The notes under the pieces: model-generated | What the model was told of the DNA's origin: nothing | The model's database searches: none | The model's input: the letters and a program-made list of their open reading frames with translations, nothing else | Part shown: positions 1-64,000 of the stretch, piece after piece | Layout: each line of letters opens with the position of its first letter | How positions within the stretch are numbered: the stretch's first letter is position 1 | Made by a program: the position numbers and the translations under genes | Source of the DNA: Buchnera aphidicola (Taiwanaphis decaspermi) | Lineage (GTDB): Bacteria; Pseudomonadota; Gammaproteobacteria; Enterobacterales; Enterobacteriaceae | Length of the DNA: 64,000 nt | Direction of reading: 5' to 3' | Assembly: GCF_039405155.1 (NCBI RefSeq) | Contig: NZ_CP135049.1 | Coordinates: 1-64,000, forward strand

Positions 1-1881
1 ATGCGAATGTTATTAATGAATAAAAACAATTTTGACGTCATTGTTATAGGTGGAGGACACGCTGGATCCGAAGCATCTTATTTATCTTCCAACAAAAAAC
101 TAAAAACACTTCTATTAACACAAAAAATAAACAGAATAGGTGAATTATCCTGTAATCCATCAATAGGAGGTATAGGAAAAAGTCATTTGGTTAAAGAAAT
201 AGATGCATTAGGTGGAATTATGGCTTTAGCTGCTGATTATTCAGGAATACAATTTAGAATTTTAAATTCTAGTAAAGGAAGAGCAGTTAGATCTACTAGA
301 GTACAAATAGATCGTAATCTATATAAAAAATATATTTTTAATATATTAAGCAATCAAAAAAAATTAAAAATATTAGAAGAAGAAGTGGAAGATATTATTA
401 TTAAAAACAATAAAGTAATAGGTGTTTTTACTAATAAAAAAACAACTTTTTTTGCTAAATCGATTGTATTAACTACTGGAACTTTTTTGAATGGTAAAAT
501 TCATATAGGGAATAGTACTTACCATGGAGGTAGAATAGGTGACAAATCTTCTGTAAAGTTAGCTAATAAACTTAAAGATATTCATCCTCGTAAAGGAAGA
601 TTAAAAACAGGAACCCCACCAAGACTTGATAAAAATACTATAAATTTTAAACAATTAAAATCTCAATATAGCGATTATCCATTACCATTATTTTCGTTCA
701 TTAATACACATAAACAACCTAAACAAATACCATGTTACATCACTAAAACAAATAAAAATACTCATGAAATAATTTTGAAAAATATTAAAAAAAATCCACT
801 TTATAATGGATTAATTAAAGGAGTAGGACCTCGTTATTGTCCTTCAATTGAAGACAAAGTTTTTAGGTTCAAAGATAAAGAGTTCCATCAAATTTTTTTA
901 GAACCAGAAGGTATTAAAAGTAATGTAATATATCCTAATGGTATATCCACAAGTTTTCCTTTGAATATTCAAAATAGAATTATTAATTCTATAGAAGGTT
1001 TAGAAAAAGCTAAAATAATAAAACCAGGCTATGCTATTGAATATGATTATTTTGATCCTAGAGATTTAAAACCAACATTAGAAAGTAAATTTATAAATGG
1101 TTTATTTTTTGCGGGTCAAATAAATGGAACTACAGGTTATGAAGAAGCAGCTTCACAAGGTTTAATAGCTGGTTTAAATGCTTCTTTGTATGCAAGTTGT
1201 TTGGATTATTGGTATCCTAGGAGAGATCAAGGTTATTTAGGAGTGTTGATTGATGATCTATCTACTAAAGGTACAACAGAACCTTATCGCATGTTCACTT
1301 CTCGTGCAGAATATAGATTGAATTTGCGTGAAGATAATGCTGATTTACGTTTAACAAAAATTGCAAAAAAATTTAATTTAATAAGTAATAACAGGTGGTT
1401 AAAATATATAAAAAAATATAAAAAAATAAACAAAGAAAAAGATAGATTATCAAAAATAAAAATATCATCTTCTTCTGAAGAATTTAAAAAACTAGGTATT
1501 TTTTTTTCTAAAAATAAAATTTATAATGGTTTAGATTTACTCAAACAACCATACATTACTTATGAAAAATTGCTAAAAATAGAAAAATTTGAGCCAAAAA
1601 TAAAAGACAAAGAAATATATAATCAATTAGAAGCGGATATAAAATATCATGGTTATATAAAATTACAACAAAAAGAAATAAACAGACAAATTTTTTATGA
1701 AAAAACTATATTACCAACAAATTTGAACTATTCAAACATTTATGGATTATCTAAAGAAGTAATAACTAAATTATTAAAATATAAACCTTTTTCTTTAGGA
1801 CAAGCATCTAGAATAGAAGGAATTACTCCAGCATCTATATCTATTTTATTAATATATTTAAAAAAAAAAAAAATTATTTAA
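1..1881 (+). CDS. mnmG: MnmG (GidA), tRNA U34 carboxymethylaminomethyl-modifying enzyme
   Basis: FAD-dependent partner of MnmE; together they modify U34 of tRNAs reading split codon boxes. A Rossmann FAD motif GGGHAGSEA lies at residues 17-25, followed by family blocks such as [16 protein letters not shown] and, near the C-terminus, [14 protein letters not shown]. Length is 626 aa against about 629 in E. coli. The reading frame is open from base 1, but alignment with E. coli favours the third ATG at base 16; no ribosome binding site can be judged because the window begins here. The last codons run through 14 consecutive A (1860-1873), so only the final few residues would change if that tract slipped. 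MnmE is encoded at 16038. Confidence 0.95.
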
Positions 1882-3013
<1,132 letters not shown>

Positions 3014-3030
3014 TAATATGTAAAAAATAA

Positions 3031-3270
<240 letters not shown>

Positions 3271-3299
3271 TTTTTTTAATATATATATTAATATATGAA

Positions 3300-3329
3300 A
3301 TTCTTACGTTATTAAATTAACGTAAGAAT
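3300..3329 (+). promoter_or_regulatory. Stem-loop in the atpE-atpF intergenic region
   Basis: A perfect 12-bp inverted repeat: ATTCTTACGTTA at 3300-3311, 6-base loop TTAAAT, TAACGTAAGAAT at 3318-3329. It contains G/C pairs in a region otherwise almost all A/T and has no T tract after it, so it is not a classical terminator. I infer an mRNA processing or 3'-end stabilising hairpin that could raise subunit c relative to subunit b. Confidence 0.6.
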
Positions 3330-3357
3330 AAATATATTTCTAAAAAAGGAAAATAAT

Positions 3358-3828
3358 ATGAATATTAATGCAACTATTTTAGGTCAAATAATTTCATTTG
3401 TTTTTTTTGTTTTTTTTTGTATGAAATATATATGGCCACCTATATTATCTGTAATAGAACAGAGAAAAAAAAAAATATACGAAGATTTACAATATGTTAA
3501 AAATTCTATTACTAATGTAAAAATATTAGAAGAAAGAGCTGTAAGAAAAATAAATAAAGCAAAAAAAAAAGCAAATAAAATTATACAACAAGCAGATCAA
3601 AAAAAAATATTAATAATTAAAAAGGCAAAAATAAAAGCAGAAAAAGAAAAACAAAGAATAATATTTAAAACACATAATGAAATAAATATAGAAAAAAGAT
3701 TAATAAAAGAAAAACTAAAAAAAAAATTTGTTTCAATATCAATGCTTATTGCAAAAAAAATTATTAAAAATTCTATAAATGAATCTGTTGATGAAAAAAT
3801 AATAAATAAATTAGCTTCTGAATTATAA
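3358..3828 (+). CDS. atpF: ATP synthase Fo subunit b
   Basis: Peripheral stalk subunit linking Fo to F1. 156 aa, the same as E. coli. N-terminal membrane helix (about residues 5-26, ending in MKYIWPPI) followed by a long lysine-rich coiled coil through residue 120 and a C-terminal part that contacts delta. GGAAA ribosome binding site directly upstream of ATG 3358. The charged stalk has drifted strongly to lysine and isoleucine, a usual effect of AT pressure, but its heptad-like character remains. Confidence 0.93.
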   Translation: MNINATILGQIISFVFFVFFCMKYIWPPILSVIEQRKKKIYEDLQYVKNSITNVKILEERAVRKINKAKKKANKIIQQADQKKILIIKKAKIKAEKEKQRIIFKTHNEINIEKRLIKEKLKKKFVSISMLIAKKIIKNSINESVDEKIINKLASEL

Positions 3829-3848
3829 AAATGAGATTTATTTAATAC

Positions 3849-4385
3849 ATGAAAAAATTAAATTATATTGAACAAGTTTATGCAGAATCAGCATTTTATT
3901 TTGCGCGAGATACACAAAAAATATTACAGTGGAAAAATATGTTAAAAAAAACTTCCGAAATTTTTGAATATATCTACAAAAAAAACGTTATTTTTCATAA
4001 ATTTTTAGAAAAAAAAATTTTTTATTTTTTTTTGGGATTATTAAAAAATAATTTTGATAAAAATTTTATAAATTTTTTAAAAATAATTTTTTTAAATAAA
4101 AAATTGTTTTTTATTAAAAATATATTCATATGTTTTTGTAATATTTATCAAAAGTTTTGTAAAAAAGAAATTAATTTATATGTAACTACTAGCAGAAAGT
4201 TAAATAATAAAATATTAGAAAATATAAATAATATAATACAAGAAAAAATATTAAAAAAAACTAAATTAATTTGTAAAATAGATAAAAATATAATTGGTGG
4301 AATAATTATAAAATATGAGAATTTTGTGATAAATGCTAGTATTAAAAATTATTTGGACAAATTATTAAAAGTTTTAGTTAAATAA
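3849..4385 (+). CDS. atpH: ATP synthase F1 subunit delta
   Basis: Connects the top of F1 to the b dimer. 178 aa against 177 in E. coli. Identified mainly by position between atpF and atpA and by recognisable ends: YIEQVYAESAFYFA at the N-terminus and DKNIIGGIIIKYENFVINASIKNYLDKL at the C-terminus, the part most conserved in the OSCP/delta family. The middle is poorly conserved and full of Phe, Lys and Ile. Starts ATG 3849, 20 bases after atpF. Confidence 0.9.
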   Translation: MKKLNYIEQVYAESAFYFARDTQKILQWKNMLKKTSEIFEYIYKKNVIFHKFLEKKIFYFFLGLLKNNFDKNFINFLKIIFLNKKLFFIKNIFICFCNIYQKFCKKEINLYVTTSRKLNNKILENINNIIQEKILKKTKLICKIDKNIIGGIIIKYENFVINASIKNYLDKLLKVLVK

Positions 4386-4397
4386 GGATTAAAAACT

Positions 4398-5945
4398 ATG
4401 AAAATAGATGTTACTGAAATTAGTAATTTGATAAAAAAGAAAATTAAAAATTTTAATATTTCAAAAGAATTATATGATGAAGGTGAAATAATTTCTATTA
4501 GTGATGGTATCATTACTATTTATGGTTTATCTAACGTGATGCAAGGAGAAATGTTAAATTTACCAAATAATAAATATGCGGTTGCTTTAAATTTAGAATT
4601 AGATTCTGTTAGCGCTATAGTATTAGACAATTGTAATGATTTAACAGAAGGTATGAAAGTAAAATGTACTGGGAAAATGTTAGAAATTCCTATAGGAGAC
4701 AAAATATTAGGCAGAGTTATAAATAGTTTAGGATATCCTATAGATGGTAAAGGTGAAATTATTAATAATGGATATTATTTAGTAGAAAACGAAGCTCCAG
4801 AAGTAATTGATAGAGAACCGATTAATCAACCTTTACAAACAGGATATAAATCAATAGACACCATGATTCCTATAGGAAAAGGTCAAAGAGAATTAATAAT
4901 TGGTGATAGACAAACAGGAAAAACAACACTTGCAATAGATACTATAATAAACCAAAAAAATAATAACGTTAAATGTATATATGTAGCTATTGGTCAAAAA
5001 ATGTCTACTATTAATGATATTGTTCAAACATTAGAAGAACACAATTCATTATCTCATACTACGATAGTTGTTTCTTCAGCATCTGATCCAGCTTCTTTGC
5101 AATATATATCTCCATATACTGGTTGTACTATTGGGGAATATTTTCGTGATAAAGGAGAAGACGCTTTAGTAGTTTATGATGATCTGTCAAAACATGCTAT
5201 AGCATATAGACAAATTTCTTTATTATTAAGAAGACCTCCAGGAAGAGAAGCTTTTCCAGGAGACGTTTTTTATTTACATTCAAGATTGCTAGAAAGATCT
5301 TCTAGAGTTAACTCAAAATATATAGAAAAAATTACAAAAGGAAAAATAAAAAATAGAACAGGATCTTTAACTTCGTTACCTATAATAGAAACTCAAGCTG
5401 GAGATGTTTCGTCTTTCGTTCCTACTAATGTAATATCTATTACTGATGGTCAAATATTTTTGGAGTCAAATTTATTTAACTCTGGTATAAAACCTGCAAT
5501 AAATCCTGGTATTTCAGTATCTCGCGTTGGAAATTCTGCTCAAACTAACATAATAAAAAAACTATCTGGAAACATTAGAACATCATTAGCTCAATTTAGA
5601 GAATTATCTTCTTTTGCACAATTTTCTTCTGATTTAGATAAAATCACAAAAAAACAACTAATTAATGGAAATAAAATAACAAATTTATTAAAACAATATA
5701 AAAATAAACCAATGTGTATAGCAGAACAATCATTAATTTTATTCGCTATTAAATATAATTTTTTAGATGATATAAATATATGTGAAATAAATAATTTTGA
5801 ATATTTATTATTACGTTTTTTTAAAAAGAAATATATTTTACTTATAAATGAAATTAATTTGAAAGGTGAATTTAATGATATAATTAAAAACAAATTCATA
5901 AAAATAATTACAAAATTTAAAAAAAACTTGGATAAATATAAATAG
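4398..5945 (+). CDS. atpA: ATP synthase F1 subunit alpha
   Basis: Non-catalytic nucleotide-binding subunit of F1. 515 aa (513 in E. coli). Walker A GDRQTGKT at residues 169-176, Walker B region [12 protein letters not shown], and the ATP synthase alpha/beta signature near [17 protein letters not shown]. Starts ATG 4398 behind AAGGA, 12 bases after atpH. The C-terminal 80 residues are more diverged and lysine-rich than the rest. Confidence 0.97.
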
Positions 5946-5970
5946 TGTAATAATTTAAAGGATAATTTTT

Positions 5971-6831
5971 ATGTTTAATATAAGAACGATAAAAAATAAA
6001 ATACAAAGTATTAGTAACACACAAAAGATAACTAAAACAATGGAAATGGTTTCAGCATCTAAGATGAAAAAAAATCAAGTATATATGTTTTCAGGAACAC
6101 CATATTTAAAATTAATTAAAAAAATTGTTAATAACACAATATCAATAAAAAGATTTTCTAAAAGTATTTTTTTTAAAAAAAAAAATACTAAAAAAGTTTA
6201 TTTTGTAATATTATCTTCTGATAAAGGATTATGTGGTAGTTTAAACACAAACCTTTTCAAAAAAATTTTGATTAATATTAAAAAACACATTAAAAAAAAA
6301 ATATTAGTAGAATTAATAATTTTTGGTAAAAAAGCTATCAATTTTTTTGGAAAAATCAAAAAAATAAAAATATTAAAAAAAATATATAATATAGGAGATT
6401 TTCCTAGTTTTTATCAAATAAAAAAAAATATTAAAGTAATTTTAAAACATTACAAATTAGGGAAAATAAATAAAATTTTAATAGCATATAATAAATTTAT
6501 TAACAATATTTCTAGTAAACCATTAATTAAACAATTATTACCTTTAATTAAAAAAGAAAACTGCGAAAAAAAAATATTTGACTATTTATATGAACCTAAT
6601 AGTAAATATTTATTTAATAAAATTATATGTAAATATATTAATTTTTATATTTTTCAGTGTGTTTTAGAGAACATATCTAGTGAACAATCATCAAGAATGT
6701 TAGCTATGAAAATAGCTAATGATAATTCTATTAATTATATTAAAAAATTGCAATTATCTTATAATAAAGTTCGCCAATCTATAATAACACAAGAAATTAA
6801 TGAAATAATATCTGGATCTTCAGCAAATTAA
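5971..6831 (+). CDS. atpG: ATP synthase F1 subunit gamma
   Basis: Central rotary shaft of F1. 286 aa against 287 in E. coli. The two long helices that form the shaft are visible at the ends: IKNKIQSISNTQKITKTMEM with VSASKMKK at the N-terminus, and SEQSSRMLAMKIANDNS and ITQEINEIISGSSA at the C-terminus. The Rossmann-like middle (about residues 75-210) is weakly conserved except SSDKGLCGSLN. AAAGGA ribosome binding site; ATG 5971. Confidence 0.95.
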   Translation: MFNIRTIKNKIQSISNTQKITKTMEMVSASKMKKNQVYMFSGTPYLKLIKKIVNNTISIKRFSKSIFFKKKNTKKVYFVILSSDKGLCGSLNTNLFKKILINIKKHIKKKILVELIIFGKKAINFFGKIKKIKILKKIYNIGDFPSFYQIKKNIKVILKHYKLGKINKILIAYNKFINNISSKPLIKQLLPLIKKENCEKKIFDYLYEPNSKYLFNKIICKYINFYIFQCVLENISSEQSSRMLAMKIANDNSINYIKKLQLSYNKVRQSIITQEINEIISGSSAN

Positions 6832-6863
6832 TATATTTTATAAACTTTATGAAGGATTGTTAA

Positions 6864-8255
<1,392 letters not shown>

Positions 8256-8265
8256 GGATAATTAT

Positions 8266-8664
8266 ATGTTAATTCATTTAGAAATTGTTAGTATGCAAAA
8301 AAGAATTTTTTCAGGAAATGTAAAAAACATTTCAACTTCTGGTTTTTATGGAGAATTAGGTATTTATCCAGGTCATACTCAGTTATTAACTGCGATTAAA
8401 CCTGGTTTTGTTAAATTTTTGAATAAAAATAATAAATATAATATATTTTATATTTCTGGTGGAATATTAGAAGTACAACCTAATTATGTTTCAGTATTAG
8501 GTGATTTTATAATAAAATCTAATAAACTAAATTACAAAAAAATATTAAAAAAAAAGAAAAAGTTAGAAATAAAAATTATAAAAAATAAATATTCTAAAAA
8601 TATTAAAAAAAAAATTTTAAAATTAAAAGCTAAAATTAAAGTGATAAATATGATACATAATTAA
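8266..8664 (+). CDS. atpC: ATP synthase F1 subunit epsilon
   Basis: Small regulatory subunit of the central stalk. The frame is open from 8248, inside atpD, but ATG 8266 lies 10 bases after the atpD stop and just behind TAAGGA and gives an N-terminus matching E. coli (LEIVSMQKRIFSGNVKNI). 132 aa against 139. The beta-sandwich core GELGIYPGHTQLLTAIKPG and SGGILEVQPN is clear; the C-terminal helical part is a run of Lys/Ile. Last gene of the operon; it converges on gyrB with a 19-base gap. Confidence 0.93.
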   Translation: MLIHLEIVSMQKRIFSGNVKNISTSGFYGELGIYPGHTQLLTAIKPGFVKFLNKNNKYNIFYISGGILEVQPNYVSVLGDFIIKSNKLNYKKILKKKKKLEIKIIKNKYSKNIKKKILKLKAKIKVINMIHN

Positions 8665-8683
8665 TTAATTATAAATATAATTT

Positions 8684-11098
<2,415 letters not shown>

Positions 11099-11194
11099 TT
11101 ATTTTATATGTTCATAATTTTATTGTTTAATATATTTTAAACATAAAGTAATGTAAATTATTTTTAATTTATAAAACTATTTATTTAACAAAAA

Positions 11195-12298
11195 CTAAAT
11201 TTTTAAAGGCATAATAATATATATCAGAAGATAACCGTTATTTTTTTTTTCAAGCTGAATACAAGATATTTGTTTTTCTAATAGTAAATTAATATATTTA
11301 GATTTGATAATATTTAAAATATCTAGAATATAATTAATATTAATATGAAAATTTATATTTTTTATTTCATTTTTAGTTTTTATTAATTCTTTTATCTCAT
11401 CTTGTTCTTTATTATTAGCTTTAATAATTATATTATTTTTTTTAATATTTATGTTTACAGCACAAAATTTTTCTTTTGCTATAATTGAAGCTCTTAATAA
11501 AGCATTTTTTATAATATCGCATTCTAATTTAATAATATTATTCGGTTTTTTTATAATAATGTTTTTGTAATCAGGAAATTTACTATTTATTATTTTAGAA
11601 GTAAAAATGAAATCATTTAAAACAAATCTTATATTATTATTATTGATAAATATTTTTATTTCTATATCGTTATTATCTAATATTTTTATTAGCTCTAATA
11701 TGCTATCTCTAGATATTATTACTGAGTGTTTCAAAAAATTATTTTTTATGGTAGAAACACATTTAGATAATCTATAACCATCAGTTGCTACTGTTATAAT
11801 TTTATCATTTTTTATTTTCAAATAAATACCATTCAAATAATGACGTACATCATTTTTTCCCATAGAAAAATAAATCATCTGAAACATGTATTTAATTTTT
11901 GATTGTGAAATTTTAAAACTTATTTTTTTTTCAAAATTGTTTATTATTGGAAATTTATCTACAGATAATGTTTGTAAAGTAAATGTTGCATTTTTGGACG
12001 TAATTTTTATGATATTTTTGTAGCAAATAATATCTATTAAACTATGTAAATTAAATTTTCTACAAATGTTTAAAAACTTTCTAGCATGTATTAGAAACAT
12101 GCCTTTTGTATATATTTTGTTAGCTTTTAATTTTGCTTTTATTTCTATATCTAAATTAGTTGTTATTAATATTACATCATTTGAATTAATTTTAACTAAA
12201 ATATATTTTAAAATATTTAATAAAGAATTTTTAGAAATTGATATGCAAATTTTTTGTAAAGTAACAACCATTGTTTCTCTTTTTATTGTAAATCTCAT
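11195..12298 (-). CDS. dnaN: DNA polymerase III sliding clamp (beta subunit)
   Basis: Ring-shaped processivity clamp. 367 aa against 366 in E. coli. The three-fold repeated clamp fold is poorly conserved at sequence level, but MRFTIKRETMVVTLQKIC at the N-terminus, VATDGYRLSKC in the second domain and the C-terminal GYLLIYIIMPLKI (E. coli ends in YVVMPMRL) identify it. ATG 12298 is 5 bases from the dnaA stop, so it is read with dnaA. Order dnaA-dnaN-gyrB with recF lost. Confidence 0.94.
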   Translation of the reverse strand: MRFTIKRETMVVTLQKICISISKNSLLNILKYILVKINSNDVILITTNLDIEIKAKLKANKIYTKGMFLIHARKFLNICRKFNLHSLIDIICYKNIIKITSKNATFTLQTLSVDKFPIINNFEKKISFKISQSKIKYMFQMIYFSMGKNDVRHYLNGIYLKIKNDKIITVATDGYRLSKCVSTIKNNFLKHSVIISRDSILELIKILDNNDIEIKIFINNNNIRFVLNDFIFTSKIINSKFPDYKNIIIKKPNNIIKLECDIIKNALLRASIIAKEKFCAVNINIKKNNIIIKANNKEQDEIKELIKTKNEIKNINFHININYILDILNIIKSKYINLLLEKQISCIQLEKKNNGYLLIYIIMPLKI

Positions 12299-12303
12299 TT
12301 TAA

Positions 12304-13600
12304 TTATACTATTAATGTTTGAATTAAATAACGAAAATCTATCTGTATATCTTTATTTTTTTTACGTAAGTAGTTTATTTTCCTATAGGAATACAAAATA
12401 GTAGTATGATCTCTACCACCAAAACTTTTACCTATTTCGATTAAACTTTTATTTGTTAATTTTTTAGATATAGCGATAGCTATGTGTCTAGCCATTGTTA
12501 TAGATTTATATTTATATTTAGATGTTAAATCAATTGGTGATAAATTGTAATAATTTGCTACAGTTTGTTTAATTTTTTCTATGCTTATTTTTTTTTTATA
12601 TAATATATTTTCTTTATTTATTTTTTTTATGAAATTAATTGTTATTTTTTTTTTTTTTAAATATGAAATAGTTAATATCTTATTTAACACACTTTCTAAT
12701 TCTTTAATACTAAATTTTTTATATTTATAAATATGATCAATAACCTTTTTTTTTAATTTTATATTCTTGTTTTTTAGTTTATTTTTTATGATATTTACAA
12801 TAGTTTTTTTTTTTATATTTTTTATACATATAACCATTCCCCAATTAAATCTAGATTTCAATCTTTCTTCAATATTATTTATAATATTTGGATGTTTGTT
12901 AGCAGTAATAATTATTTTTTTTTTGTTTTCTAAAATATAAATAATAGTATGCAATAATTCTTCTTGTGATCTAATTTTATTTTGAAAAAACTGTATATCA
13001 TCAATCAATAACAAGTCAACTTTTCTATAATATTTTTTAAATTTTTCAATAGAATTATTTTTTAAAGATCTAACCATATTTTCTACAAATTTTTCAGAAT
13101 GTACATAAATTACTTTTAAATTAATTTTATTCAATTTAACATAATTAACTATAGAATGTAATAAATGAGTTTTACCTAATCCAGTTTTACCATATAAAAA
13201 AAGAGTGTTATAAATATTTTTTTTGAAAATAATAATTTTTATTATTTTTATAATATATTCATTTGATTTATCCGTTATAAAATTTGAAAAACTATTTTTT
13301 TTATTGACATTGGAATGATAATTTATATCTATTTTTTTTTTTTATATAATTTTTCTTTTCATTTTTTAATGAAAATTTAATAACAGGAGCATTATTTCCA
13401 TAAATATTATTTAATAATCTACTAATGTTGTTAAAGTATTTGTTTTTCACCCAATCTAAAGCAAATCTATTAGGTGTATATAAAATTAATATTTGATTTT
13501 TTAATTCAGTTTTTATTGGTCTTATCCACATACTAAATTCTGTTGCTGGTAATTCTTTTTTTAAATATATAAGACATTTTTTCCATAATATAGATGACAT
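12304..13600 (-). CDS. dnaA: DnaA replication initiator, frame broken in a poly(A) tract
   Basis: Binds oriC and opens the duplex. The gene begins at ATG 13600 and the first frame stops at 13301, encoding domain I (WKKCLIYLKKELPATEFSMW) and a 12-residue nonsense tail. From the tract of 12 T at 13332-13343 (A in the coding sense) the shifted frame carries INYHSNVNKKNSFSNFI, Walker A GKTGLGKTHLLHSI, Walker B LLLIDDIQFFQ and the DNA-binding signature GGRDHTTILYSYRK to the stop at 12304. Dropping one A joins them into about 431 aa. No other lesion is visible and the DNA downstream of the shift is well conserved, so I infer a working gene rescued by transcriptional slippage rather than a decayed one. 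Confidence 0.85.
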
Positions 13601-13764
13601 AATTTTTAACTTTATCCTTTATAAGAAATTTATTTTTAAATTATATTTTAAATATGTTATATTATAAATTAAAAAAAAATCAATGTTATAAAATTAAAAC
13701 AAAATATATTTAATATTTTTAATTAACATTTATTATTCAAATTATTTTAATATAAAGGAAAAAA

Positions 13765-13908
13765 ATGAAACGTACTTTTCAACCATCTGTTTTAAAAAGA
13801 AAAAGAACTCATGGTTTTCGTAATAGAATGTTTAATAAAAAAGGGAGAAACATTTTATCTAGAAGAAGATCAAAAGGTAGATCTTGTTTAACTGTTTCTT
13901 CAAAATAA
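13765..13908 (+). CDS. rpmH: 50S ribosomal protein L34
   Basis: Small basic protein of the large ribosomal subunit. 47 aa (46 in E. coli): [19 protein letters not shown] at the start, [15 protein letters not shown] at the end. AAAGGA ribosome binding site at 13754-13759. Divergent from dnaA across about 160 bases, the classic dnaA/rpmH arrangement, and followed by rnpA. Confidence 0.97.
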
Positions 13909-13929
13909 TAATATAAGAGATTTTTAGTT

Positions 13930-14274
13930 TTGAAAAAATTTTCTTTTCATAAAAAATATAGAATTTCAAAAACATTGAAATCAAATTTTAAAAATTATAA
14001 TTATTTAAGTAAAAAAAAAAATATATCACTTTTTTGTACTAAAAATTCTTTAAATTTTTCAAGATTAGGTATAATAATCAGTAAAAAAAAAATAAGAAAA
14101 TCATATAAACGCAATCTTCTAAAAAGAATAATTAGAGAAAGTTTTAGACATATGAAAAACAAAATATTAAAAATGGATTTTTTAATTATTATCAATAGAA
14201 AAATAAAATACATTGATAAAAAAAAATATAAAAATTTTTTATATAAAATTTGGTTGTGTAACTTAAATAAATAA
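13930..14274 (+). CDS. rnpA: RNase P protein component
   Basis: Protein cofactor of RNase P, working with the rnpB RNA encoded at 58967. 114 aa (119 in E. coli). Starts with TTG at 13930 behind AAGAGA; the family often uses a non-ATG start. The RNA-binding signature RNLLKRIIRESFR is present at about residues 60-72 and SRLGIIISKK precedes it. The rest is lysine-rich. The small frame overlapping on the other strand is a shadow. In E. coli yidD lies between rnpA and yidC; here 113 bases separate them and yidD is absent. Confidence 0.93.
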   Translation: MKKFSFHKKYRISKTLKSNFKNYNYLSKKKNISLFCTKNSLNFSRLGIIISKKKIRKSYKRNLLKRIIRESFRHMKNKILKMDFLIIINRKIKYIDKKKYKNFLYKIWLCNLNK

Positions 14275-14387
14275 ATATATTATTTATAATAATATTAAAC
14301 ATTTGTAAATTTATTTTTTTAAATTAATTTGAAATTAATTATTAAAAAAATAAAATTACTAATTATTAAAAATAATAAAGGATAATT

Positions 14388-15992
14388 ATGTATTTTAATC
14401 GTAGATTTTTAACTATATTATTAATTTCTATATTTTTTTTTATATATAAATATTTTAATATAAAATCCTATGTTTTAAAAAAAAATAATTTAACATCAAA
14501 TTATTATCAACTAAACAAAAAATCTAATGATTCAATTATTAAAGTTAAAAGTAATTTATTAGAGTTATCCATAAATTGTCTCGGTGGTGATATAGAAGAA
14601 GTAATTTTAAATAAATATAATAATACCTTAAATTCTTCTGATCATCTAAAAATATTAAAAAAAACAAATAATTTTTTGTATAAAACAAATAGTGGTTTTA
14701 TAATAAAAAATAAAAATTATATAAATGGGTTACATTCATATAAACCTGTTTTTTATAAAAAAAATAATATATTTAATTTTTATAAAGAACAAAAAGAATT
14801 ACGAATACCTTTAGTGTTTAGTCCAAGAAAAGGATTATTTTTTACAAAAACATTTATTATAAAACCTAATCAGTATAAAATAGATATTGAATATAATATT
14901 AACAATCAAACAAATGAAGACATTAAATCATTTGTTTATGGTGAATTAATACAAACAATAAATATTCCAAAATCAGATATAAAGAAAAATAAAATATCAT
15001 TGCAAACTTTTAGAGGAATTGCTTATTCTAGTGATTTGAATAAATATAAAAAATATGATTTCAGTTTAGTAAAAAAAAATAAGAATTTGCAAATAAAAAC
15101 TCATAGTGGATGGATCGCTATGTTGCAACAATATTTTACTACTGCATGGATACCTAATGATAAAAAAATAAAATATTTTTACACTAAAAAAAATAAAAAT
15201 GAAGCAATAGTTGGTTATAAAAATGATGATGTAACTATACATTCTAAAAATAAATATTCAACTCTATCTAGTTTATGGGTAGGTCCAAAAGATCAAAAAC
15301 AAATGTTTTCAATATCTCCTTATTTAGAATTAACCGTAGATTATGGAATATTATGGTTTATATCCAAACCATTATTTATATTACTTAGTTATTTAAATAG
15401 CATATTCAATAATTGGGGAGTTGCTATTATTATTATAACTTTATTAATTAGATTTCTTTTATACCCTCTAACCAAATCACAATATATTTCTATGGCTAAA
15501 ATGCGTTTTTTACAACCTAAAATAGAAGAAATAAAAAAAAAATTTTATTATGACAAATATTTGACAAGTAGAAAGATAATTAATTTATATAAAAAAGAGA
15601 AAATTAACCCAATTGGTAGTTTTTTACCTATAATAATACAAATGCCTATTTTTTTATCTTTATATTACATGTTAATAAATACAGTAGAATTACGTCATGC
15701 AAAATTTTTATTTTGGATAAAAGATTTATCTACATATGATCCTTATTATATTCTACCTGTTTTAATGGGAATGAGTATGTTTTTAATGCAATATACAGTT
15801 AATTATTCCAACATTAATGATGAGAATAAAATTATATCTAATTTGATACCAGTTATTTTTGTAATATTTTTTTTATGGTTTCCTTCTGGACTATCATTAT
15901 ATTATATAGTAAGTAATTTTTTAAGTATTTTGCAACAAAAATTTATCAATAATAATTTAAATATAAATAGTAATATTCAAAAAAACAGTTAA
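14388..15992 (+). CDS. yidC: Membrane protein insertase YidC
   Basis: Inserts and folds inner-membrane proteins, including subunit c of the ATP synthase encoded in this window. 534 aa (548 in E. coli). N-terminal membrane anchor (about residues 8-23), a diverged periplasmic domain to about 330, then the conserved insertase core: WFISKPLFILLSYLNSIFNN, WGVAIIIITLLIRFLLYPLT, MPIFLSLYYMLINTVELRHA and LIPVIFVIFFLWFPSGLSLYY. ATG 14388 follows AAAGGA. Confidence 0.95.
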   Translation: MYFNRRFLTILLISIFFFIYKYFNIKSYVLKKNNLTSNYYQLNKKSNDSIIKVKSNLLELSINCLGGDIEEVILNKYNNTLNSSDHLKILKKTNNFLYKTNSGFIIKNKNYINGLHSYKPVFYKKNNIFNFYKEQKELRIPLVFSPRKGLFFTKTFIIKPNQYKIDIEYNINNQTNEDIKSFVYGELIQTINIPKSDIKKNKISLQTFRGIAYSSDLNKYKKYDFSLVKKNKNLQIKTHSGWIAMLQQYFTTAWIPNDKKIKYFYTKKNKNEAIVGYKNDDVTIHSKNKYSTLSSLWVGPKDQKQMFSISPYLELTVDYGILWFISKPLFILLSYLNSIFNNWGVAIIIITLLIRFLLYPLTKSQYISMAKMRFLQPKIEEIKKKFYYDKYLTSRKIINLYKKEKINPIGSFLPIIIQMPIFLSLYYMLINTVELRHAKFLFWIKDLSTYDPYYILPVLMGMSMFLMQYTVNYSNINDENKIISNLIPVIFVIFFLWFPSGLSLYYIVSNFLSILQQKFINNNLNINSNIQKNS

Positions 15993-16037
15993 TATTAATT
16001 AATATTGTTTTATATAATATAAGAGTATTAGTAACGT

Positions 16038-17390
16038 ATGAGTAATCATGATACTATTATTGCTCAATCTACTCCTCCTGGTAGAGGGGGGATTGGGGTT
16101 TTAAGAATTTCAGGAAAAAACACACAATCAGTTTCTAAAGGAATTTTAGGTTTATATTTAAAAAAAAGACATGCTCATTATTTACCTTTTTTAGATAAAA
16201 AAGGTAATATTTTAGATAGAGGAATAGCTATATGGTTTGCTAAACCAAATTCTTTTACAGGAGAAGATATATTAGAATTACATTCTCATGGTGGACAAGC
16301 ATTATTGGAAATGATAACATTACATATAATTAACAATTACGATGTTAGAATGGCTAAGCCTGGGGAATTTTCTGAAAGAGCATTTTTAAATGGTAAAATA
16401 GATTTAATACAAGCAGAAGCAATTTCAGATTTAATATCATCGTCTTCAAAAAAAATTATAGATTCTTCTTTAAGAATACTATCTGGAAGTTTTTCTGTCA
16501 AAATAAAAAAAATAATGAATCTTGTTTTTAATTTAAATGTTATTTTAGAATCTTACATTAATTTTCCAGAAGACATTGAGTTTCTATCTAAAAATAATAT
16601 CTTACTTAAAATAAACGAAATTTCAGATAAAATAAAATACATTTTAGATAATAGTGAAGATAACAACTTTTTGACAAGTAATTTTAAAATTGTAATTTTT
16701 GGTAAACCTAATGTTGGAAAATCTAGTTTGTTAAATGTTTTATCTAAAAAAAACTCTTCTATAGTTACTGATATATCAGGAACAACTAGAGATATATTAA
16801 GAGAATTTATTAGTATTAAAAATATTAATGTAGAATTAATTGATACTGCAGGAATACATGAAACTAATGATAAAATAGAAAAAATAGGTATACAAAAAGC
16901 TATAAAAGAAATTAAAAATTCTGATTATAAATTATTGGTGGTTGATTCTTCAAATACAAAAAATTGTCCTAAAAAAATTTTAGATGAATATAATCACATT
17001 ATTGACAAAAATAATGTTTCTATTATTTTTAACAAAATTGATACTAATAATCATACAAAAAAAAAAATAATAATAGATAAAATTCCTTTGATATATATAT
17101 CAACTAAAAAAAAAATAGGAATAAAAATGCTAAAAAAACATATTACTAATATTATAAATGGCAGAATATCTTTGAATAGTATTTTTTTTGTAAAAACTCG
17201 TAATATTAGTTTATTAAAATCTTCATATAAACAAATTATCCAAAGTAAAAATAATCTATTAAATAATAATATTGATTTATTATCTGAAAATTTATCACAG
17301 TTAAGAATTTTGTTAGGACAAATTACAGGTCAAATAACAAATAATGAAATTTTAAATAAAATTTTTTCTAGTTTTTGTATTGGTAAATAA
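16038..17390 (+). CDS. mnmE: MnmE (TrmE/ThdF), tRNA modification GTPase
   Basis: GTPase partner of MnmG in U34 tRNA modification. 450 aa (454 in E. coli). N-terminal tetrahydrofolate-binding domain with PPGRGGIGVLRISG and FTGEDILELHSHGG; inserted G domain with G1 GKPNVGKSS, G3 DTAG and G4 NKID; the C-terminal signature FCIGK, whose cysteine is needed for activity, is intact. ATG 16038. The gene is followed by tRNA-Phe on the other strand. Confidence 0.96.
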   Translation: MSNHDTIIAQSTPPGRGGIGVLRISGKNTQSVSKGILGLYLKKRHAHYLPFLDKKGNILDRGIAIWFAKPNSFTGEDILELHSHGGQALLEMITLHIINNYDVRMAKPGEFSERAFLNGKIDLIQAEAISDLISSSSKKIIDSSLRILSGSFSVKIKKIMNLVFNLNVILESYINFPEDIEFLSKNNILLKINEISDKIKYILDNSEDNNFLTSNFKIVIFGKPNVGKSSLLNVLSKKNSSIVTDISGTTRDILREFISIKNINVELIDTAGIHETNDKIEKIGIQKAIKEIKNSDYKLLVVDSSNTKNCPKKILDEYNHIIDKNNVSIIFNKIDTNNHTKKKIIIDKIPLIYISTKKKIGIKMLKKHITNIINGRISLNSIFFVKTRNISLLKSSYKQIIQSKNNLLNNNIDLLSENLSQLRILLGQITGQITNNEILNKIFSSFCIGK

Positions 17391-17398
17391 AAATATTT

Positions 17399-17471
17399 TG
17401 CCCAAAGGCGGAATCGAACCGCCGACACGGGGATTTTCAGTCCCCTGCTCTACCGACTGAGCTATCTGGGC
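17399..17471 (-). tRNA. tRNA-Phe (GAA)
   Basis: Folds as a full cloverleaf of 73 bases. Acceptor stem GCCCAGA/TTTGGGC, D arm GCTCAGTCGGTAGAGC, anticodon loop CTGAAAA giving GAA, T arm GGCGGTTCGATTCCGCC, discriminator A. The 3' CCA is not encoded. Almost identical to E. coli tRNA-Phe. Confidence 0.97.
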
Positions 17472-17481
17472 AATAATTATT

Positions 17482-17510
17482 ATTATATTACAACTTAAAA
17501 ATTAAAACAA
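17482..17510 (-). promoter_or_regulatory. Likely sigma-70 promoter of tRNA-Phe
   Basis: On the minus strand TTGTTT (17510-17505), 17 bases, then TATAAT (17487-17482), a perfect -10. Transcription would start around 17475, only a few bases before the mature tRNA end at 17471. The -35 match is modest (3 of 6). Confidence 0.5.
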
Positions 17511-17586
17511 TACTTTTTATATGATATTTATATATATGTATATTTTTAATTAAAAAAAAATAATATATATAAAATTTTAGTTAATA

Positions 17587-17617
17587 CTTGAAATGAATAA
17601 AAATTATCCTCATATAT
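17587..17617 (+). promoter_or_regulatory. Sigma-32 (heat-shock) promoter of groES-groEL
   Basis: CTTGAA at 17587-17592, a 15-base spacer, then CCTCATATAT at 17608-17617, matching the RpoH consensus CTTGAA / CCCCATNT at all but one position. It lies about 70-100 bases before groES. RpoH itself is encoded at 23857. Confidence 0.75.
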
Positions 17618-17687
17618 AGTTATGAGGTGTAAAATAAATAATTTTTAAAATAATTAATTAGACATCTCAACAGGAGAAATGTCAAAA

Positions 17688-17981
17688 ATGAAAATTCGTC
17701 CGTTACATGATAGAGTTATAGTAAAAAGAAAAAAAATAGAATCTAAATCAGCAGGTGGTATAGTTCTTACTGGATCAGCAGCTGAGAAATCTACAAGAGG
17801 TGTTGTAACAGCAGTAGGTAATGGTCGTATGTTGGATAATGGCCAATTAAAAAAGCTAGATGTTAAAGTAGGAGACACTGTTATTTTTAATGAAGGTTAT
17901 GGAGCTAAAATAGAAAAAATTGATAATAAAGAGTTTTTAATTTTAACAGAAAGTGATATTTTAGCAATTGTTGAAGAGTAA
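17688..17981 (+). CDS. groES: Co-chaperonin GroES
   Basis: Heptameric lid of the GroEL folding chamber. An ATG at 17679 is in frame, but it sits 2 bases from the AGGAG box (17672-17676); the ATG at 17688 has 11-base spacing and gives [16 protein letters not shown], aligning end to end with E. coli GroES (97 aa in both). The mobile loop ([11 protein letters not shown]) and the C-terminal SDILAIVE are intact. Base composition is visibly less AT-rich than its neighbours, as expected for a highly expressed chaperone. Confidence 0.96.
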
Positions 17982-18016
17982 AAATCACGTTTTATTAACT
18001 GAACAAACGCATTTAA

Positions 18017-19681
<1,665 letters not shown>

Positions 19682-19750
19682 GTTTTACATTTTTATTATT
19701 TCCATTTCTCTATTTTAAAATATCATTTTTACAAAAATAATTTAAAATAA

Positions 19751-19786
19751 TCCATCCTGGAATTTTTAACCAGGATGGAATTTTTT
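19751..19786 (+). terminator. Rho-independent terminator of groES-groEL
   Basis: A 10-bp G/C-rich stem TCCATCCTGG (19751-19760) with CCAGGATGGA (19770-19779), a 9-base loop and then ATTTTTT. It is among the most stable hairpins in the window and lies about 70 bases after the groEL stop. Confidence 0.85.
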
Positions 19787-19997
19787 ATTTAAACAATGTT
19801 TGATAATATTTACAATAATTATTTTATTTACAAATTATCATAATAATTTTATGAATTAAATTTTTCAAATATTGTTTTAAATAAAAATAGCTATATTTTT
19901 TATAAAATGTATTTCTTTTTTTTAAATACGTAAAATAATGTTATTTATTTTTTTTGCTTATTTAAAAATAAATTTGTATATTAAGAGTGCTTTTTAT

Positions 19998-20564
19998 ATG
20001 AAAACTTATTTAAGTAATCAACTACGTTATGGCATAAAAATAATATTTAATAAAAAACCTTATTCAATAGAAAAAAATGAATTTGTTAAGCCAGGAAAAG
20101 GTCAGGTTTTTTATAGAATTAAAATGCGTAATTTAATAACATTTAAAAGTATAGAAAAAACATTTAGAACAACTGACTTTTTTAAAGAAGCTAATATTAT
20201 AAATATAAAATTAAAATATTTATATAGTATTAATGAAATTTATTATTTTATCAATCAAGATAATTGTGAACAAATATCTGCTGATAAAAAATATATTGGA
20301 AATAATTTGATATGGTTATTTTCTAATGAAAATTATAAAGTAACTTTATGGAATAATAATCCAATTTCCGTTATACCTAATAAATTTATTAAAATCAAAG
20401 TTAAAGATACAACACCTAATGTTAAATCTGACACAAAATCTAGTTTTAATAAAATAGCTGTTTTATCTAACAATTTTCATATAAAAGTACCATCATTTAT
20501 ACAAATAGGTGATTTGATAAAAGTAAATACAATTACTAAAGAATATATTTCTCGAGTAAAATAA
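19998..20564 (+). CDS. efp: Translation elongation factor P
   Basis: Relieves ribosome stalling at polyproline stretches. The frame is open from 19938, but ATG 19998 gives exactly the E. coli length of 188 aa. Three beta-barrel domains; the modified lysine is at residue 34 in FVKPGKGQ, followed by FYRIKMRNLITF, and the C-terminus IGDLIKVNTITKEYISRVK is conserved. Downstream of groEL as in E. coli. Whether the lysine-modifying enzymes exist cannot be told here. Confidence 0.95.
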   Translation: MKTYLSNQLRYGIKIIFNKKPYSIEKNEFVKPGKGQVFYRIKMRNLITFKSIEKTFRTTDFFKEANIINIKLKYLYSINEIYYFINQDNCEQISADKKYIGNNLIWLFSNENYKVTLWNNNPISVIPNKFIKIKVKDTTPNVKSDTKSSFNKIAVLSNNFHIKVPSFIQIGDLIKVNTITKEYISRVK

Positions 20565-20580
20565 AATTTTTTTTTAATTA

Positions 20581-20634
20581 ATGTATTATATAATAATTTT
20601 ATTTTTATTTTTTTATATAATACATATTTTTTTT
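20581..20634 (+). terminator. A/T-only terminator between efp and dnaC
   Basis: Perfect 13-bp inverted repeat ATGTATTATATAA (20581-20593) / TTATATAATACAT (20613-20625) around a 19-base T-rich loop, followed by a run of 8 T on the plus strand. It sits 16 bases after efp; dnaC ends at 20633 on the other strand, overlapping the T run. Confidence 0.6.
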
Positions 20635-21379
20635 AGTATTCATTACCTTTTATATTTTTTCGGAAACTTTCCCATTCAAATGTTAACCATAAACTGTTTC
20701 CTAATCTCATTCTATCAATTACACGTTCTCCTAGAAGTTTTCTCATTTCCTTATGATCTAAATTAGATAACATTCCAGTTGGTTTTTTAGACGAAGATCT
20801 TCTATCTACTATTTGATTAATTATTACTTTTTCATATCTTGATTCAGTTTGTATACCTATTTCGTCAATTATTAATAAATCAACGTTACTTAGATTATTC
20901 AATAATTTTTCTTCAGTAATATTGTTCTTTCCATGAAAGGTATTTTTCATATTTGACATTAAATCAGCTACAGTTACTATCAAAACTTTTTTACCATGGA
21001 GTATTAAATAATTTCCTATAGCAGATGCTAAATGATTTTTACCAGTTCCAGGTTTGCCTGAAAAAATAAAATTAGATATATTTCCATTAAATTTATAAGC
21101 ATATCTTTTAGAAGCTAACAAAACCCTATTTTGTCCGTTATTATTTACTTTATAGTTGTCAAACGAACAATTTATATATAATTCTCTAATACCTGATTTG
21201 TTTAGAATTTTTTGCATTTTCATAGCTTTGTTTTTTCTTATAATAGATTTAGAATATATTTCTCCTTGTTTTTGATTCCAGTTAAGTAAATCAACATCTT
21301 TTATAAATTTAGGTTTTATATTGTTAGGCATAATTTTTTTTAGACGTTTAAATAAAGTATAATTATTAATATTTTTCAT
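20633..21379 (-). CDS. dnaC: DnaC, helicase loader
   Basis: AAA+ protein that loads DnaB helicase. 248 aa (245 in E. coli), highly similar: MKMQKILNKSGIRELYINCS, Walker A FSGKPGTGKNHLASAIGN, Walker B VDLLIIDEIG, and VIINQIVDRRSSSKKPTGM. ATG 21379 shares one base with the dnaT stop (TAATG), so the two are translationally coupled. Confidence 0.96.
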   Translation of the reverse strand: MKNINNYTLFKRLKKIMPNNIKPKFIKDVDLLNWNQKQGEIYSKSIIRKNKAMKMQKILNKSGIRELYINCSFDNYKVNNNGQNRVLLASKRYAYKFNGNISNFIFSGKPGTGKNHLASAIGNYLILHGKKVLIVTVADLMSNMKNTFHGKNNITEEKLLNNLSNVDLLIIDEIGIQTESRYEKVIINQIVDRRSSSKKPTGMLSNLDHKEMRKLLGERVIDRMRLGNSLWLTFEWESFRKNIKGNEY

Positions 21380-21909
21380 TAATCTCCTCTAAAACCTTTT
21401 GGTGTGATTTTATCAGGTTCTAAAATATCATTTATATCTCTTATATTTATTTTATTGGATAATCTACTTTGTTGTAAACTTCTAGCTAATTTTTGTTGCC
21501 ATTGTAAATGATAAAAAGTTCTACCTTCTATTTTCCAATATGATATAAAAGCTGCTAACTCATTACTATTAACTTTTTTATTTAACATTATTCCCCATAT
21601 ATGAGATTTTTTTAAAAAATCTTCATCTGGTTTCCAATTTTTATACATAGCAAATTTGCCTTTATTTTCTTTTTTTTTCGTATTTAGGAAATCTTTGTTA
21701 ATATTTTTATGAGAAACATTTTTCTTAATAAAAGAATTTTCTATATTTAATAATCTATTTAAAAAAATTGGTGAAACTGCATACATTATTGGTTTATTTT
21801 TATCAAAAACTGCAATAGCTCCTTCTTTTGTAGATGTTATATATTTTATAGGATTTTTACAAAATGATTTTATATCTATTCCATTTGATACTAATATTTT
21901 AATACACAT
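21379..21909 (-). CDS. dnaT: DnaT, primosomal protein i
   Basis: Helps DnaC and DnaB load at PriA-marked forks during replication restart. 176 aa (179 in E. coli). The C-terminal half is the conserved part: GKFAMYKNWKPDEDF, EGRTFYHLQWQQKLARSLQ and ITPKGFRGD. The N-terminal half is weaker (KEGAIAVFDKNKPIMYAVSP). Overlaps dnaC by one base. Its retention next to a damaged dnaA is notable. Confidence 0.93.
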   Translation of the reverse strand: MCIKILVSNGIDIKSFCKNPIKYITSTKEGAIAVFDKNKPIMYAVSPIFLNRLLNIENSFIKKNVSHKNINKDFLNTKKKENKGKFAMYKNWKPDEDFLKKSHIWGIMLNKKVNSNELAAFISYWKIEGRTFYHLQWQQKLARSLQQSRLSNKINIRDINDILEPDKITPKGFRGD

Positions 21910-21978
21910 GGAAATTTCTCTTTATTTTTTTTACAGATGATAATTAAAAAACATGTTTTATACAATTATATAAAAATG

Positions 21979-22545
21979 TTATAATGATTTTGTTTTTTTT
22001 CTTATATAAACAAAAAAATATACTAAACCAGATTTTTTAAATTTATGTAAAAACCAATTAGATGGTACATCTATGTTTTTTTTTTCTTGTTCAATATATA
22101 TATAAGCATTATTATTCAATATATTTTTTTTTTCTAATAAATGTATAATTTTATTTATTATATTTTTATAAAATGGAGGATCTAAAAAAACTACATCATA
22201 TTTTTTTTTACAATAATATACCCATTTTAAAGTATTATCATGAATTAATTCACAATTTTTAATAAATAATAAATTTGTGTTCTTTTTTATTTGTTCTAAT
22301 ATTTTTTTTTCGGAGTCTATAAAAGTAACATATGAAGCATTTCTTGATAAAGATTCTATACCTAATATTCCGCTTCCAGAAAAACAATCTAAACATTTCG
22401 CATTTTTAATTTTTATATATAAATAATTAAATAAAACTTCTCTTATAAAACTTTTTGTAGGTTTTATTTTATAATGATCTATTATTTTTAATATTCTACC
22501 TCTATATTTACCACCAGTAATTTTTAATCTATTTTTTTTTTTCAT
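21979..22545 (-). CDS. rsmD: RsmD, 16S rRNA m2G966 methyltransferase
   Basis: Methylates G966 of 16S rRNA with S-adenosylmethionine. 188 aa (198 in E. coli). ITGGKYRGRIL at the N-terminus, the SAM-binding LDCFSGSGILGIESLSR and the catalytic motif VVFLDPPFYKN. Divergent from ftsY, as in E. coli where rsmD and ftsY are neighbours. Confidence 0.93.
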   Translation of the reverse strand: MKKKNRLKITGGKYRGRILKIIDHYKIKPTKSFIREVLFNYLYIKIKNAKCLDCFSGSGILGIESLSRNASYVTFIDSEKKILEQIKKNTNLLFIKNCELIHDNTLKWVYYCKKKYDVVFLDPPFYKNIINKIIHLLEKKNILNNNAYIYIEQEKKNIDVPSNWFLHKFKKSGLVYFFVYIRKKTKSL

Positions 22546-22623
22546 TTTTTATTTTATAAATATTATTTTATTAAATAAATATATATTAATCATAAAATAA
22601 ATAAAATAAGGAAGTTAATTAAT

Positions 22624-23625
22624 ATGTCTAATAACAAAAAAACTTTTTTTTCTTGGTTAAGAAATAATAAAAAAAATAAAATTAATAATAATAATAACAA
22701 AAAAAAAACAAGTGGTTTCTTAAATAAATTAAAAAAAAATCTGTTAAAAACTAGAGATATTTTTACTAATCGTATTTTATCAATATTTAAAAATACTAAA
22801 GTTAACGATTCATTATTTGAAAAATTAGAAGAAACATTATTGATGTCAGATGTAGGTTTAGAAACAACTAAAAATATTATTAATAATTTAATTAAGAGTA
22901 ATAATATTAATAAATATGATAATAAAAAAATATATCTCTATTTAAAAAAAGAATTAGTAAATATTTTAAAAAAAGTAGAAAAACCATCTGAAAAATTATT
23001 AAATAATAAAACTTTTATCATATTGGTTGTTGGAGTGAATGGTGTAGGTAAAACTTCTACCATAGGTAAAATAGCTTATAAATATAAAAAAAAAGGAAAA
23101 TCAGTAATGTTAGTAGCTGCAGATATTTTTAGAGCTGGAGCTGTAGATCAGCTAAAAAAAATAGGAAATTCAATATCTGTTCCAGTAATTTCAGATAGTA
23201 AAAAAAAAGATTCTTCATCTATAATATTTGATGCTATCAATATAGCAAAATCTAAAAAATTGGATGTATTAATTATAGATACTGCAGGAAGATTACATAA
23301 CAAAAAAAATTTAATGAATGAACTAAAAAAAAATAATAATGTAATAAAAAAATTAAACAATGGCATAAAACATGAGGTTTTATTAGTAATTGACTCCTGT
23401 TCTGGACAAAACAGTGTTGCTCAAACAAATTTATTTTATAAGGAAATAGATGTGTCTGGACTAGTTGTCACTAAATTAGATGGTACTGCTAAAGGTGGTA
23501 TAATTTTTTCTATTTCTGATAAATTAAACATACCTATTAGATATATTTCTTTTGGTAAATCAATTAATGATTTGAAAACTTTTAATGCTAAAAAATTTGT
23601 AAATGCTTTATTAGATAATAAATAA
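22624..23625 (+). CDS. ftsY: FtsY, signal recognition particle receptor
   Basis: GTPase receptor that docks SRP-bound ribosomes at the membrane. 333 aa against 497 in E. coli: the acidic N-terminal A domain is missing and replaced by about 45 residues rich in Lys and Asn. The NG core is complete: N domain LEETLLMSDVGLETTKNI, G1 GVNGVGKTSTIGKIA, DTAGRLHNK, TKLDGTAKGG. ATG 22624 behind AAGGAAG. The usual downstream ftsE and ftsX are absent; rpoH follows after about 230 bases. Confidence 0.94.
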   Translation: MSNNKKTFFSWLRNNKKNKINNNNNKKKTSGFLNKLKKNLLKTRDIFTNRILSIFKNTKVNDSLFEKLEETLLMSDVGLETTKNIINNLIKSNNINKYDNKKIYLYLKKELVNILKKVEKPSEKLLNNKTFIILVVGVNGVGKTSTIGKIAYKYKKKGKSVMLVAADIFRAGAVDQLKKIGNSISVPVISDSKKKDSSSIIFDAINIAKSKKLDVLIIDTAGRLHNKKNLMNELKKNNNVIKKLNNGIKHEVLLVIDSCSGQNSVAQTNLFYKEIDVSGLVVTKLDGTAKGGIIFSISDKLNIPIRYISFGKSINDLKTFNAKKFVNALLDNK

Positions 23626-23856
23626 CAAATAAAATTATAATTTTTTATTTTAATAACATAATATTTATATTTACATATATTATATATTTGTGTATTTTAG
23701 ATAATAAGTTTTTAATAAAAACTTTCATATTTATTCATAAATTGTATATACATTTTATAAATGTATTAATTTTTTTATAATATACAATGTATTTTTTAAC
23801 ATAAACAAAAAATATTTTATTAATTTTAAATTTCATTAATTAATAAAGGGATTTTC

Positions 23857-24711
23857 ATGATTAACAAAATACAAAAATTCCCCATTATTACATTAGGTAA
23901 TTTAGATTCTTATATTAGATCAGCTAATTTGTATCCTATGTTATCTGCTAAAGAAGAAAATTTATTAACAAAAAATTTTTTTTATAATTTTGATTTAGAA
24001 TCAGCAAAAAAACTTATATTATTTAATTTAAGGTTTGTTATTCATATAGCTCGTAGTTATTCTGGTTATGGATTGCAGCAAGCTGATTTAATTCAAGAAG
24101 GTAGCATAGGTTTAATGAAAGCAATTAAAAGATTTAATCCAGAAATTGGAGTAAGATTAATATCTTTTGCAGTTCATTGGATAAAATCTGAAATACATGA
24201 GTATATTTTAAAAAATTGGAGAATAGTTAAAGTAGCTACTACAAAATCTCAACGTAAATTGTTTTTTAATTTAAGAAAAAATAAAAAACATTTAGGTTGG
24301 TTTAATCTAAAAGAAATAGAATTAGTTGCACAAGAGTTAGGAGTTACTAATAAAGATGTAATTGAAATGGAATCTAGAATGTCAGCACAAGATATTACTT
24401 TGCATCCTGTAGATGAAGACACTAATGATTTTAAATTTCTACATTATAATAATTTTTTAAAAGATAAAACTTCTAATTTTTCTAGATTATTAGAAGTAAA
24501 TAATTGGACCTTTTATGCTAATAATAAACTAATTAATGCTATATCTATGTTAGATGAAAGAAGTCGATATATAATAAGATCACGTTGGTTAGATGAAAAT
24601 AATAAAACAACATTACAAAAAATTGCTAATGATTACAGTATTTCAGCTGAAAGAGTTAGACAATTAGAAAACAATACTATAAAAAGATTAAAAAATATAA
24701 TAGATATGTGA
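23857..24711 (+). CDS. rpoH: RNA polymerase sigma factor RpoH (sigma-32)
   Basis: Heat-shock sigma factor. 284 aa, the same as E. coli. Region 2 with [40 protein letters not shown] in parts, the RpoH box QRKLFFNLR at residues 132-140, and region 4 helix-turn-helix [21 protein letters not shown] 23857 behind AAAGGG. A matching promoter survives upstream of groES. Ends with TGA, rare in this window. Confidence 0.95.
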
Positions 24712-25007
24712 AATATTAATAATTTTATGCAAACATTATTTATTGTTTTTTTTGTTTTTACTAATTATTTATAGATATTAACAAAAACATCCATGAAAAA
24801 AATAACAAATTTGTAAAAAAGTAATATTTTTTTTGATTTTTATCATTTAAAGTTTACGAAATATTAAATTTTTATATAAATATATTGTTAATATTATTAA
24901 ATTTTTTGGAATTAAATAATAATATTTTTTAATTATTATTAAATTTATAATTTTAATTATATTATAAATATATTAATTAAAGTTATTAATTAGAGGTTTT
25001 TTATTTA
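24712..25007. other. AT-rich intergenic region rpoH-metE
   Basis: Just under 300 bases with no open frame, no RNA gene and no hairpin of note. No methionine repressor (MetJ) box of the AGACGTCT type is visible before metE. Some Buchnera strains carry glmS and glmU near here (recalled, not checked); nothing resembling them remains. Confidence 0.45.
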
Positions 25008-27281
25008 ATGAATATTTTAAGTCATATACTTGGTTTTCCTCGTATAGGTGTTAACCGCGAGTTAAAAAAAGCACAAGAAAATTATTGGCAAGGTAAATAC
25101 AATAAAAAAAAATTATTATCTATTGGATATAAATTAAGAAAAAAACATTGGAAAAAACAATTAAGTTCAGGTTTAGATTTTATAACTGTTGGTGACTTTT
25201 CTTGGTATGATCATGTTTTAAACACAACAATGTTATTAGGAAACATTCCAGATAGACATAAAAATTACGACAATTCAATTGATATTGATACATTATTCAG
25301 AATAGCTAGAGGAACAGCTCCTACTGGACATTCAACATCAGCCTCAGAAATGACAAAGTGGTTTAACACAAATTATCATTATATAGTTCCTGAATTTAAA
25401 AAAGATCAGGATTTTAATTTTAGTTGGTCACAAATTATAGAAGAAGTAGATGAAGCTTTATCATTAGGATACATAGTAAAGCCAGTAATTTTAGGTCCTT
25501 TAACATACTTATGGTTAGGAAAAAAAACAGAAAATAATTCTTTTGATGTATTAGATTTATTAAAAAAAATAGTTCCTATATATATTTATATATTAAAAGA
25601 GTTTAAAAAACGTAATATTGAGTGGGTTCAAATAGATGAACCTATATTGGTATTAGACCTCCCAAAAAATTGGTTAAAAAAATTTTATGATGTTTATAAA
25701 TTATTACATGGTACAATAAAAATATTACTTACTACTTATTTTGGAAGTATTTCTCATAATATAAAATATATTAATGATTTTTTTGTTGACGGTATTCATA
25801 TAGATTTAATTCATGGTGATGATAATATATTTTCATTAAATTCTAAAATATCTCAAAAAAAAACTCTGTCATTAGGTATTATAAATGGTAGAAATGTTTG
25901 GAAATCTAATCTTGATAATTGGTTTGATGTAATAAATAATATAAAAAAAAGCAGAAATAAATTATGGTTAGGTTCTTCATGTTCATTACTTCATACACCA
26001 ATAGATTTAAATTATGAGAAGAAAATAGATAGTGAAACTAAAAGCTGGTTTTCTTTTGCTATACAAAAATGTGAAGAACTATCATTATTACGAGATTCCT
26101 TAAACTCTAATAACAAAAATAATATTGAAGATTGGGTTAAACCTATTAATGCAAGAGAGTTATCTACAAAAGTAAATAAACATTTAGTATCAGAGAGAGT
26201 ACAATCTATCAGAAATAATGATTTAAAAAGAACAAACACCTATAATTCACGTTATAAATTACAAAATAAAAAAATTAAGTTACCTATTTTACCTACTACA
26301 ACTATAGGTTCTTTCCCTCAAACTAAAGAAATAAGAAATTTGAGAATGGATTTTAAAAAAGGTGTTATTAACCAAGAATTATATGATAAAAAAATACGAA
26401 ATGAAATTAAAAAGAATATTAAGATACAAGAAAAAATAGATATTGATGTTTTGGTTCATGGAGAACCTGAAAGAAATGATATGGTTGAATATTTTGGTGA
26501 AAAATTAAATGGTTTTACTTTTACTAGTAATGGATGGGTGCAAAGTTATGGATCACGATGTGTAAAACCTCCTATAATAATAGGAGATATATACAGATCT
26601 AAACCTATAACAATAGATTATGCAAAATATGCTCAATCTCTTACAAAAAAACCGGTAAAAGGAATGTTAACAGGACCTGTAACAATATTATTTTGGTCTT
26701 TTCCTAGAGAAGATATATCCAAAAAAATTATTGCTAAACAAATTGCACTTGCTTTAAGAGACGAAGTTTTAGATTTGGAAAATGCAGGTATTAAAATTAT
26801 ACAAATAGATGAACCTGCTTTACGAGAAGGATTACCATTAAGAAAAAACAAATGGAAATCATATTTAAAATGGTCTGTTGATGCTTTCCGATTAAGTTCA
26901 TCAGTAGTTAAAGACGAAACACAAATACATACACATATGTGTTATTGTGAATTTAGTGACATAATGAATGCCATAGTTAATTTAGACGCTGATGTTATTA
27001 CTCTTGAAACTGCTAGAACCAATATAGAAATATTAGAAAAAATTAAAAACTTTCAATATCCAAATAGCATAGGACCTGGAATATATGACATACATTCTCC
27101 AAACATACCAAAAAAGAAAGAAATTTTAATTTTATTAAATAAATATTTAAAAATAATTTCTAAAAATAAATTATGGGTAAATCCAGATTGTGGTTTAAAA
27201 ACTAGAAGTGTTGAAGAAACAATAAGTGCTTTAAAAAATATGGTCGATGCTACAAAAAATATACGTAAAAAAATAAATTAG
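25008..27281 (+). CDS. metE: MetE, cobalamin-independent methionine synthase
   Basis: Final step of methionine synthesis: methyl transfer from 5-methyltetrahydrofolate to homocysteine without B12. 757 aa (753 in E. coli). N-terminal [20 protein letters not shown], linker [14 protein letters not shown], and the C-terminal zinc site with [10 protein letters not shown] and [10 protein letters not shown] carrying the His/Cys ligands. MetF (41955) supplies its cosubstrate. ATG 25008 behind AGAGG. A hairpin terminator follows at 27297. Confidence 0.96.
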
Positions 27282-27296
27282 TAATTAAAACACAAC

Positions 27297-27327
27297 AGTA
27301 GGATGATAAATTATTATCCTACTTTTA
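27297..27327 (+). terminator. Terminator between metE and purH
   Basis: Inverted repeat AGTAGGATGATAA (27297-27309) with TTATTATCCTACT (27311-27323), 12-13 pairs counting one G-U, then TTTTATATT. It follows metE by 15 bases and lies in the convergent gap with purH, so it may serve both directions. Confidence 0.7.
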
Positions 27328-27359
27328 TATTAATAATATTTTTTTATAAAAAAGTTATA

Positions 27360-28913
27360 TTAATGTTTAAAATGACGTAAATTTGTAAATAACATTGACA
27401 TATTATGTTCGTTAACAGCATCAATCGTGTCTTTGTCTCTTATAGATCCTCCACTTTGGATAATACAAGTAATTCCATTTTTTGCTGCAATGTCTATGTT
27501 ATCTCTAAACGGTAAAAATGCATCGGAAGATAATACTGATCCATAAATATTTGTTTTATTGGATAAAGATTTTTTTATAGAAATTTTTGTTGCATCCAAT
27601 CTACTTGTTTGACCAGATCCAATACCTAAAGTTACTTTATTTAAGACACAAACCACAGAATTGGATTTTGTAAATTTATTTATTTTCCAAGCAAAAATAG
27701 AATCTTCTATTTCTTTTTTAGTAGGTTTTTTTTTGCTAACTATTTTAAATTTATTAATAATTATAGAATTATATTCCTGTATCAAAAAACCATTAGAAAA
27801 ATTTTTAATCTCTAAAGTATTTAACAAATTTATATTTTTATAAAATATCAATATTACTTTTTTTCTTATTTTTAATTTTGCTAACGCTTTTTTTGTTGAA
27901 GAAGGAGCAATAATTATTTCTACAAATTGTTTTTTAAATATTACATCTAAAGTATTTTCATCTATTTTTCTATTAAAAACAATAATACCTCCAAAAGAAG
28001 ATATTGAATCAGAATAATAAGCTTTTATATAAGCATTATTTATATCAATATCTGTAGCTGCTGCACATGGATTAGAATGCTTTATTATTAAACATGTTGG
28101 TGTTTTGAATTGATATATACATTTTATTGCAGTTTCTATATCATTAATATTATTGTAAGATAATTCATCACCTGTTATTTGTTTAAACATCTCATTACTT
28201 AATATTTTGTTATTTTTTTCTTTATAAATATAAGATTTTTGATGAGGATTTTCTCCATATAATAAACTTTTATATTTCACCAATTTTAATTCTATTCTAT
28301 TTGGAAATATTTTTTTCTTTTTCTTTTTCTTTTTATTTTTATTTTTTTTGAAAGCATGAAAAATATTTTTTTCATATTCCAAGCTATATTGAAATGCTTT
28401 TTTAGCTAAGTTGAATCTGGTGTTTAAACTTACTTTGTTATTTGCATTTTTCATTTCTGAAATTATTTTATCATAATCTTTAAAATCAACAATTACTGTA
28501 ACATTTTTATAATTTTTAGCCCCAGATCTAACCATTCCAGGGCCTCCAATATCTATATTTGTTAATATTTTTTTGAATGTATTATTATTATCAGTAATAT
28601 TATAAAAGTTAACTACTATCATGTCCATTATAACTATTTTATTTTTTTTTATTATATGTTCATCTATTTTACCTCTTTGCAAAATACCAGCATATATTTT
28701 AGGATGTATTGTTTTTATTCTTCCATCTAATATTTCTGGAAAATTTATGTAATTTGATATATTTATTACTTTAATATTTGATTCGGACAATGTTTTATAA
28801 GTACCTCCAGTAGAATATATTGCTATGTTTCTTTTTTTTAATTTTTTAGCAAAATCAATAATTTTAGATTTATTATATACACTCAACAATGCATTTTTTA
28901 TTACTTTAGTCAA
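27360..28913 (-). CDS. purH: PurH, AICAR transformylase / IMP cyclohydrolase
   Basis: Last two steps of IMP synthesis. 517 aa (529 in E. coli). N-terminal cyclohydrolase with LLSVYNKSKI, STGGTYKTL and GGPGMVRSGAKN; C-terminal transformylase with LLYGENPHQKS, IIKHSNPCAAA (catalytic Lys-His) and SDAFLPFRDNIDIAAKNG, ending TNLRHFKH. A lysine run around residue 200 replaces a variable linker. In reduced endosymbionts this enzyme can recycle AICAR released by histidine synthesis. It follows hupA after about 65 bases and is probably the end of the rpoBC unit. Confidence 0.95.
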   Translation of the reverse strand: MTKVIKNALLSVYNKSKIIDFAKKLKKRNIAIYSTGGTYKTLSESNIKVINISNYINFPEILDGRIKTIHPKIYAGILQRGKIDEHIIKKNKIVIMDMIVVNFYNITDNNNTFKKILTNIDIGGPGMVRSGAKNYKNVTVIVDFKDYDKIISEMKNANNKVSLNTRFNLAKKAFQYSLEYEKNIFHAFKKNKNKKKKKKKKIFPNRIELKLVKYKSLLYGENPHQKSYIYKEKNNKILSNEMFKQITGDELSYNNINDIETAIKCIYQFKTPTCLIIKHSNPCAAATDIDINNAYIKAYYSDSISSFGGIIVFNRKIDENTLDVIFKKQFVEIIIAPSSTKKALAKLKIRKKVILIFYKNINLLNTLEIKNFSNGFLIQEYNSIIINKFKIVSKKKPTKKEIEDSIFAWKINKFTKSNSVVCVLNKVTLGIGSGQTSRLDATKISIKKSLSNKTNIYGSVLSSDAFLPFRDNIDIAAKNGITCIIQSGGSIRDKDTIDAVNEHNMSMLFTNLRHFKH

Positions 28914-28980
28914 AATAAAACTCCAATTGTATTATTAAAAATAATTATTTAAATTTAAAATACTAATTTTATAAAAAAAA

Positions 28981-29277
28981 TTATTTTTTGATATTATATT
29001 TAATTAAATTTATTTTATTTTTTATTTTTTTTGCAGGAATAAAAGATAATGTTTTTGAAGCAGGTATTTTTATTATTTCTCTAGTTTTAGGATGTATTCC
29101 TTTTCTTTTTGCACGGTATATTATTTTAAATGTTCCAAAACCTACTATTCTAACTTGTTTATTTATTTGTAAAGATTTTATAATTGCTGATAAAGTTAAC
29201 TCTAATGTTTTTTTAGCTTGTATTTTAGATAGATCTCCTATATTTGCAATTAAATTAATCAATTTAATTTTATTCAT
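28981..29277 (-). CDS. hupA: DNA-binding protein HU
   Basis: Histone-like dimer that bends and compacts DNA. 98 aa, eight more than E. coli HU. NKIKLINLIANIGDLSKIQA at the start and the DNA-binding arm with VGFGTFKIIYRAKRKG and HPKTREIIKIPASKT are clear; the C-terminus carries an extra Lys/Ile/Asn stretch. AAGGA precedes ATG 29277. Lies 185 bases after rpoC; in E. coli a set of genes including hemE separates these. Confidence 0.93.
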   Translation of the reverse strand: MNKIKLINLIANIGDLSKIQAKKTLELTLSAIIKSLQINKQVRIVGFGTFKIIYRAKRKGIHPKTREIIKIPASKTLSFIPAKKIKNKINLIKYNIKK

Positions 29278-29421
29278 AATTTTTTCCTTTTGAACTTAAT
29301 TTAATTTTTTAAACAAAAAATTGTTTTTAAACATTTGTTTAATTTTTAAAAAATCTAATGTTGTATATTAAATATATACACATATAAGTATTTTTTTTAT
29401 GAGTATTTTTCATAATACATT

Positions 29422-29446
29422 GCAGCAATTTAATAAACTGCTGCTT
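29422..29446 (-). repeat. Short stem-loop after rpoC
   Basis: GCAGCA and TGCTGC arms around an A/T loop in the rpoC-hupA gap. No T tract follows on the minus strand, so it may be a processing or stabilising hairpin, or a weak remnant of the rpoBC terminator. Confidence 0.35.
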
Positions 29447-29461
29447 ATTTATATATAAAAA

Positions 29462-32400
29462 TTATTGTTTATTGTAAATTTTTGTAAATATATTAGAATT
29501 TAATAATTGAGATAAATTAGCTGATGCTTCTTCTGCACTTATTTTTTTTGACTTTATTTTTTTTTCAAATATTATTTTTTTGTTTTTTTTGTTTTTTAAA
29601 CGAACTTTATGATATTCATATCCAGTTCCTGAAGGAATTAATCTTCCTACAATAACATTTTCTTTTAATCCTCTCAAATTATCTTTTTTTCCTGCAATAG
29701 CTGATTCTGTTAAAACTCTTGTAGTTTCTTGAAAAGAAGCTGCTGATATAAAAGATTCAGTTGCTAATGATGCTTTAGTAATTCCTAATAGTTCTCTTTG
29801 GAAAGTTACTTTTATCTTTTTAAGAGAAGATAATTTGTTATTATATGATTTTATTTTAGAGTACTCTACTTGTTCACCTTCTAAAAAATCAGATTCTCCA
29901 GAATTTATGATAATCGCTTTTCTTAACATTTGTCTGACTATTACTTCAATATGTTTATCATTTATTTTAACTCCTTGTAAACGATAAACTTCTTGAACTT
30001 CATTTATTATATATTTTGTAACTTCTTGCACACCTCTTAATCTTAATATATCATGTGGAGATTCAGGTCCGTCAGATATAACATCTCCTTTATTAATTTG
30101 TTCTCCTTCAAAAACATTTAATTGCCTCCATTTAGGAATCATTTCTTCATATGAGTTTTCATTATTTAATGAAGTTATTATTAATCTTCTTTTTCCTTTA
30201 GTTTCTTTACCAAAAGATATAACACCACTAATTTCAGATAAAATAGCTAATTCTTTTGGTTTTCTTGCTTCAAACAAATCTGCAACTCTTGGTAATCCTC
30301 CTGTTATATCTTTTGTACCACTAGATTCCTGAGGAATTCTAGCTAAAGTATCACCAGCATTAATATAAACATTATCATCTAATTGAATAATAGATTTTCC
30401 AGGTAAAAAATATTTAGCAGGCATATCAGTACCAGATATTAAAACATTTTCTCCGTAATTATTTATTATTTCAATAGCAGGTCTTAAATCTTTAGCTATA
30501 GTTGTTCTTTCTGATGTATCTAATACTATTATAGATGATAATCCTGTAAGCTCATCTGCTTGTTTTACAATACTTTGACCTTCTATCATATCAACAAATT
30601 TAACATAACCACTAACTTCTGTTATAACTGGCATAGTATGTGGATCCCAATTTGCTATAGTTTCCCCTGTTATTACTTGTTCTCCATCATTTTTATTTAT
30701 CACAGATCCATAAGGTACTTTGTAACTTTCTTTAATTCTATAAACATCATCTAAAATTTGTATTTCTACATTTCTTGATGTAATAATAATTTTTCCTGAA
30801 GAATTTATAACAGATTTAGAATTATTTATTTTTATAGTACCTGTATTTTTTACTTGTATACTAGATTCTGTAGCAGCTCTGGATGCAGCTCCTCCGATAT
30901 GAAACGTACGCATTGTAAGTTGAGTACCTGGCTCACCTATAGATTGAGCTGCTATAACACCTATTGCTTCTCCTTTTTTTACTAATTTTCCTCTAGCTAA
31001 ATCTCTACCATAACATTGAGCACAAACACCAAAATTAGTTTCACAGTTTACTACAGATCTTACTTTTACCATATCTATAGAATTTTTATCTAAAATATCA
31101 CAATATTTTTCATCCAATAAAGTATTTTTGTAAATCAATACTTTTTTTGTTTTTTTTTCTAGTATATCCTCCATAGTAACTCTACCTAAGACTCTTTCTC
31201 TTAATGGTTCTTTTACATCTCCTCCCTCTATTACAGGAGTCATTAATATTCCTTTATTTGTTTTACAATCATCTTCTGTTACGACTAAATCTTGTGCAAC
31301 ATCTACCAATCTTCTAGTTAGATATCCAGAGTTAGCTGTTTTCAACGCTGTATCTGCTAGTCCCTTTCTAGCTCCATGAGTAGAAATAAAATATTGCAAA
31401 ACATTTAATCCTTCTCTGAAGTTTGCTGTTATTGGTGTTTCAATTATTGATCCATCTGGTTTTGCCATTAAACCTCTCATACCAGCTAATTGTCTAATTT
31501 GTGCTGCTGAACCTCTAGCTCCAGAGTCAGCCATCATAAATATGCTATTAAAAGAAGTTTGTTTTTTTTCTATATTTTTTCTATTTTTTACTTTTTCTAT
31601 AGATATATTTTCCATCATCGCTTTAGCTACTTTTTCATTTGCTGACGTCCATATATCAATAACTTTATTGTATCTTTCATTATTAGTTACTAATCCAGAT
31701 TGGAATTGTTCTTGTATTTCTGTGACTTCTTGTTCAGCTTCTAATATAATTTTTTGTTTTTTGTTAGGAATAATCATATCATCTATACCTACAGATGATC
31801 CTGATTTTGCAGCATAATTAAAACCTGTATACATTATATTATCTGCAAATTTAACAGTATATTTTAACCCCAATATTCTATAACACATATTAATCATTTG
31901 AGAAACACTTTTTTTACCTAAAGTTTTGTTAACAATTTTATATGGTAATCCTTTAGGAACTATTTTCCATAAAATTGCTCTACCTATAGTAGTTTTAACT
32001 AATTTTGTTTTTTTTATGTAATTTTTATTAATATTTAACTTATATTCATTAATTCTAACTTTAACTTTTGCATGTAATTCAGCTATATTAGAAAAATAAA
32101 CTTTTTCAGCTTCCTCTGAGTTTCTTAAGATCATTCCTTCTCCCACAGCATTTATCTTTTTTCTAGTCATGTAATATAATCCTAATATCACATCTTGAGA
32201 AGGAACTATGATAGGTTCTCCATTAGCAGGAGATAAAATATTATTAGTAGACATCATTAAAGATTTAGCTTCTAATTGTGATTTTTTTGTTAATGGTATA
32301 TGAACAGCCATTTGATCACCATCAAAATCTGCATTATAAGCAGCACATACTAGAGGATGTAATTGAATAGCTTTTCCTTCAATTAATATTGGTTCAAAAG

Positions 32401-33700
32401 CTTGTATTCCTAATCTATGTAAAGTAGGAGCTCTATTTAATAACACAGGATGATTAGAAATAACTTCTTCTAAAACATCCCATACTATGTTTTCTTCACG
32501 ATCTACCATTCTTTTTGCTGATTTTATTGTAGTTGCTAATCCTTTGTTTTCTAGTTTTCCGAATATGAATGGTTTGAATAGTTCTAGCGCCATTTTTTTT
32601 GGTAAACCACATTGATTTAGTTTAAGATATGGACCGACTGTAATAACTGATCTTCCTGAATAATCAACTCTTTTTCCCAATAAATTTTGTCTAAATCTTC
32701 CTTGTTTTCCCTTAATCATATCAGCTAATGATTTTAAAGGTCTTTTGTTAGAACCTGTAATTGCTCTACCTCTTCTACCATTATCTAATAATGCGTCTAC
32801 TGCTTCTTGTAACATTCTTTTTTCATTTCTAACTATTATGTCTGGAGCAGATAAATCTAAAAGTCTTTTTAATCTGTTGTTTCTGTTTATAACTCTTCTG
32901 TATAAATCATTTAAATCAGAAGTTGCAAATCTACCACCATCTAATGGAACTAATGGTCTTAAGTCTGGAGGTAATATAGGTAATACTGTTAAAATCATCC
33001 ATTCTGGTTTATTTTCAGATTGTATAAATGATTCTAATATTTTAATTCTTTTTGTTATTTTCTTTTTTTTAGTTTCAGAATTAATATTATTTAATTCTTC
33101 TTTTAACATTTTGCATTCATTAACTAAATTAATATCTTTTAGTAATAATTGTATAGCTTCAGCACCCATTTTAGCATCAAACTCTTCTCCAAATTCTTCT
33201 AGAGCATCTAAATATTGTTCTTCAGTTAAAATTTGTTTTTTTTCTAAACTACTAGTATTTTCATCAATCACTACATAAGATTCAAAATATAAAATTCTTT
33301 CAATATCTCTTAAAGGCATATCTAATAATAAACCTATTCTTGACGGTAATGATTTCAAAAACCATATATGAGCTGTAGGAGAAGCTAATTCTATGTGACC
33401 CATTCTATCTCTTCTTACTTTAGTTTGTGTAACTTCAACACCACATTTTTCACATATGACTCCTCTATGTTTTAATCTTTTATATTTTCCACATAAACAT
33501 TCATAATCTTTTATAGGGCCAAAAATACGAGAGCAAAAAAGACCATCTCTTTCGGGTTTAAATGTACGATAATTTATTGTTTCTGGTTTTTTTACTTCAC
33601 CAAACGACCACGATCTAATCATATCCGGAGATGCTAAAGCTATTTTAATAGAATTAAATTCTTCAATTCTGTTATTTACCTTTACATTTGTTTTTTTCAC
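29462..33700 (-). CDS. rpoC: RNA polymerase subunit beta'
   Basis: Catalytic subunit of RNA polymerase. 1412 aa (1407 in E. coli). Starts with GTG at 33700, as in E. coli, behind AGGA. Zinc finger [19 protein letters not shown] near residues 70-90, the active-site [12 protein letters not shown], bridge helix region [21 protein letters not shown], and the trigger-loop segment [14 protein letters not shown]. Very well conserved; some Lys-rich variation in lineage-specific insertions. Confidence 0.97.
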
Positions 33701-33768
33701 ATGTTTGTCCTGCTGTTAGAATGAAAAAATTTTAATATTTAATTTAATTGTGATAATAATTAAAGTCA

Positions 33769-36700
33769 TCAATCTTCTAATTCTATATTTATGCCTAATG
33801 AACGAATTTCCTTCAAAAGAACATTAAATGATTCAGGCATTCCTGGCTCCATTCTGTGATTACCATCTACAATATTTTTATACATTTTAGTTCTTCCACT
33901 AACATCATCAGATTTTACAGTTAACATTTCTTGTAAAGAATAAGCAGCTCCGTAAGCTTCCAAAGCCCATACTTCCATTTCACCAAATCTTTGACCTCCG
34001 AATTGTGCTTTACCTCCTAATGGTTGTTGTGTTACTAAACTATAAGAACCAGTAGATCTAGCATGCATTTTATCATCAATTAAATGATTTAATTTTAACA
34101 TATACATATAACCAACTGTTACTAATCTTTCAAAAGGTTCACCAGTTCTTCCATCGAATAATTTTATTTGACCTGATGTTGGTAAATTGCTAAGTTTTAA
34201 TAATTTTTTTATTTCTTTTTCTTTAGCTCCATCAAACACTGGTGTAGAAATTGGAAGACCATCTTTTAAATTTTGAGCTAATTCATATATTTCTGTTTTT
34301 GAAAAATTATTCAAATTTACTTTTTGTCTGATATTGTCTCCTAAATCATATGCTTTTTGCATAAATTTTTTTAACTTGAAAAAGTTTTTTTGTTTTTTTA
34401 ATATATGATTTATTTTATTACCAATTCCTTTTGCTGCCATACCTAGATGAGTTTCTAAAATTTGACCTATGTTCATTCTTGAAGGAACTCCTAAAGGATT
34501 TAAAACTATATCTACAGGTATTCCATTTTCATCATATGGCATATCTTCAACTGGATTTATTTTAGAAATAACACCTTTATTTCCATGACGTCCAGCCATT
34601 TTATCACCAGTTTGTATTTGACGTTTAACTGCCAAATAAACTTTAACTATTTTTAATATACCAGGAGACAAATCATCACCTTGAGTGATTTTGTTTTTTT
34701 TTATTTTTATTTTCTTTTCAAATATTTTTTTTAATTTGGAGTGTTTTCTTTGAAATTCTATTAATATTTTTTTATCTTTTTTATTATTTAACTTGTATTG
34801 CAATAGTTCTTTTTTACGAATATTATTAATTAATTTTTCATTTATATTAAGTGATATTAAAAAATTTTTAATATTATAAAATATAACTTCTTCTAAAATT
34901 TTAAATTCTTCAAATAAATCTTTATCTATTTGTTTTAATTTCATATTTTCTATTTCTATAGTTCTTTTATCTTTTTTAACTCCTTCTCTAGTAAAAATTT
35001 GAACATCTATCACTGTACCATATACTCCATTAGGTACTCTTAAAGATGAATCTTTAACGTCTGATGCTTTTTCACCAAAAATAGCACGTAACAACTTTTC
35101 CTCTGGAGTAAGTTGTGTTTCACCTTTAGGTGTCACTTTGCCTACTAATATATCTCCACCTTTTATTTCTGCACCAATATAAACAATTCCAGATTCATCT
35201 AATTTTGATAAAGCATGTTCTCCTACATTTGGGATATCAGATGTAATTTCTTCTGCACCTAATTTAGTATCTCTTGAAATACATAATAATTCTTGAATAT
35301 GTATAGTAGTAAATCTATCATCTTGAACTATTTTTTCTGAAATTAAAATAGAATCTTCAAAGTTATATCCATTCCATGGCATAAAAGCTACTCTCATGTT
35401 TTGTCCTAAAGCTAATTCTCCTAAATCAGTAGATGGTCCATCAGCTAAAACATCATTTTTTTTTATTTGATCATTTAATGATACACATGGTCTTTGATTA
35501 ATACATGTATTTTGATTTGATCTAGTATATTTTGTCAGGTTGTATATATCTATTTCGAAATCTTCATTTTTTATTTCTTTTTTATCTACTTTAATAACAA
35601 TTTTTGAAGAATCCATGAATTGTACAACACCACTTCTTTTTGCTATAACAGTTACTCCTGAATCTATAGCAACAGATCTTTCCATACCTGTACCAACTAA
35701 AGGTTTTTCTGATTTAATAGTAGGCACAGCTTGTCTTTGCATATTAGATCCCATTAAAGCACGATTAGCATCATCATGTTCTAAAAAAGGAATCAAGGAA
35801 GCTCCTACAGATACTATTTGTTGAGTAGAAACATCCATATAATTTACTAATTTTTTATGAAATAATCTAGATTCTCCTTTATGTCTACATATAACTAAAT
35901 CTTCTAAAAAATGTCCATTTTTATTTATTTTTGTATTAGCCTGTGCAATAATATATTTATTTTCTTCTATTGCTGACAAATATTTTATATCATTACTAAC
36001 TATACTATTAAAAACTTTTCTGTATGGTGTTTCTAGAAAACCATATTTATTTGTTTGAGCATATACAGATAATGAATTAATTAATCCAATATTAGGACCT
36101 TCAGGAGTTTCTATGGGACATACTCTTCCATAATGAGTTGGATGTACATCTCTTACTTCAAATCCAGCTCTTTCTCTAGTTAATCCACCTACACCTAATG
36201 CAGATATCCTTCTTTTATGTGTTATTTCTGCAAGTGGATTATTTTGATCCATAAACTGTGATAATTGACTTGAATTAAAAAATTCTTTTATAGAGGAAGA
36301 AATAGGTTTTGCATTTATCATATCTTGAGGAGTTAATGAATCTATATCTACAGAAGATAATTTTTCTTTAACAGCTCTTTCTACTCTTATCAGTCCTACT
36401 CTAAATTGATTTTCAGTCATTTCTCCAACTGATCTAATTCTTCTATTTCCTAAATGATCTATATCATCTATTTCTCCTTTGCCATTTCTTATGTTTATTA
36501 ATTTTTTAATAACATTTATAATATCTTTGTTATTTAAAACACCTGATCCATATTTTGTATTTTTATTTAAAGAACTATTAAATTTCATTCTTCCTACAGG
36601 AGATAAATCATACTTTTCTACTGAAAAAAACAAATTATTAAATAAATTTTCCGATGCTTCTTTAGTTGGAGGTTCACCAGGACGCATCATTCTATAAATT

Positions 36701-37794
36701 TCAAATAATGAACCGATATAATCATTGGTTACATCTATTTTCAAAGTATCAGATATGTAAGATCCACAATCTATATCATTAGTAATAATTATTTCTATAT
36801 TATTAATTTTTTTTTTCTTTATCTTTTTTATAATTTCTTGAGATATTTCTGTATTTGCTAAAAAAATACATTCTTTATTTTTTATGTCGAAATAATCTTT
36901 AGCAATAGTTTTACCAATTAAATATTCTATAGGTAATGTTATTTCTTTTATTTTATCTTTATATAAACGACGTATATTTTTAAAAGTGATCCTTCTTCCT
37001 TTTTTTATATATATTTTATTGTTTATTTTTAAATTAAAAGATAATATTTCACCTTTTAATGCATTATTAAACAATTTCATTTTTATATCATTTTTCTTTA
37101 TAACAAAATTTATTTTTTTAAAAAAAATTCTTAAAATATCTTCTGTACTATATTTTAAAGATCTTAAAATAATACTAATTGGTAATTTTCTTCTTCTATC
37201 TATTCGGAAAAACAAGTTATCTTTTGAATCAAACTCAAAATCTAACCAAGATCCACGATATGGTATAATTCTAGCGTTATATAAAATTTTTCCTGAGGAA
37301 TTATTTTTACCTTTATCACTATCAAAAAAAACACCAGGGCTTCTATGTAACTGAGAAACAACAACTCTTTCTGTACCGTTAATCATAAAAGTTCCATTTT
37401 TAGTCATTAAAGGTATTTCTCCCATATATACTTCTTGTTCTTTAGAATTTTTAATTATTTTTTTTGTAGTGTCTGATTCATATATAATTAATTTTAATTT
37501 TACACGAAGAGGTACAGAATAAGTTAATCCTCTAAGTTTGCATTCTTTTACATTGAATATTTTTTTTCCTAATGAATAACTTAAATATCTTAACTCAGAA
37601 TTATTATTATAACTTTTAATAGGAAAAATAGATTTAAAAGCTGATTCTAAACCATTAGATTTTTTAGTGTCTTTTTTAATAAATTTTTCGAATGATTTTA
37701 ACTGTATTGCAAGAAGATATGGTATATTTAAAACTTTAGGGGTTTTTCTGAAATCTTTACGAATTCTTTTTTTTTCTGTATATGAGTAATACAT
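33769..37794 (-). CDS. rpoB: RNA polymerase subunit beta
   Basis: Large catalytic subunit. 1341 aa (1342 in E. coli). The rifampicin-region sequence [26 protein letters not shown] is present ([20 protein letters not shown]), also [33 protein letters not shown] and the C-terminal [19 protein letters not shown]. Residues of about 940-1040 are strongly diverged. ATG 37794; the attenuator hairpin lies upstream at 37913-37943. Confidence 0.97.
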
Positions 37795-37912
37795 GAAAAT
37801 TCCTTTAAAAACTTTTATTTGTTATAAAAATACAAATATAAATGTGTTTCTACAAAATAAAATAATTAATAAAAATATTTAAAATAATTTTAATAAAAAT
37901 TTTTAAACTTAT

Positions 37913-37943
37913 AAAAAAGCTGGTGATCAAAATATCACCAGCT
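37913..37943 (-). terminator. rplL-rpoB attenuator hairpin
   Basis: Read on the minus strand: a perfect 10-bp stem AGCTGGTGAT / ATCACCAGCT with a 6-base loop, followed by TTTTT and A. It sits 36 bases after the rplL stop and 118 bases before the rpoB start, the same place as the E. coli attenuator that lets only part of the ribosomal protein transcripts continue into rpoBC. Confidence 0.8.
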
Positions 37944-37979
37944 ATAAAATATATTCTATATTAATTGTGATAAAAAATT

Positions 37980-38351
37980 TTATTTAATTTCCACTTCAGC
38001 TCCAGATGATTCTAACAATTTTTTAAAAGATTCAGCTTCTTGTTTATTAATGCGTTCTTTTATATTTACAGGAGCTGATTCTACTAAATCTTTGGCTTCT
38101 TTTAATCCTAAACTAGTAGAACTGCGTACAGCTTTTATCACTGCTATTTTGTTGTTTCCAATATTCTTGAGAAACACATCAAATTCTGTTTTAGATTCTT
38201 CATTTTTCTTTTGACTGGAATTACCGTTATTGTTCAATAAATCTGTATATGATACTTTAAATTTTTTTTCCATGTCAGAAACTAAATCTACGATTTCCAT
38301 AACCGACATTTTTGATATTGATTCTAAAATTTGTTCTTTGCTAATAGACAT
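37980..38351 (-). CDS. rplL: 50S ribosomal protein L7/L12
   Basis: Stalk protein recruiting translation factors. 123 aa (121 in E. coli). N-terminal dimerisation helices ([15 protein letters not shown]), hinge rich in Asn/Ser/Gln instead of Ala, and the C-terminal factor-binding domain [23 protein letters not shown]. Last ribosomal gene before the attenuator. Confidence 0.95.
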
Positions 38352-38407
38352 AATTATTATTCCTAAACTACATAAATATACTTATTTAATCAAAATAAAA
38401 TATATAA

Positions 38408-38899
38408 TTATTTTTTTATATTTTTGATAGCAAGTATTGTTAACATTAATTTGGTTATAGAAGATGTTTTTATAATTAATAAAAGTCTTGATAATGATTC
38501 ATTATATGTTGGTATAGATGATAATTTATTTATTTCTTGTTTTTTAAAAAATTTACCCTCAAAACAAGCACCTTTTATTTTTATTTTATTATTTTTTTTT
38601 ATAAAATTAGTTAAAATACGTGCTGCAGCTCCGGGGTGATCTAAAGAATAAGCAATTATAGTTGGACCAGATAAAATTTTTTGTAAACAAGAAAATTGTG
38701 TATTTTTTATTATTTTAGACAACAAAGTATTTTTTACTACTTTTATAAAAACTTTTTTTTTGTTAGATAACTTACGTATTTTTGTCATTTCGTTTGCAGT
38801 TATGTATGTTATATCTGCAATGACGGCTGAAGTTGCTAAATTAGATATTTTTGTAAATTTCTTAATGATATTTCTTTTTTCTTGAATTTTTAAAGGCAT
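38408..38899 (-). CDS. rplJ: 50S ribosomal protein L10
   Basis: Anchors L7/L12 to the ribosome. 163 aa (165 in E. coli). TSAVIADITYITANEMTKIR and IAYSLDHPGAAARILTNF are conserved. The 113-base gap before it is where E. coli has the L10 autoregulatory leader; I cannot recognise that structure here. Confidence 0.94.
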   Translation of the reverse strand: MPLKIQEKRNIIKKFTKISNLATSAVIADITYITANEMTKIRKLSNKKKVFIKVVKNTLLSKIIKNTQFSCLQKILSGPTIIAYSLDHPGAAARILTNFIKKNNKIKIKGACFEGKFFKKQEINKLSSIPTYNESLSRLLLIIKTSSITKLMLTILAIKNIKK

Positions 38900-39012
38900 T
38901 CTTACAATCCTTTTTTATTCTTTTTGCATTTTAATATAATTTTATATAAAATATAGTTCAAATATATTGAATATTTTTTTAATATTTAATAACGAAATTA
39001 TAAAATTTATTA

Positions 39013-39705
39013 TTAAATCAAATTGGTAATATTAAAAGACAATCCCATAGTACTGGACATACTAACCTTTTTAATATATATTCCTTTGGAATTGTTTGGT
39101 TTATTTTTTTTAATCACATCTATAAATTTATAAAAATTTTCTTTTATTTTAAAATTTTCAAAAGAAATTTTGCCAATTGTGGAATGAATAATACCATTTT
39201 TATCATTTTTATATTTAATTTGTCCAGATATAATATTATTAATTGTTTTATTAATATCATTAGTTATGGTACCAAATTTTACATTAGGCATTAAATTTCT
39301 TGGTCCTAAAATAGGAGCAAATTTAATTAATTTTTTTATATATTCTTTTGTAGTAATTAATGTATCAAAATCAAAATTTTTTTTTTGTATTTTTTTTGTA
39401 ATACTGTTAATACCAATAATGTGATCTTTTTTCATATATTTATACATTTTAACATCTGATTTTTGTGCGAAAACTGCTATTTTTGTTTTTTTATTTATGT
39501 TGTAAGGTAATATTATAATACCTTTTACATTTTGATCATTTTTTTTAGAGTCAATTCCTAAATTAATAGCAATATCAATACTTTCGTTAAATTTAACTAA
39601 AGACATTTTTTTTATGATGTCTATAACTTCTTCTAGATTATTATATCTTTTTTTTAGTGAACATTTTTTTTTTATTTTTTTTATTCTTTTTATTGTTTTC
39701 TTCAT
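39013..39705 (-). CDS. rplA: 50S ribosomal protein L1
   Basis: Forms the L1 stalk and in E. coli represses its own rplKA messenger. 230 aa (234 in E. coli). LGIDSKKNDQNVKGIIILPY and APILGPRNLMPNVKFGTIT are recognisable; the C-terminus SMSSTMGLSFNITNL matches. The rplK stop and this start abut (39706/39705). Confidence 0.94.
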   Translation of the reverse strand: MKKTIKRIKKIKKKCSLKKRYNNLEEVIDIIKKMSLVKFNESIDIAINLGIDSKKNDQNVKGIIILPYNINKKTKIAVFAQKSDVKMYKYMKKDHIIGINSITKKIQKKNFDFDTLITTKEYIKKLIKFAPILGPRNLMPNVKFGTITNDINKTINNIISGQIKYKNDKNGIIHSTIGKISFENFKIKENFYKFIDVIKKNKPNNSKGIYIKKVSMSSTMGLSFNITNLI

Positions 39706-40134
39706 TTAATCCTCTATCGATATTCCCATAGATTTAGCTGTTCCTTCAATTGATTTTATAATCATATTTATATCATCAGTATTCATGTCAGTTTTTTTGA
39801 TGTTTGCTATTTCCAATAATTTATTTTTTTTTATTTTTCCAACTATTTTTTCTTTGTTTTTTTTAGATCCAGATGTAACATTAGCTGCTTTTTTTAGTAG
39901 AATAGAAGCAGGAGGGGTTTTAGTAATAAATGTAAAAGTTTTATCAAAAAATACAGTAATTACTACAGGAATAGGTAAACCTTTTTCAATATTTTTTGTT
40001 TTTTCATTAAATTGTTTACAAAATTCCATAATATTTAATCCTTTTTGTCCTAAAGCTGGACCTATTGGAGGGCTGGGGTTTGCACTGCCAGCTTTTATTT
40101 GTAATTTAATATAAGATGTTATTTTTTTAGACAT
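39706..40134 (-). CDS. rplK: 50S ribosomal protein L11
   Basis: Part of the GTPase-associated centre. 142 aa, as in E. coli. [32 protein letters not shown] is the family signature (shown in part: [17 protein letters not shown]). C-terminal domain with [18 protein letters not shown] 40134; it abuts rplA. Confidence 0.96.
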
Positions 40135-40161
40135 TATTTAAATATTTCCTTTTTTAAATAT

Positions 40162-40698
40162 TTAATTTTTTTCTACATGAGAAAAATCTAATTCTACTGG
40201 AGTGGATCTTCCAAAGATAGATACTGATACTTTTAATCTGTTTTTTTCATAATCTATTTCTTCCACTATACCATTAAAATCTGAAAAAGGACCATGGTTA
40301 ACTCTCACCATTTCCCCTGGTTCAAACAATCTTTTTGGTCTAGGTTTATTGCCTATTTTTTTTAGTTTATTTAAAATAATATTTATTTCTTTTGTACTTA
40401 TAAATGATGGTTTATCTGATCTGCCTCCAACAAAGCCTAAAACTTTAGGAAGTTTTCTAATTGTGTGCCAAGTATAATTGTTCATTGTCATATTTATTAA
40501 AACATAACCTGGAAAAAATTTATATTTACTTTTTTTTCTTTGACCTTTTTTAATTTCTACCACTTCTTCTGAGGGAACTATTATATCACCAAAAAAAGAT
40601 TCTAATTTTTTTTGTTTAATATGTTCTTTAATAGATTTAACTACTTTATTTTCAAATCCAGAAAAAGCTTGTATAACATACCATTTCTTTTGTAACAT
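40162..40698 (-). CDS. nusG: NusG, transcription factor
   Basis: Binds RNA polymerase and couples it to Rho or ribosomes. 178 aa (181 in E. coli). NGN domain [17 protein letters not shown] and [12 protein letters not shown], then the KOW domain [25 protein letters not shown]. Two bases separate its ATG from the secE stop. Confidence 0.96.
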
Positions 40699-40700
40699 AA

Positions 40701-41081
40701 TTATCCTCTGAACATAGTAATAGCAGATATCATTTTAAATGATATACTATCTAAAAACCATATTAACATTGATATAATAATTGTCACAATAAATATTGTA
40801 ATAGTTATTTTAATAGTTTCTTGTACAGATGGCCATATAATTTTTTTTATTTCTTTTCTACAATCATCAAAAACTTTCAAAATATTTTTTTTATATATAA
40901 AATTTAATGTTATTATGGTAGACAAAATGATTGTTAAAATTATTGATGTTATTTTAATAATTATTATTTTTTTGTAATAAATATTAGATATGGTTATTAT
41001 TGATAACAAAAATGAAAAAATTATTAATTTTAAAAAAAATATAGAATATTTTTTTAATTTTTTTTTTAAAATAAAATTCAT
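40701..41081 (-). CDS. secE: SecE, preprotein translocase subunit
   Basis: Clamps SecY in the protein-conducting channel. 126 aa (127 in E. coli). Three hydrophobic segments, about residues 15-33, 38-60 and 92-115, with the conserved cytoplasmic helix [18 protein letters not shown] before the last one. In E. coli tufB precedes secE; here the tRNA cluster leads directly into it. Confidence 0.9.
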
Positions 41082-41189
41082 GAAATAAACCTTAATTTAC
41101 AAAAAAAAGATAATTATATTTAATAAAAAAGTTATTCATATGTTTTAATTTTATTATTTAAATTTTTAATAAATAACATTTTTTAATTT

Positions 41190-41261
41190 TGCTGATACCC
41201 AGATTTGAACTGGGGCTTAATCCTTACCGAGGATTTACTCTACCTGTTAAGTTATATCAGC
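41190..41261 (-). tRNA. tRNA-Thr (GGT)
   Basis: 72-base cloverleaf. Acceptor GCTGATA/TATCAGC, anticodon loop CTCGGTAAG region giving GGT, T arm CCCAGTTCAAATCTGGG, discriminator A, no encoded CCA. Corresponds to E. coli thrT, last of four clustered tRNAs. The D stem has a T-G wobble. Confidence 0.95.
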
Positions 41262-41273
41262 TTTATTTTTTAT

Positions 41274-41346
41274 AGCGGATAGTGGGAATTGAACCCACAT
41301 CATTAACTTGGAAGGCTAATATAATAAACCTTTATACTATATCCGC
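41274..41346 (-). tRNA. tRNA-Gly (TCC)
   Basis: 73 bases. Acceptor GCGGATA/TATCCGC, anticodon loop CTTCCAA giving TCC, T arm GTGGGTTCAATTCCCAC, discriminator T as in E. coli glyT. CCA not encoded. Confidence 0.95.
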
Positions 41347-41364
41347 TTTTTAATAATGTTATTT

Positions 41365-41446
41365 TGGTGGGAGAAGGATTCGAACCTTCGAAGTCTATGA
41401 CGGCAAATTTACAGTCTGCTCCCTTTAACCACTCGGGAATCCCACC
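41365..41446 (-). tRNA. tRNA-Tyr (GTA)
   Basis: 82 bases with the long variable arm of a class II tRNA. Acceptor GGTGGGA/ TCCCACC, anticodon loop CTGTAAA giving GTA, T arm GAAGGTTCGAATCCTTC, discriminator A. CCA not encoded. Matches E. coli tyrU. Confidence 0.96.
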
Positions 41447-41477
41447 ATATTTTTTTTTCATACATTATATATTATCA

Positions 41478-41550
<73 letters not shown>

Positions 41551-41566
41551 TTTATTTATTGTTTAT

Positions 41567-41595
41567 ATAATAATGATATATTTAATTTTATGCAA
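41567..41595 (-). promoter_or_regulatory. Sigma-70 promoter of the tRNA-secE-rpoBC unit
   Basis: On the minus strand TTGCAT (41595-41590), a 17-base spacer and TATTAT (41572-41567). Predicted start near 41560, ten bases before tRNA-Thr. Match 4/6 and 5/6 at ideal spacing. No other comparable promoter is visible before secE. Confidence 0.6.
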
Positions 41596-41954
41596 TAAAA
41601 AGTTTTATATATATTGTTTATAAAAACATTAACAAAAATTATATATGTTTTGTTAAAAAATTTCAACATTATATCAAAATATTAATTTTTTTTTTTTACA
41701 AAATTAAATTAAAAAAAATGTGTACTCTTCAATAAAATATTAATATATTAAATTTATTAAAAAAAATAAAAATTTAAAAAAATATTTAATTTTTCTATTA
41801 TATATATATTATATAAATAAATTAAATATATTTAATAATTAAATTATTATAAATTTTTTTTTATTTATTATTTATAATTTATGTATAAAAATAATAAAAA
41901 AATAAAATATAAAAATATTTAGAATATTAATAAAAATTATTAATTGGAGTAATA
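41596..41954. other. AT-rich intergenic region before metF
   Basis: Together with the promoter just left of it, about 400 bases without a gene. Many A and T runs, no open frame of note and no RNA fold. In E. coli murB and birA adjoin the tRNA cluster, and some Buchnera strains carry arginine genes near metF (recalled, not checked); no remnant is recognisable. Confidence 0.45.
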
Positions 41955-42845
41955 ATGAAGTTTTCTTATTTACATTTAAAAGAAATAATAAATAAAAATT
42001 TATCGTCAATAAAAAATAAAATTAATATATCTTTTGAATTTTTTCCTACTAAAAACAAAAAAAAAAAAAAAATATTATATGAATCTATTAATGTACTAAA
42101 ATATTTTAAACCTAAATTTTTATCTGTAACGTATGGGGCTAATAGTGGTGAGAAAGATTTAACATTTGAAACAGTAACAAGAATAAAAAAAAAAACTAAA
42201 TTAAATGTTGCACCTCATATTACATGTATAGATTTAAAAAAACATGAAATAATAAATCTTTTGCAAAAATATTGGAAAAATGGAATAAAAAATATTATTG
42301 CTTTACGAGGTGATCTACCTGCTAAAAAAAATAATAATTCAATCATGTATGCTGTAGATTTAGTTAAAATAATAAAAGAAACAGCTGATTTTGACATTTC
42401 TGTTGCTGCTTACCCAGAAGTTCACCCTCAAGCAAAAAATAAAAATTTTGATTTGATTAATTTAAAAAAAAAAATAGATGCTGGAGCAAATAGAGCCATT
42501 ACTCAATTTTTTTTTGATATAAAATCTTTTTTAAAATTTAGAGATAATTGTGTTTCTAACAATATAAATGTTGATATTATTCCTGGAATTTTACCTATAT
42601 ATAATTTTCAACAAGTAAAAAAATTTTCTAATATAACAAACGTTAAAATACCTAGTTGGATTTACAAAATTTTTAATAAATTAGATGAAAATGATAAATT
42701 TAGTTATGACATATTAAGTTCATATATAATCATTGATATGATTAAAATTCTTTCTTATGAAGGTGTTAAACATTTTCATTTTTATACTCTTAATAAACAT
42801 AAAGTAATAAGTGTTATTTGTAAAAATTTTATAAACAAATATTAA
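41955..42845 (+). CDS. metF: MetF, 5,10-methylenetetrahydrofolate reductase
   Basis: Makes 5-methyltetrahydrofolate for MetE (25008). 296 aa, as in E. coli. ISFEFFPTKNKK near residue 27, PKFLSVTYGANSGEKD, RGDLPA, DISVAAYPEVHPQAK, GANRAITQFFFD and the C-terminal GVKHFHFYTLNK are all present. ATG 41955 behind GGAG. A run of 16 A (42057-42072) lies in frame at residues 35-40, replacing a variable charged loop; it is the longest homopolymer I noticed inside a gene. Confidence 0.96.
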   Translation: MKFSYLHLKEIINKNLSSIKNKINISFEFFPTKNKKKKKILYESINVLKYFKPKFLSVTYGANSGEKDLTFETVTRIKKKTKLNVAPHITCIDLKKHEIINLLQKYWKNGIKNIIALRGDLPAKKNNNSIMYAVDLVKIIKETADFDISVAAYPEVHPQAKNKNFDLINLKKKIDAGANRAITQFFFDIKSFLKFRDNCVSNNINVDIIPGILPIYNFQQVKKFSNITNVKIPSWIYKIFNKLDENDKFSYDILSSYIIIDMIKILSYEGVKHFHFYTLNKHKVISVICKNFINKY

Positions 42846-43007
42846 AAATAATTATTTTTAATATTTATTGCTTATTTTAAATATTATTTAAATAATAAAT
42901 CATTATATAATAATTAAATTATTAATTAAGAAAAAAATAATATTTAATTAAAATAAATACTTTTTTAAATAATGAAATTACATTTTATATAACTCATATA
43001 AATTAAT

Positions 43008-43037
43008 TACAAAGCTTCTTATTAAAGAAGCTTTGTA
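43008..43037. terminator. Inverted repeat between metF and rpoD
   Basis: Perfect 13-bp repeat TACAAAGCTTCTT / AAGAAGCTTTGTA around ATTA. It lies in the convergent gap, 25 bases from the rpoD stop, so it could end transcription from both sides, though no clean T run follows on either strand. Confidence 0.5.
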
Positions 43038-43061
43038 TAATTAATTTAAGATATATGTTAT

Positions 43062-44906
43062 TCAATCATCTAAAAAACTTCTCAATATTTCAGATCTACT
43101 AGGATGTCTTAATTTTCTTAAAGCTTTTGCTTCTATTTGACGAATACGTTCTCTAGTAACATCAAATTGTTTACCTACTTCTTCTAGAGTATGATCAGTA
43201 TTCATGTCAATACCAAATCTCATTTTTAGCACTTTGGCTTCTCTAGGTGTTAAACCAGATAAAATATTATGTGTTGCTGTTCTCAAACTATCATTTGTAG
43301 CTGATTCTAATGGTAATTCTAATGTAGTATCTTCTATGAAATCTCCTAAATGAGAATCTTCATCATCTCCAACAGGTGTTTCCATAGATATTGGTTCTTT
43401 AGCTATTTTAAGTACCTTTCTGATTTTGTCTTCAGGTATTAACATTTTTTCTGAAAGTTCCTCTGGAGTTGGTTCTCTTCCAATTTCTTGTAGAATTTTT
43501 CTTGAAATACGATTTAATTTGTTGATTGTTTCTATCATATGAACAGGTATTCTAATAGTTCTAGCTTGATCTGCAATAGATCTAGTAATAGCTTGTCTAA
43601 TCCACCAAGTTGCATAAGTAGAAAATTTGTAACCTCTTCTATATTCAAATTTATCTACTGCTTTCATCAATCCAATATTACCTTCTTGTATTAAATCTAA
43701 AAATTGCAAACCTCTATTGGTATATTTTTTTGCTATAGATATTACTAATCTTAAATTTGCTTCAACCATTTCTTTTTTTGCTTTTTTGGCTTTTACTTCT
43801 CCTATATACATATTTTTATTTATTTTTTTTATTTCTTTAATGCTTAAACCAGTTTTTTCTTCTAGCTTTAATAATTTATTTATACTTAAATTTATTTTTT
43901 TGATTTTATCTGTATTTTTTGCACTTATTTTGTTAATTTTTTTATTAATTTCAAACCATTTTCCAAAATTTTTTTTAAAAAATACTTTGTAAAATTCTTT
44001 TTTTGATATATTAAATTTTTTTATACATATATCAATAATTTTTTTTTCTTCTTTTCTAATTTTTTTAATTAATATACGTATATAATTTGATAAATATTCA
44101 AATTGTTTAGGTGCTAATCTAAATTGCTTAAATATTACTGATAAATTTTTTATTTCATTTAAAGATTTTTTATGTTTTTTTTTTCTTAATTTTATTGTTT
44201 TTATGGTTATTTTATGTTGTTGTTTCAGCTCAAAAAACTTTTTTTTTGCTAATTCAGGATCTATTATGTGTTCATCGTCATCATTTTCTGTTATTTCCTT
44301 GCATATTTTTTTTTCTTTTTTTTCTTTTATATTTTTATACAAATTTATATTTTGTGTATTATTTTTAAATGTAGAAATATTTTTTATTTCATCAACATCT
44401 ACAAAACCTGTAATTAATTCTGACAATCTAATATCTCCAGATTCAACACGGTTATATTGATTTAACAAATATGTAATAGATTTAGGAAATTGCGCTATAG
44501 AAGATTTAACTTTATTCATACCATCTTCTATTCTTTTAGCAATATCTATTTCTCCTTCTCTAGTCAACAATTCTACAGAACCCATTTCTCTCATGTACAT
44601 TCTTACTGGATCAGTTGTTCTACCTATTTCTGATTCTACATTTGAAAATATTTGTATATTATCTTCATTTAAATGTTCATTTGAAACAATAGTATCATTT
44701 ATATTTAAAACTAATTCATCTTTATTTGGTAATTCTTCAATAATTTTTACGCCCATATCTTTAACCATTTGAATAACATCTTTAATTTTATGAGAATTAA
44801 TAATTTTATCGGGAAGATAATCATTTATTTCAGCATAAGTTAAATAACCTTTTTTTTGTCCATTTTTTACAAGTTTTTTTAATTGTGATTTAAATTGATT
44901 TTCCAT
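43062..44906 (-). CDS. rpoD: RNA polymerase sigma factor RpoD (sigma-70)
   Basis: Primary sigma factor. 614 aa (613 in E. coli). Region 1.1 at the N-terminus ([17 protein letters not shown]), region 1.2 [21 protein letters not shown], a diverged lysine-rich non-conserved region (about 190-375), regions 2-3 with [20 protein letters not shown] and [20 protein letters not shown], and region 4 with [20 protein letters not shown]. Third gene of rpsU-dnaG-rpoD. Confidence 0.97.
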
Positions 44907-44990
44907 AAAATAATATCCAAATGTATTGTTTATTAAATTTATTTTTTAAATTATTGGTATATATTTTAACATTAAAGTAACAAATTATAT

Positions 44991-46718
44991 TTATATTATA
45001 AATAATTTTTTATTTAACAACCAAAGTTTTTGTTTTTCTTTTTTTTTTAAAACTCTATATTTTCCTATATTTATTAAATAATTTATTTTTTGTTCTAATT
45101 GAATATTATGAAGATTCTTTATTAAATCAATAAACATTTTCTTTATTTGATTTTTTTTTATCATATTATCCCATATTGCTAATTTTTTAATTATAAAATA
45201 TAAATTATTTTTTCTATATAATTCAACCAATTGTGCTGTGTTCATATTTGGTTTTTTAAAACAAGTATTTAATAAATCTACAAAAATAGATATACCTGAC
45301 AATTTAATTTTTTTAATATTATCTACTGATTCTATAAATTTTGATAAAAAAGGATTTTGAATTAACAAACTTATTAAAATACGCATTTTAGTAACTTTTA
45401 TTTTTTGTATTTTTAAATTTTTTTTGTTTTTTATTAAAACAATTTTTAATTGTTTAATATCTGGGATTCCTACTTTATTAGCTAATTTTTTTAACAAAAA
45501 AATTTTTGTTATTTTACCAGGTATATTTTTTATAAAAGACAAAATAATTTTAGTAAAAATAGTCTTTTCATGTATTGAACTAAAACGCGTTTTCTGTGAT
45601 GTTTTATAAAATAAAAAATCATATAATGATATAGCATTCATTATTCTGTATTCAAATTTTTTTTTTCCCTCTTTTCTAACTAAACTATCAGGATCTTCTT
45701 GTTTAGGTAAAAACATAAAACTTATATTTCTACCATCTTTTATATGGAATATTGTTTTTTTTAATGCTTCCCATGAAGCTTTTTTTCCTGCTAAATCTCC
45801 ATCGTAACAATAAATTACGTGATTAGTATATTTAAAGATTAATTCAATTTGATATTTAGTAATATTTGTACCTAATGAAGAAACAACATAATTTATATTA
45901 AATTGATTAAGTGTTATTACATCTATATAACCTTCTACTAATATAATCTTTTTATATTTATTTTTTTTTATTTTATTTAATCCATATAATATTTTTTTTT
46001 TTTTAAATACAAAATGTTCAGGAGAATTAATATATTTAATTGCATATGTAAATATTGATCTACCACCAAAACCTATTGTTTTGTTAAATTCATCTTTAAT
46101 AGGGAAAATAATTCTATTTTTAAAAAAATCATATTTGTTATTTTTTACATCGATATAAATTAATCCAGATTTTATTAAAATATTTTTATATTTTTTTTTA
46201 TAATAAAATTTTTTTAGAATTTTATTTTCAGAATTTGCAAAACCTATTTCAAATGATTCTATTGTTTTACGATTAATACCTCTATTATTCAAATAATTAT
46301 GAATATATTTATTATTAGACTCTTTTAATTGTTTTTGATAAAATTTTGATATTTTTTGTAATATTTTGTAATGTTTTTGTTGTGCATTTTTTTCTTTTTT
46401 GTAAGAATAGTCATAAGTTCCATATTTGTTTTCTAAACCACAAATAATTGATAATTTTTTAATACTATCTATAAAACTTATTTTTTCATAATTCATTAAA
46501 AAATCAATTACATTTCCATGTGAACCACAACCGAAACAATAATAAAATTGTTTTTCTTCATTAACTGTAAAAGAAGGAGTTTTTTCTTCATGGAAAGGAC
46601 ATATTGATTTATAATTTTTTCCTATTTTTTTTAAGTTAACGTAATTATTTATAATATCAATTATATTATTTTGAATAACAATATTGTTAATAAACTCGTT
46701 TGGTATTTTTCTTAACAT
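44991..46718 (-). CDS. dnaG: DnaG primase
   Basis: Makes RNA primers at the fork. 575 aa (581 in E. coli). N-terminal zinc ribbon CPFHEEKTPSFTVNEEKQ then YYCFGCG; TOPRIM motifs LVEGYIDVITLNQ and YCYDGDLAGKKASWEAL; the C-terminal DnaB-interaction domain is recognisable only by position. ATG 46718 lies 29 bases after rpsU. Confidence 0.95.
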   Translation of the reverse strand: MLRKIPNEFINNIVIQNNIIDIINNYVNLKKIGKNYKSICPFHEEKTPSFTVNEEKQFYYCFGCGSHGNVIDFLMNYEKISFIDSIKKLSIICGLENKYGTYDYSYKKEKNAQQKHYKILQKISKFYQKQLKESNNKYIHNYLNNRGINRKTIESFEIGFANSENKILKKFYYKKKYKNILIKSGLIYIDVKNNKYDFFKNRIIFPIKDEFNKTIGFGGRSIFTYAIKYINSPEHFVFKKKKILYGLNKIKKNKYKKIILVEGYIDVITLNQFNINYVVSSLGTNITKYQIELIFKYTNHVIYCYDGDLAGKKASWEALKKTIFHIKDGRNISFMFLPKQEDPDSLVRKEGKKKFEYRIMNAISLYDFLFYKTSQKTRFSSIHEKTIFTKIILSFIKNIPGKITKIFLLKKLANKVGIPDIKQLKIVLIKNKKNLKIQKIKVTKMRILISLLIQNPFLSKFIESVDNIKKIKLSGISIFVDLLNTCFKKPNMNTAQLVELYRKNNLYFIIKKLAIWDNMIKKNQIKKMFIDLIKNLHNIQLEQKINYLINIGKYRVLKKKEKQKLWLLNKKLFII

Positions 46719-46747
46719 AAAATATTTTTATTTAATATTTTTTAATA

Positions 46748-46963
46748 TTAGTACAGACGAGTTCTTTTAGAGTTTTCTCTAAATAATTTCTTAGATAATC
46801 TTTTTATAGCTGACGCTTTAGCTCTCTTCCTTTCTGTAGTAGGTTTTTCATAAAATTCTCTTCTTCTTATTTCAGCTAATATACCAGCTTTTTCACAAGA
46901 ACGCTTAAATCTACGTAATGCTACATCAAACGGCTCATTCTCTCTAACTTTAATAATAGGCAT
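46748..46963 (-). CDS. rpsU: 30S ribosomal protein S21
   Basis: Small basic ribosomal protein. 71 aa, as in E. coli: [20 protein letters not shown] and the C-terminal [10 protein letters not shown]. First gene of the macromolecular-synthesis operon. Divergent from tsaD across 141 bases. Confidence 0.97.
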
Positions 46964-47104
46964 ATGAATAATCTTATTTTGTTAAATATAAAAATATTAT
47001 ACTAAAAAAAATAACATTTATAAATACTATTTTTAAATATAGGTTAAATATTAGTATATAATTCATACATATAATTTTCTATTAAAAAATTAGGTATATA
47101 AATT

Positions 47105-48127
47105 TTGATAATATTAGGCATAGAAACATCTTGTGATGATACAAGTGTTGCTTTATATAAAGAAAAAAAAGGCATTATTTGTCAAGAATCATATAATCAA
47201 AGTTACATTCATAAAAAATATAAAGGTATAGTACCAAATTTAGCTTCTAAATATCATTTATTAAAAATAATTCCTTTGATAAAATATTTATTAAAAAAAT
47301 CTAAAATATTAATTTCTAAAATAAATGCTATAGCTTATACAGCTGGGCCTGGATTAATTGGTTCTTTGTTAATAGGTTCCAGTGTAGCCAATGCTTTAGC
47401 ACTATCTTTAAATATACCTGTTATCCCTATAAATCATATGGAAGGACATATTTTTTCTCCTTTTTTAAATAAAAAAAATCATTTAACTTATCCTTTTATA
47501 TCTTTATTAGTATCAGGAAAACATACTAATTTAGTATTGATAAAAAAATTTAATAAATATAAAATATTAGGAAAATCATTAGATGATGCTGCAGGTGAAG
47601 TATTTGATAAAATTGCTACATTATTGGAAATACCATACCCAGGAGCTAAAAAGTTATCAATGTTAGCTAAAAAAAAATTAAATAACAAATTTGTTTTTCC
47701 TCAACCCATGTTAAATAAACCAGGTTTAAATTTTAGTTTTTCTGGACTTAAAACACATGTTACTAATGTTATTAAAAAAAATGAAAATAGTGATCAAATT
47801 AAAGCTAATATAGCTTTTGCATTTGAACATGCAATTGTTAATACTTTAACCATAAAATGCAAAAGAGCAATAGAGTCTACAGGAGTAACTAATCTATTAA
47901 TTTCTGGAGGTTTTAGTAAAAATTTGTATTTAAGAAAAAAAATTAATCATATGATGAAATATTTTCCTAATTCTAAGATATATTATCCAGATTATGATTT
48001 ATGTACTGATAACGGTTCTATGATAGCTTACGTTGGTTTTTTAAGATTTAAAATAGGAAAATATACTGTTCCTAATAATATTTTAGTTTTTCCTAAATTA
48101 TCTATTGAAAAATGTGATCTAATTTAA
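47105..48127 (+). CDS. tsaD: TsaD, tRNA threonylcarbamoyladenosine synthase subunit
   Basis: Catalytic subunit of t6A37 modification. 340 aa (337 in E. coli). ILGIETSCDDTSVALYKEKK at the start, the metal-binding HMEGH, YTAGPGLIGSLLIG, SGKHTNL, DDAAGEVFDK and CTDNGSMIAYVG. Starts with TTG at 47105, with AGGT about 10 bases before it; no ATG fits. Sits opposite rpsU as in E. coli. Confidence 0.95.
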   Translation: MIILGIETSCDDTSVALYKEKKGIICQESYNQSYIHKKYKGIVPNLASKYHLLKIIPLIKYLLKKSKILISKINAIAYTAGPGLIGSLLIGSSVANALALSLNIPVIPINHMEGHIFSPFLNKKNHLTYPFISLLVSGKHTNLVLIKKFNKYKILGKSLDDAAGEVFDKIATLLEIPYPGAKKLSMLAKKKLNNKFVFPQPMLNKPGLNFSFSGLKTHVTNVIKKNENSDQIKANIAFAFEHAIVNTLTIKCKRAIESTGVTNLLISGGFSKNLYLRKKINHMMKYFPNSKIYYPDYDLCTDNGSMIAYVGFLRFKIGKYTVPNNILVFPKLSIEKCDLI

Positions 48128-48295
48128 ATAAAAAATTTTATTAAATATTATTTTTGTTTTTGTTTTTATATGATAATTTAAAAGAATATAAATAATAATT
48201 TATTTTTTTATTAAATTATAAAATTAACATAGTTTTACTAAAGTTATGTCGAACAAATATTTTATAAAAAAAATATAAGGTTTTAAAAATATATA

Positions 48296-49531
48296 TTGAA
48301 AATTTATCTAGTTGGAGGAGCAATAAGAAATAATTTGTTAAAATTACCCATAAAAGATAAAGATTGGGTTGTTGTAGGATCAAACATAAAAGTTATGTTA
48401 GATAAAAATTATCAACAAGTGGGTAAAGATTTTCCAGTGTTTATACACCCAAAAACTGGTGAAGAATATGCTTTAGCTAGAATTGACCAAAAAATAGGAT
48501 TAGGTCACAAAGGATTTCGTACTAATTGTTCTTCTAAAGTTACTTTAAAAGAGGATTTGTTAAGAAGAGATATAACAATTAATGCAATAGCGCAAGATAG
48601 TAAAGGAAATTATATTGATCCATATAATGGAATAAATGACATTAATAAACGTGTTATTAAACATGTTTCGAAAGCATTTCAAGAAGATCCATTAAGAGTA
48701 TTAAGAGTAGCTAGATTTGCAGCTTTTTTGTCGCATTTAGGATTTTATGTTTTTCATGAAACAATGATATTTATGAAAAAAATAGTAAATAATGGAGAAA
48801 TAAAAAATATATCTATTGAAAGAATATGGAAAGAAACAGAAAAAGCTTTAAAATCTAAAAATCCTGAAATATATTTTGAAATATTATACAAATGTGGAGC
48901 TTTGTCAATATTGTTTCCTGAAATATATATATTATATAATATAAAACATCACAAACAAAATATTAATATAGGCAAAATGTCATTATTTTTGTTAAGTAAA
49001 ATTTCTAAAATAACTAATAAAATAGATGTTAAATTTTCATCTTTTTTTTATTATATTAGCAAACAATTATATGAAAATAAAAATGTGGAAGAGTTAAAAT
49101 ATATTTACTCATATAATTTAGCTTTAAAAATATGCAAAAGATTGAAAATTCCTAAAAAAACAAAAAAATTAGTAATTTGTATTTCTAGATTCTCTGGTTT
49201 TATTAGTAATATTTATAAACAAACTTCTGAAGAAATTATTTCGTTTTTTAATATAATAGATGTATGGAGAAATCCAAAAATAATAAAAAAAATAGTTTTT
49301 TGTATAGATATATATCAAATTAAATATTTTTCGTACAAAAAAATATATTATAACCCTGCTACATATTTAAATAATTTATTTATTATTTCTAAAAAAATAA
49401 ATATAACAAAAATATTAAAATTAGGGTTAAAAGGAATTAATATACGTAATGAAATAAATAGATTAAGAGTTAATATTATAGAAAAATGGAGGAATGATTA
49501 TAAAAAAAATTTTTTAACAAATGTTAAATAA
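48296..49531 (+). CDS. cca: CCA-adding nucleotidyltransferase with a degenerate HD domain
   Basis: Adds or repairs the 3' CCA of tRNAs. 411 aa (412 in E. coli). Starts with TTG at 48296: KIYLVGGAIRNNLLKLPIKD. The nucleotidyltransferase site is intact: DKD at residues 21-23 and RRDITINAIAQD, then PLRVLRVARFAAFLSHLGF. The C-terminal HD phosphohydrolase domain has lost its metal ligands: E. coli LCHDLGKG aligns with FFYYISKQ (Tyr at 252-253), and the HHGHG and GIHTL segments are also gone. Essential here, since none of the tRNA genes in the window encodes CCA. Confidence 0.93.
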   Translation: MKIYLVGGAIRNNLLKLPIKDKDWVVVGSNIKVMLDKNYQQVGKDFPVFIHPKTGEEYALARIDQKIGLGHKGFRTNCSSKVTLKEDLLRRDITINAIAQDSKGNYIDPYNGINDINKRVIKHVSKAFQEDPLRVLRVARFAAFLSHLGFYVFHETMIFMKKIVNNGEIKNISIERIWKETEKALKSKNPEIYFEILYKCGALSILFPEIYILYNIKHHKQNINIGKMSLFLLSKISKITNKIDVKFSSFFYYISKQLYENKNVEELKYIYSYNLALKICKRLKIPKKTKKLVICISRFSGFISNIYKQTSEEIISFFNIIDVWRNPKIIKKIVFCIDIYQIKYFSYKKIYYNPATYLNNLFIISKKINITKILKLGLKGINIRNEINRLRVNIIEKWRNDYKKNFLTNVK

Positions 49532-49555
49532 ATTAATTATTTCATATTTTTTATA

Positions 49556-49586
49556 AAATAACGGCACCTCATGGCGCCGTGTTTTT
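49556..49586. terminator. Bidirectional terminator between cca and crr
   Basis: Stem ACGGCACC (49561-49568) with GGCGCCGT (49573-49580) around a TCAT tetraloop. As RNA from the minus strand every base pairs (one G-U); from the plus strand one A-C mismatch occurs. On the plus strand GTTTTTCT follows, on the minus strand TATTTTAT. One of the few G/C-rich spots in the window. Confidence 0.75.
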
Positions 49587-50090
49587 CTATTTTTCTAAAT
49601 ACATAATAATACTCTTTCCAGATATTGTTTTTCCTTCAGATTTTTTTATTTTTTTTATTTTTTCTATATTTGATATTATTACTGGTGTAATTATTGATTT
49701 AGCTTTTTTGGATAATATTTTTAAATCGTATTCTATTATTAAATCTCCTTGTTTTACATTTTGTCCTTCTTTTGCTATACGATTAAATCCTAAACCATTC
49801 AATTTGACAGTATCTATACCAAAATGTACAAATATTTCTACACCTTCTGTTGATTTTATTGAAAAAGCATGATTTGTATTAAAAATTTTACCTATTTTAC
49901 CATCACAAGGTGATACTATTCTTTTCCCTCTAGGAATTATGGCTATACCATCACCTACAATTTTATCAGAAAAAACTTTGTCTGGAACTTTTTCAATTTC
50001 TATTATTGTACCAGACAATGGTGAAATTATTTTTATAACTTTTGTTTTTTTTTGTCTTTTATTACCAAATAATTTAGAGAATAAACCCAT
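49587..50090 (-). CDS. crr: PTS glucose-specific enzyme IIA
   Basis: Carries phosphate from HPr to sugar permeases. 167 aa (169 in E. coli). Phosphorylated histidine at residue 89 ([10 protein letters not shown]) and its partner at 74 (NTNHAFS). Third gene of ptsH-ptsI-crr, 12 bases after ptsI. Any regulatory role via adenylate cyclase is unlikely in this reduced genome, but that is inference. Confidence 0.95.
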
Positions 50091-50102
50091 AATATACTTT
50101 TC

Positions 50103-51830
50103 CTAATTATATTTTTGCATTTTTTTTTTATTTATTAATAACTTTTCAATATCTTTATATGTTGACAATTTTAATATTTCATTTGACAATTTTTTTGCTT
50201 GTTCAAATCTAGTGTTTCTGATAATTTTTTTTATTTCTGGTATATCCATAGCACTCATGCTAAATTCATCTAAACCCATACCTAATAACAAAATAGTTGC
50301 TTGTTTGTTACTTGCCAACTCTCCGCACATACTAGTCCATTTGCCTTCATTGTGCGCAGAATCAATTACTATTTTTATTAATTTTAATACAGCAGGATGC
50401 ATGGAATTATATAAATGAGCTATTAGTTTGTTTCCTCTATCTACTGCTAAAGTATATTGAGTTAAATCATTAGTTCCTATACTAAAAAAATCAACTTCTT
50501 TTGCTAAATAATTTGAAATTATTGCAGATGAAGGCGTTTCTATCATAATACCTATTTGTATATTTTTATCAAAATATTTTTTTTCATGTGTTAATTGATT
50601 TTTTAGAATTTCAATTTCTTGTTTCAATATTTTAATTTCTTCAACAGATATTATCATAGGAAACATAATAGATAACTTTCCAAAATATGAAGCCCTTAAA
50701 ATTGCTCTTAATTGTTTGTGTAAAATTTCTTTTTTATCTATAGAAATACGTATAGCTCTCCATCCTAAAAAAGGATTTTCTTCTTTTGGAAGATTCATGT
50801 AAGGTATATTTTTGTCTCCTCCTATATCAAGGGTTCTTATAATTACATGTTTATTCATCATTTTTTGTGCTACTTTTTTATATTCTTCAAATTGTTCATT
50901 TTCTGAAGGTAATTTTTTTTTTTTCATAAATAAAAATTCTGTACGATATAAACCTATGAATTCTGCTCCATGTTTTTTTGCATTTTTAACATCTCTAATA
51001 TTACTAATATTAGCTCCAATTTTTATCTTATGACCATCTAAAGTAACAGCTGATAATTTTTTAATTTTAGACAAATTATATTTTTTTTTGTCAAATGTTC
51101 TTTTAATAATTTTATGTTTATTAATTAAATCGATTGTGGGATTTATATGAATTTTGTTATTAATACTATCTAATATTAAAAAATCACCTTTTTTTACTAT
51201 TTTAGTTATATTTCCAGTTCCAACAATAGATGGTATTTCCATAGACTTAGCTATAATAGAAGTATGAGAAGTTTCTCCTCCAATATCTGTTATAATTCCT
51301 AGAATTTTTTTTATGTTAATTTCAGATGTTTCTGAAGGTGTTAGATCTTTAGCTACTAGAATTACTTTTTTTTGAATTTCATTTAAATTAATTATATCTA
51401 AACCCAGTAAATTTTTAAGAAGTCTTTTACCTATATCTCTTACATCTACAGCTCTATTTTTTAGATATTCATCTTTTAGCTCTTCTAACGCTTTAGCTTG
51501 ACTTTCTATTACCATGTTTATTGCATAGTCAGCAGGAAATAATTTTTCTTTAATAATAGATATTATTTCTTGTTCTAATTCATCATCTTCTAATAACATT
51601 ATATGACCTTCAAATATAGATGATTTTTTTTTTCCAAAAAGTTTATAAGTTTTTTTTTTAATAACATTTAATTGTTCAGAAGATTTAGCTCTAGCTAAAA
51701 AAAATTTTTTAATTTCTTTTTTTACATCATAAGTAGAGATTGATTTGTTATTTATATTAATTTTTTCTTCTTTAATTAAAAGAGCATTACCAAAAGCTAT
51801 TCCGGGTGATGCTATAATTCCTGAAATCAT
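50103..51830 (-). CDS. ptsI: PTS enzyme I
   Basis: Phosphoenolpyruvate-protein phosphotransferase that starts the PTS relay. 575 aa, as in E. coli. Active-site histidine at 189 in [16 protein letters not shown]-binding domain with [52 protein letters not shown] and SMCGELASN with the catalytic cysteine. ATG 51830 behind AAGGT. Confidence 0.96.
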
Positions 51831-51923
51831 AAGATAACCTTTATAAATTTTTTTAATAATATTAAATTAATATTTTTTGTTATATATCATTATTCTTTAT
51901 AATTTAGTAATTAAAAAAAAATA

Positions 51924-52181
51924 TTATTTTAAATTAGATATTATTTTCGCGAGGTGTTTTATTGCTTGTTTTTCATCTTCGCCATGTGCAGACAAAGTTA
52001 TAATTTTTCCTTGTGTTAATTCTAAAGTTTGTAGTTTAAATAAACTTTTTGCATTAACTATTTTACCATCTGAAGATATTGTAATTTCTGATAAAAATTT
52101 TTTTGCTTCTTTTACAAGTTTTGCAGCAGGTCTAGTATGTAATCCATTTTTTGTTGTAATTTCTATTTTTTTTTTAAACAT
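51924..52181 (-). CDS. ptsH: PTS phosphocarrier HPr
   Basis: Takes phosphate from enzyme I to the IIA proteins. 85 aa, as in E. coli. Phosphorylated histidine at residue 15 in [12 protein letters not shown]; serine-46 region [13 protein letters not shown]. Ninety-three bases before ptsI. In E. coli cysK is upstream; it is absent here. Confidence 0.95.
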
Positions 52182-52544
52182 TTGTTTTTTCCATTTAATA
52201 TATTTTATATAAAAATATTTTATAATTAATAATAAATTTTATGGTAACAATTATTTTCTGTTTATTGTTAATATAAAATATTTATTTTTATTGTAAAAAA
52301 AAAGATCAACTAAATTTTTTAATTTAATTTATATTTTTTATAAATATTAACATTATATGTAATGTTTAATATTTTATATAATTTTTTTATAAATATTTTT
52401 TTTTATTATTGAATTATATTTAAAACATTATAAAATGTATTGTGTTATAATAAATAAAAATATTAAATGTATGCAAAAATATATAAACTAACGATATTTA
52501 TATAATAATAAAGGTTTAGTTTTTAAAAGGATTAAATTAATAAT
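52182..52544. other. AT-rich intergenic region ptsH/ligA
   Basis: About 360 bases between divergent genes, with no open frame, tRNA or clear hairpin. It must hold the promoters of ptsH (minus) and ligA (plus); a TATAAT at about 52450 on the plus strand lacks a convincing -35. In E. coli cysK, cysZ and zipA occupy this interval; none remains. Confidence 0.45.
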
Positions 52545-54543
52545 ATGAAAAATATAAAAAAAAATTTTAAAATTGATATTAAAAATAAACTATCATAATT
52601 ATTTATATTACTCAATAAATGATCCAGAAATTACAGATTATCAATATGATTTGCTTATAAATAAATTAAAATATTTAGAAAAAAAAAACCCAAATTTAAA
52701 ACAAAAAAACTCACCTACTAAAAATATTGGAAATGGTATTTTTTTTAAAAAAAAAACATATAAACATTTATCTCCAATGTTTTCTTTAAATAATATATTT
52801 ACATATAAAGAATATTTAAAATTTGTAATAAAAACAAAAAAAAAAATAAAAAAAAATAAAAAAAAAATAGAATTAATTTGCGAATTAAAAATAGATGGAG
52901 TTGCAATAAATTTAATTTATAAAGAAGGAGTTTTAATAAAAGCTTTAACAAGAGGAAATGGTATTTCAGGAGAAGATGTTACAAAAAATATATATAATAT
53001 TAAATCTATACCAAAAGAAATAAATCACGAGAAAATACCTAAAAAAATAGAAGTTAGAGGTGAAATTTTTATAAATAAAAAAAATTTTAAATATATTAAC
53101 AAAAAATTGTTAACAAATAAACATAAAGTTTTTTCTAGTGCTAGAAATGCAGCTTCTGGATCTATATTACAAAAAAACCCTAAAGTTACATACCAAAGAA
53201 AATTGATGTTTTTATGTCATGGTTATGGTTATTGGGAAAATAAAAAAAAACCTAAAAGTTATTTAAATGCAATGATGAAACTAAAATCTTGGGGTTTCCC
53301 GGTAGATAAAAATATTTGTTTATATAAAAATGACAAAAATATATATTCATATTATAATAAAATTAAAAAAAAAAGAAAAAAAATAAAATTTGATATAGAT
53401 GGAATAGTAATTAAAATAAATTCAACAAAATTACAAAATAAAATTGGATATACATCTAAATTTCCTAAATGGGCTATTGCTTTTAAATTTCCTGCTGAAA
53501 AATGTGTTACTAAAGTTAAATATGTTAAATTCCAAGTTGGAAGAACAGGAGTTATAACACCTGTTGCTTATTTAAAAACTTGTTATATAGCTAATATTAA
53601 AATTAAAAAAGTTTCTTTATATAATTTAAATAAAATATCAAAATTAAATTTATATATTAATGATATTGTTATTATTAAAAGATCTTGTGATGTAATACCT
53701 AAAATTACAAAAGTAATAAAATCAAATAATAAAAATAAAAAAAAAATAAAAATACCTATTTATTGTCCTTCATGTAAATCAATATTAAAATATTCTTATA
53801 AAAAAACTACATATAGATGTTATGCATCTTTAATATGTAAAGATCAAATAAAAAAATCTTTAAATCATTTTGTTTCTAAAAACGCGTTTAACATAAATAA
53901 TTTTGGTCCAAAATTGTCTAATTTTTTGATTGATAATAATTATATAAAAGATTTTTCTGATATTTTTAATTTAAATACCTATATATTAGAAAAAAATAGT
54001 TTTATTAGTCATAAAAAATCAAAAAAAATAATAAATTCTATAAAAAATTCAAAAAAAATTTTACTATACAAATTTATTTATTCTTTAGGAATAAGAAATA
54101 TAGGAACTATTAATTCTTTAAATATATCTAATTATTTTAATAATATAAATAAAATAATTAATGTTTCATTAAAAGATTTATATAAAATTAAAAATATAGG
54201 TATTAAAACTGCTAATCGTTTTTATAGATTTATATATAATAAAAAAAATAGATTAATCATAAAAAAATTAATTAGCATGATTAAAATAATTTACTATAAA
54301 TATGATAAAAAAAATTATTTTTATAATAAAAAAGTTTCAATAACAGGTATATTCGAAAATTATACTAGAAAATATTTAAAAAACTTTTTAATAAAATCAA
54401 AAGGTATATTTACAAATAATGTTTCGAAGAATACAGATGTTTTGTTAGTTGGAAAAAAATTTGGTTCTAAATTTTATATTGCAAAAAAATTAAATGTTAA
54501 TATTATAAAAGAAAACAAACTAAAAAAAATATTAATTCAATAA
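52545..54543 (+). CDS. ligA: NAD-dependent DNA ligase, 5' end frameshifted in a poly(A) tract
   Basis: Seals nicks using NAD. The long frame runs from TTG 52573 to 54543 (656 aa; 671 in E. coli). An ATG at 52545 behind AAAAGG reads MKNIKK and then stops after 17 codons. Removing one A from the run of 9 at 52556-52564 joins them as MKNIKKILKLILKINYHNYL, matching the E. coli N-terminus, total about 665 aa. Either slippage or a TTG start is needed. Adenylation motif CELKIDGVAI, zinc cysteines CPSCKS and YRCYASLIC, helix-hairpin-helix region and a C-terminal BRCT domain are all present. Many poly(A) runs follow. Confidence 0.88.
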
Positions 54544-54556
54544 ATTTATTTTTTAT

Positions 54557-54629
54557 TGGGTCGTGCAGGATTTGAACCTGCGACCAATTGATTAAAAGTC
54601 AACTGCTCTACCAACTGAGCTAACGACCC
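54557..54629 (-). tRNA. tRNA-Lys (TTT)
   Basis: 73 bases. Acceptor GGGTCGT/ACGACCC, D arm GCTCAGTTGGTAGAGC, anticodon loop CTTTTAA giving TTT, T arm GCAGGTTCAAATCCTGC, discriminator A. CCA not encoded. Follows tRNA-Val, as lysV follows the valU genes next to gltX in E. coli. Confidence 0.97.
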
Positions 54630-54639
54630 TTTTATTTTT

Positions 54640-54712
54640 TGGGTGATGACGGACTTGAACCGCCGACTTCCTCCGTGTAAAGGAGGAGCTCTACCAACTG
54701 AGCTAATCACCC
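54640..54712 (-). tRNA. tRNA-Val (TAC)
   Basis: 73 bases. Acceptor GGGTGAT/ATCACCC, D arm GCTCAGTTGGTAGAGC, anticodon loop TTTACAC giving TAC, discriminator A. CCA not encoded. The T arm reads GGCGGTTCAAGTCCGTC. Confidence 0.96.
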
Positions 54713-54723
54713 AGATATAAAGT

Positions 54724-54752
54724 ATAATAATACTATATATTAAATATAGCAA
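54724..54752 (-). promoter_or_regulatory. Sigma-70 promoter of tRNA-Val-tRNA-Lys
   Basis: On the minus strand TTGCTA (54752-54747), a 17-base spacer and TATTAT (54729-54724). Predicted start near 54717, five bases before tRNA-Val. Same layout as the tRNA-Thr promoter at 41567. Confidence 0.6.
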
Positions 54753-54834
54753 GATTTTTAATATTTTTTTTTTATTAAAAAATATGATAAATGTTTATTA
54801 AGAAAATAATAATTTTTTTAAAGAGGTATTTTTT

Positions 54835-56238
54835 ATGAAAATAAGAACAAGATTTGCCCCAAGTCCCACAGGTTTATTACATATTGGTGGAGCAAGAACA
54901 GCTTTATTTTCATGGTTATTTGCTAAACATCACAAAGGAGAATTTATATTACGTATAGAAGATACTGATAATAATCGTTATAAAAAAAAATCAGTAAATG
55001 ATATAATAGATGGATTAAAAATGTTAAGAATAAATTGGAACAAAGGTCCATATTTTCAAAGCAAAAATATAAATAAATATCTTTTAGCAGTAAAAAAACT
55101 AATTGATTCTGGCCATGCCTATAAATGTTACTGTTCTGAAAAAAGATTAAATAAATTACATGAAATGCAAAAAAAAAAGAAAATTATTAGAAAATATGAT
55201 AAAAAATGTAGATACAAAAAAAAATATTATAAAAATAACAAATCTTATGTTGTTAGATTTAAAAATCCTAGTAAAGGCATAGTGAGTTTTTATGATATTA
55301 TCAGAGGTAAAATTTCTATTAAAAACCGTCAATTAGATGATTTTATAATACTACGTTCAAATAAAACACCTACATATAATTTTTGTAATGTTATAGATGA
55401 TATTGATATGAAAATAACTCATGTTATAAGAGGTGAAGAGCATATAAATAATACACATAAACAAATAAATATTTTTAAATCTATAAATTCAGAAATACCA
55501 ATTTATGCTCATGTTTCTATGATTTTAGACAATAATAAAAAAAAAATATCTAAAAGAAATAATGCAAAAAGTATAACAGAATATTTGGACGAAGGTTATT
55601 TACCAGAATCTATAATAAATTATCTGGTTAGATTAGGTTGGTCTTATAAAAATAGAGAAATATTTAGTATTAAAGATTTAATTAATTTATTTTCATTAGA
55701 ATTTTTAAATAAATCATCTAGTATTTTTGATATTAAGAAATTAAATTGGTTGAATAGGTATTATATTAAATCTTTACCTAATAAATATGTAAAAAAAAAA
55801 TTAAAATTACATTTTTTAAAAAAAAATATTAATGTTACTTTAGGACCTAGTTTATCTAAAATAATTGAACTTTTTTTTGATAGATGCAATAATTTAAAAG
55901 AAATATGTGAATCATCTGTATATTTTTATAAAAATATAGATAAAAAGAAATATCAAAAAAATATAAATATAGATATAATAAAATCTTTAAATTTTTTAGA
56001 AAAAATTTACGAAAATTTAATAAATATAAAATTATGGAATGTCGAAAAATTGTCAGAAAATATCAAAAAATTTATTATAGATTACAATATAAAATTTAAT
56101 GTTATAGGATTACCCTTAAGAATATCATTAACAGGTATGACATCGTCACCTAATATTTATAAAATTTTGTACATTATGGGTAAAAAAAAATCCTTGATAA
56201 GAATAAAAAAATTTATCAATTTTGTTAAAAGTATTTAA
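54835..56238 (+). CDS. gltX: Glutamyl-tRNA synthetase
   Basis: Charges tRNA-Glu. 467 aa (471 in E. coli). HIGH motif APSPTGLLHIGGARTALFSW, KMSKS-type motif KKISKRNNAKSI, and VIRGEEHINNTHKQI. Zinc-binding cysteines 98, 100 and 125 are kept (CYC and KKC), but the positions of His127 and Cys138 in E. coli are both tyrosine here. ATG 54835 behind AGAGG. Divergent from tRNA-Val/Lys as in E. coli. Confidence 0.95.
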   Translation: MKIRTRFAPSPTGLLHIGGARTALFSWLFAKHHKGEFILRIEDTDNNRYKKKSVNDIIDGLKMLRINWNKGPYFQSKNINKYLLAVKKLIDSGHAYKCYCSEKRLNKLHEMQKKKKIIRKYDKKCRYKKKYYKNNKSYVVRFKNPSKGIVSFYDIIRGKISIKNRQLDDFIILRSNKTPTYNFCNVIDDIDMKITHVIRGEEHINNTHKQINIFKSINSEIPIYAHVSMILDNNKKKISKRNNAKSITEYLDEGYLPESIINYLVRLGWSYKNREIFSIKDLINLFSLEFLNKSSSIFDIKKLNWLNRYYIKSLPNKYVKKKLKLHFLKKNINVTLGPSLSKIIELFFDRCNNLKEICESSVYFYKNIDKKKYQKNINIDIIKSLNFLEKIYENLINIKLWNVEKLSENIKKFIIDYNIKFNVIGLPLRISLTGMTSSPNIYKILYIMGKKKSLIRIKKFINFVKSI

Positions 56239-56253
56239 TTTTTTAAAAAAAAA

Positions 56254-56281
56254 TTGATATTTTTTTTTTTAACAATATAAT
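56254..56281 (+). promoter_or_regulatory. Sigma-70 promoter of tRNA-Ala
   Basis: TTGATA (56254-56259), a 16-base spacer, TATAAT (56276-56281). Match 5/6 and 6/6, the best promoter seen in the window. Predicted start near 56288, five bases before tRNA-Ala. Confidence 0.65.
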
Positions 56282-56292
56282 TAATTTTGAAA

Positions 56293-56365
56293 GGGGCTAT
56301 AGCTTAAATGGTAAAAGTATTTGCATGGCATGTAAATGATGATGGTTCAATTCCATCTAGCTCCA
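56293..56365 (+). tRNA. tRNA-Ala (GGC)
   Basis: 73 bases. Acceptor GGGGCTA/TAGCTCC with one G-T pair, anticodon loop ATGGCAT giving GGC, T arm GATGGTTCAATTCCATC, discriminator A. CCA not encoded. A T-rich stretch (TATTTTTTTTATTTT) follows and probably ends transcription. Matches E. coli alaW/alaX, next to gltX. Confidence 0.95.
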
Positions 56366-56421
56366 TATTTTTTTTATTTTCTAAAAAATATTATAAATAA
56401 AATGTGTTTATATTATTTAAT

Positions 56422-56586
56422 TTATTTTATTTTAGATTCTTCATAAACAACATGTTTTCTTAATATTGGATCGTATTTTTTTAATATTAATTTATTATTG
56501 TTGTTTTTGTTTTTTGTAGTAGTGTAGTAATGTTTACTTCCAGATGATGAAATCATTTTAATTTTTTTTCTATTTTTTTTTGCCAT
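56422..56586 (-). CDS. rpmG: 50S ribosomal protein L33
   Basis: 54 aa (55 in E. coli): [20 protein letters not shown] then YTTTKNKNN, ending VVYEESKIK. The family's cysteines are not expected in this C-minus type. Follows rpmB by 35 bases. In E. coli the order is rpmB-rpmG as here. Confidence 0.94.
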
Positions 56587-56621
56587 AAAAAATATCTCTT
56601 TTTATTGTAAAGTTTAGTTTA

Positions 56622-56831
56622 TTAAAAAATTATGTTTTCTATTCCTTTTTTATTAATTAAACGTAATCCCTTTTTTGATAATTTCATTTTAACAAATTTT
56701 TTTTCGTTATTTAACCAAATTTTGTGCCAATGTATGTTGGCTAAAAATCTTTTTTTATTTTTATTCATTGCATGAGATCTTTTGTTACCAACCATAGATT
56801 TCTTTCCTGTTAATTCACATATTTTTGACAT
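56622..56831 (-). CDS. rpmB: 50S ribosomal protein L28
   Basis: 69 aa (78 in E. coli), nine residues shorter at the C-terminus. SKICELTGKKSMVGNKRSHA and ANIHWHKIWL are diagnostic, then FVKMKLSKKGLRLINKKG. ATG 56831. Between ppa and rpmG on the same strand. Confidence 0.94.
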   Translation of the reverse strand: MSKICELTGKKSMVGNKRSHAMNKNKKRFLANIHWHKIWLNNEKKFVKMKLSKKGLRLINKKGIENIIF

Positions 56832-56892
56832 ATTATTATTTATATTCCTTATAATAAAGTTATTATTTTTTTTTGATATAAAATAGAAAAAG

Positions 56893-57423
56893 TTACTTTT
56901 TTTTATATCTTTTTATAGATTGCAATATTTCTTGCTTAGCTTCTTCTTTGCTACCCCAACTATCTATTTTAACCCATTTGTTTTTTTCTAATTTTTTATA
57001 ATTTTTAAAAAAATGAGTTATTTTATTTTTCAAAATTAATGATATATCTTGTATATCATGAATAAAGTTAAATTCTTTAGTAACGCTTTTATCTGGAACT
57101 GCAATTATCTTTAAATCTACACCTGATTCGTCAGTCATTTTTAAAACTCCAATAGGTCTACACAAAATAACAGTTCCTATATGCAATGGATATTGAGTAG
57201 GTACTAAAATATCTAGTGGGTCTCCATCTAATGACAACGTTTTATTGATAAAACCATAATTACAAGGATAGAACATAGAAGTTGGTATAATCCTGTCAAC
57301 AAATATTGAATTATTTGTTTTATCCATTTCATATTTTATAGGATAACTATTAGATGAAATTTCTATGATTGCATATACACTATCAGGTATTTTTTTTCCA
57401 ATGGGTATTTTTTTTAAATGCAT
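56893..57423 (-). CDS. ppa: Inorganic pyrophosphatase
   Basis: Hydrolyses pyrophosphate, pulling biosynthetic reactions forward. 176 aa, as in E. coli. Metal-binding and active-site segments YPCNYGFINKTLSLDGDPLDILV and KIIAVPDK are intact (shown in part: DGDPLDILV). ATG 57423. First of a leftward ppa, rpmB, rpmG group. Confidence 0.96.
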   Translation of the reverse strand: MHLKKIPIGKKIPDSVYAIIEISSNSYPIKYEMDKTNNSIFVDRIIPTSMFYPCNYGFINKTLSLDGDPLDILVPTQYPLHIGTVILCRPIGVLKMTDESGVDLKIIAVPDKSVTKEFNFIHDIQDISLILKNKITHFFKNYKKLEKNKWVKIDSWGSKEEAKQEILQSIKRYKKK

Positions 57424-57599
57424 TTTTTTTCACTATAAAATAATAATTGAATAAATATTTCCAAAATATATTACATAAATATAATATTTTGATATAATAA
57501 TTTTAATTTTATTAATATATAACTTAAAATTAGTTAAATGTAAAATTCATTTAATTTTTTTACTAACAAATATAATTTAAAAATTTTGAGATAAAAAAA

Positions 57600-58946
57600 A
57601 TGATAAATTTTTCAAATAAAATAAATAATAATTATGATTTTTTAGAACAAGCTATTCATCAAGGTTTAACTTTTTCTAAAAATAAAGTAGATGATATAGA
57701 AATTACTATTATAAAAAATATTGGTATAAATGTTAACACAAGATTTAAAAAAATATTAAATATAGAATTTAACAATGATTTATCTTTTTTTGTAACTGTT
57801 TTTTTAAAAAACAGCAAAGGATCAGCAATGTCAACAGATTTAAATATCAAATCTATAAAAGATACTATAAATTATGCAATAAATATTGCTAAATATACTT
57901 CAAGAGATAAATATAATAAATTACCTGACAAATCTTTTTTAGCTTTTAAAAAAAAAAGATTGAAAATATTTTATCCATGGTATTTTGATGTAAATTATGC
58001 TGTTAATTTAACTAAATCGACTGAAGATTATGCTTTAAAATATGATAAGAAAATTGTAAATACAGAAGGAGCAAACTTTAGCGCTAACAATTTAGTTAAA
58101 TTTTTTGCTAATAGTTCAGGTATGCTTAATTATTATAATAATACTAATTACTTTTTATCTAATAGTGTAATAGCAAAAGATTCATCTGGAATGCAAACAG
58201 ATTACTATTACTCATCAAGTAGAAACATATTAGATTTAGAATCAGCTAAAAATGTTGGAATTAAAAGTTCTAAAAAAGCTATATCTAAATTATCACCTAG
58301 AAAAATTAAAACTATGAAATATCCTGTGATTTTTTCTTCAGATATATCTTATACTTTATTTTCTCATTTATCACAAGCAATATATGGGGAAAATGTTTAT
58401 TCTAATTCTACTTTTTTAATTAATAAATTAAATAAAAAAATTTTTCCAAAATGGTTAAGTATATATGAAAAACCACATATAAATAAAGGCTTAGGATCTA
58501 TCCCTTTTGATAACGAAGGAGTTTATACTAAAAATATCAATATTATAAATAAAGGAGTTTTAAGTACCTGGTTATTAGACAATTATTCAGCTAACAAATT
58601 AAATTTATTTACTACTGGACATTCTGGTGGTATAAGTAATTGGTTAGTTAAAAGTTCAAAAAAAATTAGTTTTAAAAATTTGTTGTATAAAATGAATGAA
58701 GGTTTATTAATAACGGATCTTATAGGAGAGAGTGTTAATATAGTTAACGGAGATTATTCTCGTGGTGCTTCTGGTTTTTTTGTAAAAAATGGAAAAATAA
58801 TGTTTCCTGTACACGAAATAACAATATCTGACAATTTAATTAATATATTCAATAATATTTTTGATATGTCTAATGATTTTAATACTAATAAAAAAATAAT
58901 ATCAGGTTCAATATTAATTAAAGAAATAAATGTTTCTGGATATTAA
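57600..58946 (+). CDS. tldE: TldE (PmbA), metalloprotease-like subunit
   Basis: Partner of TldD in a protease complex that in E. coli matures microcin B17 and degrades CcdA. 448 aa (450 in E. coli). Recognised by EQAIHQGLTFSKNKVDDIE at the start, the SAKNVGIKSSKKAISKLSPRKI region, and the C-terminal GHSGGISNWLV and NGDYSRGASGFFVKNG. The partner tldD is not in this window. Its role in an endosymbiont without microcin is unknown; retention suggests a housekeeping use. Confidence 0.92.
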   Translation: MINFSNKINNNYDFLEQAIHQGLTFSKNKVDDIEITIIKNIGINVNTRFKKILNIEFNNDLSFFVTVFLKNSKGSAMSTDLNIKSIKDTINYAINIAKYTSRDKYNKLPDKSFLAFKKKRLKIFYPWYFDVNYAVNLTKSTEDYALKYDKKIVNTEGANFSANNLVKFFANSSGMLNYYNNTNYFLSNSVIAKDSSGMQTDYYYSSSRNILDLESAKNVGIKSSKKAISKLSPRKIKTMKYPVIFSSDISYTLFSHLSQAIYGENVYSNSTFLINKLNKKIFPKWLSIYEKPHINKGLGSIPFDNEGVYTKNINIINKGVLSTWLLDNYSANKLNLFTTGHSGGISNWLVKSSKKISFKNLLYKMNEGLLITDLIGESVNIVNGDYSRGASGFFVKNGKIMFPVHEITISDNLINIFNNIFDMSNDFNTNKKIISGSILIKEINVSGY

Positions 58947-58966
58947 TTATTTATTAAAAAAATATA

Positions 58967-59323
58967 ATAGTTGACCTATAAGCCGGATTCTGTTTTTGAC
59001 AATCATTTATCTAGACTAATAATTACTTATTAGTTCAAGCAGCTTACCCTGGTTTTAGTATGAGCTATACATTAAAAAAAACCTTTACTTAGCTTTGCTC
59101 CTAGTAGAGTTTACATTGCCACTTTATTGTTACCAATAAGTGCGGTGCGCTTTTACCGCTCCTTTTCACCCTTACCTAAATTATAAAATTATAAAATTGG
59201 CGGTTTTTTTTCTGTTGCACTATTCGTGAGTTTACACTCCCCAGAAGTTATCTGGTACTATGCTCTATGGAGTCCGGACTTTCCTCTTTTTTATCATTAA
59301 AAAGCGATTGTCTGGTCAACTAT
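58967..59323 (-). ncRNA. rnpB: RNase P RNA
   Basis: Ribozyme that trims tRNA 5' ends with RnpA. Ends pair as the P1 stem: ATAGTTGACC near 59323 with GGTCAACTAT near 58967. Conserved blocks in order on the minus strand: CCAGACAATCGC, GAGGAAAGTCCGGACTCC, AGGGTGAAAAGG, TAAACTCTACTAGGAGC, and ACAGAATCCGGCTTATAGG. About 357 bases (377 in E. coli). TATTATATTTTTTT follows as a likely terminator. Ends are approximate by a few bases. Confidence 0.93.
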
Positions 59324-59332
59324 ATATTTATC

Positions 59333-59361
59333 ATTATAACATGATATTTATTTTTTTTCAT
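59333..59361 (-). promoter_or_regulatory. Sigma-70 promoter of rnpB inside the end of rsmI
   Basis: On the minus strand ATGAAA (59361-59356), 17 bases, then a perfect TATAAT (59338-59333). Predicted start near 59326, at the RNase P RNA 5' end. The -35 box overlaps the last codons of rsmI. Confidence 0.6.
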
Positions 59362-60196
59362 TTTTTATATTATATTTATAGAGTATTTTTTTTTGTATTT
59401 TAAATATTTTAGAAATAATTTTAATAGCTTTTTTATTACCAACAAAATCTTTTAAAACAGATATACTTTCGATAATTTGAGTTGTTAATTTTTTATTTTT
59501 TTTATTTCTATTTCCTTCGATAACAATAACTATTTCACCCTTTTGATATAATTTATTTTTCTTTATTAATTTTAACATATTTTCACTACTTGATCCTATT
59601 ATAGATTCCCATTTTTTTGTAATTTCTCTAGCTATAACTAATTGTCTTTTTTTTCCTATTTTTTTTGTAATATCTTCTAATGTTTTTATAATTCTTTTTG
59701 GAGATTCATATAAAATTATTGTTCTTGTTTCATATTTTAATTTTTTAAGTGTTTTATTTTTTTTAGATTTTGATTTTGGTAAAAAACCTTCATAACAAAA
59801 TTTATTAGTTTTTATTCCTGAAGATATTAATGCACTTATAGCTGCACATGCACCTGGTATAGGAATTATTTTGATATTGTTTTTTTTGCAATATTTTACT
59901 AATGAATAACCTGGGTCATTTATTAAAGGTGTACCAGCATTAGATACAATGGCTACACTATTACCTGTTTTTAATTTTTTGAATATTTTTTTTTCTTTTG
60001 ATATTTTTATAATTTTATTTTTGATATTATAATTTTTTAATAATATACTTGTGTGTTTAATATTTTCTACAGCAATTATGTTTACATTTTTTAATATTTT
60101 TACAGCTCTATATGATATATCTTCTAAATTTCCAATTGGTGTTGAAACTATATATAATGTTTTTGATAAAATTATTTCTTCGTATTTTTTTTTCAT
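59348..60196 (-). CDS. rsmI: RsmI, 16S rRNA 2'-O-methyltransferase (C1402)
   Basis: Methylates the ribose of C1402 of 16S rRNA. The frame is open from TTG 60235, but ATG 60196 gives 282 aa (286 in E. coli) with an N-terminus matching the family. LYIVSTPIGNLEDISYRAV, SNAGTPLINDPGYSLV, IPIPGACAAISAL and FCYEGFLPKSKSKK are conserved, and YESPKRIIKTLEDI. Divergent from diaA; in E. coli lpoA and yraN lie between, both lost here. Confidence 0.93.
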   Translation of the reverse strand: MKKKYEEIILSKTLYIVSTPIGNLEDISYRAVKILKNVNIIAVENIKHTSILLKNYNIKNKIIKISKEKKIFKKLKTGNSVAIVSNAGTPLINDPGYSLVKYCKKNNIKIIPIPGACAAISALISSGIKTNKFCYEGFLPKSKSKKNKTLKKLKYETRTIILYESPKRIIKTLEDITKKIGKKRQLVIAREITKKWESIIGSSSENMLKLIKKNKLYQKGEIVIVIEGNRNKKNKKLTTQIIESISVLKDFVGNKKAIKIISKIFKIQKKILYKYNIKNEKK

Positions 60197-60390
60197 ATTT
60201 TTTATAATTAATGTTAAATTATTTTTTGTATACAATTATTTTATATATTATATAATGAATAATTTATTTAATAATAAAATATAATATATTTTACTTTAAA
60301 ATATTATTTTAATTATATTTAATATATTTTATAAAATATTGATTTTATTTAAAATATATACATTAAATTTATAAAAATTAAGGTTACATA

Positions 60391-60978
60391 GTGCAAGAAA
60401 AAATAAAATCGTTTTTTTATAAAAACATTAAATTACAAAAAATAGTTCTTAAAAATATTTCTAAAAAAATTTGTAATGCAAATAATGTTTTTGTTAATTC
60501 TTTATTGAAAGGTAATAAAATAATAACTTGCGGTAATGGCATATCAGCAGCAATAGCACAACAATTTACTACAAGAATGATGAATAGTTTTGAAAATAAT
60601 AGACCTAGTTTACCATCCATATCTATTAATACTGATAATATTTTAATGAGTGCAATAAATAATGAAGGATTACATGAAGAGATTTATGCTAAACAAATTA
60701 AGGCTTTAGGTAATCATGGTGATGTTTTGTTTATTATATCTACAAAAATAAATAATAGAGATATTATTAAAGCAATAGAGATATCTGTAAATTTAGGCAT
60801 TAATATAGTTGTTTTGAATAGTTGTAACTCTAGAGTATTAAAAAAAATATTAGGAGTTAAAGATATAGAAATATGTATTCCTTCACATTCTACATCTAGA
60901 GTTAATGAATTACATACAATAATTGTTAATTGTTTATGTAATCTTATTGATTACACATTGTTTCCATGTAAAAAATAA
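60391..60978 (+). CDS. diaA: DiaA, DnaA-binding SIS-domain protein
   Basis: Tetramer that in E. coli binds DnaA and promotes timely initiation. 195 aa (196 in E. coli). GTG start at 60391 behind AAGG, as in E. coli. CGNGISAAIAQQFTTRMMN, RPSLPSISINTDN, HEEIYAKQIKALGNHGDVLF and the C-terminal ELHTIIVNCLCNLIDYTLFP match DiaA rather than the related GmhA (no heptose pathway seen nearby). Its only known partner, DnaA, is frameshifted at 13332. Confidence 0.9.
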   Translation: MQEKIKSFFYKNIKLQKIVLKNISKKICNANNVFVNSLLKGNKIITCGNGISAAIAQQFTTRMMNSFENNRPSLPSISINTDNILMSAINNEGLHEEIYAKQIKALGNHGDVLFIISTKINNRDIIKAIEISVNLGINIVVLNSCNSRVLKKILGVKDIEICIPSHSTSRVNELHTIIVNCLCNLIDYTLFPCKK

Positions 60979-61084
60979 TATATTTAGATATTTTAATAAA
61001 AATTATTATTCTTAATGTAAAAAAAACATTTATTATAAAAAATTGTTATTTATTTAAAAAAAAATTGTTTTAATAGAGGTTTTA

Positions 61085-62302
61085 GTGAGAAGAGTAGTAA
61101 TTACTGGAATAGGTATTTTATCTAGTATAGGTAATAATAAAATAGAAGTATTAAAATCTTTAATAAATAGTAATTCAGGAATAGTTTTTTATCCTTCTTT
61201 CATGAAAAAAGGTATGAAAAGTCAAGTTTGTGGCAATATTAAAATTGACAATAAAATTAAAATTCCTAATAAAATAAAAAGATTTATGAGTAAATCTGCA
61301 TTTTATGCATATATTTCTATGAGACAAGCCATATTAGATTCTGGTTTAGATAAATCAATGTATTCTAAAAATGAAAGAGTTGGAATCATAGTAAGTTCAT
61401 CTTCTGGATCTCCACACTTTTATTACAAAGGAATAAAAAATTTTAATAAAAAAAACAAAAAAAAAATAAGCCCTTATATTTTAACTAAAGCAATGTCTTC
61501 AAACATATCTGCTTGTTTATCTACTTTTTTTAATATTTATGGAATTAGTTATTCTATATCATCTGCTTGTTCTACATCTGCTAATTGCATTGGTCATAGT
61601 TTTGAGCAAATTAAAAATAACAAACAAGATATTTTATTTGCCGGTGGAGGTGAAGAAATAAGTTGGGAATTAGCATCTCAATTTGATTCTATGAATTCTC
61701 TATCTAGAAATTATAATAACTATCCTCATATTTCTTCTCGTAGCTATGATACTAAAAGAGATGGTTTTGTAATTTCAGGAGGTAGTGGAATTATAGTTTT
61801 AGAAGAGCTAAATCATGCTATAGAAAGAAAAGCTAAAATATATGCTGAACTAGTTAGCTACTCATCTAATTCAGATGGTTATCATATGGTAATCCCTTCT
61901 TTCAAAGGAATTGCAAGATGTATAAAAAATGCTATAAAAAAAGTCAAAATCCCCATTGATTACATAAACACTCACGCTGCTTCTACTAAACTAGGTGACA
62001 TAGTAGAATTAAAAGCTATAAAAAAAGTATTTAAAAAAAAGATACCTTATATTTCTTCAACTAAATCTATTACAGGTCATTCTTTAGGGGTATCTGGTGT
62101 TCATGAACTTATTTATAGTATATTAATGTTAAATAATAATTTTATATCTCCTAGTATTAATATAAAAAACATAGATCTGTTTGCAAAAAAAATGAACATT
62201 GTTACTAAAATAAAAAAAAAAAAAATTAATACTATTCTTTCTAATAGTTTAGGTTTTGGAGGTTCCAATGTTGCTTTAATAATAAAAAAATATATTTCTT
62301 AA
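61085..62302 (+). CDS. fabB: FabB, 3-oxoacyl-ACP synthase I
   Basis: Elongates fatty acids, including unsaturated ones. 405 aa (406 in E. coli). GTG start at 61085 behind AGAGG. Catalytic cysteine at 162 in SISSACSTSANCIG, with histidines in INTHAASTKLGD and SITGHSLGVSG, so the Cys-His-His set is complete; C-terminal SNSLGFGGSN. Why one condensing enzyme is kept in a genome of this kind depends on which other fab genes remain elsewhere. Confidence 0.95.
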   Translation: MRRVVITGIGILSSIGNNKIEVLKSLINSNSGIVFYPSFMKKGMKSQVCGNIKIDNKIKIPNKIKRFMSKSAFYAYISMRQAILDSGLDKSMYSKNERVGIIVSSSSGSPHFYYKGIKNFNKKNKKKISPYILTKAMSSNISACLSTFFNIYGISYSISSACSTSANCIGHSFEQIKNNKQDILFAGGGEEISWELASQFDSMNSLSRNYNNYPHISSRSYDTKRDGFVISGGSGIIVLEELNHAIERKAKIYAELVSYSSNSDGYHMVIPSFKGIARCIKNAIKKVKIPIDYINTHAASTKLGDIVELKAIKKVFKKKIPYISSTKSITGHSLGVSGVHELIYSILMLNNNFISPSINIKNIDLFAKKMNIVTKIKKKKINTILSNSLGFGGSNVALIIKKYIS

Positions 62303-62637
62303 TTTATAAATTTAATATATTTTTTATATAAAACGTTTTGTTTTAGAATAAATAATATATAAATATTTTTATATGAAAATATTTATTTAATATATTTTAA
62401 AAATTTGTATTTCTTTTTTAAGAGTAAACAAATTAATGTTAAATAAAATTTATATTTTATTTTTGTGTAATTCATGCAATAAATTTTACATATATTTGTT
62501 TGTATTATATAATTTTGCTAAAAAAAATACTTTAAATATTTATAAATAAATATTATTAGATTATTATGTGATATAAATAATTTTAATTAATTTAAATATA
62601 ATATATTTTATATAAAAAAATATTTAGAGGTTTTCAA
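62303..62637. other. AT-rich intergenic region fabB-talA
   Basis: About 335 bases without a gene. An A/T-only inverted repeat ATAAATATTTT / AAAATATTTAT at 62359-62386 with a 6-base loop could be a weak transcript-end hairpin. No recognisable coding remnant or RNA. Confidence 0.45.
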
Positions 62638-63597
62638 ATGAATCAATTAAATATGTTAAAAAAAATGACTGATGTAGTTATAGATACAGGTGATATTGAA
62701 TTGATTAAAAAATATTGTCCACAAGATGCTACTACTAATCCTTCTCTGATATTAAATTCTTTAAACTCACCTTTTTATAAAAGAATAATAAATAATGCTA
62801 TTAAACACGTGATAAATAAAAATATGAGTTATGAAGATAAAATTATCAATGCAAGTGATAAACTTATAGTAAATGTTGGTTTGGAAATATTAAAAATTAT
62901 AAAAGGAAAAGTATCCACAGAAATTGACGCTAGATTATCTTTCAATACTGATATGTCTGTTAAAAGAGCTAGAAATATAATTAGTTTATATGAAGATAGC
63001 AATATTTCTAGATCTAGAGTGTTAATAAAATTAGCTGCAACATGGGAAGGAATACAAGCAGCTAAAATATTAAGAGAAGAAAAAATAAAGTGTAATTTGA
63101 CTTTATTATTTTCTTTTGCTCAAGCTAAAGCATGTGCACAATCTAAAGTTTTTTTAATTTCACCTTTTGTTGGACGTGTTTATGATTGGTATTTGTATAA
63201 AAAATTAATAAAAAAAGATATTAGTTATTCAGATCCAGGAGTTCTATTTATAAAAAAGATATACAATTTTTATAAAAAACACAATTACAAAACGATTATA
63301 ATGGGAGCTAGTTTTAGAAATGTAAACCAAATATTATCTTTAGCTGGATGTGATAAACTAACAATTTCTCCTGTTTTATTCGAAGAATTAAAAAACAAAA
63401 ATTTTGAAGTAATAAAAAAACTTAAAAATAAATATAAAAATAAAAATCATAAAAAACCATCATTTATTTCAGAATCCATGTTTAGATATGAACATAATGA
63501 AGACGCTATGGCTGTAGAAAAACTTTCAGAAGGAATAAGGCAATTTTCTATGGATCAAATTAAACTAGAAAAGTTTTTAATATCCAATTTTAACTAA
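62638..63597 (+). CDS. talA: Transaldolase
   Basis: Pentose phosphate pathway: swaps three-carbon units between sugar phosphates. 319 aa (316-317 in E. coli). Schiff-base lysine at 131 in [13 protein letters not shown], aspartate 17 in VVIDTGD, and [39 protein letters not shown] precedes ATG 62638. Fifty bases before tktA, its pathway partner. Equally close to TalA and TalB; the symbol follows Buchnera practice. Confidence 0.94.
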
Positions 63598-63646
63598 AAT
63601 ATTATTTATATAAAAATGTTTATTTTTTTTGAGGATTAATAAAACA

Positions 63647-64000
63647 ATGATATCACGTAAAAAGTTAGCTAACGCTATACGTATTTTAAGTATTGATGCT
63701 ATACAAAAAGCAAATTCTGGTCATCCAGGAGCTCCAATGGGTATGGCAGACATTGCAGAAGTACTGTGGCGTGATTTTTTAAAACATAATCCTAGAAATC
63801 CCTATTGGGATAACCGTGATAGATTTATATTATCTAATGGTCATGGGTCGATGTTATTATATAGTATTTTACACCTTTCTGGATATAATATATCTATGAA
63901 AGATTTAATGAATTTTAGACAAATTAATTCTCATACTCCTGGTCATCCTGAATATAATTTATCTTTAGGGATAGAAACTACAACAGGTCCTTTAGGACAA
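63647..64000 (+). CDS. tktA: Transketolase, N-terminal part (cut by window end)
   Basis: Pentose phosphate pathway, thiamine diphosphate enzyme. The first 118 codons are present and in frame to the last base: [20 protein letters not shown] then [36 protein letters not shown] and [11 protein letters not shown], including the histidines and glycines of the cofactor site. ATG 63647 behind GAGGA. Pairs with talA. Confidence 0.95.

What the first reader, a model, noticed from the sequence alone, without database searches (positions are those of the whole stretch)
13301..13400. dnaA split by a single-base shift in a run of 12 A
The sequence shows two abutting frames. The first encodes DnaA domain I and ends at 13301; the second, open well upstream of its first possible start, carries domains III-IV complete with Walker A, Walker B and the DnaA signature. 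They switch exactly at the homopolymer 13332-13343, and dropping one A gives an intact protein of about 431 aa. Everything past the shift is conserved, unlike a decayed gene. Transcriptional slippage on poly(A) tracts restoring frames is established for AT-rich insect endosymbionts, so the initiator may be made only from a fraction of transcripts, which would also tune its amount. A sequencing error in the homopolymer is the main alternative.
Basis: partly seen in the sequence, partly recalled or inferred. Interest (0 to 1): 0.75.

Follow-up and report, generated by a model that had tools for sequence, protein, structure and literature searches.

The report
Replication gene split at poly-A linker
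In this aphid symbiont's genome the gene for the replication initiator DnaA is cut into two reading frames at a run of 12 A's between its protein-binding part and its motor part, and relatives have split the same gene at the same place about four other times, which makes a mere sequencing slip unlikely and suggests the gene is used in a damaged state on its way to being lost.

Summary
dnaA lies on the minus strand; domain I (13600-13301) and domains III-IV (13341-12304) are in different frames that meet at A12 (13343-13332), and the downstream frame has no ATG/GTG/TTG before Walker A. The host is a Buchnera-type symbiont (456,983 bp). Comparison adds more. Of 32 Buchnera-type genomes read that keep domain I (window included), 7 have dnaA split by a poly-A (10-14) frame change, each in the domain II linker (7 breaks in 30 linker tracts of 10 or more A; 0 in 49 elsewhere in dnaA; 2 in 307 in other genes). 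A tree suggests four or five origins. In one three-species genus all are split, yet both halves are under strong purifying selection. Other lineages have domain I eroded or dnaA gone. So the split is probably real, in a gene kept partly alive by slippage at A-runs (a known kind of rescue) but not firmly held. In the window the downstream half is weakly constrained (14 of 85 conserved columns changed, sensor-2 Arg to Lys), so 'everything past the shift is conserved' is only partly right. Sequencing error and an early pseudogene remain open; reads and cDNA would decide. No evidence of dosage tuning was found.

The parts
13301..13600 (-). ORF1: DnaA domain I (99 codons, ATG start), ends out of frame after the tract
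   Evidence: W6, E21, W25, N44, F46, W50 present
13332..13343 (-). A12 tract in the domain II linker where the frames switch
12304..13341 (-). second frame: linker end plus DnaA domains III-IV, 345 codons open from the tract
   Evidence: TIGR00362 E 3.6e-106
13168..13191 (-). Walker A (GKTGLGKT)
13132..13134 (-). first ATG/GTG/TTG codon of the second frame (TTG), downstream of Walker A
12915..12924 (-). A10 tract inside domains III-IV, frame stays open across it
12804..12814 (-). A11 tract inside domains III-IV, frame stays open across it
12645..12658 (-). A14 tract inside domains III-IV, frame stays open across it
12588..12597 (-). A10 tract inside domains III-IV, frame stays open across it
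11195..12298 (-). dnaN, downstream neighbour, open over its length
60391..60978 (+). DiaA-like gene (in E. coli DiaA binds DnaA domain I), beside rsmI
   Evidence: best NCBIfam match DiaA, 223.8 bits, below its cut-off of 352; next phosphoheptose isomerase, 178 bits, also below its cut-off; only G000 of 65 genomes has a match above 35% identity

Best explanation
The Buchnera-type dnaA gene carries a real out-of-frame length in the A-run of its domain II linker. SHOWN: two frames meeting at A12; a split in this linker in 7 of 32 genomes that keep domain I (window included), with four or five origins; purifying selection on both halves in one split genus. INFERRED: RNA polymerase slips on the A-run, so most transcripts end after domain I and a minority with a changed number of A's encode full-length DnaA; domain II is a length-tolerant linker, so extra or missing lysines do little harm. 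INFERRED: DnaA is only weakly needed in this lineage, so the split is tolerated and is one step on a path that elsewhere leads to eroded domain I or loss of dnaA.
For: Clean frame switch at A12 with no stop in 345 downstream codons, which hold four more A-tracts of 10-14. Splits at the same linker in G159, G265, G337, G295, G176 and G271, tracts A10-A14; five separate places on a 5-gene tree, but the deep positions of G000 and of the g144 clade are weakly supported, so four origins are possible. Breaks in dnaA exceed other genes: 7 in 79 dnaA tracts against 2 in 307, Fisher P 3e-4; gene copies with a tract 7 of 26 against 2 of 178, P 7.5e-6. Counting origins: 5 of 24 against 2 of 178, P 2.8e-4; 4 of 23, P 0.0017. 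Within dnaA 7 in 30 linker tracts against 0 in 49 others, P 7e-4; five origins P 0.005, four P 0.014. g144 trio (tracts 12, 10, 12; 11 would be in frame): NG86 omega for domain I 0.05-0.12, III-IV 0.05-0.09, below dnaN 0.18-0.30. 13 of 20 genomes with a linker tract are in frame against one third expected, P 0.004, so frame is selected but leakily. Precedent: 12-50% of transcripts corrected in an aphid and an ant symbiont (review PMC5009743, passages); dnaX and dnaG frameshifts in Blochmannia vafer (PMC3017870, passages). Domain II tolerates GFP insertion (PMC5448010, passages).
Against: No reads, cDNA or peptides were available. [quoted passage not shown] this tract needs -1 or +2. The same paper says deletions in Buchnera runs rise exponentially with run length. 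Domains III-IV of the window break 14 of 85 columns conserved in at least 93% of the others, against 53 of 1538 in ten other genes of the genome (P 4e-6); sensor-2 R334 and R399 (E. coli numbering, recalled) are Lys in the window and Arg in E. coli and in nine other homologues aligned. This suits weak or failing function; against dnaN plus mnmE alone (12 of 131) the excess is not significant (P 0.13). The low omega in the g144 trio does not exclude assembly error there. No close relative of the window strain was held, so its own split cannot be dated; the one other held member of its genus, G001, is intact.
Confidence: 0.5

Rival explanations
1. Assembly or sequencing error: the true tract is in frame and dnaA is an ordinary intact gene.
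For: Homopolymers of 12 are error-prone; two more genes of this genome are split at A-runs in the 8 other stretches read (dapE at A11, priA at A10), that is 2 in about 173 other coding tracts of 10 or more A. In the g144 trio the tract is 12, 10 and 12 around an in-frame 11, which errors could also give; low omega does not exclude it.
Against: 16 other coding A-runs of 11-16 in the window lie in unbroken ORFs (two of them, in gidA and rsmD, lie so near a gene end that a shift would not show). Breaks are far commoner in dnaA than in other genes and all seven lie in its linker, which random error would not favour: about 0.5 breaks expected in 79 dnaA tracts at the rate of other genes, five independent ones seen, P 2e-4. 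No intact copy of this protein was among the best 120 listed of 8000 scored candidates from 5.8 billion proteins, though that may rest on the same data.
Confidence: 0.17
2. Real frameshift and an early pseudogene: DnaA is no longer made and the gene has not yet had time to decay.
For: dnaA is not detectable between dnaN and rnpA in G030, G052, G059, G450 and G119, and 5 of 6 g44, 5 of 5 g52 and 4 of 4 g59 genomes listed gave only weak DnaA-profile hits. In genus g11 the series runs from intact through eroded domain I to lost. Domains III-IV of the window show relaxed constraint. No ATG/GTG/TTG lies before Walker A.
Against: 345 codons with four more A-tracts of 10-14 are still open and Walker A, Walker B, the box VII Arg and the DHTT signature remain. 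Two relatives with unbroken frames (G342, G451) are as relaxed, so relaxation need not follow from the break. A DiaA-like partner of domain I is kept here.
Confidence: 0.22
3. Two separate proteins: domain I is made from ORF1 and domains III-IV start on their own from a non-standard codon, so the split is a real gene fission.
For: Domains III-IV stay open without domain I in G443-G445 (omega 0.15-0.23, dnaN 0.16-0.28) and, with their own ATG, in G021 and G214, outside the Buchnera-type set. G271 and G295 have an ATG in the second frame before domain III.
Against: In the window, G159, G337 and G265 no ATG/GTG/TTG precedes Walker A.
Confidence: 0.06

Closest known systems
Poly-A frameshifts corrected by transcriptional slippage in Buchnera and Blochmannia (Tamas et al. 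2008, Wernegreen et al. 2010: recalled and cited within papers seen; review PMC5009743, passages)
   Same: AT-rich insect endosymbiont, single frame change in an A-run, frames otherwise open; selection on both sides in the g144 trio
   Different: here no cDNA or protein data; the gene is the replication initiator; the breaks recur in one interdomain linker in four or five lineages
Blochmannia vafer dnaX and dnaG homopolymer frameshifts (PMC3017870, passages)
   Same: replication genes split at A-runs and counted as intact by the authors
   Different: different genes and genus
dnaX tau/gamma in E. coli and other bacteria (PMC3017870, and PMC5009743; passages)
   Same: slippage on an A-run in a replication gene giving a short N-terminal and a long product
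   Different: there established; here no stimulator or product known
Loss of dnaA in insect endosymbionts, e.g. Blochmannia (PMC4389277, passages)
   Same: dnaA dispensable in several lineages; relics as pseudogenes
   Different: that paper says Buchnera species have retained dnaA; here several Buchnera-type genomes have none detectable

Membership tests
DnaA (TIGR00362) | profile match over domain I and over domains III-IV | tested here: met
   ORF1 4.5e-12 (45.8 bits alone), second frame 3.6e-106 (355.8 bits, cut-off 343.9)
DnaA (TIGR00362) | Walker A, Walker B, box VII Arg, DHTT signature (names and E. coli numbering recalled) | tested here: met
   K178, T179, D235, D236, R281, R285, D433-T436 equivalents present
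DnaA (TIGR00362) | sensor-2 Arg (R334, recalled) | tested here: not met
   Lys in the window, Arg in E. coli and in the nine other homologues aligned
DnaA (TIGR00362) | one continuous reading frame | tested here: not met
   frame switch at A12
slippage-corrected poly-A frameshift gene | single frame change inside a long A-run, frames otherwise open | tested here: met
slippage-corrected poly-A frameshift gene | purifying selection on both sides of the shift | tested here: inconclusive
   met in the g144 trio; in the window no close relative and relaxed downstream half
slippage-corrected poly-A frameshift gene | mixed tract lengths in cDNA but not in DNA | not testable with these tools
   no reads
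slippage-corrected poly-A frameshift gene | frameshift kept across related species | tested here: inconclusive
   split in 3 of 3 held species of g144; the other held member of the window's genus, G001, is intact
programmed frameshift (dnaX type) | dedicated slippery site with stimulatory RNA structure and fixed phase | tested here: inconclusive
   phase not fixed (needs -1 in G000, G159, G337; +1 in G265, G176, G271); RNA structures not tested

The most novel reading that the evidence does not exclude
In several Buchnera lineages an off-frame A-run in the DnaA linker is a maintained switch: slippage sets a low dose of full-length initiator and makes a surplus of free domain I that binds DnaA or DiaA, so replication of a host-controlled, polyploid symbiont is throttled by polymerase infidelity.
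Probability: 0.1. Interest if true: 0.85.

Novelty: new member of a known kind. Interest (0 to 1): 0.52.

Why it matters
Some insect endosymbionts have lost DnaA and others keep it, and why is not settled. A recurrent split at one linker, next to relatives with intact, N-terminally eroded and lost dnaA, gives a natural series in which the need for DnaA, and the power of slippage to rescue an initiator, can be tested directly with DNA and cDNA reads from aphids. It also warns that 'missing' or 'pseudo' dnaA calls in Buchnera annotations may be poly-A splits.

Tried and rejected
Internal start for domains III-IV in the window: rejected for ATG/GTG/TTG (first one lies after Walker A). DnaA-box cluster at the origin: TTWTNCACA hits are scattered in the 227,895 chromosomal bases scanned and the only one in the last 3,895 bases of the contig lies far from gidA (no chance control run); not informative. 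Protein search for an intact sister copy: none among the best 120 listed of 8000 scored candidates; the only identical hits were the window's own two fragments. P0003, the 276-aa fragment, is listed with a longest contig of 27,375 bp, not 453,895; I had no way to fetch that contig, so whether it is an independent assembly is unknown. The YN00 method failed for many pairs; I quote NG86, whose dS is high for some pairs (up to 1.2 for one domain I pair). A short ATG-led frame before the A13-A14 tract in G443-G445 looked like a new leader, but its codons seem to change mostly non-synonymously (by eye); not pursued. dnaC hits in the frame-switch list are dnaA found through the related AAA+ domain and were dropped with dnaT and rsmD before the counts; switches in G457 atp genes (several, mostly without long A-runs) and in G441 and G208 dnaA (decayed) were not counted as clean breaks. 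Short pieces at gene ends (such as ligA in the window) are missed by the method in every genome. A structure prediction was not run.

Selection of genomes: one search took 25 small genomes beside G000, chosen partly for low DnaA scores, so 7 of 32 may be too high; held genomes of g107 and g125 that I did not read (G242, G317, G439, G326, G390) had full-length-level DnaA scores.

Full report
WHAT IS THERE. The window is from a 456,983-bp genome in two contigs; gene order (gidA, atp genes, gyrB, dnaN, dnaA, rnpA, yidC, mnmE, groES, groEL; names mine, from the translations) and a 3,088-bp trpEG plasmid whose matches in PLSDB are 49 of 55 Buchnera records, all at 60-80% identity (the 20 listed at most 72.9%), mark it as a Buchnera-type aphid symbiont. 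dnaA is on the minus strand. ORF1 (13600-13301, 99 codons) is domain I; a second frame (13341-12304, 345 codons) is domains III-IV. They meet at A12, 13343-13332. The second frame opens inside the tract and has no ATG/GTG/TTG before TTG 13134, past Walker A. One A fewer, or two more, in the RNA would join them.

IS THE ASSEMBLY POOR AT A-RUNS? In the window 17 coding A-runs of 11 or more lie in genes; only the dnaA linker one is seen to break a frame, though two others (gidA, rsmD) lie so near a gene end that a shift would not show. In eight further 20-kb stretches, with 126 coding-strand A-runs of 10 or more in ORFs of at least 100 codons, I found two more clean splits: dapE at A11 and priA at A10. 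So about 2 in 173 other tracts of this genome are off frame, by error or truly. ligA in the window may have a further shift at A9 near its start, which my method does not catch.

THE SAME SPLIT IN RELATIVES. [quoted passage not shown] In each the frames switch in the linker at A-runs of 10-14. The change needed is -1 (or +2) in G000, G159 and G337, and +1 (or -2) in G265, G176 and G271; G295 needs -1 in one of two runs. A 5-gene tree puts the seven in five places, with intact relatives next to G295, G176 and G271; the deep positions of G000 and of the g144 clade are weakly supported, so these two might share one origin.

IS IT MORE THAN CHANCE? In 42 genomes (20 kb each) A-runs of 10 or more in other genes numbered 307 and two broke a gene (G169 dnaN, G252 rnpA); in the 32 genomes that keep domain I, dnaA has 79 such runs and seven breaks (Fisher P 3e-4; by gene copies 7 of 26 against 2 of 178, P 7.5e-6). 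Within dnaA all seven are in the linker (30 tracts) and none in domain I or III-IV (49 tracts; P 7e-4). Counting five origins the P values are 2.8e-4 and 0.005, counting four 0.0017 and 0.014. Genomes were partly chosen for low DnaA scores, so the share 7 of 32 is an upper estimate. Of the 20 genomes with a linker tract of 10 or more, 13 are in frame, against one third if frame did not matter (P 0.004): frame is selected, but leakily.

SELECTION. In the g144 trio, all split, NG86 omega is 0.05-0.12 for domain I and 0.05-0.09 for III-IV, lower than dnaN (0.18-0.30) and like gyrB (0.07-0.11). Either all three assemblies are wrong at one tract (12, 10, 12 around an in-frame 11) or the full protein is made in spite of the split. 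In the window strain the picture differs: domain I is 44 of 81 identical to E. coli (E. coli sequence recalled), in the range of relatives, but III-IV only 154 of 336, against 226 of 337 in G001. III-IV breaks 14 of 85 columns that are conserved in at least 93% of the others (domain I: 1 of 12), against 53 of 1538 in ten other genes (P 4e-6), though not significantly more than dnaN plus mnmE (12 of 131, P 0.13). G271 (split, 15 of 88) and the unsplit G342 (22 of 91) and G451 (18 of 90) are as relaxed; the splits G176 (6 of 87) and G295 (4 of 85) less so, and G159, G265 and G337 not at all (0-1 of 84). So relaxed need for DnaA and splitting are not the same thing.

A PATH OF LOSS. In genus g11, of 16 held genomes six are intact, one split, six have domain I eroded with III-IV open over 349-363 codons, two are decayed and one has lost the gene. 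In G443-G445 III-IV without domain I still has omega 0.15-0.23, like dnaN (0.16-0.28); in G448, G442 and G208 it is 0.26-0.32 against 0.10-0.12 for dnaN, a sign of decay. Between dnaN and rnpA no dnaA is detectable in G030, G052, G059, G450 and G119. In one search, 5 of 6 g44, 5 of 5 g52 and 4 of 4 g59 genomes listed gave only weak hits, of the size that dnaC gives elsewhere.

A PARTNER OF DOMAIN I. The gene at 60391-60978 matches DiaA best (223.8 bits, below the family cut-off of 352; next phosphoheptose isomerase at 178 bits, also below its cut-off) and stands beside rsmI, as in E. coli apart from two missing genes (recalled). Among 65 genomes only G000 has a match above 35% identity; ten others have 30-35% matches that I take for GmhA. 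Five residues of domain I that bind DiaA in E. coli (E21, W25, N44, F46, W50; PMC5448010, passages) are all present. This suggests that domain I is in use here; it does not show it.

HOW IT MOST LIKELY WORKS. Shown: the split, its recurrence, its place, and selection on both halves in one split genus. Known from papers: A-run frameshifts in such symbionts are corrected in 12-50% of transcripts (review PMC5009743, passages); dnaX and dnaG of Blochmannia vafer carry such shifts (PMC3017870, passages); domain II tolerates large insertions (PMC5448010, passages). Inferred: slippage gives a minority of full-length DnaA. Against: in Buchnera RNA insertions dominate in A-runs and no frame restoration was seen (PMC5574713, passages), while the window needs -1 or +2.

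NOT FOUND IN PRINT. Searches of the held open-access library for Buchnera with dnaA and frameshift, loss and Cinara, pseudogene (20 of 26 listed), or replication initiation, and for Buchnera with polymerase slippage and frameshift listed no paper whose title or abstract start reports split dnaA in Buchnera; I saw passages of six papers and the full text of none.

VERDICT. A real, recurrent poly-A split of dnaA is the best reading (about 0.8 that the split is real in DNA; 0.5 for the whole explanation with slippage rescue). It is a new member of a known kind, made interesting by its recurrence at one linker of the replication initiator.

Noticed in passing
L072 1903-1913 (G000:C1:65903-65913): dapE, a lysine and cell-wall gene, is split by a frame change at A11; both pieces match DapE.
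   Followed up: partly
L072 about 18408-18417 (G000:C1 about 82408-82417): priA (replication restart) is split at A10; the pieces match profile positions 2-175 and 168-692 of one PriA model.
   Followed up: partly
window 52545-52573: ligA: an ATG at 52545 leads into A9 (52556-52564), after which the LigA-like frame differs; either a further A-run shift or a start at TTG 52573 with a shortened N-terminus.
   Followed up: partly
window 60391-60978: DiaA-like gene beside rsmI; no other of the 65 genomes searched has a match above 35% identity.
   Followed up: partly
L120, L121, L122 (G445, G444, G443): DnaA domains III-IV under selection although domain I is eroded and no ATG/GTG/TTG precedes Walker A; a short ATG-led frame runs into A13-A14 just upstream.
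   Followed up: partly
L066, L104 (G021, G214): A different small-genome genus with domain I eroded and III-IV open with its own ATG.
   Followed up: partly
L082, L083, L084, L211, L212: No detectable dnaA between dnaN and rnpA; gaps run from about 0.4 kb to 1.6 kb, as if at different stages of erosion.
   Followed up: partly
L183 (G169) dnaN; L193 (G252) rnpA: Frame switches at A13 and A10.
   Followed up: no
L197 (G457), atpA, atpG, atpD: Several frame switches, mostly without long A-runs: the ATP synthase genes look decayed.
   Followed up: no
L102 (G345), L149 (G455): A22 and A18 in the DnaA linker, both in frame.
   Followed up: no
L063 2554-2757 and 2885-3088: Exact 204-bp direct repeat in the trpEG plasmid contig; the end of trpG is duplicated.
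   Followed up: no
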